From contig NZ_PNQZ01000061.1 in assembly GCF_003994335.1 (NCBI RefSeq), positions 1-64,000 of the forward strand: 64,000 bases of DNA. The letters are read 5' to 3'. The first letter of the stretch is position 1. Each line of letters starts with the position of its first letter. The DNA comes from Asaia sp. W19. Lineage in GTDB: Bacteria; Pseudomonadota; Alphaproteobacteria; Acetobacterales; Acetobacteraceae. The notes below the pieces were generated by a model. It saw nothing but the letters and a program-made list of their open reading frames with translations. It ran no database searches and was not told the DNA's origin. Positions 1-64,000 of this stretch are shown in pieces. The position numbers and the translations under genes are program-made.

Positions 1-540
1 CTCGGCCATTGCCTGGATGGCCATGGTAATCATCATATTGCAGGCGATCTTGGCCGCGTAAGCTCCGGAGGGATCTTCCCCCATTGGCCAGACACGCCTG
101 CCCAGAACCGCAAATACGGGTGCAAGCCTGTCCAGATGGACTGCGCCGCCAGCCGCAAGTATCTGCAATGCGCCTGCTGCCGCAACATCGGGCCTGCCAA
201 GGACAGGGCTCGCTACGTAGGCCATTCCATATAGGGCGTGAAGCTCTGTCAGTTCGCGTGCAAATGCGACCGATATCGTGGACATGACGACATGGATCAC
301 ACCGGAGGGGGCGCGTGACACCAAACCCGGATCGACGATCACCGAGCGGATGGCCGCATCATCCGACAGGAGCGTCAGAACGACATCGGCGTTGAACGCC
401 TCCTCCGGTGTCTGCAACGCAGCCACGCCTTCAACCGTGCGGCCCGAGCGCGTCCAGGCACAAACGTCATGGCCGTCATGCACCAGATTGGTGGCGATGG
501 CGCGACCCATCGCACCAAGGCCGATCAGGGCAATTTTCAT
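1..540 (-). CDS. NAD(P)-dependent 3-hydroxyisobutyrate dehydrogenase-like protein (partial, 3' end outside window)
   Basis: The reading frame opens at ATG 540 and is still open at base 1, giving 180 codons of a family usually near 290 residues, so the C-terminal helical domain is missing. The N-terminus is a Rossmann fold with the motif GLGAMG at about residues 7-12. The family (3-hydroxyisobutyrate, tartronate semialdehyde and 6-phosphogluconate dehydrogenases) oxidises beta-hydroxy acids with NAD(P)+. The start codon overlaps the stop of the upstream alpha/beta hydrolase by 4 bases (ATGA), so it is the last visible gene of a four-gene minus-strand operon. The exact substrate cannot be told from this fragment. 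Confidence 0.8.
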   Translation of the reverse strand, partial: MKIALIGLGAMGRAIATNLVHDGHDVCAWTRSGRTVEGVAALQTPEEAFNADVVLTLLSDDAAIRSVIVDPGLVSRAPSGVIHVVMSTISVAFARELTELHALYGMAYVASPVLGRPDVAAAGALQILAAGGAVHLDRLAPVFAVLGRRVWPMGEDPSGAYAAKIACNMMITMAIQAMAE

Positions 541-1538
541 GCTGACACCTCTAAATTCGATGCAAGCCATGCCAGCACAGGAGCCAGCGCCGCGTCGGAG
601 TTTTTCTCGTAGATCAGCCCATGCCCGTTACCATGCACCCCATGATCCGGAAGATGCATCACTGTGGCAGAGGCCCCCGCGTCATTGAGGAATGCGGCGG
701 TCGGCGGGCTTGCCGCTGCAAACGCGCTGGCCTCGGCGGTGACGATCAGGATCGGCTTCCCGGCCAGAGATGGTAGACGATATGTTCCGGGCTCTGATGC
801 GTGCAGCATTGCCGCATCCTGTACGGGCGGTTCGAAGGCGAGCGGCGCTGCGGCGATGCCCCAGCTCATCGGACCAATATTGGGGATGGTTGCGAAGGGC
901 GGTCCCATCGGCTCGATGGCGATGATGCCCTGTACGAGATCGGGCCTTCTATCGGCGACGAGCCAGCCATCCGGGCCCGAGGCTGAATGTGTCAGCAGGA
1001 TCGCGGGACCGATCCTGTCCAAAAGCGCCGCGATCCGGTCGGCGTCCATCGTCTGGGAGGTACAGAGATCAGCAGGCAACGGCCCGTAGCCTGCAACGAA
1101 TGCGTCGAGCGCGCCCTCATCATCCGCGTCAAACGGCCATTGCGTATGGCGCGGGTCGGCTTGGGGAAAATAGATCTGACGCGCGGCTTCATAGGAAAAC
1201 GGCGGTCCCATCGCACCGGTGATTTCCGTATGCAGGGGAGAGCGCCCATGTCCCGGCCGGTCGATCACGAGGGCGACGTAGCCTGCCTCGACCAGACGCT
1301 GCGCCCATCCCGGCCGACCATCAGGCGTGTCGAACCACTCCGTGCCCTGAAACCCGCCTCCATGCATCAGGATGATCGGATAGGGGTGAATGACGTGTTC
1401 GGGTGCCTCCCACTCCACATACATGGGCGCGCGCTGATAGCGCCGCCCGGAATGGGTCACGCGCTCTCCCGGGATCCAGAAATGCCCCCGGCGAATATTG
1501 CGCAATGGCGCATGCGACCATGGTTTCTCATCACTCAT
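537..1538 (-). CDS. alpha/beta hydrolase family protein
   Basis: 333 residues with an oxyanion-hole motif HGGGFQGTEW at about residues 59-68, a nucleophile elbow of the form THSASG (Ser near residue 185, an S-x-G variant of GxSxG) and a C-terminal LPDHGVHGNGHG segment that probably supplies the catalytic His. There is no signal peptide, so it is cytoplasmic. It probably hydrolyses an ester or lactone. It lies 9 bases after the EthD-like gene and overlaps the next dehydrogenase by 4 bases, so translation is coupled. The neighbours (SDR, EthD, beta-hydroxyacid dehydrogenase) suggest catabolism of a small organic acid or ester, but the substrate is unknown. Confidence 0.8.
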   Translation of the reverse strand: MSDEKPWSHAPLRNIRRGHFWIPGERVTHSGRRYQRAPMYVEWEAPEHVIHPYPIILMHGGGFQGTEWFDTPDGRPGWAQRLVEAGYVALVIDRPGHGRSPLHTEITGAMGPPFSYEAARQIYFPQADPRHTQWPFDADDEGALDAFVAGYGPLPADLCTSQTMDADRIAALLDRIGPAILLTHSASGPDGWLVADRRPDLVQGIIAIEPMGPPFATIPNIGPMSWGIAAAPLAFEPPVQDAAMLHASEPGTYRLPSLAGKPILIVTAEASAFAAASPPTAAFLNDAGASATVMHLPDHGVHGNGHGLIYEKNSDAALAPVLAWLASNLEVSA

Positions 1539-1547
1539 GTCAGGTCC

Positions 1548-1853
1548 TCAGAGAGGGATTGCGCGCAGGCGGGACGGTAGGAGATCAGTAAACCGCGGAA
1601 TATCGGCCATGACGGCCGAAGCCTCCGGACTGCCGAATGCGCGCTCCATGCTCGACGCATCTGCGAAGCGACATTCGCACAGGGCGATCGTCCCGGGATT
1701 ATCCTGCGCCGGATAGAATGCGGCGAGCGACACGAGCCCATGGGGCGCAAAGGCGCCCCTCACCAGAGGCAGGTGATGAGCGCCGTAATATTCTCGGTCG
1801 AAACGATCATCTGAAGCACCGCGATAGATTACAAAGAGCACCGCCTCGCTCAT
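1548..1853 (-). CDS. EthD family protein (dimeric alpha+beta barrel)
   Basis: 101 residues of the EthD/ferredoxin-like alpha+beta barrel type, with the early segment FDREYYGAHHLPL typical of the family (Tyr-x-x-x-His). EthD proteins are small cytoplasmic helpers or enzymes in catabolic operons, first noted with ethyl tert-butyl ether degradation, and their chemistry is often unknown. The gene overlaps the upstream SDR gene by 4 bases and precedes the hydrolase by 9 bases, so it belongs to the same transcript. I assign the family with confidence but not a substrate. Confidence 0.75.
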   Translation of the reverse strand: MSEAVLFVIYRGASDDRFDREYYGAHHLPLVRGAFAPHGLVSLAAFYPAQDNPGTIALCECRFADASSMERAFGSPEASAVMADIPRFTDLLPSRLRAIPL

Positions 1854-2563
1854 GCGCCGAAACCGCCATCGATCGTGTGCATGGCGCCCGTTATCCCGCG
1901 CGCATGCGGACCCGCGAGATAGGCGACCAGATGGGCTACGTCCTCTGCTGTGCCGTGGCGCTTGAGCGCCATTTCGTCATGCATTGCTTGTGCGAGGAGG
2001 CCATCATGGGGGTTCATATCCGTGTTCGTTGGCCCGGGCTGCACCACGTTTACCGTAATATCGCGCGCGCCAAGATCCCGGGCGAGACCGCGCGCAAGGC
2101 CCTGCAATGCCGATTTGCTCATTCCATACGCTGTGATCCCCTCGAATGGCATACGGTCCCCGTGCACCGAGCCGATCAGTATGATCCGTCCGCCCTTCTT
2201 CATCTGCCGCGCCGCCTCGACGGAGGCGAAATACGGGCCGCGGATATTCACGTCGAACAGATGGTCGACGGAATTGGGCTCCAGGGTCAGTGGATCGCCC
2301 GGCAGCAGTACGGCGGAATTATAGACGAGAACATCGAGCGGGCCCGTATCGCGCAACAGGGTGATCGTTGCATCACGGTCCGAGGCATCGCTGCGGATGG
2401 CGCGTGCGCCGGTTCGGGCCGCGACTGCTTCTGCCGCTTCCCGCGAGCCCGACCAGGTGAACGAGACGTCGTCGCCTTCCGCCGCAAACCTCCCGACGAT
2501 TGCTGCCCCGATCCCTCGACTACCGCCGGTGATCAGGACTTTTCGTGCTGTCGAACCTGACAT
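1850..2563 (-). CDS. SDR family NAD(P)-dependent oxidoreductase
   Basis: 237 residues of a classical short-chain dehydrogenase. The cofactor motif TGGSRGIG lies at residues 12-19, the structural Asn in an NSAV variant of NNAG near residue 82, the catalytic Ser in IGSVHG and the YGMSK (Tyr-x-x-x-Lys) pair near residue 150. It is the first gene of the four-gene minus-strand operon and starts 70 bases from the divergent TetR gene, which likely controls it. It is annotated like 3-oxoacyl-ACP reductase (FabG-like), but operon context points to a catabolic alcohol/ketone step rather than fatty-acid synthesis. Confidence 0.85.
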   Translation of the reverse strand: MSGSTARKVLITGGSRGIGAAIVGRFAAEGDDVSFTWSGSREAAEAVAARTGARAIRSDASDRDATITLLRDTGPLDVLVYNSAVLLPGDPLTLEPNSVDHLFDVNIRGPYFASVEAARQMKKGGRIILIGSVHGDRMPFEGITAYGMSKSALQGLARGLARDLGARDITVNVVQPGPTNTDMNPHDGLLAQAMHDEMALKRHGTAEDVAHLVAYLAGPHARGITGAMHTIDGGFGA

Positions 2564-2611
2564 GAGGCGCTCCTTGAATTTATTGATCGAACGCTACATA
2601 ATTAATGCAGG

Positions 2612-2658
2612 ATTATCGTCAAGGGTTTTTTGAGTGACCGATCAATTATCGTCGAAGG
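2612..2658. promoter_or_regulatory. Direct repeat pair, candidate TetR operator
   Basis: Two near-identical copies of ATTATCGTC(A/G)A occur at 2612-2622 and 2645-2655, flanked by TTGATCG at 2584-2590 and its reverse complement CGATCAA at 2639-2645. They straddle the GTG start of the TetR gene at 2634 and lie next to the divergent SDR operon. Autoregulation by TetR would fit, but direct repeats are less typical of TetR operators than palindromes, so this is a weak prediction. Confidence 0.35.
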
Positions 2659-3266
2659 CCGTACGAGGTCGTCCCCGCCGGTTCGACCCGCAAGAGGCTC
2701 TCTCCGCTGGGCGCGCGCTGTTCCACACGCATGGCTATGAGGCGCTGGGCATTGCCGCCATCACTGAGGCAATCGGTATCAGACCGGCCAGCTTCTACGC
2801 CGCGTTTGGCAGCAAGGCCGCCTATTTCGAGAGGATCGCTGAGGCCTATGCCGCTGAGATCTTGCCTCTCGACATCTTCTTCCGCGACGACCGTCCGGTC
2901 ATCGACAGTATTGCCGAGTTGCTGGGGGACGCTGCGCGTACTTACACAGCCTGCAGCGATCGGGCCGGGTGCCTGATCCTTGAGGCCTTACGTGCCGATC
3001 GCAGCGATGAGGGGAGAGGCATCGCCCTGCGTATCGCCCGGGCTCGTCGTGAAAAGCTTGAGGCCCTGATCGCCCGCACGGCGCCACAGGTAGCGTCGAT
3101 GGTAACCGATGTCCTGACCGTGACGATGGCTGGTATGTCGGCTGCGGCCCGTGATGGCGCGAGCTGCTCAAGCCTGGAACAGGTCGCGGCGGTTGTCATG
3201 GTCGGGCTGCGCTCACTCATTGGGGGGAACACCTCGGCGAGAGCGCTCCACGGCCACGCGCCGTGA
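2634..3266 (+). CDS. TetR/AcrR family transcriptional regulator
   Basis: 210 residues. The N-terminal helix-turn-helix covers about residues 14-60 (motif RGRPRRFDP, then ALFHTHGYEALGIAAI and SFYAAFGSK, the usual TetR recognition helix). The C-terminal ligand domain carries Cys residues (AGCLILEA). The start is GTG at 2634, the first start in frame before the conserved block. It is divergent from the SDR-EthD-hydrolase-dehydrogenase operon with a 70-base gap, so it most likely represses that operon and senses a pathway metabolite; the ligand is unknown. Confidence 0.85.
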   Translation: MTDQLSSKAVRGRPRRFDPQEALSAGRALFHTHGYEALGIAAITEAIGIRPASFYAAFGSKAAYFERIAEAYAAEILPLDIFFRDDRPVIDSIAELLGDAARTYTACSDRAGCLILEALRADRSDEGRGIALRIARARREKLEALIARTAPQVASMVTDVLTVTMAGMSAAARDGASCSSLEQVAAVVMVGLRSLIGGNTSARALHGHAP

Positions 3267-3642
3267 CCGACACACCCTTCCAGCCAGGCAGGTTTTTCGC
3301 GCAAGCAGGCCCGATCATATGGATGACCAGCGAGGCTTGTTCGTCACCGCATGCCGATACGTGTGCCATCCCTCTCCGACAAAGCCGATCATATGACCCG
3401 CAGCCCCCTCTTCCGTGCGCTGGCGTAGGTCATTGCGGTTCGCGAAGATGATCCCGCTCCTCTGGCAGGGGGCGATATATCGTAGTGAGATGTTTGAGAG
3501 AGGCCACCAGACGCGCCATGAGCAGGTGCGGCAGTCGACGCAGATCAACTCAATGCCAGTTATTGCCCAGCACCTCTGTCAAGGTGCCCATGCCGAAGCA
3601 ACAAGGTTCGAGCCTCAGGGGCCGCCCTCTGTTCCGTCCGCT
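3267..3642. other. Gene-poor spacer of 376 bases
   Basis: Between the TetR gene and the convergent methyltransferase gene there is no frame with a recognisable protein signature, good start site or length. Short open frames exist on both strands but their translations look random. The stretch may be the remnant of a lost gene. No terminator with a U-tract was found. Confidence 0.5.
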
Positions 3643-4416
3643 TCAGAGTGGCGCAGGTTTCTTCCATGCGACGATCGACAGGGGAAAAGTAAAGCGAATG
3701 ACGTTATCGATCTCACTGGCACGCATACCAGACCGGTCTTGACCGCTTGCAATTTCCTCTCTGAATAACGCGGTCAGAGCCGGCAGATCTTCCTGTGCCA
3801 CCTGATCGGTCAGTTGCGACTCCAGGCGGTATTGATGAACCATCAAAGCCGACAGCCCCGCCTCGTTTCCGAGAGCTTCGAGCTCAGCCAGCGTTAGGGC
3901 GCGGGTATGAGAGGCGTCACGCAGTTTCTCGGCTTCGTCATAGCGCTCCCGACATTCGGGCGTGGGCGTGGCGTCGATCACGATCACCCGCCCACCGGGA
4001 CGACAGACCCGAACCATCTCCTGCAGGCAGAGCGCCGGGGTCTCCATGTGATGGAAACTGTAGCGCGTCACGACACGATGGAACGCGCCGTCAGCGAAGG
4101 GGAGGGCGCGTGCATTGCCAATCTGGAAGCAGGCAGTCGTGCCGGTTTGCCGGGCACGCTGTTGGGCCTGGTCGATCATGGCGGGTGTGAGATCGATGCC
4201 GGTCACGACCCCGCCTTCTCTCGCCAGGGCACAGGCGACAATCCCGGGGCCGCATGCCACATCGAGCACGCTCATCCCCGGTTCAACAGCGCAGGCGGCT
4301 ATCGTGTGCGCCATGCTCTCGGCCTCGGCATGGAGAGGGAGCGCAGCAAACGGGGAGGCCCAGCGCGTGAACTGGTCGATTATCCGTGTGTCATGAGGGG
4401 ATGCCGCATCGGTCAT
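3643..4416 (-). CDS. Class I SAM-dependent methyltransferase (UbiE/Methyltransf_11 type)
   Basis: 257 residues. Motif I for S-adenosylmethionine is VLDVACGPG near residues 50-58, followed by GIDLTPAMID (acidic loop binding the ribose) and a NARALPFADGAFH post-motif typical of the UbiE/COQ5-like group. The C-terminal half is variable and does not reveal the substrate. It is cytoplasmic, with no membrane segments. It is divergent from the AraC-type gene with about 90 bases between starts, so the AraC protein may control it. Confidence 0.8.
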   Translation of the reverse strand: MTDAASPHDTRIIDQFTRWASPFAALPLHAEAESMAHTIAACAVEPGMSVLDVACGPGIVACALAREGGVVTGIDLTPAMIDQAQQRARQTGTTACFQIGNARALPFADGAFHRVVTRYSFHHMETPALCLQEMVRVCRPGGRVIVIDATPTPECRERYDEAEKLRDASHTRALTLAELEALGNEAGLSALMVHQYRLESQLTDQVAQEDLPALTALFREEIASGQDRSGMRASEIDNVIRFTFPLSIVAWKKPAPL

Positions 4417-4505
4417 GATTGTTCCTTTCCTTACCCCGGCAGGTTAAGGCACAGAACCCTGGCCGACTAACGATGCGCGGTCATAAAATAGCGGGAAACG
4501 GCCAG

Positions 4506-5354
4506 ATGAAGACCCTGACAGACGAGGAGACGCGCGTCATTCTGGCCGAGACTGGTCTGGATGCGCCGTGCAATGCAGCTTTCGCCCTGCGCAAGGTGAC
4601 GGAGCCGGTGGCTTATGGCTGGCATGAACACCCCTACCACCAGATCATCTATGCACGGAAAGGGACGACTCAGGTCGAGGGGCGGGACGGGGTGCATCTT
4701 CTGCCTGCGGGGCACGCCGTCTGGATATCAGCCCATGTCCCGCACAGGACGATGATCCGCGATCTCGATGGCGTATCCCTTTTTTTCAGGGTCTCTCAGG
4801 GGGATGAGAAGAGTGGCAGGATCGAGATTTTTCCCGTCGCGCCCGTACTGCGCGAGATGGTGTTCTATGCCCTGCGCTGGCCTGGGGGCGAAAGGGAGGA
4901 ATGCCCGATCGCAGCGGTTTTTTTCAGGACCTTGCTGCTTCTGGTGCGGGAGCAGTGCGACGCGGTCCGCGCCGGCAATTTTGTCCTGCCTCGGGCGCGT
5001 CACTCCGGGCTCGTCAGGGCCATGGATGCAGCGCGCGCTGATCCCGGCTCGGTTGGACTGGACGCAGTTTTGCGGGTGGCAGGGATGTCGGAACGCAGCT
5101 TTCGAAGGCATTTCCGAGAGGAAACCGGCATGAGCTGGCAGCACTGGATCACGCAGGCGCGGTTATTTCACGCGGCGATTCTGCTCGGTCAGGGGGAAAG
5201 GGTGACGTATGTCGCGGCTGAAGCCGGCTATGCGTCCATGAGCGCTTTCGCCAAATCCTTCACGCGAGTCATCGGCCTTGCTCCGCTGCAGTATCAGAAG
5301 CGAAGCCGGGGAATGGATGATGAGCCGCCTCCGGGAGGAGGGGAGTCATTCTGA
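4506..5354 (+). CDS. AraC/XylS family transcriptional regulator with N-terminal cupin
   Basis: 282 residues from ATG 4506; an ATG at 4473 and a further upstream start at 4419 keep the frame open, but conserved sequence begins near MKTLTDEE. The N-terminal cupin sensor shows HEHPYHQIIYARKG and LPAGHAVWISAHVPH. The C-terminal double helix-turn-helix includes AGMSERSFRRHFREETGMS and the signature VAAEAGYASMSAFAKSF then APLQYQ. Such regulators sense a small ligand and often activate a divergent neighbour, here the methyltransferase. The ligand is unknown. Confidence 0.85.
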   Translation: MKTLTDEETRVILAETGLDAPCNAAFALRKVTEPVAYGWHEHPYHQIIYARKGTTQVEGRDGVHLLPAGHAVWISAHVPHRTMIRDLDGVSLFFRVSQGDEKSGRIEIFPVAPVLREMVFYALRWPGGEREECPIAAVFFRTLLLLVREQCDAVRAGNFVLPRARHSGLVRAMDAARADPGSVGLDAVLRVAGMSERSFRRHFREETGMSWQHWITQARLFHAAILLGQGERVTYVAAEAGYASMSAFAKSFTRVIGLAPLQYQKRSRGMDDEPPPGGGESF

Positions 5355-5403
5355 CGCCCGGACCAGCCAATTTCGCGGAGTTTAGGTCCGGGATGGGGTT
5401 TTC

Positions 5404-5420
5404 AGAGGGCGACGCCCTCT
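5404..5420. terminator. GC-rich hairpin between convergent genes
   Basis: AGAGGGC (5404-5410), loop GAC, GCCCTCT (5414-5420): a perfect 7-bp stem between the AraC gene and the convergent NUP gene. There is no clear U-tract. It resembles the GGGC-nnn-GCCC repeats seen elsewhere in this window. Confidence 0.5.
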
Positions 5421-5454
5421 CGCCTAGCCCGCATCCCGGCCTCTCCTGTTCGGC

Positions 5455-6579
5455 TTACTTCCCTGCAGAGGGAATCGTATTCTCGTAGCGGTCCCAATGG
5501 GTGGCAAGTTCACGCACGACGACGCTGCCGATCTGATAGGCGGCGTTTACCGAGGGGATGAACGCTGAATAGCCCTTCTCATTCGCTTCATCCGAGAGAA
5601 GCTGCGCGGCGGTCTGACCCGGAGGCGGCATGTCGAAATTGCTTGCGGTGCGCAGAAGCAGGGCGCGATCGGGATCGACGCGTCCGGCCTTGGCCTGAAG
5701 CGCCAGGGCCTGACAGAAAGCGATATCCTCTTCGGCGGTCGTGGCCATGACGCCCTTGTTATCGGTCCAGTAGCGCACCCAGCGTTCGGCCCAGCGGTTC
5801 ATGAGCTTGCCAACCCAGAAGGTTTCTCCCGAGATCGTGTCGCCGATCACAACAGAAGGGGGCTTCTGGGCGGGGGCATAGCCGCGATAGCGGGCGCGGC
5901 TCTGTTTCATGCCATCGCTGTCGGGCAGGGAAATCGATCTGGTGAGGGCATAGGCCCAGTTCGTAAGGCCGGGATTGAGCGTGTAGACCATGTCGCCTGA
6001 CAGCGAGTGCAGGGGCGGGCGGGGCGACTGATCGGGGCGGCTGCCCTGTACGGGTGTAAAGCCATCCGGCCAGTCTTTCGGGATCTCGCGTGGGTCGACC
6101 AGATGCGCGAGGCCGCCATTGATCACTCGGGGGGCCCAGACGGCAGAGCCGATCGTTCCGAAATCGGGGTCGATCCCTGCAATGCCGGCGAGGACGAAAT
6201 AGCTGTGACGCAGGTCGAAGCGAGGGTCGAGAATGAGTGCCGTCATGGCAGAGGCCATGTGCTGTGGACCTTCACCGGAAGCGATGGCGAGGACCTGCAA
6301 CTCCGGGTTGTAGTGCATCACCTCATGATCGGTGCCCGGTGCGGGTAGCGTCTGGCTCAAGGGGAGCTTTTCGATCCAGTTCTGATACTCGCCCGGGGTG
6401 TCGCCCGTGTCCTTGCCAATCTCGAACGTGGTTACAACCACAACGCGAACTGGAATTCTGGCGGGGCTGGACTCGGCGGCGGCTGGGAGGGAAAAAGCGG
6501 GCGCGATGAGCGCCGTGCCGCAAAGGGAGAGGGCCGAGAGGGCAAGAAGGCGCTTGAGCATCGGGCGAAGGGTCCTCAC
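5455..6579 (-). CDS. Exported purine nucleoside permease (NUP) family protein
   Basis: 374 residues with an N-terminal signal peptide (basic MRTLRPMLKRLL, hydrophobic core, cleavage near AAA-ES around residue 35). The rest matches the NUP family (motifs VVTTFEIGKDTGDTPGEYQ, ASGEGPQHMASAM, YFVLAGIAGIDP, IGDTISGETFWVG). The family is named for nucleoside transport in fungi but has a phosphorylase-like fold and no membrane spans, so it may bind or cleave nucleosides in the periplasm. The start overlaps the stop of the adenosine deaminase gene by 4 bases, so the two form a coupled exported purine pair. Confidence 0.8.
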   Translation of the reverse strand: MRTLRPMLKRLLALSALSLCGTALIAPAFSLPAAAESSPARIPVRVVVVTTFEIGKDTGDTPGEYQNWIEKLPLSQTLPAPGTDHEVMHYNPELQVLAIASGEGPQHMASAMTALILDPRFDLRHSYFVLAGIAGIDPDFGTIGSAVWAPRVINGGLAHLVDPREIPKDWPDGFTPVQGSRPDQSPRPPLHSLSGDMVYTLNPGLTNWAYALTRSISLPDSDGMKQSRARYRGYAPAQKPPSVVIGDTISGETFWVGKLMNRWAERWVRYWTDNKGVMATTAEEDIAFCQALALQAKAGRVDPDRALLLRTASNFDMPPPGQTAAQLLSDEANEKGYSAFIPSVNAAYQIGSVVVRELATHWDRYENTIPSAGK

Positions 6580-8087
6580 TGGAAAAGGGGCTCGTGGCTG
6601 ACAGTGTTTTCAAAAGCGGCGAAGTTCTGCTCGAGCTGAAGCTGGAGGCGGGCTTTCTGGCTTTTTTTCAGGAAATCCGCACAGGCGAAGCTCTGCGGCG
6701 CCTTGCAGAGTGTGGTCACATGATCCCCGTCCCAGAGCGATGTGCCGGGAATGAAGGCGTAGGTCAGACTGTTGCGAGACAGGGTTTTCAGATCGGCATA
6801 GCTCAGTGATGTGGTGGTAAGCGCCCTGAGGTAGTCTTCGGTCAGATTGCTGCGCGATACGCCTTCATCGTCGGTCGAAAGCACGACGGGTACATGGGCG
6901 CGGCGATAGAGACTGAGCGGATGCTCTGCGCCGCTCACTCCCAGGATCTGGGCATTGCTGACCAGATTGACCTCAACCGCGATACGGCGCTGCGCCATCT
7001 CGTTGAGAAGGCGTATGGCGTCTTTCTCCCAGGTGATATCCACGCCATGGCCGATGCGCTCGGCACCCGCGATCTCGACCGCGTCACGAATGTGGCTTTG
7101 CAGGCCGCTGGCGGGAACGAGGGAGGGGGTCAGTTCGCCTGCGTGAAGGCTGAGCCGGACATCGGGGTAGAGCGCGCCCAGCTTGGCGAACATCTGCATA
7201 TGCAGTTCGTAATCGGCCATGGCGGTACTGTTGTCTTCGGGGGCGACGAAATTGAGCCCGACAAAGCGCGGATCTTCATGGGCAAGAGCATAGCCTGCAT
7301 CGAGCTGGGCAAAGACCTGGGCCGGGGTCATCGTGCGGATGGCCTGGAACAGATACCGCACCGTCACCGAGCACCCAGGATGCGCGGCAGGGGTATCGCA
7401 TTGCAGGATGTCGCGGGCCTGATGCTCCATGTCGTCCGTATCGCGTCTGGCTTCAGCCACCAGACGGGGACGCTCGTCCTTGAGTGCCTGATGCGCGGCG
7501 TCAAGGTCGAGATCATGCAGGGGGTGCTGGTCGCCCGTCTTGACCATGCTGCCCAGAGCCGGGGAGATCATCAGTTCGAGATAGACCACGTGATCGGCGG
7601 CAGCCTGATCGCGAGCCTGGGCGAGCATCTCGCCCTGGTGGGCTGCGAGCACAGGAGCGAAGCGTCCGAAACTCGAGAAAAAGTGATCGTGACCGGAGTG
7701 ATCGGCGGGCGTCGGAACGAAATCATGCATCGATAAGGAATCGATCATGACCGCGCGGGCGTCGTCACGCGCATGCAACTGGGCGGCGGGAATATCGCCG
7801 GGCGTTGCCAGACGGCACTTTGTTGGCAGGATGCGTCCCTGCGAAAGCGAGACGCATAATCCGTCTCCTGACGCCCATTCGAGAAAGCTTTCGGCCGAGA
7901 TGGCCCCTGCGAGATGGTTATGAAGATCCCCACCTTTGGGAAAATTGCGCATGAACAGGGTCATGCGCGCGGGGTCGCTGCGCAGATGATCGAAGATGCG
8001 GGCCGTCGCCTGTCCCTCCGGCGTTTCGGCCTGGGCGGAGAAGAGCGGAATAGCGAGGGCTAGGGCGGGCAGGAGGCGAGGCAACAT
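6576..8087 (-). CDS. Exported adenosine deaminase
   Basis: 503 residues from ATG 8087; an upstream in-frame start at 8309 would place a non-signal-like tail before the signal peptide MLPRLLPALALAIPLFSAQA, so the shorter start is preferred. Zinc and catalytic motifs of the adenosine/AMP deaminase family are present: HNHLAG (HxH) near residue 56, LHAGE, GHGVDI and STDDEGV. It converts adenosine to inosine plus ammonia, here probably in the periplasm. It is longer than cytoplasmic Add (about 335) because of N-terminal and insert segments as in secreted ADGF-like enzymes. It is translationally coupled to the downstream NUP gene. Confidence 0.88.
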   Translation of the reverse strand: MLPRLLPALALAIPLFSAQAETPEGQATARIFDHLRSDPARMTLFMRNFPKGGDLHNHLAGAISAESFLEWASGDGLCVSLSQGRILPTKCRLATPGDIPAAQLHARDDARAVMIDSLSMHDFVPTPADHSGHDHFFSSFGRFAPVLAAHQGEMLAQARDQAAADHVVYLELMISPALGSMVKTGDQHPLHDLDLDAAHQALKDERPRLVAEARRDTDDMEHQARDILQCDTPAAHPGCSVTVRYLFQAIRTMTPAQVFAQLDAGYALAHEDPRFVGLNFVAPEDNSTAMADYELHMQMFAKLGALYPDVRLSLHAGELTPSLVPASGLQSHIRDAVEIAGAERIGHGVDITWEKDAIRLLNEMAQRRIAVEVNLVSNAQILGVSGAEHPLSLYRRAHVPVVLSTDDEGVSRSNLTEDYLRALTTTSLSYADLKTLSRNSLTYAFIPGTSLWDGDHVTTLCKAPQSFACADFLKKSQKARLQLQLEQNFAAFENTVSHEPLFQ

Positions 8088-8398
8088 GCCGCGAAACGTG
8101 ACGAAACCTGTTTGCTTTTGCAAGCGGGCGGGCGAGAGCCGAGAACGTTTTTTAACGGAGAAGGCGCCGCATGATCGCGGGGAGGTGCAGGTCGGGCGCA
8201 AGCTTTGGCGACGAGTGCGAGCCGGATGGGCAGGACTGCCCCGGATCCGCCAGGGAAGATGGCCGTGCCAGGAGAGTTTTGGGTGAGGCGGGATTATATT
8301 TCCATGCACGGGGGCATGGGCGGCCTCGGGTCGGACGGATGGTCCGGAGGGAGGGGCACCTGACGATTACGCTAGGGCAGAAGTCAGGGCATCCCATG
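8088..8398. other. Spacer upstream of the adenosine deaminase operon
   Basis: About 310 GC-rich bases between the deaminase start and the palindrome downstream of the HU gene. It should hold the promoter of the deaminase-NUP operon. I see no convincing -35/-10 pair and no further gene. Confidence 0.4.
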
Positions 8399-8440
8399 AC
8401 AGGCCATGCCACTGCGGGATCCCGCAGTGGCATGGCCTGT
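8399..8440. terminator. 42-bp perfect palindrome downstream of the HU gene
   Basis: A perfect inverted repeat with 21-base arms centred on GGGATCCC between 8419 and 8420 (arms begin ACAGGCCATGCC and end GGCATGGCCTGT). It lies 8 bases beyond the HU stop codon. It can form a very strong hairpin and probably ends HU transcription, although no run of U follows on the minus strand. Confidence 0.6.
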
Positions 8441-8448
8441 TGATCGGC

Positions 8449-8727
8449 TTACTTGCCGGCCAGAGCGTCCTTGACGTTCTTGGCAGGGGAGTAGCTGAGC
8501 TTCTTGGACGCAGCGATTTCGATCGTTTCGCCGGTCTTGGGGTTGCGGCCTTGGCGAGCAGCGGTGGAACGCACCTGGAACTTGCCGAAGCCCGGGATAG
8601 ACACTTCGTCACCCTTGGTGGCGGCGTCGATGATGCTGGCCCAGACGGTGTCGAGGGCGGTCTTGGCGTCGGCCTTGGTGCCACCGGTGGCGGCGGCGAT
8701 GCGGTCGATCAGATCAGTGGACTTCAT
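8449..8727 (-). CDS. hup: HU family DNA-binding protein
   Basis: 92 residues, the normal HU length. It shows MKSTDLIDRIA at the N-terminus, the GFGKF turn at residues 46-50, the DNA-inserting arm with RNPKTGE (Pro at residue 63) and the SKKLSYSPAK C-terminus. The start ATG 8727 has a good ribosome site (AGAGGA). HU bends DNA and compacts the nucleoid. It is monocistronic, with a 42-bp palindrome right after the stop codon, and divergent from xdhA. Confidence 0.95.
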   Translation of the reverse strand: MKSTDLIDRIAAATGGTKADAKTALDTVWASIIDAATKGDEVSIPGFGKFQVRSTAARQGRNPKTGETIEIAASKKLSYSPAKNVKDALAGK

Positions 8728-8915
8728 GGTGATCCTCTTGCGTTTGAAATGGCCGTGGAGCCTTAGGCGCAGTTCGAAGCGATAACAAGGCAGGAAATGC
8801 AATATTCCTGATTGTTCTCTGCCGTCGAATCTCCCAATCATACAAGAGTTTCCGGAAATGGCGAAGGGGCCACCCCCATTCATTCAACCAGTTTCCATCA
8901 TGCGGGGGGTCATTC

Positions 8916-10427
8916 ATGCGCGAGACGATACGCTTCTTTCTGGGGGACCGCCTCGTCACGCTCGATGATGTTGCTCCTGATCGGACCCTGCTGGACTGGC
9001 TGCGTCATGAGGGGCGCACCGGCACCAAGGAGGGCTGTAACGAAGGGGATTGCGGCGCGTGCATGGTGATCGTGGCGCGACGCCGCTCCAGCAGCGAAAT
9101 CTCTGGCGCGGGAGGGGAAACGGGCCGTGGACGCGCCATGCCATCCGGGGTGAGCCTGCGCGCGGTCAATGCCTGTATCCAGCTTCTGCCCATGCTCGAT
9201 GGCGCGGCAGTTTTCACCATTGAGGATGTCGGCTCCGCAGAGGCATTGCACCCGGTCCAGCAGGCCATGATTGCTCTCAATGGCGCGCAATGCGGCTTCT
9301 GCACGCCGGGATTTGTGATGTCGATGGTGGCGTATCGCAATACCGATACCCCTTCAGATGACGATAGCGCGATCGATTCCGCTCTTGCGGGCAATCTGTG
9401 TCGCTGCACCGGCTACGCGCCCATCGTAAGGGCCATGAAGCAGGCGCTTGCGGCCCCGGATTCAGCTTTCGAAGAGCGTGTCCAAGCGCTGGACGATCGG
9501 CTGGCGGCGCTTGAGGATAGGGCAGATGTTGAAATCGAGACCGCACAGGGCAACGTGTTTCTGCCAGCCTCGGCGGAGTCTCTGGCGCATCGGCTCATGG
9601 CATATCCCCAGACGCTCATCGTCGCCGGGGCGACGGATGTTGGGCTGTGGGTGACCAAGGCGATGCGCTCCCTGCCGCGTGTGGCCTTCATCGGGCAGTG
9701 CGCCGACCTCGCGACGATCGAGGAGACAGAGGATGGGCTGCGTATCGGGGCAGCGGTCACCTATGAGGCTGCGCGTGCAGCACTGGCGCGCATCCTGCCC
9801 GATTTCGGCGTCCTGATCGGTCGTATCGGCTCGACGCCGATACGCAACAGCGCCACGCTCTGCGGCAATATCGCCAATGGCTCGCCTATTGGCGATGGGC
9901 CGCCAGCCCTGATTGCGGCTGGAGCGACGCTCCATCTGCGTCGGGGTGAAACACGGCGGAGTCTGCCTCTGGAGCAGTATTTCCTCGCCTATGGAAAGCA
10001 GGATCGTCGGGAAGGAGAGTTTGTCGAAGCGGTGAGCGTGCCTCGTCAGAAGGAGGGGACATTCTACCGCAGCTACAAGATCTCCAAACGCTTCGACCAG
10101 GATATCTCCGCGGTTCTTGCGGCCTTCGCCCTTTGCCGCGATGGCTCCGGGCGGATCATCGAGGCGCGTCTCGCCTTTGGCGGTATGGCGGCGACACCGT
10201 GTCGTGCGCCCAGAGCAGAGCAGGCGCTGCTGGGTCAGCTATGGAACGAGACGACGCTCGAAGCCGCCCGAGATGCCCTGGCCGAGGATTTTACGCCTCT
10301 GAGCGATATGCGGGCCAGTGCCTGGTATCGGCAGACAGTGGCTGCCAATCTGCTGACGCGATTTTATGAGGAAAGCCAGGGGGAAACCATGCGCCTCGCC
10401 GAGGCCGGGAGCCTCACCCATGTCTGA
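8916..10427 (+). CDS. xdhA: Xanthine dehydrogenase small subunit (Fe-S/FAD)
   Basis: 503 residues. The N-terminal ferredoxin domain carries CNEGDCGAC (residues 41-49); the second [2Fe-2S] domain carries QCGFCTPG and CRCTGYAP near residues 126 and 165. The FAD-binding domain follows (VAGATDVGLWVTK, then GSTPIRNSATLCGNIANGSPIGD). It passes electrons from the Mo subunit to NAD+ in oxidation of hypoxanthine and xanthine to urate. The stop overlaps the xdhB start by 8 bases. The gene order xdhA-xdhB-xdhC is the usual proteobacterial one. Confidence 0.95.
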   Translation: MRETIRFFLGDRLVTLDDVAPDRTLLDWLRHEGRTGTKEGCNEGDCGACMVIVARRRSSSEISGAGGETGRGRAMPSGVSLRAVNACIQLLPMLDGAAVFTIEDVGSAEALHPVQQAMIALNGAQCGFCTPGFVMSMVAYRNTDTPSDDDSAIDSALAGNLCRCTGYAPIVRAMKQALAAPDSAFEERVQALDDRLAALEDRADVEIETAQGNVFLPASAESLAHRLMAYPQTLIVAGATDVGLWVTKAMRSLPRVAFIGQCADLATIEETEDGLRIGAAVTYEAARAALARILPDFGVLIGRIGSTPIRNSATLCGNIANGSPIGDGPPALIAAGATLHLRRGETRRSLPLEQYFLAYGKQDRREGEFVEAVSVPRQKEGTFYRSYKISKRFDQDISAVLAAFALCRDGSGRIIEARLAFGGMAATPCRAPRAEQALLGQLWNETTLEAARDALAEDFTPLSDMRASAWYRQTVAANLLTRFYEESQGETMRLAEAGSLTHV

Positions 10428-12846
10428 CCGCATCAACACGTCTGACTGCATCGGGACCCTTCCGACCGAGACAGAGAGCGCCGGAGACGGGAAGGGCCGC
10501 CCGGAAGTGGCGGCTGACGCCTCAGCGTTCAAGGCTGGGAAAACCCGGTCCATGAAGCATGAGAGCGCAATGCTGCATGTGACCGGGCGCGCGCTCTATA
10601 TTGACGACATACCTGAGCCCAAAGGCTTGTTGCATGTCGTGCCGGGGCTCAGCGCAAAGCCGCATGCGCGTCTGATCTCGATTGATCTCGATGCGGTCCG
10701 CGCCGTGCCCGGTGTGGTCCGGGTGATCACCGCTCAGGACATTCCGGGCGAGAATCAGACAAGTCCCGTTCATGCCCATGATGAGCCGCTTCTTGCGACC
10801 GATCTCGTGCAGCATGTCGGCCAGCCGATCTTTGCCGTTGTCGCGACCGAGCGCGCGATTGCCCGGCGCGCCGTGCGTCTGGCACGTATCGTTTATGAGG
10901 AACTCCCGGCGGTTCTCGATATCGACTCTGCAATCGAGAATGGCGGCGCGCTGGTATGGCGCCCCCTCACCATGGAGCGTGGCGCAGTAGAACCTGCGCT
11001 CGAGGCCGCGCCGCGCCGCCTCAAAGGACGCGTGACCATAGGCGGGCAGGAGCATTTTTACCTGGAGGGTCAGGTCGCCATGGCCCAGCCTGGCGAGGCG
11101 GGGGAGATGCGTGTCTGGTCCTCCACCCAGCATCCTTCCGAAACGCAGCATCTTGTCGCGAGCGTGCTGGGGCGCCCGCATCACCTCGTCACGACCGAGA
11201 TCAGGCGTATGGGGGGCGGCTTTGGCGGCAAGGAGTCCCAGGCCAATGGATGTGCCTGTCTTGCGGCGCTCGCGGCGGAACTGACCGGTCAGGCAGCCAA
11301 GATGCGCCTTGATCGCGATGATGACATGGTCATCACGGGCAAGCGTCATGATTTCAGGGTTGATTATGAGGTCGGTTTTACCGATCAGGGCGATATCCTT
11401 GCCGTGGACATGCAGCTTGCGGCGCGTTGCGGCTGGTCGGCCGATCTCTCGGGCCCGGTGACCGATCGCGCCCTGTTTCACGCAGATAACGCCTATTTCT
11501 ACCCTGACGTGCGGTTTCGTTCTCTCGCCCTGAAGACCAACACCCAGTCCAATACGGCCTTTCGTGGTTTTGGCGGCCCTCAGGGGATCGTGGCGGCAGA
11601 GCGTGTCGTCGAGGAAATCGCTTTCGCGACCGGGCGTGATCCGCTCGATATCCGTCTGCGCAATGTGTATGGCACAGGCACACGAGACGTGACGCCCTAT
11701 CACATGGTGGTTGAGGATTCGATCAGCGATCTCGTCATGACCCAGCTGGCCGAACGCTGTGCGTACCGCGCCCGGCGCGACGCGCTGCGTGCGTTCAACG
11801 CGACCAGCCGCACCTTGCGCAAGGGCATTGCGCTCACGCCGGTCAAGTTCGGTATTTCGTTTACCGCAACCCACTATAATCAGGCCGGTGCCTTGGTTCA
11901 TGTCTATACCGACGGTTCGGTACAGGTGAATCACGGCGGCACGGAAATGGGTCAGGGTCTGCACACGAAGATGGTGCAGATCGTGATGAACGAGTTTGGT
12001 CTCGACGCGCAGAATGTGCGTATCACGGCCACCACAACCGGCAAGGTGCCCAATACCTCGGCCACCGCTGCCTCATCGGGGGCCGATCTGAACGGCATGG
12101 CGGTACTCGACGCGGTCAGTCAGATCAAGGCGCGTATGGTCACCTTCGCTGCCGAGAAATGGCAGGTTGCACCAGAAGCGATCCGCTTTACCTCGGAAGG
12201 GGTACGCATGGGCGAGGCCCTCGTACCATTCCGTGATCTGGTCTGGCAGGTCTATTTCGCCCGCATCTCGCTCTCGGCCAGCGGGTTTTACAAGACGCCC
12301 AAGATCTCCTGGGATGCGGCAACCGGGCGCGGCCGGCCCTTTTATTATTTCGCCTACGGCGCCGCCTGCGCTGAAGTCACGCTGGATCTGCTGACTGGCG
12401 AAAACAGCATCGACCGGGTCGATATCCTGCATGATGCTGGGCAATCCCTGAATGCGGATATCGATATCGGCCAGATCGAGGGGGCCTTCGTTCAGGGCGC
12501 AGGCTGGCTCACCACCGAGGAACTGGTCTGGGACAAGGAGGGCAGGCTGCGTACTCATGCCCCGAGCACGTACAAGATCCCTGCCTGCTCAGACCGCCCT
12601 GCTATTTTCAACGTGACCCTGCTCGACGACGCCCCCAATCGCGAGGCGACCATTTACCGCTCCAAGGCGGTCGGAGAGCCGCCTCTCGTTCACGGCGTGG
12701 CCGTACTGCACGCGTTGTCCGATGCCATCGCCAGTCTGGACGGGTATCGGCGCTGCCCCGGGCTCGACGCCCCGGCAACCCCTGAACGGCTGTTGCGCAC
12801 GATCATGCAGGTGCAGGCCCGCGCCGCGCAGGGAGAGCCCTCCTGA
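10420..12846 (+). CDS. xdhB: Xanthine dehydrogenase molybdopterin-binding subunit
   Basis: 808 residues from ATG 10420, the start that overlaps the xdhA stop (TGA 10425-10427); an in-frame upstream start at 10366 lies inside xdhA. About 40 residues of low-conservation leader precede the family block at HVTGRALYIDD. Mo-cofactor motifs are GGGFGGKE, FRGFGGPQG and the active-site Glu in KAVGEPPL near the C-terminus. It hydroxylates hypoxanthine and xanthine with XdhA. It is cytoplasmic and needs XdhC, encoded next, for sulfurated cofactor insertion. Confidence 0.95.
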   Translation: MSDRINTSDCIGTLPTETESAGDGKGRPEVAADASAFKAGKTRSMKHESAMLHVTGRALYIDDIPEPKGLLHVVPGLSAKPHARLISIDLDAVRAVPGVVRVITAQDIPGENQTSPVHAHDEPLLATDLVQHVGQPIFAVVATERAIARRAVRLARIVYEELPAVLDIDSAIENGGALVWRPLTMERGAVEPALEAAPRRLKGRVTIGGQEHFYLEGQVAMAQPGEAGEMRVWSSTQHPSETQHLVASVLGRPHHLVTTEIRRMGGGFGGKESQANGCACLAALAAELTGQAAKMRLDRDDDMVITGKRHDFRVDYEVGFTDQGDILAVDMQLAARCGWSADLSGPVTDRALFHADNAYFYPDVRFRSLALKTNTQSNTAFRGFGGPQGIVAAERVVEEIAFATGRDPLDIRLRNVYGTGTRDVTPYHMVVEDSISDLVMTQLAERCAYRARRDALRAFNATSRTLRKGIALTPVKFGISFTATHYNQAGALVHVYTDGSVQVNHGGTEMGQGLHTKMVQIVMNEFGLDAQNVRITATTTGKVPNTSATAASSGADLNGMAVLDAVSQIKARMVTFAAEKWQVAPEAIRFTSEGVRMGEALVPFRDLVWQVYFARISLSASGFYKTPKISWDAATGRGRPFYYFAYGAACAEVTLDLLTGENSIDRVDILHDAGQSLNADIDIGQIEGAFVQGAGWLTTEELVWDKEGRLRTHAPSTYKIPACSDRPAIFNVTLLDDAPNREATIYRSKAVGEPPLVHGVAVLHALSDAIASLDGYRRCPGLDAPATPERLLRTIMQVQARAAQGEPS

Positions 12847-12884
12847 TCGACCTGGATCTGGTCCGAAGCTGGCAAGGCTCGGCC

Positions 12885-13721
12885 GTGGCGGTACTGCGCG
12901 TGGTGGTGGCCGAGACAAGAGGCTCGACCCCCCGCGAGACAGGCGCCTTCATGCTCGTGACCGAGACTACCCAGACTGGCACGATCGGCGGCGGAGATCT
13001 GGAATTCCAGTGTCTGGAACATGCCCGGCTGATTCTGAGGGGAGAGGCTGTGCGCGAGGATCGTCGCTTCACTTTGGGGCCTGAATCGGGGCAGTGTTGC
13101 GGCGGCGTTGTCCTGATCCGGTACGAGCCCGTCTTTGATCTCGATGAGGAACTGCGCCGACTTGAGCAACGTCGCCTCGATTGGCCGACGCTAAGTGTTT
13201 TCGGCGCGGGGCATGTGGGACGTGCTCTGGTCAGGGCGGCCGCGCTCCTGCCCCTGTCACTCCGCTGGATCGACCCGAGGCCGGAGGAGTTCGGCCCGGT
13301 CCCCGAAGGCGTCATGGTGCAGGTCAGCACAGCCTGGGAGAGCGAGATTGCCTCATTGCGTCCGGGGGATGGCGTTCTGGTCATGACACCGAGCCATGCT
13401 CTGGATGCGCTGATCACCGGGGCAGCACTCGAGCGGGGCGATCTGGCCTATGTCGGGTTGATTGGATCACACACCAAGAGACGGCGTTTCGAGTCCGGGT
13501 TCAGAGAGATCGGTCTCGCCCAGAGCAGGATCGATGCCCTGGTCTGTCCGATCGGAGATCAAGGCCTGCGCGACAAGCGACCCGAGATCATCGCGGCTCT
13601 GGTGGCGTCGGAGCTGGCAAGGCGATTGGTGCCGCGCATTGATCATGGCAGACAGACAAGCGACAGCAATGACGCGCAGCATGATGCGGCTGCAGCACTG
13701 GATCAAGGAGAGAGACGATGA
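12885..13721 (+). CDS. xdhC: Xanthine dehydrogenase accessory protein XdhC
   Basis: 278 residues from GTG 12885. XdhC/CoxI-type domains are visible: ETRGSTPRETGAFMLV at the N-terminus, GTIGGGDLE, and a C-terminal Rossmann segment VFGAGHVGRALVRAA with GLIGSHTKRRRF. XdhC binds and protects the Mo cofactor and delivers it to XdhB. The conserved sequence seems to continue upstream of the GTG (IDLDLVRSWQGSAV) back to a CTG at 12843 that overlaps the xdhB stop, so the true start may be that CTG (292 residues). The stop overlaps the HAD gene by 4 bases. Confidence 0.88.
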   Translation: MAVLRVVVAETRGSTPRETGAFMLVTETTQTGTIGGGDLEFQCLEHARLILRGEAVREDRRFTLGPESGQCCGGVVLIRYEPVFDLDEELRRLEQRRLDWPTLSVFGAGHVGRALVRAAALLPLSLRWIDPRPEEFGPVPEGVMVQVSTAWESEIASLRPGDGVLVMTPSHALDALITGAALERGDLAYVGLIGSHTKRRRFESGFREIGLAQSRIDALVCPIGDQGLRDKRPEIIAALVASELARRLVPRIDHGRQTSDSNDAQHDAAAALDQGERR

Positions 13722-14395
13722 CGGGACCTGGGCCCATCAAGGGTATTCTGTTCGACATGGATGGCGTGTTGCTCGATAGCGAGACCCTGTCTCTCGAGGC
13801 GTTCGTTAGCGCGGCGCGTGAACTGGGGCATGATATGCCTCTCGACTTTGCCCGCCAGATGATCGGTTTGCCGGGCGATGCCTGTGCGAAGCTGGTGACG
13901 GATACCTATGGTCCCGATATCGATCTGGGTCGCCTGTTCCGGACCCAGGATGTGCACATGCACAAGCTGGTTGAGGCAGGCGGTCTGGTGATGAAGGAGG
14001 GGGTGGTCCCCCTGCTCGATTATCTTGACGCACGCGGCTTGCCACGTGCCATAGCGACATCGTCAGGACGGTCCCGCACCGAGACCCATCTGCGCCATGT
14101 CGGTATTTATGATCGCTTCGATACGATCATCACGCGGGATGATGTCAGCCGCGGCAAGCCCGACCCCGAACCCTATCTCAAAGCGGCACAGGCGATCGGC
14201 GTCGAGCCCGCATTCTGCCTGGCGATCGAGGATTCCCATAACGGCGCGCGCGCTGCCCATGCGGCAGGGATCAGGGTGATTGTGGTGCCCGATCTGATGA
14301 CGCCCAACGAAGAGATCATCGGCAAGGCGCATGAAATCATGAACGACCTGCATCAGGTGCGTGAATTCATCGAGCGTGCGGATCATACCACCTGA
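13718..14395 (+). CDS. HAD superfamily phosphatase (beta-phosphoglucomutase-like)
   Basis: 225 residues. HAD motifs are complete: DMDGVLLDS (nucleophile and acid/base Asp, residues 13-21), ATSSG (motif II), GKPDPEPYL (motif III Lys) and AIEDSHNGARAA (motif IV). The cap is the four-helix C1 type of phosphoglycolate phosphatase and beta-phosphoglucomutase relatives. The start overlaps the xdhC stop by 4 bases, so it is coupled to xdhABC; a role as a nucleotide or purine-derived phosphatase is suggested by context only. Confidence 0.85.
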   Translation: MTGPGPIKGILFDMDGVLLDSETLSLEAFVSAARELGHDMPLDFARQMIGLPGDACAKLVTDTYGPDIDLGRLFRTQDVHMHKLVEAGGLVMKEGVVPLLDYLDARGLPRAIATSSGRSRTETHLRHVGIYDRFDTIITRDDVSRGKPDPEPYLKAAQAIGVEPAFCLAIEDSHNGARAAHAAGIRVIVVPDLMTPNEEIIGKAHEIMNDLHQVREFIERADHTT

Positions 14396-14408
14396 CTCTC
14401 GCTCGAGT

Positions 14409-14426
14409 GCGGGGTCGTTACCCCGC
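14409..14426. terminator. Bidirectional terminator-like hairpin
   Basis: GCGGGGT (14409-14415), loop CGTT, ACCCCGC (14420-14426), between the convergent HAD and Feo genes. Perfect 7-bp GC-rich stem with a UUCG-like loop; no U-tract. Confidence 0.6.
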
Positions 14427-14443
14427 GCTCCTATCGGCTGGCG

Positions 14444-14638
14444 TCAGTGGCAGCCGCCGCCCTTACAGCCCGAGCAACCGTTGCAGCCCTTCTTTTCTCC
14501 TGAGGCAGGAAGGGCCTTGGCGAGGCCAAGCCGTGCCTTGAAAGAAGCCGCATGGGCTGGGAACAGCCTGTTCAGCCAGAACAGGAGGGCAACGGTCACA
14601 AGGGCGATGACGATAAGACTCTGCATCATGGCGATCAT
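14444..14638 (-). CDS. FeoB-associated Cys-rich membrane protein
   Basis: 64 residues from ATG 14638, which overlaps the feoB stop by 4 bases. One N-terminal transmembrane helix (about residues 6-24, IVIALVTVALLFWL) is followed by a short linker and a Cys-rich tail KGCNGCSGCKGGGCH with four Cys and a terminal His. Small proteins of this kind accompany FeoB in many bacteria and may bind iron at the cytoplasmic face. Placement at the end of feoAB supports this. A longer in-frame upstream start lies inside feoB and is rejected. Confidence 0.8.
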   Translation of the reverse strand: MIAMMQSLIVIALVTVALLFWLNRLFPAHAASFKARLGLAKALPASGEKKGCNGCSGCKGGGCH

Positions 14639-16497
14639 CCGGTCAGGGCGCGTGTCACATGATAGGTAAGAAAGGCCGCGGCATAAGCAAGGCCGAAGAG
14701 ATAGGCCGCAGCTCCCAGAACCACTTTGAGCGAGCGGGTCTCGCGACGCATGACTGCAAGAGTCGAGATGCATTGCGGCGCGTACACATACCAGGCCAGC
14801 AACGCAAAGGCGGTTGCCATGCTCCAATGCGCGCTGAGAAGCGGCATGAGCTGGTTCGCGGCATTGTCATCCGAGGCTCCCAGAGCATAGACCGTGGCCA
14901 ATGCGCTGACGGCAACCTCGCGTGCGGCCAGACCAGGAATGAGCGAGACGCAGATCTGCCAGTTGAAGCCCAGCGGCGCAAAGATGGGCAGCATGAAATG
15001 GCCGATATGGCCAGCGAGACTGTAATCGATTGCGGCGCCCGTAGCATTGGCCGGCGGCGCAGGGAAGCTGGAAAGTGCCCAGAGAAGCACATTGAGCGAG
15101 ACGATGATCGTGCCGACGCGCGACAGGAACATGATGGCCCGCTGCCAGAGCCCCAGCGCCACGCTTTTCAGATTGGGGGTGCGATAGGGAGGCAATTCGA
15201 GCATCAGGGGATGCTCGTCTGATGCAACGCCACGCGTCATGAGTCGGGCTGCGATGATGCCGCTGATAATTGCAACCAGATACAGCCCGAACAGGACCAG
15301 CCCCTGGAGCCCGAGAAAGCCGAGCACGGTGCGATGAGGCACGAAAGCCGCGATCAGCAGCGTGTAGACGGGAAGCCGCGCCGAGCACGTCATGAGCGGT
15401 GCGATCAGGATCGTCACCAGCCGGTCGCGGGGATTCTGGATCGTGCGCGCTGCCATGATGCCTGGAATGGCGCAGGCAAAGCTCGAGAGCAGCGGAATGA
15501 AGGAGCGCCCGCTCAACCCTGCAAGCGCCATGATCCTGTCGAGCAGGAAGGCTGCGCGTGGCAGGTACCCTGTTTCCTCCAGGGTGAGGATCCACAGGAA
15601 CAGGATCAGGATCTGGGGCAGGAAGACGATGACCGTTCCTGCACCCGCGATCACGCCGTCGGCCAGAAGGCTGCGCAGCAGCCCCGGAGGAAGCGGAGAG
15701 ACGACGATCTGCCCGAGCGAGGTGATGCCCGCTTCCAGCGCGTCCATGATGGGCTGGGCCCAGGCGAAGACCGTCTGGAACATGAAGAAGAGAACGACCA
15801 GAAGGATGATCGGGCCCCAGACCGGATGGAGGAACCAGCGATCGAGGCGATCGGCCATCCGGTCGCCCCTGAGCGTGCCTTCATTGGTGAAGCGGGTGAT
15901 GAGCTGGCCGACTTCACCATGGACGTCGAGGTCCGTCTTCATGGCAGGTGGCGGCAGGAATTCGGGCTGATCGAGCGCGTTCAGCAGATTGGCAATGCCG
16001 CTCTTGCGCAGGCTGATGGCGGGAATGATAGGTAGGCCAAGCGCTGCGGCGAGGCCCGGTACGTCAATGGTGAGCCCGAGTCGTTCGGCCTCGTCCATCA
16101 TGTTGAGCACCACGATCATGGGGCGGCCGAGTTGCATGAGTTCCAGCAGGAAGCGCAGATGCAGCCGCAGATTGCTGGCCGAGACGACACAGATGATCAG
16201 ATCCGGCTGCTTTTCGACCGGATGCTGCCCCATGCAGACGTCACGGGTGACGTCTTCATCCGGGCTTGTGGCACTCAGACTGTAAGCACCGGGCAGGTCG
16301 AGCAGGCGAATGGCTCTGCCATTGGGGGTCGTGAGATACCCCTCCTTGCGCTCGACCGTGACGCCCGCATAGTTCGCGACTTTCTGGCGACTACCTGTCA
16401 GCTGGTTGAACAACGAGGTCTTGCCGCAATTGGGATTGCCCACGAGGGCGGCGCGCAAGGGTCTGGTGGCCGTCTCCGGCAGTGTGACGGCGTCCAT
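14635..16497 (-). CDS. feoB: Ferrous iron transporter FeoB
   Basis: 620 residues from ATG 16497. The N-terminal G-domain has G1 GNPNCGKTS (residues 20-28), G3 DLPGAYS and G4 NMMDE. About eight membrane helices follow with the Gate segments (SFACAIPGIMAART, and SLIPGLAAREV). It is shorter than Escherichia coli FeoB (773) in its GDI/linker region, as in several alphaproteobacteria. It imports Fe(II) across the inner membrane using GTP. It lies 7 bases after feoA and overlaps the Cys-rich gene. Two overlapping Fur-like dyads upstream of feoA predict iron control. Confidence 0.95.
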   Translation of the reverse strand: MDAVTLPETATRPLRAALVGNPNCGKTSLFNQLTGSRQKVANYAGVTVERKEGYLTTPNGRAIRLLDLPGAYSLSATSPDEDVTRDVCMGQHPVEKQPDLIICVVSASNLRLHLRFLLELMQLGRPMIVVLNMMDEAERLGLTIDVPGLAAALGLPIIPAISLRKSGIANLLNALDQPEFLPPPAMKTDLDVHGEVGQLITRFTNEGTLRGDRMADRLDRWFLHPVWGPIILLVVLFFMFQTVFAWAQPIMDALEAGITSLGQIVVSPLPPGLLRSLLADGVIAGAGTVIVFLPQILILFLWILTLEETGYLPRAAFLLDRIMALAGLSGRSFIPLLSSFACAIPGIMAARTIQNPRDRLVTILIAPLMTCSARLPVYTLLIAAFVPHRTVLGFLGLQGLVLFGLYLVAIISGIIAARLMTRGVASDEHPLMLELPPYRTPNLKSVALGLWQRAIMFLSRVGTIIVSLNVLLWALSSFPAPPANATGAAIDYSLAGHIGHFMLPIFAPLGFNWQICVSLIPGLAAREVAVSALATVYALGASDDNAANQLMPLLSAHWSMATAFALLAWYVYAPQCISTLAVMRRETRSLKVVLGAAAYLFGLAYAAAFLTYHVTRALTG

Positions 16498-16504
16498 ATA
16501 CAGA

Positions 16505-16744
16505 TCAGAGATCGTGTTTGAGCGTGATACGCGAGGCCTCACCACGGCGGAGGGCAAAACAGGTCGAGCCCAGCCGCACGGCAATGGGATCGTGGCCCAC
16601 GGGGCCTGTCGCCACGATTTCGACCGGAGCACCCGGAATGAACCCCAACTCGCCCAGTCGCGTCGCGATCGGATCATTGGCCATACGCGCGACGACCTGG
16701 CTGATGACCGCGTGAGCGCCTTTGGGCAGGGTGTCGAGTGTCAT
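16505..16744 (-). CDS. feoA: Ferrous iron transport protein FeoA
   Basis: 79 residues forming one SH3-like FeoA domain, with the typical RLGELGFIPGAPVEIVATGPVG core and a C-terminal beta strand RRGEASRITL. FeoA is a small cytoplasmic partner needed for FeoB activity. It is the first gene of feoA-feoB-Cys-rich gene and carries candidate Fur sites 30-52 bases upstream of its start. Confidence 0.95.
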   Translation of the reverse strand: MTLDTLPKGAHAVISQVVARMANDPIATRLGELGFIPGAPVEIVATGPVGHDPIAVRLGSTCFALRRGEASRITLKHDL

Positions 16745-16773
16745 GAGGAAAGCCCATCTATAGCCGGAAAATG

Positions 16774-16796
16774 GCGTTCTGTGAGAACGCTTCTCA
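16774..16796. promoter_or_regulatory. Two overlapping Fur-like dyads upstream of feoA
   Basis: GCGTTCT-GTG-AGAACGC (16774-16790) and TGAGAA-CGC-TTCTCA (16782-16796) are both perfect inverted repeats, with centres 7 bases apart. Overlapping dyads with GAGAA/TTCTC cores in front of feoA fit the layout of Fur boxes bound by two dimers. Binding by Fur is inferred from position and shape, not from a consensus search. Confidence 0.65.
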
Positions 16797-16889
16797 ATTG
16801 CCTAGATAGTCCTTCATGTTTTCTTAGGGAAGGGGGCGGGGGTGAAATCCTTTGTGACAGAACCCCGTCATGGGCAGGAGGCCGTTCCA

Positions 16890-17204
16890 TCAGGAGGTCT
16901 CGTCGGGTTTCTCACTGCTGATAAAGGGAAACGGGCTGGGGGGCGAACTCTCCTTCCGCGCAATCGTGATGGCGGCCACGATGGCATCGCGCGCGCGAGG
17001 GCTGTTGTGCCAGCAACGTGACCCGAGATGTGCTGCGATGCGCAGGCATAAATCTTCCGGCTCATGGCGGGAAAGGGCGGACAGAGAAGCGATACCAACC
17101 TGCTCAAGACGCAGGATAACCGTGGGACCAATATGCTTTCCCCGCAGGAGTTTCAGTCTCTCGTCTGCGCTGAACTGCGGTGCGGATGGTGTATCACTGC
17201 TCAC
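16890..17204 (-). CDS. Cdd1-like helix-hairpin-helix protein
   Basis: 104 residues. The centre (about residues 18-80) matches the pathogenicity-locus/Cdd1 type of helix-hairpin-helix protein: GKHIGPTVILRLEQVGIASL, then HEPEDLCLRIAAH and a CWHNSPRARDAIVAAI helix. The C-terminus is polar and Ser/Pro rich. HhH motifs often bind DNA without sequence preference; the family's role is not established. It is monocistronic on the minus strand, upstream of the feo genes but with its own spacer of about 145 bases that carries the Fur-like sites. Confidence 0.65.
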   Translation of the reverse strand: MSSDTPSAPQFSADERLKLLRGKHIGPTVILRLEQVGIASLSALSRHEPEDLCLRIAAHLGSRCWHNSPRARDAIVAAITIARKESSPPSPFPFISSEKPDETS

Positions 17205-17411
17205 GATGATTCTCCCCTATGCCTGCAAAGCCAATGGACCATTCGGGAAAACCACAAAAGAAGCCATCTACCTTGCGAAATTGATGCTTTTGAGCGGCTT
17301 GCCAAGAAGGATTTCTGGTTTGTGGACGTAAAACAATACGTTTGGAGAATAACATGGCGATGATCGCGAAATACAGGAGCTGTGTCGTCGATTATATCAA
17401 TGTGTTGTGAC

Positions 17412-17429
17412 GTTGATTTGATGTTGATT
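17412..17429. repeat. GTTGATT direct repeat with 11-bp period
   Basis: GTTGATT occurs at 17412-17418 and 17423-17429, one helical turn apart, about 50-70 bases upstream of the halogenase-like gene. It may be a regulator site; nothing else supports this. Confidence 0.3.
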
Positions 17430-17480
17430 AACGGTGTTTGGTCAATTAGGTACCCATGATCCGAACCTGGCACGGTTTTC

Positions 17481-19070
17481 GTGCTTGCGCATCGCAATTC
17501 ACCTTTGAAATCGAGTAGATGTGTCTTGTCTGAACACGCACCGCACGATGTCCTGATCATTGGCGCAGGACTGGCTGGCCTCACTCTGGCGAAGCAGTTG
17601 CTCGACGCCGATCCGGCGCTTGGGATCTGTATCGTTCACAACCGCAAATTCCCGTACCCCGAGCGTATCCACAAGGTGGGAGAGTCTACCGTGGAAATCG
17701 GGGCCTATTATCTGGCGGAAATCGTGGGGTGCAAAAGACATCTCGAGACTGAGCATCTGCGCAAAATGGGGCTGCGCTTCATCCAGACGCAGGGCCTGAC
17801 CGGCGATGCCCCGTATCGCGAGATCGGGCTCGGCTATTATCCGCATCAGCCAACCTATCAGATCGATCGCGGCAAGCTGGAAAACCACCTGCGCGACGCG
17901 TTGGGGGAGCGTGTCACCCTGATCGAAAACAGCCGCGTCATGGAAATCGAGCGCGAAGGCGACCTGAATAATGTGGCGGTGCGTGACCATGACGGTGTCG
18001 TGGCACCGGTCGCAGCGCGCTGGGTCGTGGACGCCTCGGGGCGCGGGCGTGTGCTGATGAAGAAATTCGAATTGCAGCGCCCTGCGGGGATCAATCACTC
18101 AGCCATCTGGTTCCGTGTTGCGGGCAAGGTGGATATCAACGAGTTCCTGAGTTCGCAGGATGAGGCTAACCCGTTCGGTCATGCGCGCGAGCGTGGGCGG
18201 AGCACGACCCATCTGATCGGGCGAGGCTATTGGGTCTGGATCATTCCCATCAGCGAACAGACCACCAGCATCGGCATTGTTTTCGATAATGGCATCCACA
18301 GTCTTTCAGAACTGAGTTCGCATCCCCTCGCGACTTCCTGGCTCGCCAGGCATGAGCCGCGTTTCCATGCTTATATGCAGCGTGAGGCATTCGAAGTGAT
18401 CGACTTCGTGATGCTGCGCAATTACTCCTATCTGTCTGCACAGTTTCTGTCGAAAGAGGGATGGGCGCTGACCGGAGAGGCCGCAGGATTCGTTGATCCC
18501 ATGTATTCCAACGGCACGGATATGATCGGGCTGGCGAATACCATGATCACCAACGCGATTACCCAGCCCGACGGGCTGGAGCAGATCGAGCGGATGAACG
18601 GCGTCATGGCGGAGGCCTATGCCGGTTTTGTCGATACCCACAGGGAGTCCTATGCAGGTTTCGACGACTGGAACTATGTGTTCGTGAAGACGAACTGGGA
18701 TGCGACCTTCTATTTCCTTTTCATGAGTGTGCTCTTTATGAACGGCAAATTCGCCGATATCGGGTTTATCGAGAGCATCCACAGCGAGATCTCGGCTTTC
18801 TACAAGCTGCATCATCAGGTCATGACCTATCTCAGGCAGCCGGGCGCCGTTTCCGATGATTATGCATTGCCGGAATTCATCAATCTTGTCGGTTCGATAC
18901 AGGACTATGCCAATCGCTCGATTTTCCTTGCCGACAAATCGAATGACGCGGTCAGGGCCCTGCTTGAGAAAAACATGGTGATTCTGCGCGAACTGGCTGA
19001 CTCGATCATGCAGAACAAGAGCTTCGACGAGAAGTTCTTCACCATGGCGGCGAGACTCGACGCTGCCTGA
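17481..19070 (+). CDS. Flavin-dependent halogenase-like FAD oxidoreductase
   Basis: Up to 529 residues. The FAD-binding GAGLAGL is near residue 28, then HKVGESTVE (GES-T motif of halogenases and related monooxygenases), a Lys in LRKMGLRF at the place of the halogenase catalytic Lys, YQIDRGKLENHL, and WVWIIP, which fits the WxWxIP halogenase signature. A GEAAGFVDPMYSNGTDM block binds FAD. It could chlorinate or brominate an aromatic or alkyl substrate, or be a hydroxylase of the same fold. The start is unsure: GTG 17481 or TTG 17526 (MSEHAPHD, 514 residues), neither with a strong ribosome site. No flavin reductase or biosynthetic cluster is adjacent. Confidence 0.65.
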   Translation: MLAHRNSPLKSSRCVLSEHAPHDVLIIGAGLAGLTLAKQLLDADPALGICIVHNRKFPYPERIHKVGESTVEIGAYYLAEIVGCKRHLETEHLRKMGLRFIQTQGLTGDAPYREIGLGYYPHQPTYQIDRGKLENHLRDALGERVTLIENSRVMEIEREGDLNNVAVRDHDGVVAPVAARWVVDASGRGRVLMKKFELQRPAGINHSAIWFRVAGKVDINEFLSSQDEANPFGHARERGRSTTHLIGRGYWVWIIPISEQTTSIGIVFDNGIHSLSELSSHPLATSWLARHEPRFHAYMQREAFEVIDFVMLRNYSYLSAQFLSKEGWALTGEAAGFVDPMYSNGTDMIGLANTMITNAITQPDGLEQIERMNGVMAEAYAGFVDTHRESYAGFDDWNYVFVKTNWDATFYFLFMSVLFMNGKFADIGFIESIHSEISAFYKLHHQVMTYLRQPGAVSDDYALPEFINLVGSIQDYANRSIFLADKSNDAVRALLEKNMVILRELADSIMQNKSFDEKFFTMAARLDAA

Positions 19071-19260
19071 TACCTCCCGAGGTCTGTCTGCCGGCGCTTT
19101 CCGGCATCGCGAGCCCAGGCGGGCGCGTTGAAAGGCGCGCTCGCTTCGTTTCGCCCTGGGGCCTCCCGATATCGGCCCGTTCCATCCTGAGGCCTATCCT
19201 ATATAGTGAGCTCATGATGCCGGGCCGGATCGGTCGGCCTGTGCCGTCGGGGAGACAAGG

Positions 19261-20961
19261 ATGCGGGATGAAATCGTGCGGCGCGTGCGTCAGGGAGCCG
19301 GAGCCGAGCCTGCTGATCTCGTCATACGCAATGTCAGACTTTTCGATCTGGTCACGGGGGAGCTGATCCCGACCGATATCGCCATCACGGGTGACCGGGT
19401 GGTGGGCGTTCTGGATTGCTATGAGGGGCGTGAAGTCATTGACGGTCAGGGCCGCATTGCGGTGCCTGGCTTCATCGATACGCATCTGCATGTCGAATCC
19501 TCGTTGATCACGCCCTTCGAGTTCGATCGCTGTGTGCTGCCGCATGGCGTGACCACGGCTATTTGCGACCCGCATGAAATGGCCAATGTCCTGGGGCGGG
19601 CGGCGTTCGATTATTTCCTGAACTGCGCCAATCGGACGGTGATGGATCTGCGCATCAATCTCTCGAGTTGCGTGCCCGCTACGGGGCTCGAAACCTCGGG
19701 CGCCGTACTGGATGCTGCCACGCTGGAGATCTACCGCCATAATCCGAAAGTCATCGGCCTTGCCGAGTTCATGAATTTCCCCGGTGTCCTGTCAGGGCAG
19801 CCGGATTGCCTCGACAAGCTCGTGGCGTTCGCCAATGGGCATATCGATGGTCATGCGCCTCTGCTGCGTGGCAAGAGACTGAGCGGCTATATTGCCGCCG
19901 GTATTCATACCGATCATGAGGCGACCACCGCAGCAGAGGCGCTTGAGAAGATCCGCAAGGGGATGACGATCCTTATCCGCGAGGGGTCGGTATGCAAGGA
20001 TCTGACGGCGCTTGCGCCTCTCCTTACGCCGGAAACCTCGGCTTTTCTGGCATTTTGCACCGATGACCGGAATCCGATGGAAATTGCCCATGAAGGGCAT
20101 ATCGACTTCCTCATTCGCAAGGCCATCTCGCTCGGAGTTGCGCCGCTCGCAGCGTATCGGGCGGCGTCCCTTACGGCAGCAAGGGCCTTTGGCCTGCGTG
20201 ATCGGGGTCAGATCGCCCCGGGGCTTCGCGCCGATATCGTGCTGCTTGATGATCTGGAGCGCTGTGCCGTTGCTCAGGTCTTTTCGGCCGGGCGTCTCGT
20301 GAATGATGCGCTGTTTGCCAGCCGGGATATCGTACCACCGCAAGGCTATGGTTCTGTGAAGCTCGCCGCCCCGATCGCGGCCACGGATTTTCATGTGCCG
20401 GGGACCGGGCAGAACCAGGCTGTGATCGGTATCATTCCGGATCAGATCATCACGGAGTTTCGCCGGGCGACTCTCGACGTGACAGAGAACGGCGTCCAGC
20501 CAGACCCGCAACGTGATATTGCCAAGATCTGCGTGGTCGCGCGCCATGGCAAGAACGGCAATATCGGGCGCGGTTTCGTGCAGGGCTTCGGTCTTTCCAC
20601 GGGTGCGCTCGCCTCTTCCGTCGGCCATGACAGCCACAATCTTTGCGTGGTGGGCATGAATGATGTCGATATGGCTCTGGCGATCGCACGATTGACCGAA
20701 ATGGGGGGTGGGTTCGTCGCTGTTCGGCAAGGCAAGATCGTGGCTGAGCTGGCGCTGCCCATAGCAGGGCTGATGAGCGATCAGCCCTTCGAGACTGTCA
20801 GACGAAATCTGGAATCCCTTCGTGAAGCGGTGCGTGACATGGGCGGAAGCCTGGAAGAACCTTTCCTGCAACTGGCTTTCCTGCCGTTGCCGGTCATTCC
20901 CCATCTGAAGATCACCGATCTCGGGATGATTGATGTGGACACGATGAGCCTCGTTTCCTGA
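19261..20961 (+). CDS. ade: Adenine deaminase
   Basis: 566 residues, normal for Ade/AdeC (about 570-590). Amidohydrolase metal motifs are [14 protein letters not shown] and [37 protein letters not shown] and [10 protein letters not shown] follow, and the adenine-deaminase C-terminal domain has [20 protein letters not shown] (split here as two family blocks). It deaminates adenine to hypoxanthine and ammonia in the cytoplasm, feeding the xdhABC products at 8.9-13.7 kb. It is monocistronic, with a strong hairpin after the stop. Confidence 0.93.
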
Positions 20962-21019
20962 CGCGCCTCACAGGAAGCGTATCGGGGCCGTCTCTGTGAG
21001 CGCCCAAAGCGGAACACGA

Positions 21020-21042
21020 CCCCGCGCCCGAGAGGCGCGGGG
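21020..21042. terminator. Bidirectional terminator between ade and oprB-like gene
   Basis: CCCCGCGCC (21020-21028), loop CGAGA, GGCGCGGGG (21034-21042): a perfect 9-bp stem placed between convergent genes. Confidence 0.65.
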
Positions 21043-21050
21043 ATATGGGC

Positions 21051-22568
21051 TCAGAAATTGGTTGTGAACTGCCCGCCGATGATGGCAGCATCGTTGAAGG
21101 TGGTTGTGGCTCCGGGATGTTGCAGATACTGGAAGTCGAATTGCAGCGCTGTCGCCGCGGCCAGATGCAGGCTGTAGAAGGCTTCATAGACCTGCTCCCA
21201 ACGCTGCACCCCGTAGACATTCCCCCATTGATTGGAGACGAAAGGCAGACCGAGCGCGACGGAGGATTCCTGTTGCAGACGCACGGAGCGGCTCATGGTC
21301 ATATGCTGGAACATGACACCAATCTGGTCGAGCGGGCGATGCCAGGGCGTGCCACTCTGCAACAAGCCGATCCATTCATGATCACGCATGGCAACGACAT
21401 TGCCTTGTGCGTAGCCGAGTCCGCCGATCACGATCAGACCATCCGCCAGGCCCTTGCCGCTGCGTACCAGCATCTGGTCGAACATGAGCCAGCTGGACCA
21501 CATGCCCGAGGCATTGCGGGCGGGCAGACCGCTCGCCTGGTAGGAGCCGCCATAACGATCCTCGTAAAGATGAGGATAGCGCGAATTGTCGTAATAAAAG
21601 CCGATCTTGTAATGGCCGAGCAGCTTGTCCTTGCCGAAAGCCGGGTCCCAGCCTGCCTCGAATTGCGAGCTCAGCTTCCCTAACCCGTCCTGCGCGAGTG
21701 CCCAGCCTGACACGCCGCCATTGAAGGCGTGGGGGCTGACGGCAAAGAGCCCGCCCATCAGATAGGTGCGCTCGGTGGGGCGGACACGCAGCACGGCGCC
21801 AATATTGGCAGACGGCCAGTCGCGGCCGCCAGGCGCATATTTGCCGGGTGCAAAATTACCGCAAACGCTGACATTCATGAAGGAGCAGGCGAGCGCATCG
21901 AAATCGAAGAATGTTCCGGTCGGGATGACACCGGCCGAGACCACGATCCGATCATGCAGAAAGGTCTTGTCGGCATACATCGAGACGAGATGCGCGACGA
22001 CATTGCCGCGCGAGCCGTAGATCTGCTCAGGGTTTGAGACATAATCTCCCAGGGAATAGCTGAAATTCCGCCCATGGCCGTTCACGACCAGAAGATGGGT
22101 CCAGAAGCCCTGAAAGCCTGCGAGCTTCTGCCAGTCGATGTCCAGTTCTGCGGCGACCTGACCGGCCAGGACATTGTCGCGTGTCCGCCCGCCTGTGACA
22201 TTGCCCATATATTCCTCGTTAAGGGCAATATTGAGGAAGATACCGCGGTTTTGCATCCAGCTCTGGGCGCCGCCCCAATCACCGAAAAGATGCGGATTGC
22301 CGTAGAGCGACGGCACGAGAGGGCCGATGGGCACAGCGCCCTGGCCCGCGATCGGAAAACCGATGGCCTTATAGTCATCGCCCTCAAGCGTCTTGGCGGT
22401 TTCGGACTGAGCCTGAGCGTAGGACGTTATGGTCCCGCCGCAAAAGGCGGCAAGGGCGAGGGCGGTCCACACCCCGCGCCCACCGCCCTTGCGCGGAATT
22501 CTTCCCGCTCGGGTTTTGGGGCGGCGGGCGGAATGCAGGTCCCGATCGTTGGCGATCTCTCTTGTCAC
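21051..22568 (-). CDS. OprB family carbohydrate-selective porin
   Basis: 505 residues from GTG 22568; the frame is open further upstream but that part lacks sense. A long basic N-terminus precedes a signal core (VWTALALAAFCGG...YAQAQ). The mature protein shows the OprB pattern: NPHLFGDWGGAQSWMQNRGI, NEEYMGNVTGG, NVLAGQVAAELDIDW, and it ends in Phe (GGQFTTNF), as outer-membrane barrels do. It probably admits sugars, here GlcNAc oligomers judging by the nagP-nagA genes just upstream on the same strand. A 146-base leader after nagA may carry its own promoter. Confidence 0.85.
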   Translation of the reverse strand: MTREIANDRDLHSARRPKTRAGRIPRKGGGRGVWTALALAAFCGGTITSYAQAQSETAKTLEGDDYKAIGFPIAGQGAVPIGPLVPSLYGNPHLFGDWGGAQSWMQNRGIFLNIALNEEYMGNVTGGRTRDNVLAGQVAAELDIDWQKLAGFQGFWTHLLVVNGHGRNFSYSLGDYVSNPEQIYGSRGNVVAHLVSMYADKTFLHDRIVVSAGVIPTGTFFDFDALACSFMNVSVCGNFAPGKYAPGGRDWPSANIGAVLRVRPTERTYLMGGLFAVSPHAFNGGVSGWALAQDGLGKLSSQFEAGWDPAFGKDKLLGHYKIGFYYDNSRYPHLYEDRYGGSYQASGLPARNASGMWSSWLMFDQMLVRSGKGLADGLIVIGGLGYAQGNVVAMRDHEWIGLLQSGTPWHRPLDQIGVMFQHMTMSRSVRLQQESSVALGLPFVSNQWGNVYGVQRWEQVYEAFYSLHLAAATALQFDFQYLQHPGATTTFNDAAIIGGQFTTNF

Positions 22569-22714
22569 TATCGTTTCGTCCAGATTTCTTGCGTGAGTGC
22601 CCGGATGGGCCAGTGACAGAGGGATTAACAGAAAGTCATAATGGAGCAACACCACGGGCAACTACAAAACTACGTGTGATATTGTTACAAAAGGGTGATA
22701 GGATTGAGCCCTAT

Positions 22715-23845
22715 TTAACGAGACTGCGGCGTTCTCTCATGGACCTTGCGCCCGTTCACCCATACTTGCTCGATATCCAGATCCCGATTGAGGACGACGA
22801 GATCGGCCAGACGCCCCGGCGTCAGGCTGCCGCGATCGGCGAGGCCGAGATAGCGGGCCGGGTTGGTGCTCACCAGCTTGCTGGCCTCGCTCAGCGACGC
22901 ACCATGCGTCACCGCGTTGCGCACTGCCTGGTCGAGGGTGAGGATGCTGCCCGCCAGCGAGCCATTGGGCAGGCGTACGACGCCCTCACGAATGAGGACC
23001 TCCTGGCCGCCGAGTGTGCTTGGCCCGTCGGGTTGCCCGGCCCCCCTCATGGCATCGGTCACAAAGAGCAGCCGCTCCCTCATGATACGTGAAGCGAGCC
23101 GAAAACTGGCCGGATGCACGTGATGTGTATCGAAGATCATCTCGGCATAGCTGGTGTCATGGCACATCAGCGCGGTCACGGGGCCGGGATTGCGGCCTTC
23201 GATGGCCGACATGGCATTGAACAGATGGGTGCCCCCCGCCACGCCACCACAGCTACAGATGCGATTCAGGGCGGCCCAACTCACCTCGAAATCGGCGGTG
23301 GTATGGCCGATACTGACCCGGACGCCCGCGTCCGCAAAAATCCTCATGGCTTCGTCGGCGTGATCGATCTCGGGGGCGAGGGTGACGACACGGACGCAGT
23401 CACGCGCCAGAATTTCGGCAAGGCGCTCTGGTGTGGGGGCGATCGTGAATGGCGGCTGGGCGCCGAGTTTATGCGGGCTGACGAAGGGGCCCTCAAGATG
23501 CACCCCATGGATGCGGGAGCCATCCTCATCGGGGGTATTCATCACTGAGGCGGCGCTGTCGAGCGCGTAAAGCACGTCCTCCCAGGGGCGGGTGATGGTC
23601 GTGGGCAGAATGGTCGTGGTCCCGTGCTTCATGTGGAACCGCGCCATGTGGCGTATGGCTTCGGGTCCATCCATTGTGTCGGCGTCATCGCCGCCATGCA
23701 CATGTCCGTCGATGAAGCCAGGGAGAATGAAGAAGGGGGCATCGGCCCCGTTCTTGTCGATGGCCCTGACATGCGTATCGAAATGAAGCGTGCCGGCCAC
23801 GATCCGATCAGGGAGTACGATCTGGCCAGCAAGTTTTTCGGTCAT
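22715..23845 (-). CDS. nagA: N-acetylglucosamine-6-phosphate deacetylase
   Basis: 376 residues, normal for NagA. Amidohydrolase motifs are PGFIDGHVHGGDDADTMDG (HxHGG), HLEGPFVSP with the metal-binding Glu, SIGHTTAD, HLFNAMS and the catalytic Asp in FVTDAMRGAG. It makes glucosamine-6-phosphate and acetate. It follows nagP with a 4-base gap, so they share a transcript, and feeds NagB encoded at 30.1 kb. Confidence 0.93.
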   Translation of the reverse strand: MTEKLAGQIVLPDRIVAGTLHFDTHVRAIDKNGADAPFFILPGFIDGHVHGGDDADTMDGPEAIRHMARFHMKHGTTTILPTTITRPWEDVLYALDSAASVMNTPDEDGSRIHGVHLEGPFVSPHKLGAQPPFTIAPTPERLAEILARDCVRVVTLAPEIDHADEAMRIFADAGVRVSIGHTTADFEVSWAALNRICSCGGVAGGTHLFNAMSAIEGRNPGPVTALMCHDTSYAEMIFDTHHVHPASFRLASRIMRERLLFVTDAMRGAGQPDGPSTLGGQEVLIREGVVRLPNGSLAGSILTLDQAVRNAVTHGASLSEASKLVSTNPARYLGLADRGSLTPGRLADLVVLNRDLDIEQVWVNGRKVHERTPQSR

Positions 23846-23849
23846 GAAT

Positions 23850-25130
23850 TCAGTCCTGCGTTGTCAGTCCGACCCGACCGTAGCGACGGGCATAAGCCAG
23901 GATTACCAGATAGGCCGGAATGACGATCATGGCGAACATGCCCTGAAAGCCGAAGACCGGCTTGAGCCACACATAGAACTGCGGAACGATCGCCCCCCCG
24001 CTATAGGACATGACCATAATGGCCGAGGCCATGGCGGTCATATGTGCCGCACCACGAATGGCGATCGGGAAGATGGTGGGCATGATCATGGCATTGGTCA
24101 CGCCAAGCAGGGCAACACAGAACACGGAGGTGTAGCCTTGCGTCAGCACGGCCATGATTGTCAGTGCGCATCCGACCAGGCAGGAAATCTGGATGTAATT
24201 CTCCTGACTGATGAAGCGCGGTACGATGATGAAACCCATGATATAACCGATGAGCATGCCGGTCAGTGTCAGGGCCGTGAAGAACTTGGTTTCATCGAGA
24301 GGAAGACCGAATCCCTGGCCGTAAGTGCCGATGGCGTCACCCGCAATGACCTCGATTCCAACATAGAGAAACATCGCGACGAAGCCGAAGACGAGATGCG
24401 GCTTGAAAAAGCTTGGCTGCGAGCCTTCGCCCGTCGTGATCGCGGGAGCTTCCAGATTGGGAAGCGGGGCGAGGGCGACAATCACGGCAATCAATACAAG
24501 GATGCCGGCCATGCCCATATAGGGCGCATACAGGGCCTGGACGAAATTATTGAGCAGCGTCTCACGCACGGCGGGGTCGGTTGCCGATTGGGCTTTTTCT
24601 GCTACGGCGCCGATATTGCGCATGACGAGCAGCCCCAGCACGATCGGGGCGAGAATTCCGGCCGTCTTGTTGCAGATCCCCATGATGGAGATACGCTGTG
24701 CGGCGCGATCAGCCGGACCGAGCAGGCTTACGAGCGGGTTGATGACAACCTGCATGAGGGAAATGCCCGCACCCAGGATGAGCAGCCCGGTCAGCGCGCC
24801 AGGATAGATCCGCCATGAGACGAATTGCCCGAAAACGGCGACGCCGAGCGCAGAGACCAGCACAGAGAGGGTGAGGCCGGTCTTGAGACCAAGCCGTCTG
24901 GCGATCAGAGAGGTCGGGATGGAAAACAGGAAAAACGAGAAATAGAACGCAAGCGGAATGAAGAACGCGCTGAACTCGCTCAGGGAAAAAGCGACGCGTA
25001 CGAAGGAAATCAGCGGGCCATTGAGCCAGGTGACAAATCCCATGGCAAAAAAGATGAGCGCTGCGACAGCCAGCGCGCCATAACCGTAAGAACCAACCAG
25101 CCTGTCCTGGGGGGAGGGGACCTTGGTCAT
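23850..25130 (-). CDS. nagP: FHS-family sugar MFS transporter, NagP-like
   Basis: 426 residues from ATG 25130 (AGGA site 11 bases upstream; a TTG start at 25148 adds six residues). It has about 12 membrane helices and the FHS marks FFAMGFVTWLNGPLISF and LILGAGISLMQVVINPLVSLLG. The family includes the L-fucose permease FucP, the glucose/galactose carriers and the GlcNAc permease NagP; the neighbouring nagA and ROK genes favour GlcNAc. It is a proton (or Na+) symporter in the inner membrane. First gene of nagP-nagA-(oprB-like). Confidence 0.85.
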   Translation of the reverse strand: MTKVPSPQDRLVGSYGYGALAVAALIFFAMGFVTWLNGPLISFVRVAFSLSEFSAFFIPLAFYFSFFLFSIPTSLIARRLGLKTGLTLSVLVSALGVAVFGQFVSWRIYPGALTGLLILGAGISLMQVVINPLVSLLGPADRAAQRISIMGICNKTAGILAPIVLGLLVMRNIGAVAEKAQSATDPAVRETLLNNFVQALYAPYMGMAGILVLIAVIVALAPLPNLEAPAITTGEGSQPSFFKPHLVFGFVAMFLYVGIEVIAGDAIGTYGQGFGLPLDETKFFTALTLTGMLIGYIMGFIIVPRFISQENYIQISCLVGCALTIMAVLTQGYTSVFCVALLGVTNAMIMPTIFPIAIRGAAHMTAMASAIMVMSYSGGAIVPQFYVWLKPVFGFQGMFAMIVIPAYLVILAYARRYGRVGLTTQD

Positions 25131-25846
25131 TTTCTGGGATATCCTCAAAGGGATTCGGGGAATTGTTTATTTCAATTTCTGAACTATGTGGATTATAAGC
25201 TGGGTTTCCGCGTCGAAGCCAGCGGGATTTTGAAGTTTCGCTTTCACAATAATCGGAACCCCTCCCAGGCGCAGGCGTGGCCCTTCACCGACGGGTGTAC
25301 CCTTGGCCACGATGACAGATGGTCATGGGGGTGACCAGGTCACCTCGGGGCGCGAGGGGTAGTTGTTTTTGCGCCAACCAATCGGACTCAGTGGCGCCGG
25401 TTGCGGTCAGGCGCTGCGCGTTGCAGCGACCTCATTACTCTGATTTTTCAACCGGTGGTCGTGGGTTGTCTGGTGCAGAACCGGTCCATCTCGATGGCGT
25501 GACAATGTTTGCCAATATCCAACATTGAGGACGCCTACCACATTCGCAGAAATCGTCATCGATGGCTATAGGCTCTATTTAGTTTATAGATATGTATTAT
25601 TGGGTATAATCTCGATATATTATTGATTGCGAAAACTAAGCAACGAGTCTCAGAAAACATTCACTATTTTTTCAAAAATTAGTAGAATTTTAATACCTGA
25701 GGTAGACAATCGGATAGACTTGTCGCTACTATGATTTCTGTCCGTAAAGTCAAAAAGGAGGCGCGTGAGTGAGCGTCATTCCTTCTCTTTGGCGTTGTGA
25801 GTTCAATAAGCAAAATTATACAATTACTTCAGAGAATGAATAAAGA
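25131..25846. other. Long AT-rich divergent regulatory region (716 bases)
   Basis: Between nagP and the ROK gene. The right half (about 25540-25840) is very AT-rich compared with the rest of the window. It holds TATAAT at 25605-25610, an inverted repeat TCTAT-n7-ATAGA near 25574-25590 and the segment CGAAAACTAAG near 25629-25640, which resembles a segment of the nagB/TonB-receptor spacer. It should carry both divergent promoters and ROK operators. Short open frames here show no protein-like features. Confidence 0.45.
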
Positions 25847-26983
25847 ATGTTCTCGACAGGTCATCATCGCATTCTGAGTGCGCTCAGTCGTTCCGGGCCG
25901 CAAAGCCGTACCGATCTTGCCCGCGCGCTCAATCTCAGCAAGGCAAGCGTTACGGCGCTGGTTCGCGAGCTGATCGAACAGAATATCCTCGACGAGCGCG
26001 AACGTGTATTCGGTTTCGGTCGTCCGGCAGTCATGCTGGGCCTCAGGCAGGACGCAGCCAGTTTCATCGGGGTTTCCCTCCAGTCCGATCCGGCCCATGT
26101 GGTCCTGACCGATCCGCATGGCCACGTGCATATCGAGATGACCATTCCGCTCATCTCCGATGTCGACGCCTGTATTGCGGCCATCGTCGATGCCGTCGGG
26201 GCTATCCGCCGGGACTATCCATCGGGCATCGGCGCTCTGGCTGGTATCGGGGTCGTGATCGCCGGGATCGTGTCCGGAGACGGCCAGACCTGTCTGGCCT
26301 CCGCCACGCTCGGCTGGCATGGGGTCAATATCGGACAGCGCCTTGCGGATATGACGGGGCTGCCGGTTTTCGTCGAGAACGATGCCAATGCCCTGATCAT
26401 CGGTGAACAGCTTTTTGGCGATTCCGGCGATCTGAGCGATTTCAGCCTGGTATTCGTGAGCGAGGGGATTGGCGGAGCGCATATGGTCAACGGGCGTCTG
26501 CACAGGGGGCGGCATGGCGGGGCAGGTGAATTATCGCATGCACCGATCGCCATTGACGGTGAAGCCCTGCCTTGTCGATGCGGCAATCGGGGCTGTCTCG
26601 AGACGCTCGCGGCTTTGCCGGCCATTCTGGGGGCGGCCCGACGCGCCGGTCTCCCGGATGAAATCGGGCGGGTAGTAGAAATGGCCGGGGACGGACAACC
26701 CGAAGCGCTCTCCATTCTGCATCGCGCAGGCACGGCGCTTGGACTGGCGCTCTCCCAGGTCATCCAGTTCGTCGATCCGTCGCGCATTGTTGTGAGGCTC
26801 GACCCCAATCTGGTGGAAAGTGTCTTCGCGCGTGCGCTCCGTCAGGCCGTTGAGGCTCATGTGCTTCGCCGTGACAGTTATCAGACGGAACTCGTCCTCG
26901 GTTCACTGCACCCGCGCGATTTCGCGACGGGCGCGGCAAGCCTTGCTGCGCAACATTTCCTGTTCGGTAATTCCAGTCTGTAA
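25847..26983 (+). CDS. ROK family transcriptional regulator
   Basis: 378 residues. An N-terminal winged helix (LSRSGPQSRTDLARALNLSKASVTALVRELIE) marks it as a regulator rather than a kinase. The ROK domain follows with the sugar-binding ENDANALIIGEQ and the zinc motif CRCGNRGCLE, plus GELSHAPI. NagC-type ROK regulators sense GlcNAc-6-phosphate and control chitin and GlcNAc genes; divergence from nagP-nagA and the cutC-hexosaminidase genes downstream support the same job here. The C-terminus ends with a short SSL tail. Confidence 0.9.
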   Translation: MFSTGHHRILSALSRSGPQSRTDLARALNLSKASVTALVRELIEQNILDERERVFGFGRPAVMLGLRQDAASFIGVSLQSDPAHVVLTDPHGHVHIEMTIPLISDVDACIAAIVDAVGAIRRDYPSGIGALAGIGVVIAGIVSGDGQTCLASATLGWHGVNIGQRLADMTGLPVFVENDANALIIGEQLFGDSGDLSDFSLVFVSEGIGGAHMVNGRLHRGRHGGAGELSHAPIAIDGEALPCRCGNRGCLETLAALPAILGAARRAGLPDEIGRVVEMAGDGQPEALSILHRAGTALGLALSQVIQFVDPSRIVVRLDPNLVESVFARALRQAVEAHVLRRDSYQTELVLGSLHPRDFATGAASLAAQHFLFGNSSL

Positions 26984-27078
26984 CTCCCGGTTTGTGTTAT
27001 CCGAGGGGCATCAGGTCAGGAGACAAGCATGGGTGTTCTCGCGCGTTATCGCATGACACGTCGTCCTGACGGCACGAT

Positions 27079-27831
27079 ATGAACCCTATCATCGGGATGC
27101 ACGGCATGCCGACGCTCGAGATCTGCGTCGACGATGCGGAAGGTCTGCATAGCGCCGCGATGACAGGGCTGGCCCGTATCGAGTTATGCAGCGCGCTTGA
27201 TCTGGGTGGGCTGACGCCTGGATACGGGCTTGTTCAGCAGGCGCGCTCATGCGCGGTGCCAGTCTTCGCGATGATCCGACCGCGGCCGGGCAATTTTTGC
27301 TTCACCGCGCGTGAGGAAGCGCAAATGCTGGCCGATATCGCATTGATGCGTGATTCCGGGCTGGCTGGCGTTGTTCTCGGCGCCGCCCACCCGGATCACA
27401 CCCTCGATCTCCGCATGCTGGAGCGGCTCTCTGCTGCCTGCTGGCCGATGCGCCGACAACTCCATCGTGTTGTCGATCTCGCGCCCGATCCTTTCGCTGC
27501 ACTCGATGCGGCGATTGCGCTCGGTTTCGAGCGTGTGCTCAGCTCAGGGCAGGCCTCTGATGCGGTCAAAGGCGCGGCGCGGCTCAAGGCTATGCATGAC
27601 TATGCTGAGGAACGCATCGAAATCATGGCCGGGAGTGGGGTTCGGCCTGGTAACGTTGTCGCTCTGATGCGGGAAACAGGAGTGAGAGCCGTTCATGCCT
27701 CTTGCCGGAAACAAATTGCGATGCAGGATGAAAGACTCGTTCATTTCGGATTCGCAGCGTCGAATGCTGTGACATCCGCTGCGGAGATCAACCAGTTGCT
27801 TGTGGCGATGGCGTCTATGCAGCGGGGGTGA
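27079..27831 (+). CDS. cutC: CutC family protein
   Basis: 250 residues of a TIM-barrel CutC protein: LEICVDDAEGLHSAA, RIELCSALDLGGLTPGYGL, MIRPRPGNFCFT, MLADIALMRDSGLAGVVLGA, LSSGQ and MAGSGVRPGNV are all family marks. CutC was linked to copper tolerance but its chemistry is not firmly known. Its last bases overlap the GTG start of the hexosaminidase gene by 4 bases (GTGA), and it lies downstream of the ROK regulator, so here it is embedded in an amino-sugar operon. It is cytoplasmic, with no signal peptide. Confidence 0.9.
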   Translation: MNPIIGMHGMPTLEICVDDAEGLHSAAMTGLARIELCSALDLGGLTPGYGLVQQARSCAVPVFAMIRPRPGNFCFTAREEAQMLADIALMRDSGLAGVVLGAAHPDHTLDLRMLERLSAACWPMRRQLHRVVDLAPDPFAALDAAIALGFERVLSSGQASDAVKGAARLKAMHDYAEERIEIMAGSGVRPGNVVALMRETGVRAVHASCRKQIAMQDERLVHFGFAASNAVTSAAEINQLLVAMASMQRG

Positions 27832-30050
27832 GCCGTTACAGAAAAGGATTGGGCCCGATGTTTCTTCCCAGAAGGGCGATGAGCTGTGGCGTGGCGCTGG
27901 CTGCGCTCTCGCTCGGTCTCGCCGATGCAAGGCAGGCCCAGGCCGCTGCGCTTGTTCCCGTTTTCATGCCGCAGCCGGCTCAGATGGCGTTGAACGGTCA
28001 GTCCCTGGCGCTCACCGGACTCCCCAGAATTGTGTGGTCGCAGCCGCCTTCGCCGTTGCTCAAGCGCGCGCTCGCGCGTTTCGAGGCCCGTTTGCGTCAG
28101 GCGGGCGTATCGCCGCGTCGCGGCGCTGGACCGGTTTTGACCATACGCACCGGGCGTGACCCCAATTATCTTACGCTGGACGCCAAGGAGTCCTACAGCC
28201 TGGATGTTTCATCCAGAGGCATAGCGCTCGAGGCTGATGGCCCGGCGGGCGTGCTGCATGGATTGGCGACCCTGTTGCAGATGCTGGATACACGAGAGGC
28301 CGTCCCGGCGCTTGAACAGGGACAGGTGCATGATGCGCCACGCTTCAAGTGGCGCGGGCTGATGTTCGATGTCTCCCGGCATTTTCAGTCAACGGACACG
28401 ATCAAGCGGCAGCTTGATGCAATGGAACTGACCAAGCTCAATGTGATGCATTGGCATCTGAGCGATGGGACGGGCTTCAGGGTCGAAAGTAAGCGCCTGC
28501 CGCGCCTGCAGGAGGTCGGCGGCCATAGTCGCTACTACACGCAGGCGCAGATACGGGAGATCGTGGCCTATGCCGCCGATCGTGGCATACGCGTCGTGCC
28601 GGAATTTGATGTGCCCGGCCACACCCTGGCCATTCTCACAGCCTATCCCGCTCTGGCCGCGCGTCAGCCAGTGCCGACGGTCAAGGACTGGCAGCAGGAT
28701 TGCCAGGTCGCTTCGAGCAATGGCGAAACCACCACGCATTGCACCAAGCATCCCGATCTGAATACCCCGGCCATGGATCCGACAAATCCGAACGTCCTGG
28801 CCTTTGCGAAAGTGCTGTTTGCTGAAATGGCCGAGCTCTTTCCGGATCGCTATTTCCATACGGGCGGGGATGAAGTCGTCTCAGCGCAATGGAACGATAA
28901 TCCGCAGATCGCCAACTATATGAAGGCACATGGCTACAAGGATGCGCCCGCCCTTCAGGCGGCCTTCACAGCGGAAATCGAGAAGGTGCTCGCTGCGAAT
29001 GGCAAGGTCATGATGGGATGGGACGAGGTGAGCGAAGCGCCGATCCCGAAGAATGTGGTGGTGGAGGCCTGGCGCGGCTCCAAATGGGTTGGCACGGCAA
29101 CGGCGCTCGGCCATCCGGTCGTAGTCTCCTCCGGCTATTATCTGGATCTGCTGAACCCGTCAGCCACGCATTATGCGGTTGATCCGTTCGATACACGGGC
29201 CGATGGGCTTGACCCCAACCCGCCCGGTCAGGCGCCCAGGCCGCTCGATAATGCCTTCACGCGCGATCCGAATGCTCCACCGCTCAGCGCGGCGCAGGAG
29301 GCGCTCGTCCTGGGGGGAGAGGCGCCGCTCTGGACCGAGATCGTGTCTGATGAGATGGTCGATTCCCGCCTGTGGCCGCGCTCTGCGGCCCTCGCTGAGC
29401 GGTACTGGTCGTCCCAATCGGTCAGGGATATCGCAGGGCTCAATAAGCGCTTGCCAGGGGTTCAGAATTTTCTCGAAACCTTCGGGCTCAAGGCCTCTGA
29501 CCATCAGGCACGCATGATTGCCCGACTGACGCCCGAAAATGTGGCCCCACTTACCCAGTTGGTCGCCATTACCGTTCCGGTAAGGAATTACGCGATCAAT
29601 CGTCTTGCCGAGCGCAAGGGGGAAGATATCCTTCTTTCTCCCGCGGCCATAGCGGCTCCAGACAGTTTCGAGGCCAATGAGTTCAATGCTCAGGCCGCGC
29701 GCTATGCGGCGGGGGATCGAAGCCTGCTCGTACCGCTGCAACAGCGTCTCGTGCGGTATATCGGCAATGACGAAGCATTCCAGAAACTGGCAGCGCCGCC
29801 CTGTGTGGAGGAGGTCAAACCCGTTTCAGCCCAGATTGCGGCGCTGTCACGTGCCGGGCTGGACGCTCTTCAGGGCCGGCCTCTGGGCAAGAGCTGGCAT
29901 GATCACGCTTCCATGCTCCTGACCGAGCAGGATCAGGCCTTTGCAGCGAGCGCCGATCATGATGCGTCCAACCATATGAAGCAGCCCGCAGGTGGGTTGC
30001 TGATCGCCATCCTGCCCGGACTAAAATCCCTGATCGCTACCGCACGGTGA
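27828..30050 (+). CDS. Exported beta-N-acetylhexosaminidase, GH20
   Basis: 740 residues from GTG 27828 (an ATG at 27858 also fits). A signal peptide ends near residue 39 (ALSLGLADARQAQAA). The GH20b domain precedes the catalytic barrel, which has MFDVSRHF, HWHLSDGTGFR and the acid/base pair in HTGGDEV (Asp-Glu), then GWDEVSEA and GGEAPLWTE. It releases GlcNAc from the non-reducing ends of chitooligosaccharides or peptidoglycan fragments in the periplasm or outside. It is translationally coupled to cutC and has a strong hairpin about 10 bases after the stop. Confidence 0.93.
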   Translation: MSRYRKGLGPMFLPRRAMSCGVALAALSLGLADARQAQAAALVPVFMPQPAQMALNGQSLALTGLPRIVWSQPPSPLLKRALARFEARLRQAGVSPRRGAGPVLTIRTGRDPNYLTLDAKESYSLDVSSRGIALEADGPAGVLHGLATLLQMLDTREAVPALEQGQVHDAPRFKWRGLMFDVSRHFQSTDTIKRQLDAMELTKLNVMHWHLSDGTGFRVESKRLPRLQEVGGHSRYYTQAQIREIVAYAADRGIRVVPEFDVPGHTLAILTAYPALAARQPVPTVKDWQQDCQVASSNGETTTHCTKHPDLNTPAMDPTNPNVLAFAKVLFAEMAELFPDRYFHTGGDEVVSAQWNDNPQIANYMKAHGYKDAPALQAAFTAEIEKVLAANGKVMMGWDEVSEAPIPKNVVVEAWRGSKWVGTATALGHPVVVSSGYYLDLLNPSATHYAVDPFDTRADGLDPNPPGQAPRPLDNAFTRDPNAPPLSAAQEALVLGGEAPLWTEIVSDEMVDSRLWPRSAALAERYWSSQSVRDIAGLNKRLPGVQNFLETFGLKASDHQARMIARLTPENVAPLTQLVAITVPVRNYAINRLAERKGEDILLSPAAIAAPDSFEANEFNAQAARYAAGDRSLLVPLQQRLVRYIGNDEAFQKLAAPPCVEEVKPVSAQIAALSRAGLDALQGRPLGKSWHDHASMLLTEQDQAFAASADHDASNHMKQPAGGLLIAILPGLKSLIATAR

Positions 30051-30057
30051 TGGGCAT

Positions 30058-30083
30058 GGCTCCGGGCCTGAAAACCCGGAGCC
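30058..30083. terminator. Hairpin between convergent hexosaminidase and nagB genes
   Basis: GGCTCCGGG (30058-30066), loop CCTGAAAA, CCCGGAGCC (30075-30083): a 9-bp perfect stem, likely a bidirectional terminator. Confidence 0.65.
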
Positions 30084-30124
30084 GCCATACCGATTGCCCC
30101 TGAACCCGGGACGTCGGGGGGCTA

Positions 30125-30892
30125 TCAGCCCCGCGTATAATCCGCTTTCTCCCTCGTTTCCGCACTGAGCAGGGCCGCGCTCTCTTCATCGAGAATGACA
30201 GTGCATCGATCGTGCAGGCGGATGGCTGACGCGCTGACTTCAGGGCCTACCTCTCCCTCGAGCGCCTTTGCGATGATACTGGCCTTGGCGTCTCCCAGCG
30301 CCAGAAGCAGCAATTCCCGGGCCTCGAGGATCGTTCCCACGCCCATCGTCAGGGCTTCGGCTGGAACCTGCGCCGGATCTCCACCAAACATGGCCGCATT
30401 CTGCTGCCGGGTTCTCTCATTGAGGGATACGCAGCGTGTGCGCGTATCGAAGGGCGAAGGAGGCTCATTGAAGCCGATATGACCGGTATCGCCAATCCCG
30501 AGCAGTTGCAGGTCGATTCCGTCATGCTGCTGAATGGCATTTTCATATGCAACGCATTCGGCCGCGAGATCAGAGGCCACGCCGTCAGGCAGGTAGGTTG
30601 AACGGGGGTCGATATTGATGTGCGAGAAGAGCAGGTCGCGCATGTAGTAGTGATAGGAGCGCGTGTCCTCGGCACGGAGGCCAACATATTCATCGAGATT
30701 GAAGGTTGTCGTTCGCGAGAAGTCCAGCCCCTGATTGTCGTGCAGGTGGCGAAGATGCCCATACACGCCCTCCATGGTGCGACCAGTGGCAAGGCCGAGT
30801 ACAGGCTTGGGGAGGGCATTCATCAACGTGGCGATTTCGTTCGCGGCGAGTCTCGTGGCGGAATGCTGGTCCGGCATGATGATAAGGCGCAT
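30125..30892 (-). CDS. nagB: Glucosamine-6-phosphate deaminase
   Basis: 255 residues from ATG 30892 (MRLIIMPDQ), which fits the normal NagB start; a TTG at 30937 would add 15 residues. Family motifs are LGLATGRTMEGVY (phosphate loop), TFNLDEYVGL with the catalytic Asp, LLGIGDTGHIGFNEP with the Asp-His pair and MGVGTILEAREL. It converts glucosamine-6-phosphate to fructose-6-phosphate and ammonia, closing the GlcNAc route begun by NagK and NagA. It is divergent from the TonB receptor gene with a shared spacer. Confidence 0.94.
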   Translation of the reverse strand: MRLIIMPDQHSATRLAANEIATLMNALPKPVLGLATGRTMEGVYGHLRHLHDNQGLDFSRTTTFNLDEYVGLRAEDTRSYHYYMRDLLFSHINIDPRSTYLPDGVASDLAAECVAYENAIQQHDGIDLQLLGIGDTGHIGFNEPPSPFDTRTRCVSLNERTRQQNAAMFGGDPAQVPAEALTMGVGTILEARELLLLALGDAKASIIAKALEGEVGPEVSASAIRLHDRCTVILDEESAALLSAETREKADYTRG

Positions 30893-31218
30893 GGGCAGGC
30901 GTAATCCCGTCAGGTTCGAGTCATGATCCGGCTTCAAAAAAGCGGTGTTGATCCTGCACTTAGAAACTCAGACTTAGTTTTTCGACATAAATTAAGGGTA
31001 TATTGCATTCAGATAATATTTTCGTTCGTTAACAATGACTTGAGTCGATAAACTGCCCTTGAGTCGGACAGGGCAATTAGTTTTTAGAATAAACTATTGC
31101 GCCAGTGTAATCACCCGTCTAACGTCCGGGAAATACGATAGATCGATGCGATACAAAAACGAAAATCACTGTATCCATCATTCTATACAACCTTAAATCT
31201 GTCCGGCAGGAGTAGACC
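30893..31218. promoter_or_regulatory. Divergent nagB/TonB-receptor control region
   Basis: 326 AT-rich bases. Two short dyads share arms: AAACT-n7-AGTTT (30964-30980) and AGTTT-n7-AAACT (31079-31095). A hairpin TGCCCT/AGGGCA lies at 31054-31075, and TTGAGTCG is repeated at 31040-31047 and 31059-31066. The reverse complement of the first dyad contains CGAAAAACTAAG, close to CGAAAACTAAG in the nagP/ROK spacer. These are candidate ROK operators; not proven. Confidence 0.4.
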
Positions 31219-33726
31219 ATGCGGCATCTGAGACGTGATCTCCTTCTTTTCTGTTCCGCTATCGCAACGAACTATGCCCTGTCGGCCCCTGCTGCTGAGG
31301 CGGCGTCACCGCATCAGCGCCTTGCTGGGCATCATGGCGCACAAACGCATACAGGTTCTTCCCCCTCGCAGGGTTCGGTGCAGAGCAAACCAGGTATGGG
31401 AGCCCCTACGCCTCGGAAGGCGAATAGCGCTACCGAGGGCTCAGTACTTGGTCCGAACCCCCAGGCCGAGGAAATTTCGGTACGTTCTGCCGGTCGTCAC
31501 GCGGATGGCACCAGTAACACGACAGCGGGCGGCGGCTTGATGCCCCGTCAGACGGCGCCGCGATCACAGAGTGGCGTGACGCGTGATTTCATCGCCAAGC
31601 AGGCACCGACTGGCAATATCTCTTCGATGATCGCCACTCTGCCGGGCGTCGTCTACGCCAATCAAAGCCCGCTCGCGACAGCGGGCGATAACATCACCAT
31701 GCGTGGCATGAACCAGAGTCAGATCGGGTATCTGTTCGAGGGGGCCCCTCTGGCAGATCCGATCAATTACGAGCCTTATACGGCCATGCTGGTCGATACG
31801 GAGAATCTGGGCTCTGTCACGGTCTCCCAGGGCTCACCCGATCTGAATGCGCCCACGTTCAACGCGGTAGGTGGCCAGATATCGGCGACCGCGATGAACC
31901 CCGCCCATAAATATGGCGGCTTCATCAATCTGATGGGGGGCAATAAGAGCGCGAACAAGGAATTCTTGCGTCTGGATACCGGAGATATCGGGAATACCGG
32001 CATACGCGGTTTCATGTCCTTTTCCCATCAGTCCAATAACAACTGGCGTGGCCCCGGTGGTCTCAAGCGCTACCATGTCGATTCGAAATTCGTGAAAGAA
32101 TGGGGCGATGCCAATTCGGTCACAGCGGTCTTTGGATATAATCGTCAGGAGCAGACCCCTTTTCGAGCACCAAGCGCTGCGCAGTGGAAGCAATGGGGAG
32201 AGGGACTAAGTTACAGCGATCATTACACGCCGGGCGATGCCAATTACTACAAGCTCCAATTGAGCAATCTGAATTCGCTCGATGTCGTGGTCCCGACCCA
32301 TTTCACGCTCGCCCGTGGGCTGAAGCTGAGCGTTACCCCCTATTATGTGCATCAATACGGCCCGGCTGTGGGGGGCGAGAATATTCCTGCGTCTGGCGGT
32401 ACGTTCGGCACTCAGGTTTATGGCGATCTGAACCAGCCCTATGTTACCAATGGCAAGGTCACGACCGTGGCTGTCGATCCGTGGAACCAGAAGGTGGGGG
32501 CGGTCAATACATCGCTGGACTGGACCTCGGGGCATAACACCCTCTCAGGCGGCTACTGGTATTCCTACGCCATGCACGAGGAGCACTCCACCTTCGCGAC
32601 GGTCGATTTTTCAGGCAAGGCAGCCAATTCCTATGGGGCTTATGGCATTCGCGTACCGGGGGGCGATCTGCTGAGCGGGTATAACCTGAACTTCATGCAG
32701 CAGATCAATGCCCTCTTCATTGCCGATACGCTCAAGCTTCTGAATAACAAACTGACCCTGAGCGCCGGGTTCCGAACGGTCATGGTCTCGCGTCAGGGGA
32801 CGAATGACGTGCCGGGCGCCGATCCCTACAAGACCGTGCGCAATTATTTCGCGCCGCTTCCGCAGCTTGCGGTCAGCTACGCCCTGACCTCCAAGGATCA
32901 GATCTATATCAATGGCACGACGTCCTTTCGGGCGCCCGCTTCGGTACAGGCCTATAGCCAGATTTTCGATCCGAATGCAGTGGGTGCCACCTCACAGCCC
33001 GGCAACCTGAATGGCGAATATGGCATTGGAGAGGAAATTGGCTACCGCCATAACGGGACGCTCATTCATTTCCAGGTTTCGGCCTTTAATATGAACCTGA
33101 CAAATCATCAGGTCAGTTCGACCGCCTATATCCCGGGGACCAATACGCTCGTCTCGATGCCGATCAATGTGGGGGGGGAAACGATCCGGGGTATTCAGGG
33201 CGAGTTCGGGCTGAAGCCCTGGCACCATATCAGCCCCTATGTGTCGGCCCAGTATCTGCATGCCACGACGGATAACAATCTGCCTGTTTCGGCTACCAAT
33301 GCGGCGGGGCAATCGGTGATCGATTATCTGCCAACTTCGGGCAAGACGATGGTGGCGAGCCCCCATGTTACAGCCTCGGTGGGGCTGGCCTATGACGATA
33401 ACAAGCAATTCTTCGGCAATTTCAGCCTGCGTTATATCAGCTCGCAGTTCTCGACCTTCATGAATGACGAGCGCATCCCGGGTTATGTTCTGTCTGACAT
33501 CACTCTGGGCTACAGGCTGCCGCGTGTGCCGCATCTGAGCGGGCCGAAAATCCAGCTGAATCTGGTCAATATCGGCAATAACATCTATCGTTCCGCCCCG
33601 GCCAGTTTCGTGACGAGCGCCAAGACACGGACCGGGATTTACGGCAACAAGACGAGTGCGGGGGCGCCGCTCTATCTGGTGGGCGGTAATTTTGCCGCGC
33701 TGGTTTCCGTATCTACCGGGTTCTGA
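31219..33726 (+). CDS. TonB-dependent outer-membrane receptor
   Basis: 835 residues. A signal peptide (MRHLRRDLLLFCSAIA...APAAEA) is followed by an unusual polar, Gly/Ser/Pro/Thr-rich stretch of about 85 residues (30-115) before the plug domain (GNISSMIATLPGVVYANQS, NITMRGMNQSQIGYLFEG). The 22-strand barrel ends with the aromatic VSVSTGF. No FecA-like signalling domain or clear TonB box is obvious. It probably imports chitooligosaccharides, since nagB is divergent and the GlcNAc kinase follows, although a metal chelate cannot be excluded. A strong hairpin separates it from the kinase gene. Confidence 0.85.
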   Translation: MRHLRRDLLLFCSAIATNYALSAPAAEAASPHQRLAGHHGAQTHTGSSPSQGSVQSKPGMGAPTPRKANSATEGSVLGPNPQAEEISVRSAGRHADGTSNTTAGGGLMPRQTAPRSQSGVTRDFIAKQAPTGNISSMIATLPGVVYANQSPLATAGDNITMRGMNQSQIGYLFEGAPLADPINYEPYTAMLVDTENLGSVTVSQGSPDLNAPTFNAVGGQISATAMNPAHKYGGFINLMGGNKSANKEFLRLDTGDIGNTGIRGFMSFSHQSNNNWRGPGGLKRYHVDSKFVKEWGDANSVTAVFGYNRQEQTPFRAPSAAQWKQWGEGLSYSDHYTPGDANYYKLQLSNLNSLDVVVPTHFTLARGLKLSVTPYYVHQYGPAVGGENIPASGGTFGTQVYGDLNQPYVTNGKVTTVAVDPWNQKVGAVNTSLDWTSGHNTLSGGYWYSYAMHEEHSTFATVDFSGKAANSYGAYGIRVPGGDLLSGYNLNFMQQINALFIADTLKLLNNKLTLSAGFRTVMVSRQGTNDVPGADPYKTVRNYFAPLPQLAVSYALTSKDQIYINGTTSFRAPASVQAYSQIFDPNAVGATSQPGNLNGEYGIGEEIGYRHNGTLIHFQVSAFNMNLTNHQVSSTAYIPGTNTLVSMPINVGGETIRGIQGEFGLKPWHHISPYVSAQYLHATTDNNLPVSATNAAGQSVIDYLPTSGKTMVASPHVTASVGLAYDDNKQFFGNFSLRYISSQFSTFMNDERIPGYVLSDITLGYRLPRVPHLSGPKIQLNLVNIGNNIYRSAPASFVTSAKTRTGIYGNKTSAGAPLYLVGGNFAALVSVSTGF

Positions 33727-33731
33727 CCCAT

Positions 33732-33778
33732 TCCGGGCGCCATGCCCGGCAGAGCTTGACTCATGGCGGGCGCCCGGA
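33732..33778 (+). terminator. Long-stem hairpin between TonB receptor and GlcNAc kinase genes
   Basis: TCCGGGCGC (33732-33740) pairs with GCGCCCGGA (33770-33778), extended by CCATG/CATGG inside. It may be a terminator or a stabilising processing hairpin that lowers kinase expression relative to the receptor. No U-tract. Confidence 0.5.
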
Positions 33779-33820
33779 GAATGTCCGGGCGCGTTTCAAC
33801 GGCTTGAAGACGGGAACAAC

Positions 33821-34774
33821 GTGCAGAAAACCGATATTGTCGCGATCGATGGCGGCGGCACGAAAACACTTCTCCTGCGCGTCCGCCCGGACGGCAGTAT
33901 TGCCGAGATGCGCAAGGCAGGCGGCTCCAATCCATTCGATGTTCCCGAATGGCGCAGCGTTGTCACGTCACTTCTGCAGGATCAGTCGTCGCATATGTGT
34001 GCCGCTGCTCTGGGCATGGCGGGTTATGGAGAGAGCCGCCGCCTGAGCCAGGAACTCGCGGCTCTCGTGGCTGGTTTGTGCCCTGTGCCGCATGTCATTC
34101 ATAATGACGTGGATATGGCCTGCCGTGGCGCATTTCTGAATCAGCCCGGCGTGCTCCTTCTGTCCGGCACGGGCTCGATGGCCTGGGGCCAGGGGAAAGA
34201 CGGGCAAACGGCGCGCGTGGGCGGTTGGGGCAGTCTTTTTGGTGATGAAGGCAGTGCCTATGCGATCGGTCGCGCCGCGTTGTTTCATCTCGCGCGCGCG
34301 CTGGACGGGCGCGAAACCGACGAGAGCGATTATGTCACCCGTTTTGCTGCGCTCAGGGGGTGGCCTGAGGATCATGAGGAATGCGGTGCGGCGCTACTGG
34401 AATGGTATGCGACCCTCGGTGAGGCCCGCCCGGCCGTGGCGGCACTGGCCATCGACACCGGGAAGCTTGCGGAAATGGGCTGTCCTGTTTCTCTCGGGAT
34501 CATGGAGCGCGCCGCGCATGATCTTGCCCTGCATGTCGAGGCTTTGCGGAATCGTCTCGCTTTTCCCGATCTCCCCTGGAGCTATGCGGGGGGCACCATG
34601 CGCAGCGCGGTCTTGCGCGATGCCATTGCGCATCGATGCGGATTGCCGGTTGATCCTTGCTTGCCGCCTATTGGGGGAGCGGTCATCACCGCTGCTGCTC
34701 TGGCCGGTTGGTCCGTCGATTCAGGCTTCGTGGACCGTTTGGGGACCAGCTTTCGGGCTGCCAGCCTGATCTGA
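33821..34774 (+). CDS. nagK: N-acetylglucosamine kinase, BadF/BadG/BcrA/BcrD ATPase family
   Basis: 317 residues from GTG 33821, the start that places the phosphate-1 motif AIDGGGTKTLLL at the N-terminus. Further marks are NDVDMACRGAFL, LLSGTGSMAWG (phosphate-2), GGWGSLFGDEGSAYAIGR and YAGGTMRS near the adenosine site. These are typical of eukaryote-like GlcNAc kinases. It would phosphorylate GlcNAc entering through NagP. It lies downstream of the TonB receptor and upstream of the nitrilase-type gene on the same strand. Confidence 0.88.
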   Translation: MQKTDIVAIDGGGTKTLLLRVRPDGSIAEMRKAGGSNPFDVPEWRSVVTSLLQDQSSHMCAAALGMAGYGESRRLSQELAALVAGLCPVPHVIHNDVDMACRGAFLNQPGVLLLSGTGSMAWGQGKDGQTARVGGWGSLFGDEGSAYAIGRAALFHLARALDGRETDESDYVTRFAALRGWPEDHEECGAALLEWYATLGEARPAVAALAIDTGKLAEMGCPVSLGIMERAAHDLALHVEALRNRLAFPDLPWSYAGGTMRSAVLRDAIAHRCGLPVDPCLPPIGGAVITAAALAGWSVDSGFVDRLGTSFRAASLI

Positions 34775-34920
34775 TTGCGTTCCGGATTTTCGTCCTGTTC
34801 CTGCGCCCTTTTCTCTGGAGCGAGGCCACTGGCCGCGCTAGCCTTTACGCCGCTTTGGAGCGGACAGGATAAACCTGCCAGCGCCACCCGAAGCGCCTCG
34901 GGCAGGAGTGGAACACCATC

Positions 34921-35709
34921 ATGCGTATGGCTGCGGGGCAATTTGCCGTCTCTGCCGATTGGGAAGATAATCTGGCGCGGGCGACTGCGCTTATTGGGCA
35001 GGCGCGCTCCGAGGGCGCGAGGCTGCTCGTGCTTCCGGAGGGTATTCTCGCCCGGGATGCGCAGGATCCCGATCATGTGCTGCGCACGGCGCAGCCTCTG
35101 GATGGTCCCTTCATAACCCGGCTCTGCGCAGCGGCGCAGGGGATCATGGTCGCCTTTTGCGTCAATGTGCCGGACGGTGAGGGACGATTTTTCAACACGC
35201 TTGTCGTGGCGCAGGACGGGCAGCGTCTGGCCTGCTATCGCAAGCTGCATCTTTACGATGCCTTTGCGATGCAGGAATCCCGACTGATCGCGCCGGGTCA
35301 TGACCTGCCACCCGTTCTTACGCTCGACGGTGTGAGGATCGGCTTCATGACCTGTTACGACGTGCGCTTCCCGGAGGTGGCGCGGTCTCTCGCGCTGCAA
35401 GGGGCCGAGGTGATTGTGGTGCCGGCCGCCTGGTTGAAAGGCCCCGGCAAGGAGCGGCACTGGGAAATCATGCTGGCTGCCCGCGCGCTGGAAAATACCT
35501 GCTACGTGATCGGGGCGGGGGAATGCGGGACGCAGAATATCGGCAACAGCCTGATGATCGATCCGCTTGGCACCGTGATTGCCGCGAAGGGGTATGCAGC
35601 GGGGCTGATCTCTGCCGTATTCGATCCGGCGCATCTGGGCCAGACCCGGCAGGCTCTGCCTGTTTTGCAAAACCGCCGGTTTGCGCCGCCTGTCCTTATT
35701 ACGCCCTGA
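34921..35709 (+). CDS. Carbon-nitrogen hydrolase (nitrilase superfamily amidase)
   Basis: 262 residues. The catalytic triad is complete: Glu in LVLPEGIL, Lys in CYRKLHLYDAF and Cys in MTCYDVRFPE, plus a second Glu region VVPAAWLKGPGKERHWE. It resembles deaminated glutathione amidase (YbeM/Nit1) and R-amidase types of about 260-280 residues. It hydrolyses an amide, perhaps deaminated glutathione, in the cytoplasm. It sits 146 bases after nagK, so membership in the GlcNAc transcript is uncertain. Confidence 0.85.
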   Translation: MRMAAGQFAVSADWEDNLARATALIGQARSEGARLLVLPEGILARDAQDPDHVLRTAQPLDGPFITRLCAAAQGIMVAFCVNVPDGEGRFFNTLVVAQDGQRLACYRKLHLYDAFAMQESRLIAPGHDLPPVLTLDGVRIGFMTCYDVRFPEVARSLALQGAEVIVVPAAWLKGPGKERHWEIMLAARALENTCYVIGAGECGTQNIGNSLMIDPLGTVIAAKGYAAGLISAVFDPAHLGQTRQALPVLQNRRFAPPVLITP

Positions 35710-35934
35710 CTGCCTATGCTCGGGGCACAATTTGACTTCACGCTTATATTTCACGAAGCGGTGACCTCGCGTTGGCTTGAGCCCTGATGCGAGGCAAACC
35801 ATGCTCTTATCACCCTGAGTGTGAGACATCACAGAAAATGTGTTTTGTGGGGTCGCACAGGTCTGGCGATGCAGTGCCTGCGGCTTCTATGACAGGCAGG
35901 AAAAACTGCCGCCTTGTCTGGAAGGGTCGGTATC

Positions 35935-37440
35935 ATGACGGGTTCGAAGGCAGCACCTCCTTTTCGCGAGCGCTATGGCAATTTCATCGGCGGGAAGTGG
36001 CGTGAGCCGGTTGCCGGGCAATATGTCGATAATCATTCCCCCGTTGATGGGCGGGTGCTGTGTCAGGTCCCGCATTCCACCCCCGCCGATATCGAACTGG
36101 CCCTGGATGCTGCCCATGAGGCGCGTGAAGCCTGGGGCAAGACCTCGGTGGCCGATCGTGCGCTGCTTCTGCTCAAGGCAGCGGATCGCATGGAGGCAAA
36201 TCTCGACCTGATTGCGCGTGCCGAGACTTGGGATAATGGCAAGCCCATCCGCGAGACGCTGAATGCCGATATCCCGCTTGCCATCGATCACTTCCGCTAT
36301 TTTGCCGGCTGTATCCGCGCGCAGGAGGGAAGCCTTGGCGAGATCAATGACAGCACGGTAGCCTATCACTTTCATGAGCCTCTGGGTGTGGTCGCGCAGA
36401 TCATCCCGTGGAATTTCCCGATCCTGATGGCGGCCTGGAAGCTCGCCCCCGCGCTTGCTGCCGGCAATTGCGTGGTCATGAAGCCGGCCCAGACAACGCC
36501 CGCCAGTATTCTGGTCGTGCTCGATATCATCGGCGATCTGTTTCCGCCCGGTGTGCTGAATATCGTCAATGGTACGGGACGCGATGTGGGAGATGCGCTG
36601 GCCAAGAGCCCGCGCATTGCCAAGGTGGCCTTTACCGGCTCGACCGGCGTGGGCAAGACCATCGCCCATGCAGCCGCCGAAAGCCTGATTCCGGCAACGC
36701 TGGAACTGGGCGGCAAGTCGCCCAATATCTTCTTCGCCGATGTGATGGACCGCGATGACGGGTTCCTGGACAAGGCGATTGAGGGGTTTGCCATGTTCGC
36801 GCTCAATCAGGGGCAGATCTGTTCCTGCCCGAGCCGCGCTCTGGTGCATGAGTCCATCTATGAGCGCTTCATAGAGAAGGTGTTGCCGCGTGTGCGCGCC
36901 ATCAAGCAGGGAGATCCGCTCGACCCGTCAACGATGATGGGGGCTCAGAACTCACAGATGCAGCAGGACAAGATCCTGTCCTATATTGCCATCGGCAAGG
37001 AGGAGGGCGCGCAGCTGCTGACAGGCGGTCACGAGGCGCAGTTGGGGAGCGATCTGAAGGACGGTTTCTACATCGAGCCGACCGTGTTTCGCGGCAATAA
37101 CAAGATGCGCATTTTCCAGGAAGAGATTTTCGGCCCGGTTCTGGCCGTGACGACCTTCAAGACCGAGGAAGAAGCCCTGGCTATTGCCAATGACACGGAA
37201 TTCGGTCTGGGTGCGGGCGTATGGAGCCGTGACGCGAATATCTGCTACCGCATGGGGCGCGGTATTCAGGCGGGGCGTGTGTGGATCAATTGCTACCACG
37301 CCTATCCTGCCCATGCGGCCTTCGGTGGCTACAAGAAATCCGGCATCGGCCGCGAGACGCATAAAATGCTGCTCGACCACTACCAGCAAACAAAAAACCT
37401 GCTGGTCAGCTACAGCGAAACGAAACTCGGTTTTTTTTGA
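35935..37440 (+). CDS. NAD-dependent aldehyde dehydrogenase
   Basis: 501 residues from ATG 35935, which has a GGAAGGG ribosome site; a TTG at 35914 adds seven residues. ALDH family motifs are [34 protein letters not shown], the general base in LELGGKSPN and the catalytic Cys in [11 protein letters not shown], then EEIFGPV. It is closest to the ExaC/AldB-type acetaldehyde dehydrogenases. It oxidises aldehydes to acids in the cytoplasm and is monocistronic, followed by a double hairpin repeat. Confidence 0.9.
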
Positions 37441-37450
37441 AGTAGGAGGG

Positions 37451-37493
37451 AAGGGGCTTCCGCCCCTTTCCGGGGGGCGGAGCAATGCCCCGC
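37451..37493. repeat. Double-hairpin repeat, copy 1
   Basis: AAGGGGC-TTCC-GCCCCTT (37451-37468) is followed by a second GC-rich hairpin (GGCGGAGCAATGCCCCGCC). About 30 bases are identical to the copy at 41336. It may end transcription of the aldehyde dehydrogenase gene and of the convergent peptidase gene. Confidence 0.65.
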
Positions 37494-37530
37494 CAGGGCA
37501 CGGGGCATATAAACCCCGCGCCCGACCGCC

Positions 37531-39030
37531 TTACTTAGACGTGTCGTTATAAAATGCCGAAACGTCATGCGTGAGCGCAGCGCGGCTGGCTGGGCGGGTA
37601 TAGAGCATATGCCCGCCTTCATAGAGATGTAGCGCAATGCGATCGGCCCCGACCGGGATATGGTCCTTGGTCCAGCGCGTGGTGCCGAACGGGCAGGCCA
37701 TATCGAAATAGCCATTGGCGATGAAGATATGCAGGCTGGGGTCAAGCGCCAGCATCTTGCGCAGAATACCGACCTGATCGGTCAGCTGTGAGCCGGAGCT
37801 GGTGAATTTCCAGGCGCCGTTCACTTCCATGCTCAGCAGATCATAGGTGAGGTCGGTCTTGTAGCCGAGTTCATTGGCCAGATAGCCGCTATAGGCATTG
37901 CCATAGGCACGACCGAAGCCGGACAGCGTCATTTCCGGGCTCTGACCGTTCTCGATGCCATCGGCATAAGGGTCAGGGATCGACTGGGTGAAGTCGTAAA
38001 TGCCATACAGGCGGCCATCGCGGCTGCGCACGTCATGCGCGAACGGGTTAGGCTCGCCCATTTCCTTGGTGATGACATCCACCGGCAGGCCCGTGCGGGC
38101 GGCGAGATCGGTATAGAATTTCTTCGCGTCATCTCCCTTCGGCGGGGCATTGGCGATGGTGGTCAGATACGGGCCGAGCGCATAGTGATAGGCCTCATCC
38201 ACCGCCTGCGGCGTCAGCTTGCCGGTTTGGGACAGATGCGAGGCGATAAAGGTGGGCAGCGCCATGGCCGAGGCCATCGGGTTATTCGTGTTGTCCAGGA
38301 ACTGCATCTGGATGGCGGGTGAGATCATCACGATGCCATTGACGATGAGGTTCTGCTGCTGCTGTAAGGCATCGGCTACCTGTGCCGAGCGAATGCCGCC
38401 ATAGCTCTCGCCCACCAGATAATGCGGCGAGCCCTGACGCCCGTTTTCACCCACCCAGAGCGCAATGGCCTTGGCGAAAGCCTCGCCATCCTTGGTCACG
38501 CTATAGAACTGCTCGGCGGCCTTTTTTGGGTCGGTCGGCTGCGAATACCCCGTGCCCACGGCATCGATGAACACCATGTCGGTGGCAGGCAGCCAGCTAT
38601 CCGGGTTGTCGGCCAGATGGGCGCGCGCACCATCTTCCGGGTGATCCGCCGGGAATTGCAGCACGCGCGGGCCAGCCGCACCGAGATTCAGATAGGCCGT
38701 GCCGGCGCCGGGGCCGCCATTGAAGAAGAACGACACCGGGCGCGTCTGGGCATTCGCCCCGTCCTTCGTATAGGCCACATAGAAGACCTTGGCGGAGGGC
38801 TTGCCCTCCTTGTCACGCAGCGTGACCGTGCCCGCATGGGCGGTATAGGCAATGCTCTGCCCGCCTGCGGTCAGGTGATGCTTGGTGATGGAATCCGCAG
38901 GCAGCAGCGCGGCCAATCCCTCCTTCGGCGCCTCGCTCTTGGCAGGCTCAGCCGCGTAGGCGGCGGGGAGAAGGGGCAGGGCGAGGCAGGCCGAAGCCAG
39001 CAACGCCGCAACAAGAGTCTTGCGCGACAT
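37531..39030 (-). CDS. Exported S10 family serine carboxypeptidase-like protein
   Basis: 499 residues from ATG 39030; the open frame continues upstream to 39156 through a hairpin repeat, which is not coding. The signal peptide is MSRKTLVAALLASACLALPLLPAAYA. Serine carboxypeptidase motifs are FFFNGGPGAGT (oxyanion), the nucleophile in VGESYGG, an Asp in NGYFDMACP and the His in EGGHMLY. Bacterial S10 proteins of this type are periplasmic and poorly studied. It is convergent with the aldehyde dehydrogenase gene. Confidence 0.88.
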   Translation of the reverse strand: MSRKTLVAALLASACLALPLLPAAYAAEPAKSEAPKEGLAALLPADSITKHHLTAGGQSIAYTAHAGTVTLRDKEGKPSAKVFYVAYTKDGANAQTRPVSFFFNGGPGAGTAYLNLGAAGPRVLQFPADHPEDGARAHLADNPDSWLPATDMVFIDAVGTGYSQPTDPKKAAEQFYSVTKDGEAFAKAIALWVGENGRQGSPHYLVGESYGGIRSAQVADALQQQQNLIVNGIVMISPAIQMQFLDNTNNPMASAMALPTFIASHLSQTGKLTPQAVDEAYHYALGPYLTTIANAPPKGDDAKKFYTDLAARTGLPVDVITKEMGEPNPFAHDVRSRDGRLYGIYDFTQSIPDPYADGIENGQSPEMTLSGFGRAYGNAYSGYLANELGYKTDLTYDLLSMEVNGAWKFTSSGSQLTDQVGILRKMLALDPSLHIFIANGYFDMACPFGTTRWTKDHIPVGADRIALHLYEGGHMLYTRPASRAALTHDVSAFYNDTSK

Positions 39031-39093
39031 GCAAAGTCCTTTCGAGTTTGGAACAGTATAACAATCTCGGAAGGGGGTGCAATGAGGAGAGGC

Positions 39094-39139
39094 TTCAGGG
39101 CGCTGCCCTGAAACCCGCCAAAGGGCCGTCGCCCTTTGG
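39094..39139. repeat. Double-hairpin repeat, variant form
   Basis: TTCAGGGC-GCT-GCCCTGAA (39094-39112) and CCAAAGGGC-CGTC-GCCCTTTGG (39118-39139), two perfect hairpins in tandem. It resembles repetitive extragenic palindromes. Confidence 0.65.
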
Positions 39140-39287
39140 AAACCCGTTCCACGCATGATCTTGGGAAGTTAGTTGTCGCCTCTCGGTGGTAATCTGTGGC
39201 CTATAAAAGCCTCCCCTATCGCGGACACGACCACCCCACCCACCTACCAGCAAGTTGGTCTGATTGTGGGCGGGTGAGTCGTTCATT

Positions 39288-39312
39288 GAGAGCCGGAAAA
39301 CCGGACACTCTC
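39288..39312 (-). terminator. Hairpin after the HEPN gene
   Basis: GAGAG-CCGG-AAAA-CCGG-aca-CTCTC, a bulged stem 5 bases beyond the HEPN stop codon. It lacks a U-tract, so terminator function is tentative. Confidence 0.35.
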
Positions 39313-39316
39313 ACTC

Positions 39317-39961
39317 TTAGATTGATCGCCTGTAGGACTCCAGACTTGCCGCATTTTCAAGGTCGGTTTTGTATTGTCGCATCAATTCGAGCACTTCTGT
39401 GACTAGAGTGCTAAAATCGGCTCCACTGAGAATGAGGTACTCGCCGTGTGCGATGGCATTGCGTTGCTCTACAAGCTTTTTGTCGATCAGATTGAAGCGA
39501 GTATCGTACGGCGTAGTGTCTATAGCCAAAGAATTCGCAATGTTGCAGAAAACTTTTGAGGACAGGTTCGATTGGGTGTCAACTGCTGATGCCAAGTCAA
39601 GCTTGGCGGTATTATAGATTTCTTTAATAAGAAATTCAAAAGCATCAATATTGGAAACTGATTTCTTTGAGTTTACGAGGGTAGTCAGGCGACTCTTAAG
39701 TCCGAACACTGCGAAGCAGGTTTTTAGATCTCGGTAAGAGAGGTTTTTGTGGTCCACATATTTGATATATATTTCGGACGATTTTTTGATAAATCCCTCC
39801 CAGTGCGCATAGGTAAGCGCAACACCTGCACGAATAAAAGGCTTATTTTCTGGACTATTTCTCCGGGAGGCAACTTTGAACACTCCGATTTCCTTTACCC
39901 TCCAACTCATTTCTTTGTCGAGGGCATCCTGGAATTGACCCAAAGTCCTCACATCCGCCAT
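39317..39961 (-). CDS. HEPN-domain protein (MAE_28990/MAE_18760-like)
   Basis: 214 residues, all helical in appearance. The diagnostic HEPN motif R-x4-H is RNAIAHGE near residue 169, preceded by a KKLVEQ helix; RAGVALTYAHWEGFIKKSSEIYI near residue 45 is typical of the MAE_28990/MAE_18760 group. HEPN proteins of this type are predicted RNases in toxin or defence systems. The gene starts 5 bases after the DUF262 stop codon and shares its low GC content, so the two form one transcript and probably one system. No signal peptide or membrane segment. Confidence 0.8.
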   Translation of the reverse strand: MADVRTLGQFQDALDKEMSWRVKEIGVFKVASRRNSPENKPFIRAGVALTYAHWEGFIKKSSEIYIKYVDHKNLSYRDLKTCFAVFGLKSRLTTLVNSKKSVSNIDAFEFLIKEIYNTAKLDLASAVDTQSNLSSKVFCNIANSLAIDTTPYDTRFNLIDKKLVEQRNAIAHGEYLILSGADFSTLVTEVLELMRQYKTDLENAASLESYRRSI

Positions 39962-39966
39962 GTCTG

Positions 39967-41079
39967 TTAGGGCTTCATAAGATCGGCTGCGATAGGGAGC
40001 AATTTAGACAGCCTGGTGGTACCCCGGACTCCTGCACCAGAATTCTGGGTAAAGGCAGGGTTTTTCCACAAACACTGAGCTTTTTCTTGAATGAAGCTTT
40101 TTTGGCGATCTTGTTGCATTGACTCGATTGCCGCCAAGTTGCGCGAGACGCCAGTGGACATTACTTCGTAGACGGACATCAAAAACATGCCTTTGAAGGC
40201 GTTCCCATCCCATTTCTTGAAGGCTGCAGTGCCGAGGGCGTTATTGAGAATCTTGAAGGTTCGCTCGAAGACCAAGCCCTCCGATATCATATCGAATTTA
40301 GGATCGCTGGCGAGAGTCATGAGAGCTTCATCAAGGTACTCGTGAACGTCAAGCCCGGGTTGATATGCAACATTTCTAAATGCCAAAAATCGTAGAGCAA
40401 GCTCAACACCCTCTTGAGCATCTAGCGCTACAGGAGTCTGAGACGTAGCGTTCTTGAAATCCTGATTGTTAGACTGTGCTATGATCCAATCATAGAACGA
40501 TCTATTAATTGATACGGCTATGCTATTGCGCACTTCTTGCTCTGATAGCTTGGCACCCCCAGTATTTAATCTTTGGAACAGTTCGAATTTAGCTGACACA
40601 TCGCTCTCAGCCTTCAGGATTTCAACGCGGATTCTGGAGCGTTTTATTTCAATCTGCAGGGCTTGGCCTAAACCATCTCCGGCACCCTGAGCGGATTCGT
40701 TCCAGCGTTTGCCATCAAGGCTAGGAAGAAATCGGGTGCCATTCAGGACCAATGCGCCGAGTTCTTGGGCGCGAACTCCCTGGAGATCTCCAGTTAGTTG
40801 TAGAATAGTCGAAACCCTTTGTAAGCCATCCACTAGTTCCCATATCCCATCCTTGTCTTGGTAGACGAAAATAGGAGGAATCGGGATGCCGAGAATAACA
40901 GACTCTATGAATCGCGTCTTGCGCTCATCACCCCAGCGAAAGAGGCGTTGAAAAACTGGATCTATGACGAGTTCCTTGTCTCGGTAAAGATTGACCACTT
41001 CACCTAGTGACATCTCATACCCGTCAGTAACGACTCTTTTTCTGGCTTTCCCTATTTCATCTGCCAGTGTCATGCACAT
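39967..41079 (-). CDS. DUF262 domain-containing protein
   Basis: 370 residues from ATG 41079, or 368 from ATG 41073, which has a better-spaced GGGA site. DUF262 marks are PVFQRLFRWGDERKTRFIES, IPIPPIFVYQD, the nuclease-like VDGLQRVSTI (usual form DGQQR) and RLNTGGAKLSEQEVRNSI. DUF262 has a ParB/sulfiredoxin-like nuclease fold found in type IV restriction (GmrSD) and many uncharacterised defence loci. There is no DUF1524/HNH C-terminal domain here, unlike GmrSD-like proteins; the HEPN partner may supply the second nuclease activity. GC content is clearly lower than neighbours. Confidence 0.85.
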   Translation of the reverse strand: MCMTLADEIGKARKRVVTDGYEMSLGEVVNLYRDKELVIDPVFQRLFRWGDERKTRFIESVILGIPIPPIFVYQDKDGIWELVDGLQRVSTILQLTGDLQGVRAQELGALVLNGTRFLPSLDGKRWNESAQGAGDGLGQALQIEIKRSRIRVEILKAESDVSAKFELFQRLNTGGAKLSEQEVRNSIAVSINRSFYDWIIAQSNNQDFKNATSQTPVALDAQEGVELALRFLAFRNVAYQPGLDVHEYLDEALMTLASDPKFDMISEGLVFERTFKILNNALGTAAFKKWDGNAFKGMFLMSVYEVMSTGVSRNLAAIESMQQDRQKSFIQEKAQCLWKNPAFTQNSGAGVRGTTRLSKLLPIAADLMKP

Positions 41080-41335
41080 TCCCGCTTTCGAAGATCCATA
41101 AGAGCCTAAAGTGGCACATCCTATGTTGATCGCTCAACGGAAATGTTGGAGGAAAAGGAGAAATCGTGTTTATCTCAAAATATTCTCATATCATTACTCA
41201 ATGACTGTATGGGGCGTATTGCGCTCTTTACATGCCTTTAATGAAAGGCAGGGTATTCTTTATGTGAGCTGAAAGACGACCATACTGTTTCCCTTCGAAA
41301 AGGAGATTCACAGTTGCGCTAATCCTAGCGGGATG
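41080..41335. other. Low-GC spacer upstream of the DUF262 gene
   Basis: About 255 AT-rich bases with the likely promoter of the DUF262-HEPN pair. The composition changes sharply at the double-hairpin repeat next to fumC, which probably marks the right edge of the insert. No att-like direct repeat or tRNA is evident. Confidence 0.4.
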
Positions 41336-41379
41336 AAAGGGGCTTCCGCCCCTTTCCGGGGGGCGGGGCAGAGCCCCGC
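41336..41379. repeat. Double-hairpin repeat, copy 2
   Basis: AAAGGGGC-TTCC-GCCCCTTT (41336-41355) then GCGGGGC-AGA-GCCCCGC (41363-41379). The first 30 bases match the copy at 37451. It lies 7 bases beyond the fumC stop codon and likely acts as its terminator. Confidence 0.7.
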
Positions 41380-41385
41380 TTTCCC

Positions 41386-42789
41386 TTACTTCCCCTTCAA
41401 ATTCGGTGTCAGCATGGTGCGCGGGTCGACCAGGCGGTCGAAATCGGCCTCGCTGACGGCATTCAGGGCTAGGGCGGCCTCTTTCAGCGTGCAGTCATGA
41501 TCCATGGCGTGATGCGCGACCTTCGAGGCCGTGTCGTAGCCGATGGTGGGGGCGAGGGCCGTTACCAGCATGACGGATTCTGCCACATAGCGCTCGATGC
41601 GGGCGAGGTTCGGCTTGGTGCCTTCAATCAGGAAGGTGCGGAAGTTCTCGCTGCCGTCATGCAACAGGGTGATGCTCTGCATGATGTTCTGAATGATGAG
41701 CGGCTTGTAGACGTTCATTTCCAGCAGGCCACCGGCGCCGCCGAACCCAACCGCCACGTCATTGGCCATCACCTGCACGGCCAGCATGGCCAGTGCCTCG
41801 GCCTGGGTCGGGTTGACCTTGCCAGGCATGATGGACGAGCCGGGTTCGTTCTCGGGCAGATGCAGCTCGGCGAAGCCCGCGCGCGGGCCGCAGGAGAGCA
41901 GGCGGATATCGTTCGCGATCTTGTAAAGCGCGCCTGCCGTGGTGCGCAGCGCGCCAGAGAAATGCACGAGCGCATCATGCGCGCCTTGCAGGGCGAACTT
42001 GTTCTCGCCGCTGATGAAGGCCGCATCGCTCAGGCGGGCGATTTCGGCGCAGGCGCGACCGGCAAAGGGGGCGTCGGTGTTAATACCTGTTCCAAGCGCT
42101 GTGCCGCCAAGGGCGAGGGGGTAGAGACCCTTCTCGGCTTCCTGAATACGGGCGATATTCTCGCGCAGCATTCCGGCATAGCCGTGGAACTCCTGCCCCA
42201 GCGTGACCGGCACGGCATCCTGCATATGGGTGCGGCCAATCTTGACGATGTCCTTCCACTCTTCGGCCTTGGCCTCGATGGATTCCGCCAGACGGGTCAG
42301 GGCAGGGATCAGCCTGCGACGGCTGCCCAGCACCACCGCCACATGCATGGCGGTGGGGAAATTGTCGTTGGAGGACTGCGACATGTTGACGTGGTCGTTG
42401 GGATGAACCGGGCGCTTGCTGCCCAGAGCCTCGCCGGAAAGCTGGCAGGCGCGGTTCGAGATAACCTCGTTGATGTTCATGTTGAACTGGGTGCCTGAGC
42501 CGGTCATCCAGACATGAAGCGGGAACATGTCAGCGTGCTGACCGGCAAGGATTTCATCGCAGACTGTGGTGATCAGCTTGTACTGCGTCTCACCCAGACG
42601 GCCGCTCTGATGATTGGCACTCGCGCAGGCACGCTTGACGATGGCATAGGCCTCGATCATCTCGCGCGGCATCAGCTCGCGGCCGATGCTGAAATAGTGA
42701 AGCGAGCGCTGCGTTTGCGCGCCCCAGAGCTTGTCGGCCTGGATTTCGATTTCGCCGAGGCCGTCGCTCTCGATCCGTGTATCGCTCAT
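41386..42789 (-). CDS. fumC: Class II fumarate hydratase
   Basis: 467 residues from ATG 42789, normal for FumC. The family signature [11 protein letters not shown] is present, as are [30 protein letters not shown] (substrate His/Ser region) and [16 protein letters not shown] with the catalytic His. It interconverts fumarate and malate without an iron-sulfur cluster. The malic enzyme gene ends one base before its start, so the two are strongly coupled, linking malate to pyruvate. Confidence 0.95.
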
Positions 42790-42790
42790 G

Positions 42791-44443
42791 TCAGATCTTC
42801 TCATAAGTACAATAATCGGGCGTCCAGACGATGGACTGGATGCGCTCATGCAGTTCATCGTCGCTGAACGCATGACATACGCCATCTTCGCGCGCCTGTC
42901 TGGCCGCGGCTTCCGCCACGGCAAGGGCGACCTTGCGCAATTGCGTGACCGGGGGCAGCAGATTGCCATCCGGGTTGCTGCGCAGCGGCGAGAGCGAGGC
43001 AAGGCCGCGCGCGGCAGCCATGAACATGGAGTCCGTCACGCGGGTGGCGCCGGTGGCAAGCAGGCAGAGCCCCAGACCGGGGAAGATATAGGCGTTATTG
43101 GTCTGGTCCACCCGGTGGGTACGGCCATGCAGGTCCAGCGGGGGGAAGGGGCTGCCCGTGCTGACCAATGCGCGCTCATCCGACCAGGTCATGATGTCCT
43201 CGGGCGTCGCTTCGGAATGTGAGGTGGGATTAGAGAGCGGGAAGATGATCGGGCGTTTACAGTTCTTGGCCATCTCCCGCACGATTTTCTCGCTGAAGAG
43301 CCCTTTCACACCGGACACGCCAATCAAGATACTCGCTTTGGTCTCACGCATGACGCTCTCGAAATCGGTCGCGCGATCCTTCCAGTCCTTCCGGGCAAAG
43401 AGCGCCTGACCCTCATTCAGCCCTTCGCGTCCATCCAGCAGCAATCCATCCTGATCAAGCATGTAAAAGCGTGAGAGAGCCTCTTCCTCACCGGCGCCCT
43501 CATCAAGCATGACCTGAAGCAGGAGCCGCGCAATGCCGACGCCAGCCGAGCCGGCACCCAGCATGACGATCGTTTCGTCCTTGAGCTTCCCGTCATGGGC
43601 AGCATTGGCGCTTAGAATGGCGGCAGTGGTGACGGCGGCTGTTCCCTGAATATCGTCATTGAACGTGCAAAGCCGGTCGCGATAACGCTCCAGAATGGGC
43701 GCGGCATTCGCCCCGCTGAAATCTTCCCAATGCAGCACGACATGGGGCCAGCGTGTCTGGACGGCGGTGACGAAACGCTCGATGAACGCGTCGTATTCCG
43801 CACCACGAACGCGCTCATGACGCCAGCCGATATAGGCCGGATTTTGCAACAGGTCCTGGTTGTTGGTGCCGGTATCGAGCACGATCGGCAGGGTGTGATC
43901 GGGTGAGATCCCCGCACAGGTCGTGTAAAGCGAAAGCTTGCCGATGGGGATGCCCATACCGCCCGCGCCCTGATCCCCGAGGCCAAGAATACGCTCGCCA
44001 TCGGTTACGACGATCACGCGCACATCGTCATAGGCGGGGTTGGCAAGCACGTCTTCCAGAGAGTCGCGCTCCGGATAACTCAGGAAGAGGCCGCGCGGGC
44101 GACGCCAGATCTCGGAAAAACGCTGGCAGGCCTCGCCGACGGTGGGCGTGTAGACCAGAGGCAGCATGGCGTCGATCTTGCGGGTGAGCAGGGCATAGAA
44201 CAATGTTTCATTTGTGTCCTGCAATTCCCGCAGATGCACATGGCGTGCAAAGGGCGAGGGAAGGGCATCAAGGAATTTCAGCGCCGCCTCAACCTGTTGG
44301 TCGAGGGTCTGTATGGCTCGCGGCAGGAGGCCATGAAGCTCGAACGCGTCGCGCTCTTCGGCAGAAAACGCCAGTCCTTTATTGAGAAAAGGATGGTCGA
44401 GCAGATCCTGCCCGGTCAGGGCAACGGATAGCGACTTGTTCAT
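42791..44443 (-). CDS. maeA: NAD-dependent malic enzyme
   Basis: 550 residues from ATG 44443; a start at 44470 would add nine. It is the long (SfcA/MaeA) type: [51 protein letters not shown] (split family signature), [17 protein letters not shown] and [13 protein letters not shown] for NAD binding, with [13 protein letters not shown] near the end. It decarboxylates malate to pyruvate. It is upstream of fumC and separated from it by one base. Confidence 0.94.
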
Positions 44444-44603
44444 GAATGGTCTCCCGGCAGGGTTATGCACACATTCGTGCCAGTCATCCTGGGCGGGGAG
44501 TGAAACACAAGCCCAACCGACGCGCGAGCCCCCCTGACCCGGATGTGACCAACCCGGATGTGATCACGGCCGTTAACGCCTGAGGCGGGGCGCGGGATTT
44601 GCA

Positions 44604-44963
44604 TCAGCCATGATCGGTATGTGCCGCACGCTGCCCGGCCAGATCGAAAATGCGCGTCATGGCACGCCACTTTGTTCCTTCCGGCGTGCCGGGCAGGTGG
44701 CGCTGATAGCGGTCCATTTCCGCCTCCCACTTCCGTACGATAGGGGGAATGACGTCCGGCCCGGAATGGTCGCTCTCGATTTCCGCAATCATGAAAAGGC
44801 GGTCCGCGCAGCGCCAGATCTCCATGGCCGCAATGCCGCGATCACGCATATCGGCAAGAATTTCCGGCCAGACCGCGCCTGGGGCATGCCGAGCCTCGTA
44901 TTCGGCAATCAGCCTTGAATCGGACACGAGGTCCAGTGCGAAGCAGCGGCGTTCAAGGGGCAT
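44604..44963 (-). CDS. L-rhamnose/L-fucose mutarotase family protein
   Basis: 119 residues, a dimeric alpha+beta barrel of the RhaM (COG3254) type. Marks are CFALDLVSDSRLIAEYEARH, the WPEI helix, GIAAMEIWRCADRLFMIAE and a C-terminal WRAMTRIFDL. It equilibrates the anomers of a 6-deoxyhexose. It is divergent from the L-fuconate dehydratase operon with a 123-base AT-rich spacer, so L-fucose is the more likely substrate here than L-rhamnose. Confidence 0.85.
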   Translation of the reverse strand: MPLERRCFALDLVSDSRLIAEYEARHAPGAVWPEILADMRDRGIAAMEIWRCADRLFMIAEIESDHSGPDVIPPIVRKWEAEMDRYQRHLPGTPEGTKWRAMTRIFDLAGQRAAHTDHG

Positions 44964-45086
44964 ATCGAGTCTCTCCGGGAGGGTTGCTCTCGGTTATGTG
45001 TCATATCACGCCAAGATAACAATGTTAGTGAGACAATCAACAAAGAATAACAGCGAGTCGTCAGTGCGGCTCTTGTGGAGTTCGAT
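44964..45086. promoter_or_regulatory. Divergent promoter region of the L-fucose locus
   Basis: An AT-rich core (about 45000-45060) between the mutarotase and fuconate dehydratase genes must serve both. Segments such as TGTTAGTGAGACAATCAACA could hold a regulator site, but no clear dyad or -35/-10 pair stands out. Confidence 0.4.
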
Positions 45087-47164
<2,078 letters not shown>

Positions 47165-47203
47165 GTTCTGGCAACGTCCCGCTAGCGGGGAGGACCCTTC
47201 TTC

Positions 47204-48526
47204 ATGACCACCAAGCCGCATAACGGCCAATCCCCAACGCCCCCGTCATCCACAAGCCAGACGCCAGCCAGCCAGAACGCCTATCGTGTTGCTATCGCCT
47301 TTGTGGTGCTGCTGTTTTTCCTCTGGGGAATGGCGAATAATCTCAATGACATTCTGATTGCCCAGTTCAAGAAAGCCTTCGCCCTGTCTGATTTCGGCAC
47401 GAGCTTCGTGCAGCAGGTTTTTTATTTCGGCTACTTCCTGTTCTCGCTTCCCGCCGCGCTGCTCATGCAGGGGCGCGGCTACAAGAGCGCCATCATGACC
47501 GGGCTGGGATGCTATGGCATCGGCGCGCTCTTGTTCTATCCTGCAGCAGAATTCGGGCGGTATGAGTTTTTCCTCGTCGCCCTGTTCATCATTGCCGGGG
47601 GCCTCGCCTTTCTGGAGACGGCCGCCAATCCGCTCATGACCGAGATAGGCGATCCTGCAGGCGCGGCACGGCGCCTCAACTGGGCACAGGTTGCCAATCC
47701 GATCGGCACACTCTTTGGCATTCTGGTCGGAAAATATTTCATTCTCTCCGGCAGGACGCTCGACCCGACAGATCCCGGTTTGACCGAGGCTGCCAAAGCC
47801 CTGTTTTACCGGCAGGAGATTCTTTCGGTACGCGGCCCCTATATCGCACTGGGCCTGGTCGTGCTGGGGCTGGCTGTGCTGGCGGCGTTCATACGCTTTC
47901 CTCAGGGGCAGCATCATGCGGGAGAGGCGCCGGAGATGAGGCATTTCTGGGGTCTGTTCCGGCGCGCAAGACTCCGCTTTGCCGTGATTGCACAGTTTTT
48001 CTATGTGGGCGCGCAGATCGGTGTCTGGAGCTACACCATCCGCTATGCCGAGGCGAACGCCCATATGAACGAGGCCGCAGGGGCCAATGCGTTGCTGATC
48101 AGCCTTGTGCTGTTCGCGCTCGGGCGCTTTTGCGGCACATCGCTCATGGCGCGCATCAGACCCAATACGATGCTGACATCATTTTCGGCGATGAGCCTGC
48201 TACTTGTCTTCTGCGCTTCGGCCCTTTCGGGACATGCCGGGCTCTATTGCCTCGTTCTGGCGAGTTTTTTCCTCTCCATCCAGTTCCCGACGATCTTCGC
48301 GCTCGGGGTGGAGGGGCTGGGGCGGGAGCGTCGGCTCGGCGCATCGCTCATCATCATGGCCATTATTGGCGGCGCATTTCTGACCGGGCTGATGGGGCAT
48401 GTTTCCGATCTGCTGGGCATACGTCTCGCCATGCTCGTGCCGTGCCTGTGCTTTGCCGTGGTCCTGTCCTTCAGCCTGTACGTTCGGAAGGCCGACGTCA
48501 GAAGCGCTCACGAACCAACCCTCTGA
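47204..48526 (+). CDS. fucP: L-fucose:H+ symporter, FucP-like
   Basis: 440 residues with a polar 25-residue N-terminal tail and about 12 membrane helices. FHS-family marks are LLFFLWGMANNLNDILI, FVQQVFYFGYFLFSLPA and AFLETAANPLMTEIGDP with the N-terminal-half acidic residue used by FucP. The position inside the fucose operon makes L-fucose the natural substrate. It is a paralogue of the NagP gene at 23.9 kb. Confidence 0.9.
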   Translation: MTTKPHNGQSPTPPSSTSQTPASQNAYRVAIAFVVLLFFLWGMANNLNDILIAQFKKAFALSDFGTSFVQQVFYFGYFLFSLPAALLMQGRGYKSAIMTGLGCYGIGALLFYPAAEFGRYEFFLVALFIIAGGLAFLETAANPLMTEIGDPAGAARRLNWAQVANPIGTLFGILVGKYFILSGRTLDPTDPGLTEAAKALFYRQEILSVRGPYIALGLVVLGLAVLAAFIRFPQGQHHAGEAPEMRHFWGLFRRARLRFAVIAQFFYVGAQIGVWSYTIRYAEANAHMNEAAGANALLISLVLFALGRFCGTSLMARIRPNTMLTSFSAMSLLLVFCASALSGHAGLYCLVLASFFLSIQFPTIFALGVEGLGRERRLGASLIIMAIIGGAFLTGLMGHVSDLLGIRLAMLVPCLCFAVVLSFSLYVRKADVRSAHEPTL

Positions 48527-48541
48527 CTTAGGGAGACCCTC

Positions 48542-49405
48542 ATGAAACTCGCCAGACTCGGCCCGATCGGGCAGGAAAAACCAGCGCTCATCGACAGCCA
48601 CGGGCTTGCGCGCGATCTGTCCTCGATCACGCCAGATATTTCGGGTGAGGCCCTGGCAAACGGGCTGACAGCGCGTCTTTCCACCATCGATCCGGCCTCT
48701 CTTCCCCTTATTCCTGAGGGAACGCGCATCGGAGCCGCGATATCGGGTGTGGGGAAGTTCATCTGTGTCGGGCTCAACTATCGCGACCACGCCGAAGAAT
48801 CCGGGATCGCCCCGCCCGATGAACCGGTGCTGTTCATGAAGGCGACGAGCGCGCTTTGCGGCCCGAATGACGCCATCATCATCCCGCTCGGTGCGCAGAA
48901 AACCGACTGGGAGGTCGAACTTGGTGTGGTGATCGGCCAGACGGCGCGCCACGTGCCGGTCGAGACGGCGCTCGATCATGTGGCGGGCTATATGGTGATC
49001 AATGATCTGTCTGAGCGTGCCTTCCAGCTCGAGCGGGGCGGTCAGTGGGTCAAGGGCAAGAGCTGCGATACTTTCGGCCCGGTCGGGCCCTGGCTCGTCA
49101 CGACCGATGAAATTCCCGACCCGCAGGCGCTCTCGCTCTGGCTGGAGGTCAACGGGACGCGTCATCAGAACGGGCACACACGCAACATGGTGTTCGATGT
49201 GGCTTATCTGGTGAGCTATATCAGCCGGTTCATGACCCTCTGCCCCGGCGATATCATCTCGACCGGTACGCCAGCCGGTGTGGGGCTGGGGTTCAACCCT
49301 CCCGTATACCTCAAGCCGGGTGACCGTATGGTGCTTGGTATCGAGAGCGATACAGGCGTGTCGCTCGGGCGTCAGACACAGACCTGTCGGGCCTATGAAT
49401 CATGA
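48542..49405 (+). CDS. 2,4-diketo-3-deoxy-L-fuconate hydrolase (fumarylacetoacetate hydrolase family)
   Basis: 287 residues. The FAH fold is shown by FICVGLNYRDHAEESG, KATSALCGPND, the metal ligands DWEVELGVVIG, WVKGKSCDTFGPVGPWL and STGTPAGVGLG. It cleaves the diketo acid to pyruvate and L-lactate as the last step. It starts 15 bases after fucP and overlaps the next SDR gene by 4 bases. FAH enzymes are hard to tell apart by sequence, so the assignment leans on the operon. Confidence 0.87.
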   Translation: MKLARLGPIGQEKPALIDSHGLARDLSSITPDISGEALANGLTARLSTIDPASLPLIPEGTRIGAAISGVGKFICVGLNYRDHAEESGIAPPDEPVLFMKATSALCGPNDAIIIPLGAQKTDWEVELGVVIGQTARHVPVETALDHVAGYMVINDLSERAFQLERGGQWVKGKSCDTFGPVGPWLVTTDEIPDPQALSLWLEVNGTRHQNGHTRNMVFDVAYLVSYISRFMTLCPGDIISTGTPAGVGLGFNPPVYLKPGDRMVLGIESDTGVSLGRQTQTCRAYES

Positions 49406-50130
49406 GCCGCCTCGCAGGAAAACGCGCGATCGTTACAGGAGCGGCGCAGGGTATCGGTCGCGCCGCAGCGGAACTCTTTGCTCGTGAAGGGGCCGTTGTT
49501 TTCGCGGTAGACAGAAACGGTGAGGCGCTGGCCTCCCTCGCTTCCTGCCAGCCGATCGTGCTCGATCTGCTGCAAGCAGAGGCGATCGCGACAGGCCTGA
49601 GCGCGGTCGGGGCGGTCGATATCCTGTTCAACTGCGCGGGGTACGTCGACTCCGGCACGGTGCTCGACACGAGCGATGAAGGGTATCGCCTGTCCTTCGC
49701 GCTCAACGTCCACGCCATGGTCGATGTCATTCGCGCCGTTATGCCCCGGATGCTGGAAAATGGCGGATCGATCATCAACATGGCCTCGGTCGCGAGCTCT
49801 GTCATCGGCGTGCCCAATCGTTTTGCCTACGGTGCTTCCAAGGCCGCCGTGATCGGGCTGAGCAAATCCATCGCTGTGGATTACGTGTCGCGCGGGATAC
49901 GCTGCAATGTCATCTGTCCCGGAACAGTGCAATCACCCTCTCTCGATGAGCGGCTTGTCGCGACAGGCGATGCAGAGGCTGCGCGCAAAGCGTTCATCGG
50001 TCGTCAGCCAATGGGGCGTATCGGCACAGCGGAGGAAATAGCCGAACTTGCACTCTATCTCGCGAGTGATGCCTCCGCCTACACCACGGGCAGTGTACAT
50101 GTGATCGATGGGGGCTGGACCGCAGCATGA
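49402..50130 (+). CDS. SDR oxidoreductase, probable 2-keto-3-deoxy-L-fuconate dehydrogenase
   Basis: 242 residues. SDR motifs are TGAAQGIG, NCAG (NNAG variant), the Ser in NMASVASS and YGASK; it is of the compact type close to the BDH2/KDF dehydrogenase group. It oxidises 2-keto-3-deoxy-L-fuconate at C4 to the diketo acid used by the FAH hydrolase encoded just upstream. Both ends overlap neighbours by 4 bases, so it is tightly coupled. Confidence 0.85.
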   Translation: MSRLAGKRAIVTGAAQGIGRAAAELFAREGAVVFAVDRNGEALASLASCQPIVLDLLQAEAIATGLSAVGAVDILFNCAGYVDSGTVLDTSDEGYRLSFALNVHAMVDVIRAVMPRMLENGGSIINMASVASSVIGVPNRFAYGASKAAVIGLSKSIAVDYVSRGIRCNVICPGTVQSPSLDERLVATGDAEAARKAFIGRQPMGRIGTAEEIAELALYLASDASAYTTGSVHVIDGGWTAA

Positions 50131-51035
50131 GCGCGATCGCGCATGGGGAGATTCCTGGTTCGGTCCCGATCAGGCGCGACATTGTCGACGCGCATCAGCA
50201 TGTATGGTCCCTTTCCAATCCCTTCCATCACTGGCCCGGCGCAGGACAGGGGACGCTCTATCGCGATTATGGCGTGCAGGACTGGGCATCGGTTGCGGAA
50301 CCGTCGGGCGTTACGTGCAGTGTTCTGGTGCAGGCACAGGAAGACTGGCGTGAAACACTCTGGTTGCTCTCTCTTGCGGCGCATACGCCGACGATTGCCG
50401 GGGTGGTTGTCTGGGTCGATCTGGCTGATGCGGAAGCACCGGCGCGCATTGCATGGCTGGCGGCTCAGCCGAAGCTCAAAGGGGTGCGCCCCATGTTGCA
50501 GGACATGGCAGATGAGGATTGGCTTTTGTCGTCAGATCTGCGCCCAGCCCTGAACGCCCTCTGCGGTCACGGGCTGCGTCTGGACGCCCTTATCCGCCCG
50601 AGACATCTGGATATGCTGCAGCGCTTTCGTCGTGAATGGCCCACATTGAGCCTGGTGATCGATCACGGGGCGAAGCCTGACATGACAGGGAGCGGCTTCG
50701 CTTTCTGGCGGGATGCAATGGCGCGGCTCTCGGACCTGGGTGTGGCCTGCAAGCTCTCGGGACTCCACACGGAACTTCCGCCAGGGAGTGATGATTCACG
50801 TCTTGCGCCGTTCATCGAGACGCTTTTGACCCTCTTCCCCGATCGTCTTCTCTGGGGCAGCGACTGGCCAGTATGCCTCCTCGCGGGCAAAACCTATGGC
50901 GAGACCCTCGCTCATGCGCGCGCCATCGTGGGCAGGCTGGCTCCGGTGCGAGCGGGATCGATCTTTTCTGAAGCAGCTCGGCGCTTCTATGGGCTCGATG
51001 GGCCGGGAATTCTGCCCGGCTTCATCAGGATGTGA
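50127..51035 (+). CDS. L-fuconolactonase (amidohydrolase family)
   Basis: 302 residues. Amidohydrolase_2 marks are IVDAHQHVWS (HxH), GVVVWVDLAD, LVIDHGAKPD and the metal Asp in LLWGSDWPVC. Fuconolactonases of this COG3618 group open L-fucono-1,4/1,5-lactone to L-fuconate without needing all metal ligands. It is the last gene of the operon, convergent with the DmpA-like gene 7 bases away. Confidence 0.88.
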   Translation: MSAIAHGEIPGSVPIRRDIVDAHQHVWSLSNPFHHWPGAGQGTLYRDYGVQDWASVAEPSGVTCSVLVQAQEDWRETLWLLSLAAHTPTIAGVVVWVDLADAEAPARIAWLAAQPKLKGVRPMLQDMADEDWLLSSDLRPALNALCGHGLRLDALIRPRHLDMLQRFRREWPTLSLVIDHGAKPDMTGSGFAFWRDAMARLSDLGVACKLSGLHTELPPGSDDSRLAPFIETLLTLFPDRLLWGSDWPVCLLAGKTYGETLAHARAIVGRLAPVRAGSIFSEAARRFYGLDGPGILPGFIRM

Positions 51036-51042
51036 GCCCGGA

Positions 51043-52155
51043 TCAGGGCGAAGCGGGCAGGTTGGACCAGAGCGTTGCGTTGCCACCGGGGGGCTGGGTA
51101 GCCTGATACACACCGCGCGCTACAGCGCGGGACAGGACATCGGCGGCGACGCTGCCCAGATGCGCCACGAGCAAGGCGCGTCCGTCTGAAGCGACGGACC
51201 GGGTGCCGGTGGCGAGAGCGAAGATCGTATCGCCGTCAAAGGGTGAGTGGATCGGGCGAATGGCCCGGGCGAGCCCGTCCTGCGCCATCATCGCGACACG
51301 CTTGAGTTCATCCTGATCGAGAGCAGCGTCGGTAGCGATGCAGGCGAGGGTGGTATTGGCGCGTGGATTCGGGTCGAGCTTGGTCCCTGTCCAGTCGTCC
51401 GGCGCGACGAGGGAGGGTGAAACGCCCAGTCCACCGAATTCCTGTCCCTGCTCGAAAGGCGCAGCCCAAAAACGCCGGTCGTGAGGGGGCGTGACGGCGC
51501 CAAGACTGTTCGTGGCCACAATTGCGCCGATCGTATACCCTTCGGGGGTGACCCAGGAGGCAGAGCCGATCCCGCCTTTCAGTCTTCCCGCCATTGCCCC
51601 GTATCCGGCTCCTTGCGTGCCTAACGCGACATTTGGTCCCGCCTGACTGACGGCCTCCATGCCGAGTGCGCGGTAAGGCGGTGTCTCACCCCATCTCTTA
51701 TCACCTCCATTGTCGAGATCGTAGAGGATCGCGGCAGGGACGATGGGAGATGGCGGAACATCCTTCACGCTGCGCATGGCAAAGCCCCTGCCGCGTGCCC
51801 CAAGCCAGGCCGCTACGCCGTCAGCGGCGGCCAGCCCATAGACAGAGCCGCCGGAAAGAGTGAGTGCATCGATACGGTGCACCAGATTCCAGCTGTTGAG
51901 CGCGTCGGTTTCACGGGTTCCGGGGCCGCCGCCGCGCACGTCGACAGCACAGGGACAGGGTGAGGCTGGCAGGATGACCGTCACGCCGGTTCGTACCTGG
52001 CTGTCTTGCGCCTGACCCACGCGAAGTCCGCTTACGTCGGTCAGGCTGTTTTTGTCTCCTACGCGTCCTCTTGCCGTCGCAAAAGCAGGGCTGCGTATCA
52101 TGCCCAACGCGGCCCCCGTCATCAGACTTGAGCGAATAAAGCTACGACGAAGCAT
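51043..52155 (-). CDS. P1 family peptidase (DmpA/L-aminopeptidase-D-esterase type), exported
   Basis: 370 residues from ATG 52155; an in-frame start at 52194 adds 13. The N-terminus MLRRSFIRSSLMTGAALG looks like a Tat or Sec signal peptide (twin Arg at 3-4). The N-terminal-nucleophile peptidase marks are TDVSGLRVGQAQ, GGGPGTRETDAL, TLSGGSVYGLAAADGV and the self-cleavage region ATNSLGAV with the new N-terminal Ser. These enzymes process themselves into two chains and act on small peptides or esters. Confidence 0.88.
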   Translation of the reverse strand: MLRRSFIRSSLMTGAALGMIRSPAFATARGRVGDKNSLTDVSGLRVGQAQDSQVRTGVTVILPASPCPCAVDVRGGGPGTRETDALNSWNLVHRIDALTLSGGSVYGLAAADGVAAWLGARGRGFAMRSVKDVPPSPIVPAAILYDLDNGGDKRWGETPPYRALGMEAVSQAGPNVALGTQGAGYGAMAGRLKGGIGSASWVTPEGYTIGAIVATNSLGAVTPPHDRRFWAAPFEQGQEFGGLGVSPSLVAPDDWTGTKLDPNPRANTTLACIATDAALDQDELKRVAMMAQDGLARAIRPIHSPFDGDTIFALATGTRSVASDGRALLVAHLGSVAADVLSRAVARGVYQATQPPGGNATLWSNLPASP

Positions 52156-52408
52156 GGGGCGTCCAGTCTTGGAGGGGAACGACGCAGGCAGCATGCCATA
52201 AAGGCGGTGCAGACGGGAGCCAGCATCCGGTTGAGAGCGAAATCTGCTGACATCACCTGACAGGACGGCTCATAACGCAAAAAGCGCCTGAATCCCGGTG
52301 AGGGGACCAGACGCTTCCTGTAGCTTGTCTCTATTTTCGGAAGGAAGCGATGTCAGAGCCCCGTCGGTGTTTCGACTGGGGCGACTGATGTGCCGACCCG
52401 AACCGCGC

Positions 52409-53542
52409 TCAGATATAGTGTTCGCTGAGGGGAGCAAATCCGTTGAAGCCGGTGGAACAATAGGTGGTGACATAGGCTCCGGTGGTCAGAAGCTCGATGC
52501 GATCGCCCGAGCTCAGTGCATGAGGCAGTTGTACGCGGTTCTTCTCATACATGATGTCGACACCATCACAGCTCGGACCGGCCACGACCGTCTCGCCCGT
52601 TGCCAGCCCGTCATGGGGCGTGCGGAAGCGATAGCGGATGGCTTCACCTTCGGTCTCGGCAAGGCCGCCGAAACGTCCGATATCGAGATAGACCCAACGC
52701 GGATCGCTTTCCTTGCCGCCGCGACGGCTGACAAGCACGACCTCGGTCGAAACGACACCGGCCTCGGCCACCATGAAGCGACCGGGCTCGATCAGCATCT
52801 GCGGCAGGGCGTTACCGAAATGCTCCGTCATCGCGCGTCCGATCGCGAGACCGAACTGTTCGATCTCGGGAATGTCGTCACGGTAACGCACGGGGAAACC
52901 ACCACCGAGATTGACCATTTTGAGGTCGATTCCCGCTGCCGAGAGGTCGGTGAACAGCATGGCAACCTTGGCGATCGCTGCCTCATACGCTGCGGTGCTG
53001 GTCTGCTGGCTGCCCACATGAAAGGACAGGCCATAGGGTTCCAGACCCAGCTCGACCGACTTCAGCAGCAAGTCCTTGGCATGAGATACGGTGGTGCCGA
53101 ACTTGCGTGACAGAGGCCAGTCAGCGCCTTCATTCTCGACCGCGAGGCGGCAAAAAACGCGCGAACCGGGCGCATGCTCGGCCAGCTTGGCCAGTTCCTC
53201 TTCGCTGTCGAACACGAACAGGTCGACGCCGAGGCCGAAAGCCTCGCGGATGGACGAGACTTTCTTGACCGTGTTGCCGAACGAAATCTGGCTGGCCTGC
53301 GCACCGGCATCAAGGCACTGATGGATCTCGCCGATGGAGGCTGCGTCGAAAGACGAGCCGAGACGCACCAGACGCTCGAGAATCGGCGCGGCAGGATTGG
53401 CCTTCACGGCATAATAGATGTGAGCGAGCGGCAGAGCATCACGCAGGGCGTGGTAGCGCTCTTCCACATGGTCGACATCGACGACGAGGCAGGGGGTTGC
53501 CGGCTGCTGTTCGGCAAGATAGCGGACGATTTTCGGAGTCAT
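52409..53542 (-). CDS. Ornithine decarboxylase (type III PLP fold)
   Basis: 377 residues, the size of alphaproteobacterial ornithine decarboxylases (some accept lysine). The PLP Lys is in IYYAVKANP (about residue 48); SFHVGSQQ, NLGGGFPVRY and EPGRFMVAEAG bind the phosphate and substrate, and the partner-chain Cys/Asp are in GPSCDGVD. It makes putrescine from ornithine. A hairpin lies about 20 bases upstream of the start, between GGAGGAG and the leader, so translation may be regulated. Confidence 0.9.
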   Translation of the reverse strand: MTPKIVRYLAEQQPATPCLVVDVDHVEERYHALRDALPLAHIYYAVKANPAAPILERLVRLGSSFDAASIGEIHQCLDAGAQASQISFGNTVKKVSSIREAFGLGVDLFVFDSEEELAKLAEHAPGSRVFCRLAVENEGADWPLSRKFGTTVSHAKDLLLKSVELGLEPYGLSFHVGSQQTSTAAYEAAIAKVAMLFTDLSAAGIDLKMVNLGGGFPVRYRDDIPEIEQFGLAIGRAMTEHFGNALPQMLIEPGRFMVAEAGVVSTEVVLVSRRGGKESDPRWVYLDIGRFGGLAETEGEAIRYRFRTPHDGLATGETVVAGPSCDGVDIMYEKNRVQLPHALSSGDRIELLTTGAYVTTYCSTGFNGFAPLSEHYI

Positions 53543-53561
53543 GAGTCACTCCTCCCGAAAT

Positions 53562-53583
53562 CCGCCCGAAGCTGCACGGGCGG
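53562..53583 (-). promoter_or_regulatory. Leader hairpin next to the ribosome site of ornithine decarboxylase
   Basis: CCGCCCG (53562-53568) pairs with CGGGCGG (53577-53583); the GGAGGAG ribosome site follows before the ATG at 53542. A possible polyamine-responsive leader; the rest of the conserved speF-type motif was not identified. Confidence 0.35.
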
Positions 53584-53956
53584 GTTTGTTGCGAAACGGT
53601 CGAACGGACCGGCGATCAGGACGAGGCTGGTTGCTCGAAAGTGAGCAGGATCAGCCCGATTGCCAGAACGCTTGACGTCGTTGCGTAACCTACAGAGGGC
53701 CAGTGGCACGTGCGTTGCTGCGTGGGGCGCATATGGGACCAAACCCCCCCTGTTGCAACTAAAAAATTGATGGTGTCTTTTTTTTCTTCGACCGGGGCGA
53801 AGTTGTGGCCCTGTAACGCTATACGCAGTGCAACGTTTCGGGAGTCTGAGCGTCATGATGGGGCAGTCTCCCTTTTCGTTTCGGGGCTGCGCGGGCAATA
53901 AAGAGCCCGCCTGACCCCAGGCAGAGCCTGAACCGCCTCAAGGGCGCCGAAGTGGC
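53584..53956. other. Spacer between ornithine decarboxylase and YihY genes
   Basis: About 370 bases for two divergent promoters. It holds A- and T-rich tracts (53758-53790) that contrast with the GC-rich flanks. No gene-like frame is seen. Confidence 0.4.
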
Positions 53957-55123
53957 ATGAACAAGGAGATCTTTGTGGACGAGTCCCCGACATCGGATAG
54001 TCAGGCCCGAAAAATTGCCCTTGAATCGGGTGGTGCCGTCGATGCGTCGAGACCGTCTGAGTCTCTGGCGAAGATCGCCGCCGAGACACCCCTTGCCGAG
54101 GAGGCGATGGGGCGCGAGGCACCCGGTACCGGCGCCAAAAGCCCTATCCATATGCCTCTGGGTGGGTGGAAGCTTGTCCTGCGTCAGACACTGAGCAATC
54201 TCGGATCGAGTCAGACCAGCCTCTCGGCTGCGGGATGCGCGTTCTACGCCACGCTTTCCCTGTTCCCGGCCATCTCATCGCTGATCTCGCTCTACGGACT
54301 GATCTTCGATCTGCAGACTGTGGAACCCCAGCTGAATGTCCTGCGCAATCTGCTGCCCGCGACCGCTTTCGAGCTCATCGCCTCGCAGATCCATACGCTG
54401 ATTGCCCAGCCCCATGCCTCGCTCACGGTTGGACTGATTTTCTCGACAGCCATCGCCCTCTGGTCAGCCTCGGCGAGCACCAAATCGGTTCTTTCAGCGC
54501 TCAACCTTGCCTATGACGTTCTGGAGACGCGCGGGTTCTTCCGCTTCCAGTTTCTCGCGCTTGGGGTCACGTTTGGAGCTGTGGTGGGGGCCTGCATGAC
54601 GCTGGCGCTCATGGTGGCTTTCCCGGCATTGATCGACTACATGCCAGACCTGCTCAACCGGTTCGGTCTGCGGAATCTGCCGCCCGAAATCCTGTATCTT
54701 ACCGATTACCTCATGAGCTACAGCACCCGCTATATCGTCCATTTCGGCGCACCTGCCTTGATGCTGCTCTTCGTATTCATCGCGGTGACGCTTCTGTTCC
54801 GCTATGGCCCCTGCCGTGACAAGCCGGATTGGCGATGGATCGTTCCGGGCTCCCTGGTGGCCACGCTTCTCTGGGTGCTGACCTCGCTCGCTTTCTCCTA
54901 TTACGTCAGTCATTTCGCCAGCTACGGCTCGACCTACGGCCCGCTAGGTGCTGTTGCCGCGATCATGATGTGGTTCTTCGTCGGCACCTATGTCGTGCTG
55001 TTCGGGGCCGAGTTGAATGCCGGGCTCGAGGATCGCATGAAGGGGTTCAACCCTAAGGTGCCAGGTGTCACGCGTGTGCAGGAGGGCAGCGAGCCCACGG
55101 TTGCAGTCGCCTCGGAAAGCTAG
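53957..55123 (+). CDS. YihY/BrkB family inner-membrane protein
   Basis: 388 residues. A polar N-terminal tail of about 75 residues precedes six predicted membrane helices, starting with AAGCAFYATLSLFPAISSLISL. The family block GSTYGPLGAVAAIMMWFFVGTY is near the end, then VVLFGAELNAGLE. YihY-type proteins were once called RNase BN by mistake; their role is unknown, perhaps export. It is monocistronic with an excellent terminator after the stop. Confidence 0.9.
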   Translation: MNKEIFVDESPTSDSQARKIALESGGAVDASRPSESLAKIAAETPLAEEAMGREAPGTGAKSPIHMPLGGWKLVLRQTLSNLGSSQTSLSAAGCAFYATLSLFPAISSLISLYGLIFDLQTVEPQLNVLRNLLPATAFELIASQIHTLIAQPHASLTVGLIFSTAIALWSASASTKSVLSALNLAYDVLETRGFFRFQFLALGVTFGAVVGACMTLALMVAFPALIDYMPDLLNRFGLRNLPPEILYLTDYLMSYSTRYIVHFGAPALMLLFVFIAVTLLFRYGPCRDKPDWRWIVPGSLVATLLWVLTSLAFSYYVSHFASYGSTYGPLGAVAAIMMWFFVGTYVVLFGAELNAGLEDRMKGFNPKVPGVTRVQEGSEPTVAVASES

Positions 55124-55148
55124 GTGCTGGTAATCGACTGTCAGGCCA

Positions 55149-55186
55149 TAAAAAAGGGCGTGTGGCCAATGACCCACGCCCTTTTT
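55149..55186. terminator. Strong intrinsic terminator
   Basis: AAAAAAGGGCGTG (55149-55161) pairs with CACGCCCTTTTTT (55174-55186) across a 12-base loop. A-rich and T-rich flanks let it serve both the YihY gene and the convergent rlpA gene. Confidence 0.92.
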
Positions 55187-55226
55187 TTTGTATCTCGCTC
55201 CAAAGAAGAAGTGACGTAGGAGCGGT

Positions 55227-55880
55227 TTACTTGTGGTGATGCACACGGCGCGTAGGGGCTGCTCGGCGCGCATGAGGCTTCACGACCGGAGTGACAGCAT
55301 CGAGGGCTTGCTCGTTGGTGTCCTCAGCTTCCGCCTCGGCCACCTCAAGCGGCTGGTCTTCCTTGATGGCGGTATCGGCAGGAATAGGGGCGATCTTCAC
55401 GTGAGCCGTACCACTGCCCAGCATACCGATTTCTGCTGCAGCTGCGTGAGAGAGATCGATGATGCGGCTGTTGAATGGTCCGCGATCATTGACGGTCACG
55501 ATGACCGAACGACCCGTATCTTCGTTCTCGACCAGAACCTTCGAGCCCATGGGCAGGGTAGGATGCGCGGCCGTCAGGGCCTGGCCGTCCAGCCGCTCGC
55601 CGCTGCTGGTTCGATGACCGGCGAGGCGACGGCCATACCAGCTGGCGACGCCATGCTCAGACCATGAGAGCACATTATGGCTGGCTAGAGCGATACGATG
55701 GGCACGCTTGGCGAGCGCAAGGCGCACCGAGGAGGCCCAGGGGGCGTTCTCAGCGCTGGGTTCGGTCACGATCGTGGTCTGGGGCGCGGCCTGCGAGGCC
55801 GTGGCCGCGTGAGCGCCATGCTTCGGTGCGAATGCCGTGCAAAGCAGAGCGAGACCCCCGATTCGGGCGCGGAGACGCAT
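55227..55880 (-). CDS. rlpA: RlpA-like septal ring lytic transglycosylase
   Basis: 217 residues from ATG 55880; an upstream in-frame start adds 18. A signal peptide (MRLRARIGGLALLCTAFA...AHA) leads to the double-psi beta-barrel (about residues 75-160): GVASWYGRRLAGHRTSSGE, AAHPTLPMGSKV, VIVTVNDRGPF and IIDLSHAAA with the catalytic Asp. It would cleave glycans lacking stem peptides at division sites. No SPOR domain is present; instead the tail is acidic, then basic and His-rich (ending HHHK). No lipobox is evident. Confidence 0.88.
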   Translation of the reverse strand: MRLRARIGGLALLCTAFAPKHGAHAATASQAAPQTTIVTEPSAENAPWASSVRLALAKRAHRIALASHNVLSWSEHGVASWYGRRLAGHRTSSGERLDGQALTAAHPTLPMGSKVLVENEDTGRSVIVTVNDRGPFNSRIIDLSHAAAAEIGMLGSGTAHVKIAPIPADTAIKEDQPLEVAEAEAEDTNEQALDAVTPVVKPHARRAAPTRRVHHHK

Positions 55881-56207
55881 CTTGCATCGTTCCGTGGAAC
55901 TGAATGTCAGTTTTCTGCTTCTAGAAGATATCACGACAGCTTGCAGCCTTTTGCCCAGTTACTCCGAACGAACGAATGCCCCGACGATCCGGGGCGGCGA
56001 ACGACGTGTGTATCACAGCCTGCCACGATTGCGAAATCGTGATGCCCGAACCTGCGCGAAAGAACCCTCAGAAGCGCATGAGACGGGCGAGAGGCTGTCT
56101 CATGAGGGGCACAGAAGCCGAGAAACGCGGCAGGAATGAGGCGTAAACCCTCTGCGCCATGCGGGAAGGCTTTTACGGCCCATGCGAAAGTGCTACGGGC
56201 TCCTTTC
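55881..56207. other. Divergent spacer between rlpA and aroQ
   Basis: 327 bases, probably with promoters for both genes and a leader for aroQ-accB-accC. No gene-like frame or clear hairpin-plus-U-tract was found. Confidence 0.4.
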
Positions 56208-56663
56208 ATGATTCGCCCGATGATTGCCGTGCTGAACGGCCCCAACCTCAACATGCTCGGAATGCGCCAGCCGGAAATATACGGCCATGCGACACTGGAC
56301 GACCTTGAACAGGTTTGCATCCAGGCCGCCGAGCAGCTCGATGTCGCCATCGATTTTCGCCAGACGAATATCGAAGGGGAACTGGTTTCCTGGATTCAGG
56401 AATGCCGGGGAAGGGCGCGTGGTATCGTGATCAATCCGGCGGCCTATGGTCACACATCCATCGCATTGCTCGATGCGTTGCTCGCCACGGGCCTGCCGAC
56501 GGTGGAGGTTCACATCTCCAACATCCATCGCCGCGATGCCTTTCGCCATCACACCTATACCTCCCAGGCCGCCATTGGCGTAATCTGCGGGTTTGGCGTG
56601 CGTGGCTATGCCATGGCATTGCGTGCACTCTATGACATGATCGAAGACGAGGACGAACGATGA
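56208..56663 (+). CDS. aroQ: 3-dehydroquinate dehydratase, type II
   Basis: 151 residues from ATG 56208 (ATG 56220 also fits). Type II marks are VLNGPNLNMLGMRQPEIYG, the catalytic Arg-Tyr loop, RQTNIEGELVSWI, INPAAYGHTSIALLDAL and VEVHISNIHRRDAFRHHTY with the catalytic His. It performs the third step of the shikimate pathway. The stop overlaps accB by 4 bases, an arrangement seen in many alphaproteobacteria. Confidence 0.95.
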   Translation: MIRPMIAVLNGPNLNMLGMRQPEIYGHATLDDLEQVCIQAAEQLDVAIDFRQTNIEGELVSWIQECRGRARGIVINPAAYGHTSIALLDALLATGLPTVEVHISNIHRRDAFRHHTYTSQAAIGVICGFGVRGYAMALRALYDMIEDEDER

Positions 56664-57115
56664 GCCGTATGCTCGTGGACGCGGATGCCATCCGGGCATT
56701 GGCCGATATTCTGACTGAAACCGGACTGACCGAGATCGAGGTCGCGGAAAAGGACAGTCGCATTCGTGTGGCACGCAATGCCGGCGGCCAGGTGGTTCAT
56801 GCCGTTGGCCCGGCACCCGCTGCTGCGGCGCCTGTTGCCGCACCTGCTCCGGCAGCTGCCCCGGTCGACGCTGCCAACCATCCTGGCGCTGTCAACAGCC
56901 CGATGGTCGGTATTGCCTATCTGGCACCCGATCCGTCGGCTCCCCCCTTCGTGCAGGAAGGCCAGGCTGTGACGGCCGGTCAGACCCTGATGCTGATCGA
57001 GGCGATGAAGACCTTCAATCAGATCAAGGCGCCGCGCGGCGGCACCCTGAAGCGTCTTCTGGTTTCCAGCGGTGACCCGGTTGAATTCGGCGAAGCGCTC
57101 GCCATCATCGAATAA
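56660..57115 (+). CDS. accB: Biotin carboxyl carrier protein of acetyl-CoA carboxylase
   Basis: 151 residues. An N-terminal helix region and an Ala/Pro-rich linker (residues 50-75) lead to the biotinyl domain, with the biotinylated Lys in EAMKTFNQIKA and the preceding thumb PSAPPFVQEGQ. It carries biotin for AccC and AccAD in fatty-acid synthesis. It is 26 bases upstream of accC. Confidence 0.95.
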   Translation: MSRMLVDADAIRALADILTETGLTEIEVAEKDSRIRVARNAGGQVVHAVGPAPAAAAPVAAPAPAAAPVDAANHPGAVNSPMVGIAYLAPDPSAPPFVQEGQAVTAGQTLMLIEAMKTFNQIKAPRGGTLKRLLVSSGDPVEFGEALAIIE

Positions 57116-57141
57116 GCATTACTGACTGAGTCTGGAACCCG

Positions 57142-58488
57142 ATGTTTTCCAAGATCCTGATCGCCAATCGCGGCGAAATCGCGCTTCGCATCCTGCGCGC
57201 CTGCCGTGAACTGGGCATAGCGACGGTTGCCGTGCATTCAACGGCCGATGCCGATGCCATGCATGTCCGACTGGCGGATGAGGCGGTCTGCATCGGGCCG
57301 CCCTCTTCGCGTGACTCCTATCTGAACGTGGCTGCCATTCTTTCGGCCGCTACGATCACCGGGGCCGAAGCCATCCATCCCGGTTATGGCTTCCTTTCCG
57401 AGAATGCCGATTTTGCCGAGACGGTCGAGGAGCACGGCTTCGTGTTCATCGGCCCGACCGCCCATCATATCCGCACGATGGGTGACAAGATCATGGCCAA
57501 GACCACCATGCGCGAGCTTGGCGTGCCGCTTGTGCCGGGTTCGGATGGCGCATTACGCGATCTGGCCGCGGCGCGCGAAGTCGCCGCCAAGGTTGGTTAT
57601 CCCGTGCTGATCAAGGCTGCAGCAGGCGGTGGCGGTCGTGGCATGAAGGTGGCACAGACTGAAGACGAGATCGAGGAAGCCTGGTCGGTAGCCCGCACCG
57701 AGGCCCGCGCGGCATTCGGTAATGACGAGGTCTATCTCGAAAAATATCTCGACAAGCCGCGTCATATCGAGCTGCAGATCATGGCTGATACGCATGGCAA
57801 TGTCGTGCATTTCGGCGAGCGTGACTGCTCGCTGCAGCGTCGTCACCAGAAGCTTCTGGAAGAAGCTGGATCGCCCGTTCTCTCGGCTGAGGAGCGCGAT
57901 GCGATCGGGGCGACTGCAACGGCAGCACTCAAGAAGATGGGCTACCGCAACGCCGGTACGCTGGAATTCCTCTATCAGGACGGCCAGTTCTGCTTCATCG
58001 AGATGAACACGCGTCTTCAGGTCGAGCATCCCGTGACCGAAATGGTGTGCGATGTCGATCTCGTTCGTGAGCAGATCCGCGTGGCAGCCGGTCAGGCGCT
58101 CGGCTATGAGCAGTCGGACATCACCTTCAGTGGTCATGCCATCGAATGCCGCATCAATGCGGAAGATCCTGAAACCTTCATGCCGAATCCCGGCACGATC
58201 AAGGTCTTTCATGCACCGGGTGGTCTGGGTGTGCGTATCGACAGCGCCATCTATGCCGGGTATCGCGTTCCGCCCTATTATGACAGTATGATCGCCAAGC
58301 TGATCGTCCATGCCCCGACACGTGCCGAGGCGATTGCACGCATGATGCGGGCTCTGGACGAATGCGTGGTGGATGGTGTGAAGACGGTCATTCCGCTGCA
58401 CCGCAAGATCCTTGCCGACCCGCAGTTCCAGAAGGGTGACTACACGATCCACTGGCTCGAGAAGTTCGTCGACTCTCTCAAGAAATAA
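57142..58488 (+). CDS. accC: Biotin carboxylase subunit of acetyl-CoA carboxylase
   Basis: 448 residues. ATP-grasp marks are [47 protein letters not shown], the catalytic [20 protein letters not shown] (split here as the [14 protein letters not shown] region) and [13 protein letters not shown]. It carboxylates the biotin on AccB using bicarbonate and ATP. accA and accD are not in this window. Confidence 0.96.
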
Positions 58489-58514
58489 GAACACTGCACA
58501 AGGAATCTCCTCCG

Positions 58515-59084
58515 ATGCCGGTATGCGTTGAAACCTTCGTTCTCACCTGCCGCTCGGGGAGCGTCCCCGCTATCGTGGGCGCCCTTGAGGCGCCCCTCGT
58601 GGGTCGCGCTGGATTTCTGGGCTGCTGGACTACCGATCTCGGTGCTCTGAACGAAATTGTCGTTCTTTTCAGCCAGACTCCTCAGGATATCGTCTGGCCC
58701 GACCATGCGGCGGGCGTCGAGCGTATCGACCGTCAGCGCTGGACACTGATCGGCGGGACGCAGCCAGCTCCGGGTGCTTTCGGGGGCGCCTATGAATGGC
58801 GTGTCTATGATATCCTGCCAGGCCGCGAAGCAGAGGTGACGGCGCTGATGGAAGGCGCACTCCCAGCGCGCTCGGCTGTCTCACCAGCCTATCTCGTCAT
58901 GACTTCGAGCGATGGTGTGTCGCGTCTGGCCCATGCCTGGCCGTATGCCGATCTTGCGGAGCGCGCAGCCAGGCGCAAACAGGCGGTTGAAACAGGCGCC
59001 TGGCCGCCCAAGGGTATTCTTCCGCTCCTGGGCGCCATGAAGAGTGCTATCCTCGTGCCTGTAGGTTATTCCCCCAGCTGCTGA
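58515..59084 (+). CDS. NIPSNAP family protein
   Basis: 189 residues of the NIPSNAP alpha+beta fold, probably two repeats. Visible marks are VETFVLTCRSGSVPAIVGAL, GFLGCWTTDLGALNEIVVLF and a second set in EWRVYDILPGREAEV. Function is unknown. It starts 26 bases after accC on the same strand, so it may be co-transcribed with aroQ-accBC. Confidence 0.75.
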   Translation: MPVCVETFVLTCRSGSVPAIVGALEAPLVGRAGFLGCWTTDLGALNEIVVLFSQTPQDIVWPDHAAGVERIDRQRWTLIGGTQPAPGAFGGAYEWRVYDILPGREAEVTALMEGALPARSAVSPAYLVMTSSDGVSRLAHAWPYADLAERAARRKQAVETGAWPPKGILPLLGAMKSAILVPVGYSPSC

Positions 59085-59255
59085 GCAGGCCAGGCGCAAC
59101 GCCACCTGGTGCCCGCCAAAGGATCATCAGCCTCTGCCCCCCCCGCTGGGAGGGATGAGTCGGGTGTGCGCCCGCCCGGAGCCGGGCGCAGCGCCCTGGA
59201 TGCCTCTTATTGAAACCCGAAGCCCTCCGCATGAATGCCTCAGCGGACGGTCGTA

Positions 59256-62200
59256 TCAATGCGGTTTTGCCTCCGCCGTGCCGTTGAAAGCTTCGGGCGC
59301 CATGGGGGCAATCGGGTGTTGGTCCAGCAAGGTGTTAAGTGTCTCGAGTGCCTTGTCGAGCTGTTGATCCTGACCGTTGAAGGTGGCGACAGGCATGTTT
59401 TCCACCGTGATGTCGGGCTCGACGCCGTGATTTTCGACCAGCCAGTGGCCTTTCATGTCGAAATAGGGACGCTCCGCCGTCCGGGGCAGACCGTTATCGG
59501 CCAGACGATCGGTATCGGACAGCCAGACGCCCGCGCCAGCAGTACGCACACCGATGAGAGGGCCTAGACCGAGGGATTTGGCTCCCTGGGAGAAGGTCTC
59601 TCCGTCGGAATAGGTGAAGGCGTCGCACAGCACGACAAGATGCCCGCGGAAAGTCTGCTGCATGTTGCCCTGAGGCGCCTTGCCATGATCGGACCAGAAC
59701 ATCCACACCTTGCGCAGCAACTCCGACAGGACCCATGAATCGATATTCCCGCCCAGATTGCGACGCACATCGATCACGAGGCCGTCTTTTTCGGTCTGGC
59801 TGAAAAAATCGCGCGTGAAACGAGCGATGTCGTCCTTGCCCATGGCGCGCAGATGCACGTAGCCGATCCGTCCATGGCTGGCATCGGCAACATAGCGCGC
59901 GCGCTCGTTTTCCCAGGCCTGCAGGCGCAAGGACGCATCCTGTTTGGCGCCGATCGCCGTCGTGACAATCTGGAACTGGCGGTCCTTGCGCTTGAGGGTG
60001 AGAAGGATCTGACGATTGGCCTGGTTGGCGAGAAGGGCGGTCAGATCGGGCTGATCGGCGAGGCTCTGTCCGTTCAGGGCAATGATCAGGTCACCGGGGC
60101 GAGCATCGACGTCTGGAGCTGCCAGCGGCGAGCGATCATCGGGTAGATCGGGGTCACCCTCATAGATGCGATCGATCAGGAATCCGCCCGGCTGACGGGT
60201 CAGATGAGCGCCAAGGCTCGCAATCAGGACCGCGTTGTCGCGCTCGGGGGTTTGCGGCGCGCGAAGCTGGGAATGAAGCGCATTGAGTTCGCCCATCATC
60301 TGGCCGAGCAGATCGTCCAGATCGGAGCGATCGCCGACGCGTGACAAGAGCGGGCGATAGCGTTCACGGGTTGCGTTCCAGTCCACCCCGTGCAGCGCGG
60401 GGTCATAGAAATGATCGCGATGCAGGCGCCAGGCATCGTTGAACATATCCTGCCATTCGGCCCCCGGGTCGACCCGCAGGCGGAAGCCGTCGAGTGTCAC
60501 CGTGGTATTGGCGCCACTCACGCCACTCATCGAGCCCGTGGCGGGTACGAGCTGGATCTTGGGGCGCGCATCCTCCTTGCCGGAGACAAGCATGAGTGTC
60601 TTGCCATCCGGGGTAAGGGACATGTCGCGCAATCCCGTCGCGAAATCACTGGGCTTGATTTCGCCCGGCTCGATCTTGATCGCACGAAGCGTCAGGTCGT
60701 CATCCTTGCTGACCGGCTGATCGGGTTTGTGAGCCAGAACGTACAGCGTGTCAGGGCCCACCGCGATCTTGCTGAATGTTCCTGCCGGAAAAGGAAGCTG
60801 GTAGAGGCGGTTCGGCAGGTTCTCGACATCGAGGATGGCGGCAGGCTTCTTGCCAACCGATTTTCCCGGCGCATCGGTCGTCTTTGCCGGTGCGGGCGGT
60901 AGGAGTTCGGTGACCGGGGCAAAGGGAAAACGTCCGTCCTTTTGCAGCGCGAGGGCGAAAACCCCCGTGCGCTGCGTAAACACGGGGGCAGGCGCACGGT
61001 CGCCCCATGGGCTTCCGTTGTTCAGGCTGAAATGCCTGTCGGAAAGAAACCACAGGAAATGCCCGTCCGGGCTGAAACTGGGCGCATAGGATTCATAATC
61101 GGGAGTGGTCGCCCAGAGTGTCGTGCCGGTATCGAGCGCATAGAGCGCGATCTGACGGCGTATGTTCTCTCCCCGGGCCCTGACGAAAGTGAGTAGGCGT
61201 CCGTCATGCGACCAGGCAAGGGAATCATATTCGCTCTGTCCGTCCAGACGCGCATCGTCGATCAGCTTGTCGGTATGAGTGGAGAGATCAAGGAGATACA
61301 GATGCCCTGAAAGATCAGTATGGGCGATATGGCCGCCATCGGGTGAGACCCAGAGGCCTGTCGGTTCTCCCTTGGTGCCATGGGTGAGCTGTGTTCCCTC
61401 GCTGCCACCGGCAGCAGGAAAAGCCCAGAGTTCTGATTCCCCGCCCTTGTCGCTGAAGGCATAGAGCGTCTTGCCATCGGGGGAGAGCGCAGCATGACGC
61501 AGGCGTGTGGTCGGTGCCGTAGCCAGGGTGATGCGACGCAAGGGGCCGGGTGCGGCTAGCACGGCGTGGCCTCGGATGGTCAGGGCCACCTGCTTGCCGT
61601 TCTGGGCCAGGGCGATATCCGTGAGGAAGGGATAGGGATTGTCCAGCCAGAGCGGGCGGCGGGCGGCACGATCACTCGCAATCTCGACAGGGATGAGGGT
61701 TTCCGATCCGGTCTCGAGGTCGAGATGATACAGATCCGCGCCGAGTTGGTAGACAATATCATGGCCGCTCAGACTGGCCTCGCGCACGCCGAAATCGTCG
61801 TGATGGGTCAGGGCGTGTCCCTCTGTCCCGTCCAGCGCATAGCTCCAGAGATTATCCCGCCCGTCACGGTCGCTGATCACGATCAGCCTGTCTTTCCAGA
61901 GCATGGGACGCCGCATATTGGCGTCTGTGGGGCCGATCCGCTCTGCCTCGACCCCGCCCTTGAGCTTATAGCGCCAGAGCTGGGCCATCGCGCCGCCGCG
62001 ATAGAGCCGCAAATGATCGTGGCTCACCGCCGTACCGAAACGCACGAAGTAGATCCACTGGCCGTCGGGGCTCAGGGTGGCGTCATTGGCATCTGCCAGC
62101 GGATAGACCCGGCGTGTTCCGCTGACCGGATGAATGGCGACGACGATATGGCTCAGCCCGGGGCCGGTGGGCGGGGCGGTGCTGTACAGAATACCCGCCT

Positions 62201-62549
62201 TGCGGTCCCAACCAATAGGTGTGACGCTCTGGTTCTCATAGGTCACGCGCTTTGGCGTGCCGCCTTCGATGGGCATGACGTAAAGCTCGGTCGGGCCATC
62301 GTAATTGGCCAGGAAGGCAACCTGCTTGCCATCGGGCGAGAGAATGGGGTGCGGGTCGGTGCCGATGGGTGCGGTGAGGCGGCTGGCGGGGCCTCCCTGC
62401 AGGCCGACGCTCCAGACTGATTGCTCTGCGTCGAACACGACCTGCGTGCCGGAAAGCGCCGGGTCGCGCAGATAGCCCGGTGCGGCCTGTGCCGTCAGAG
62501 GCGCCAAGGCGAGAAGGGCGACACTGGCGAGGAGCGGGGAGAAACGCAT
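59256..62549 (-). CDS. Exported tricorn-like S41 protease
   Basis: 1097 residues from ATG 62549. A signal peptide (MRFSPLLASVALLALAPLTAQA) is followed by beta-propeller repeats with TolB/WD-like turns (LSPDGKQVAFLANYDG, LSPDGQWIYFV, SPDGKTLYAFSDKGG) to about residue 690, a helical C1 domain (WQDMFNDAWRLHRDHFYDP), a PDZ domain (DARPGDLIIALNGQSL) and the S41 domain with the nucleophile in TYSDGETFSQG and Glu/His in its neighbours. It would degrade peptides in the periplasm, as other bacterial tricorn-like enzymes are thought to. A hairpin is found 27-42 bases upstream of its start. Confidence 0.9.
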   Translation of the reverse strand: MRFSPLLASVALLALAPLTAQAAPGYLRDPALSGTQVVFDAEQSVWSVGLQGGPASRLTAPIGTDPHPILSPDGKQVAFLANYDGPTELYVMPIEGGTPKRVTYENQSVTPIGWDRKAGILYSTAPPTGPGLSHIVVAIHPVSGTRRVYPLADANDATLSPDGQWIYFVRFGTAVSHDHLRLYRGGAMAQLWRYKLKGGVEAERIGPTDANMRRPMLWKDRLIVISDRDGRDNLWSYALDGTEGHALTHHDDFGVREASLSGHDIVYQLGADLYHLDLETGSETLIPVEIASDRAARRPLWLDNPYPFLTDIALAQNGKQVALTIRGHAVLAAPGPLRRITLATAPTTRLRHAALSPDGKTLYAFSDKGGESELWAFPAAGGSEGTQLTHGTKGEPTGLWVSPDGGHIAHTDLSGHLYLLDLSTHTDKLIDDARLDGQSEYDSLAWSHDGRLLTFVRARGENIRRQIALYALDTGTTLWATTPDYESYAPSFSPDGHFLWFLSDRHFSLNNGSPWGDRAPAPVFTQRTGVFALALQKDGRFPFAPVTELLPPAPAKTTDAPGKSVGKKPAAILDVENLPNRLYQLPFPAGTFSKIAVGPDTLYVLAHKPDQPVSKDDDLTLRAIKIEPGEIKPSDFATGLRDMSLTPDGKTLMLVSGKEDARPKIQLVPATGSMSGVSGANTTVTLDGFRLRVDPGAEWQDMFNDAWRLHRDHFYDPALHGVDWNATRERYRPLLSRVGDRSDLDDLLGQMMGELNALHSQLRAPQTPERDNAVLIASLGAHLTRQPGGFLIDRIYEGDPDLPDDRSPLAAPDVDARPGDLIIALNGQSLADQPDLTALLANQANRQILLTLKRKDRQFQIVTTAIGAKQDASLRLQAWENERARYVADASHGRIGYVHLRAMGKDDIARFTRDFFSQTEKDGLVIDVRRNLGGNIDSWVLSELLRKVWMFWSDHGKAPQGNMQQTFRGHLVVLCDAFTYSDGETFSQGAKSLGLGPLIGVRTAGAGVWLSDTDRLADNGLPRTAERPYFDMKGHWLVENHGVEPDITVENMPVATFNGQDQQLDKALETLNTLLDQHPIAPMAPEAFNGTAEAKPH

Positions 62550-62559
62550 GAGCACCTTC

Positions 62560-62591
62560 CGGATAAAACACAAGACCCGTTAGAGAACGGG
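62560..62591 (-). terminator. Intrinsic terminator after ccmAB, just upstream of the tricorn-like gene
   Basis: On the minus strand CCCGTT (62591-62586), loop CTCT, AACGGG (62581-62576), then the U-rich TCTTGTGTTTT. It ends ccmAB readthrough but also lies 27 bases before the tricorn-like ATG, inside any longer leader. Confidence 0.65.
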
Positions 62592-62719
62592 GAGAGGGCA
62601 GATGGCAAGCCCTGCCGGTCTTTTGGCGCCGGGACTTACGCGGCTTCAGCGCGCCTGTTCGGGCACGCCCCACGGAGTTTGACTACGAGGCACCCGACGG
62701 AAGCCTCCCTCCTGGCCCT

Positions 62720-63391
62720 TCAGGCGGTTGCGGCCTTCAGGCCGGCGCCAGCAGCGAGCGGGCAAAGGGGAAGCGCAAGGGCAAGGAAAGCCCCCAGAAA
62801 GTCGAGTTCCGTGGCAAAGCTCCGCCCGTTGGTCGCCGCATCGGCGGCGGCGGCACCGAAGATCAGCACCGGCGTTGCCAGAGGCAGCACGAGCAAGGGC
62901 AGCAGGACGCCGCCCCGCCGCGCACCCAGGACGAGCCCAGCCGCCATGCCGCCCAGAAGGGAGAGCAGCACCGTGCCCAGAGCCAGCCCAGCCAGAATGG
63001 GCGGTATATCCGCAGGAGTTCCGCCGAGCATCAGCGTCAGTGGTACGGTGGCCATCAGGAGTGGTAAGCCGGTGGTCAGCCAATGCGCGAAGATTTTCGC
63101 CAGAGCGAGCAGGCCGGGAGGCAGGCCGAGCATCAGCAGATGATCGAGTGCCCCGTCTTCCAATTCGGCTCCGAAAACACGATCCAGAGGTAGCAGGCTT
63201 GCCAGAAGGGCACAGACCCAGATGATACCGGGGGCCAGGCGATGCAGCATTGCGGGGGAGGGACCAAGCGCGAGCGGAAACAGGCTGCCGCAGAGCAGGA
63301 AAAAGAGCAGGGCCGCGAGAGTGTCTGACCCGTGACGCACTGCCAGACGCAACTCGCGTCTGACCAGAGCGAGAAACGCACTTCCGATCAT
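62720..63391 (-). CDS. ccmB: Heme exporter protein CcmB
   Basis: 223 residues with about six membrane helices. CcmB marks are RRELRLAVRHGSDTLAALLFFLL, the LLPLDRVFGAELEDGALD cytoplasmic loop and a final LPLATPVLIFGAAA segment. With CcmA it forms the ABC transporter that serves holo-CcmE release in cytochrome c maturation System I. Its start overlaps the ccmA stop by 4 bases. Confidence 0.92.
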   Translation of the reverse strand: MIGSAFLALVRRELRLAVRHGSDTLAALLFFLLCGSLFPLALGPSPAMLHRLAPGIIWVCALLASLLPLDRVFGAELEDGALDHLLMLGLPPGLLALAKIFAHWLTTGLPLLMATVPLTLMLGGTPADIPPILAGLALGTVLLSLLGGMAAGLVLGARRGGVLLPLLVLPLATPVLIFGAAAADAATNGRSFATELDFLGAFLALALPLCPLAAGAGLKAATA

Positions 63392-64000
63392 GACAGGCCC
63401 TCAGAGGGATTGAGGGCGAGGCTACGCGCATCGGGCAGAGGAAGAGGTACATGGGTTGTGGCGACGATCATCCCACCCGCGGCACGATGCGCCGCCATGA
63501 GGGTGCCGAGCCGGGCGATCGCGCGCTGATCGAGGCCGAGGCTCGGCTCATCAAGCAACCATAGCCGCGCGTGGCGCAGCAGGATGCGGGCGAGAGCCCC
63601 ACGCCTCTTTTGGCCGGCAGAAAGCAGCCTGGCGGGGAGGTCGGCAAGATCGAGCAGATCGAGAGCATTCAGCGCCCTTTCCATATCGCTCTCGAAAAGC
63701 CTCGCTTCCAGCGTGAGATTCTCCCGCAGGGTCAATCCGGGTTTGAGCGCATCTGCGTGGCCGAGATAGGCGATATCCAGAGCTTGCTCTGGGTCATGCC
63801 CGTCACGACCGCCCATCGTGAGGCGGCCTCCCTGGAGAGGACAGAGCCCGGCCAGAACGCGCAGCAGCGTCGATTTGCCCGAACCGTTTGGTCCCGTCAG
63901 CAGCAAAGCCTCACCGGCAGACAACGCGAGGCTTGTTCCGTCCAGAACAAGGCGCATTCCGCGAATCACGGTTACGTCATGCAAGACGAGCCAGGGTGCA
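63388..64000 (-). CDS. ccmA: Heme ABC exporter ATP-binding protein CcmA (partial, 5' end outside window)
   Basis: The frame is still open at base 64000; the TTG at 63984 is internal, since APWLVLHDVTVIRG continues upstream as in CcmA. About 204 codons are visible, and few are missing. ATPase motifs are Walker A TGPNGSGKS, a signature LSAGQKRRGALARI and Walker B LWLLDEPSLGLD. It powers CcmB in cytochrome c maturation. Confidence 0.93.
   Translation of the reverse strand, partial: APWLVLHDVTVIRGMRLVLDGTSLALSAGEALLLTGPNGSGKSTLLRVLAGLCPLQGGRLTMGGRDGHDPEQALDIAYLGHADALKPGLTLRENLTLEARLFESDMERALNALDLLDLADLPARLLSAGQKRRGALARILLRHARLWLLDEPSLGLDQRAIARLGTLMAAHRAAGGMIVATTHVPLPLPDARSLALNPSEGLS

Follow-up and report, generated by a model that had tools for sequence, protein, structure and literature searches.

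A conserved stand-alone flavin-dependent halogenase-like enzyme in Asaia and its relatives

Introduction

What reaction does a halogenase-like enzyme carry out when its gene stands apart from any biosynthetic pathway? The question is raised by a gene of Asaia sp. W19, a member of a genus that is culturable and open to manipulation. The gene lies in a stretch of 64,000 nucleotides (hereafter the window) within one contig of the assembly (C191). A first-pass annotation of this DNA had described an orphan flavin-dependent halogenase-like enzyme whose substrate and product could be new. Halogenases are wanted for clean chemistry, and most have been found by way of a known product.

In the mechanism described for these enzymes, FADH2, O2 and halide give HOX, the WxW element bars the substrate from the flavin and a Lys holds HOX (PMC10696468). 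Acetic acid bacteria are described as inhabitants of flowers, fruits and insects (PMC8776678), and tryptophan 7-halogenase has been listed as a predicted function in hive samples (PMC9637708). In the passages searched, the literature on Asaia and halogenases makes no mention of the gene, and none of the matches listed in a search for halogenated metabolites covers Asaia or acetic acid bacteria.

Results

Gene model and selection

The open frame spans 529 amino acids at window positions 17481-19070 on the plus strand, with a GTG at 17481. It contains the motifs quoted in the first-pass annotation, and to that extent the earlier gene model stands; its start probably does not. In six Asaia genomes the matches start at residue 19 or 20 of this frame; they start at residue 15 in G016, a genome of another genus, and at residue 6 in Asaia krungthepensis (L011, genome G005), where the TTG equivalent to 17526 is the first start codon of the frame. 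Read by eye, the same TTG is present in L013, L014 and L016, and a GTG takes its place in L012. Because of where the matches begin in the relatives and of the first start codon in L011, we take TTG 17526 as the most likely start, which gives a predicted protein of 514 amino acids. Residues are numbered from this codon.

17526..19070 (stop codon included), plus strand: halogenase-like coding sequence with TTG start, 514 amino acids, from start-codon comparison with Asaia relatives
17510..17525, plus strand: putative leader with a weak ribosome-binding-like cgag ahead of the start, assigned by eye

The leaders of the window and of five other Asaia sequences are alike by eye, not identical. Promoter and terminator scans gave no excess over shuffles.

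Compared with A. krungthepensis, the gene has a dN of 0.132 and a dS of 1.309. The resulting ratio of about 0.1, which is like that of the neighbouring adenine deaminase gene (dN 0.149, dS 1.675), indicates purifying selection, and the frame is therefore more than a chance one. The gene itself is the single match to the protein in its genome (E up to 0.001), and the named loci that it matched are six, all from Asaia. The assembly (3.9 Mb, 228 contigs) is estimated to be 8% contaminated; since the gene order around the gene agrees with that of other Asaia, the window is not a stray contig. A foreign origin of the gene was considered and set aside: its GC content is 56% versus 60-63% for three neighbours and the window, and its third-position GC lies inside the range of the neighbours.

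Membership in the halogenase superfamily

The protein matches the Pfam family Trp_halogenase (PF04820) with an E-value of 3.6e-11 and 43 bits, against a cut-off of 21, and PF04820 was matched in all 20 members of the family that we assembled, query included. A profile of these 20 rows was searched against solved chains. Among the best 60 of its 103 matches, the 19 best chains (E <= 7e-16) are halogenases with a single exception, 3nix, an uncharacterised flavoprotein/dehydrogenase; the count goes by the label of each chain and, in the case of ChlB4 and "Alkylhalidase CmlS", by its name. The halogenases include PltA, ChlB4, CmlS, tetracycline 7-halogenase, RadH and PltM. The first flavoenzyme of another kind followed at 1.7e-7, further from the profile than the halogenases, and the archaeal protein 4opu, which we take to be a geranylgeranyl-type reductase, at 7.3e-7. 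With the single sequence as query, 3nix ranked first (3.3e-18), followed by 8zop, 3e1t (presumably CndH) and PltA.

The best NCBIfam model was that of CmlS (NF033113), at 59.4 bits versus a cut-off of 900. The models of QhpG (NF049967; 49.9 bits, cut-off 240) and geranylgeranyl reductase (TIGR02032; 45.5 bits, cut-off 158.8) came next, and those of GoxB and LodB (35 and 33 bits) were far under their cut-offs. By these scores, membership of the Asaia enzyme in the halogenase superfamily is clear and no curated subfamily accepts it. PF04820, the motifs described below and the ranking of halogenase structures by the family profile thus agree with the halogenase-like identity first proposed. A place among geranylgeranyl reductases or hydroxylases, named at the time as the alternative, is disfavoured by the profile search and the model scores; the trees alone do not settle this point. 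An AlphaFold model built from six Asaia sequences (mean pLDDT 56.6, pTM 0.48) was too poor for reading the pocket.

Conserved motifs and predicted active site

The family alignment comprises 20 rows, the query and 19 relatives; the Asaia platycodi sequence (L015), in which the gene is split, was omitted from the alignments. A comparison alignment adds two UbiH-like rows and 13 rows of other halogenases, made up of six solved chains including 3nix, two PrnA-type and five aryl-polyene-type sequences. The elements considered are as follows, with their conservation in the family alignment.

17562..17579, plus strand: GAGLAG, the GxGxxG FAD-binding motif (G13, G15, G18); G13 and G15 in 19 of 20 rows, G18 in 18
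17676..17687, plus strand: VGES (V51-S54); G52 and E53 in all 20 rows, S54 in 18
17763..17765, plus strand: K80, predicted catalytic lysine in LRKMGLRF; Lys in all 20 rows
18108..18116, plus strand: WFR (W195, R197); Trp and Arg in all 20 rows
18231..18248, plus strand: WVWIIP, the WxWxIP motif (W236-P241); both Trp in all 20 rows, Pro in 16
18402..18404, plus strand: D293 in VIDF, conserved in the clade; all 20 rows
18489..18515, plus strand: FVDPMYSNG, the Fx.Px.Sx.G motif, with D324 before P325, and Tyr327; D324, P325, S328 and G330 in all 20 rows, F322 in 17

Ten residues are invariant in all 20 rows (K80, W195, R197, W236, W238, D293, D324, P325, S328 and G330), and the lone gap at G13 and G15 is a row (L042) whose chosen coordinates omit that part. 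GAGLAG and the Lys of LRKMGLRF are kept, as the first-pass annotation claimed, and so is VGES. The catalytic Lys is not lost in any of the family rows; its column holds Lys in 13/13 other halogenase rows and Leu in both UbiH-like rows. Both Trp of WxWxIP are present in all 13 other halogenases and in neither UbiH-like row. The WxWxIP signature reported at first pass is present in the Asaia sequences, but it is not universal in the clade, its last Pro being Arg in four of the 20 rows. These four (L008, L044, L047 and L048) come from three genera and offer a natural test of the role of that Pro.

Two further elements are invariant in the family rows. In the WFR columns, the other halogenases have Arg in none of 13 rows and Trp in two, and Arg is present in both UbiH-like rows; on this alignment, W.R is a mark of the clade among the halogenases compared. 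Asp in the D293 column occurs in one of the 13 (L073).

The Fx.Px.Sx.G motif is used here as quoted in PMC7336383 and PMC12645471. In the model of the halogenase CHEESY1, Lys79 holds HOX with the help of an Asp beside the Pro of this third motif, a place printed as N307 as well as D307 (PMC12645471); D324 would occupy a like place, matched by motif and not by alignment. The Tyr327 column holds Tyr in 17, Phe in two and Asn in one of the family rows. The essential Glu of PrnA is named as E346 (PMC5945002), and the two PrnA-type enzymes of relatives that stand in for PrnA itself in our alignment (L073 and L076) carry Glu at the position of Tyr327. The catalytic Glu raised in the first-pass annotation is thus replaced by Tyr327, and a PrnA-type tryptophan halogenase identity was rejected; because the PrnA-type Glu is absent, PrnA is the wrong model for the Asaia enzyme.

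Phylogenetic position

In a 23-row tree, the query groups with 14 relatives in a single clade (support 98/97), apart from six solved chains and two UbiH-like rows. The clade holds again (99/99) in a 29-row tree to which PrnA-type and aryl-polyene-type rows were added and from which L053 was dropped for its long branch. This second tree joins the clade weakly (77/85) to the PrnA-type rows and places the UbiH-like rows amid the solved halogenases, and the branches concerned are all very long. As outgroup the trees hold a single kind of enzyme, the UbiH-like one, whose two rows sit on a very long branch, and no geranylgeranyl reductase. The clade is separate in both trees, whose deeper branches do not fix its sister group. 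Within it, the acetic acid bacterial enzymes form one group (95/89) and those of Janthinobacterium, Gloeothece and the genomes G475, G534 and G443 another (99/97). Identity to the query is 21-25% for the six solved chains and 14% for the UbiH-like rows. To our knowledge, no member of the clade has been characterised.

Distribution and gene neighbourhood

The gene is present in eight of nine Asaia genomes. In one of them, A. platycodi (L015, G008), it lies in two frames, and as several neighbours are split as well, sequencing errors are likely there. No relative was found in genome G003 (E up to 1e-20), where the contig stops 226 bases short of the adenine deaminase gene and this remnant gives no match. 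The gene is absent from this assembly, a loss not being proven. In a draw of the family Acetobacteraceae the gene was found in 18 of 299 genomes and 6 of 102 genera (E up to 1e-40), and a phylum draw of 398 genomes gave six carriers, three of them outside the family. Nine plasmid records matched, all below 60% identity (32% for the first-ranked), and of 30 stretches of a viral collection that fitted a pattern, none encodes a relative.

The gene is flanked in the window as follows.

16890..17204, minus strand: small divergent gene, weakly Cdd1-like (PF11731, 16.7 bits, cut-off 25.5)
19261..20961, plus strand: adenine deaminase, the downstream neighbour (TIGR01178, 590 bits)

The "DNA-binding-like gene" of the first-pass annotation is thus Cdd1-like only weakly and below the cut-off, and its "purine gene" is an adenine deaminase, encoded on the same strand as the enzyme 190 bases away. 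With these two genes as flanks, the orphan position claimed for the enzyme holds, and no pathway, carrier protein or transporter gene adjoins it in Asaia. The gene order around the enzyme is common to L011, L012, L015 and L016, to which the neighbour comparison applies (L013 and L014 being covered as far as matches were listed), and is largely that of G016 also. The adenine deaminase lies downstream in all five. The Cdd1-like gene recurs next to that of the enzyme in L011, L015, L016 and L008; for L012 no match to it was listed.

Four further genera of the family show the same orphan position as far as their nearest searched neighbours tell, and these neighbours differ. The gene lies with genes for a creatininase, a beta-propeller protein, DsbD and DUF2721 in g86, for a sulfate permease and a Cys/Met enzyme in g65, for a phosphodiesterase and an AmiA-like amidase in g125, and for an FAD_binding_3 protein and a pseudouridine synthase in g57, with no pathway-like genes among the ten neighbours searched. 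Outside the family the picture is different. Directly upstream of the gene in L051 stand those for a ketosynthase and a Ketoacyl-synt_2 protein, together with one for a family-2 glycosyltransferase. Other members lie near a type I polyketide synthase in L017 and near an AMP-binding enzyme in L052. A 4-hydroxyphenylacetate 3-monooxygenase gene in L018, and an amidase and oxidoreductases in L053, accompany a halogenase-like gene.

Three side observations arose from these comparisons. Against A. krungthepensis (L011), the window is 97% identical at the gene 14635-16677 and 80-81% identical at the small gene, the halogenase-like gene and the adenine deaminase gene. Third-position identity drops from 0.91 at the first of these to 0.80, 0.55 and 0.45 at the other three, and proteins further right in the window are 76-91% identical. 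This step looks as if a recombination breakpoint lay near 17000.

On the Methylorubrum plasmid pMPPM04 (L053:6426-12784), genes for a methyltransferase, an FAD-binding oxidoreductase, the halogenase-like enzyme, the amidase and an NAD(P)H-dependent oxidoreductase form a compact run that looks, from its gene content, like a small halogenation pathway with its own reductase.

Three unrelated bacteria carry a Na+/H+ exchanger gene (PF00999) next to their halogenase-like gene or two genes away (L050:10968-12224, minus strand; L017:10362-11663, plus strand; L053:12823-14019, plus strand), and none was found beside the acetic acid bacterial genes searched. A halogenase and a Na+/H+ exchanger are reported together in the arcuflavin (PMC3949708) and chloramphenicol (PMC4249514) clusters; the exchanger is perhaps an ion or halide supply partner of the halogenase.

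Candidate reductase and proposed mechanism

The first-pass annotation found no flavin reductase, and this is right for the adjacent genes. A single PF01613 flavin reductase is encoded elsewhere in the genome, on a separate contig; it is most like RutF and HpaC, scores below the cut-offs of both and is a candidate, unlinked partner. One PF01613 reductase each was found in the carriers G016, G203 and G271, and none in G093 and G230, though both have the halogenase-like gene.

With the superfamily, the motifs and their conservation, the orphan position and the purifying selection read from the sequences themselves, we think that the Asaia enzyme is probably a two-component flavin-dependent halogenase from a separate clade, served by an unlinked reductase and acting on a small molecule that is probably aromatic. 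Under this proposal, FADH2 would be supplied by a flavin reductase encoded elsewhere, and the enzyme would form C4a-hydroperoxyflavin with O2. Halide attack on this intermediate would give HOX, which would pass behind the WxW wall to K80, perhaps aided by D324, and there halogenate an electron-rich, probably aromatic, small molecule. Halogen transfer, the partner reductase and the aromatic substrate are the predicted parts of this scheme; the substrate would be either free or the product of a pathway encoded elsewhere.

Alternative functions

One candidate role is the tailoring of an aryl-polyene pigment by a halogenase whose gene lies apart from the pigment cluster. A probable halogenase is reported among the genes linked to the aryl-polyene synthase in Acetobacteraceae clusters (PMC8776678), and the clade of the query includes the L051 enzyme, beside xanthomonadin-like genes. 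The distribution of the ketosynthase family PF13723 (Ketoacyl-synt_2) argues otherwise. PF13723 is found in none of the seven Asaia genomes of the draw (G000-G006, this one included), nor in G016, and is absent also from G008, hence from all eight Asaia genomes other than that of Asaia astilbis (G007). It occurs in 5 of the 18 genomes of the family draw with the gene, compared with 114 of 299 overall, and in four of those five it lies on a different contig, in the fifth about 164 kb away. When PF04820 was searched at 1e-8 in the 60 nearest genomes, at least 12 family genomes outside Asaia were matched; such counts are lower bounds, this search having matched three of nine Asaia genomes (G002, G006 and G007) and missed the window's own gene. 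All 12 also have PF13723, less than 3 kb from PF04820 in five, about 13 kb away in one and on other contigs in six. The halogenases found with PF13723 in other Acetobacteraceae belong to a different clade in the 29-row tree, where the five aryl-polyene-type sequences stand apart and are 19-23% identical to the query; the label rests on proximity to PF13723 in G033 (<3 kb) and G032 (about 13 kb), the other three, on contigs without PF13723, being grouped with them by sequence. A. astilbis carries one enzyme of each clade: its PF13723-linked enzyme best matches the aryl-polyene-type L079 (57%), and its stand-alone gene is on another contig. By sequence, the stand-alone and the aryl-polyene halogenases of Asaia are separate lines. 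The aryl-polyene reading is thus largely refuted for this genome, and we hold it to be very improbable.

Of more weight is a flavin-dependent monooxygenase (hydroxylase) on a halogenase fold, QhpG-like, with an aromatic small molecule or a side chain of a peptide as substrate. The channel of QhpG, a hydroxylase similar to CmlS, contains two Trp, Trp181 and Trp183 (PMC7876137). QhpG shows that a similar fold can hydroxylate, so WxW alone is no proof of halogenation. The query draws some score from the QhpG, GoxB and LodB models and from that of geranylgeranyl reductase, and Arg replaces the last Pro of WxWxIP in some rows. All of these scores are nevertheless far below cut-off, K80, D324 and the S.G motif never vary in the family, and the family profile puts halogenase structures first. 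Since neither tree nests the clade within the halogenases, we regard a hydroxylase as unlikely rather than negligible. As for a joint role with the neighbouring adenine deaminase in purine breakdown, the two genes lie together on one strand in Asaia and in another genus (G016), but the gap of 190 bases is long and no adenine deaminase was found in four enzyme carriers (G093, G203, G230 and G271; E up to 1e-50). We know of no purine halogenase of this kind, and give this role hardly any credence.

Apart from these alternatives, the A. astilbis locus is of interest in itself. On contig C33 at 19709-23524 (L077, L085), it joins an aryl-polyene ketosynthase domain to a halogenase-like gene 2.3 kb away, and may reflect either a recent gain or repeated loss elsewhere in Asaia.

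Discussion

We favour a two-component halogenase for the Asaia gene, for which, as first suggested, a new substrate and product are possible. A wider proposal, that Asaia and some further acetic acid bacteria keep a pathway-free halogenase clade which acts on one shared small aromatic and makes a halogenated signal or antimicrobial, is tentative, and we consider it more doubtful than not. If it is true, a shared aromatic from plant, nectar, insect or primary metabolism would be halogenated in sugar-rich niches. The Asaia product, once found, would show whether acetic acid bacteria make halogenated compounds.

Among known systems, one close setting is that of xanthomonadin. L050 and L051 belong to the clade of the query in both trees (31 and 33% identity) and share its motifs, WFR and DF among them. 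Ketosynthase genes adjoin L051 but not the Asaia gene, whose genome lacks PF13723. Xanthomonadin clusters are reported to hold a halogenase gene in a setting like that of L051, and their pigments to be brominated (PMC3691225); L051 is called xanthomonadin-type from its neighbours, the alignment holding no Xanthomonas enzyme. PltA, ChlB4, CmlS and 3e1t share the catalytic Lys, WxWxIP and DP..S.G with the query and likewise have no PrnA-type Glu, but they lie outside the clade (21-23% identity) and have neither the WFR Arg nor the DF Asp. The aryl-polyene halogenases of Acetobacteraceae share the superfamily and the bacterial family of the query but belong to another clade. QhpG, with its CmlS-like fold and two channel Trp, hydroxylates a Trp in a peptide (PMC7876137), and the query falls well short of its model (49.9 of 240 bits).

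The first-pass annotation held free-standing halogenases to be little known, a view that others already in print overturn. BrvH and three Xanthomonas (Xcc) enzymes, whose natural substrates are given as unknown, act on indoles (PMC5945002, PMC7336383). CHEESY1, from a bacterium of salty food and likewise without a known natural substrate, is placed by its authors in a phenol clade, and they state that many halogenases lie apart from clusters (PMC12645471). All of these were found by motif or genome search and are active on test substrates (PMC5945002, PMC7336383, PMC12645471); we liken them to the Asaia enzyme by description, not by alignment or tree. Stand-alone halogenases are thus already known, and the Asaia clade, as far as its sequences tell, is a further and well-conserved case.
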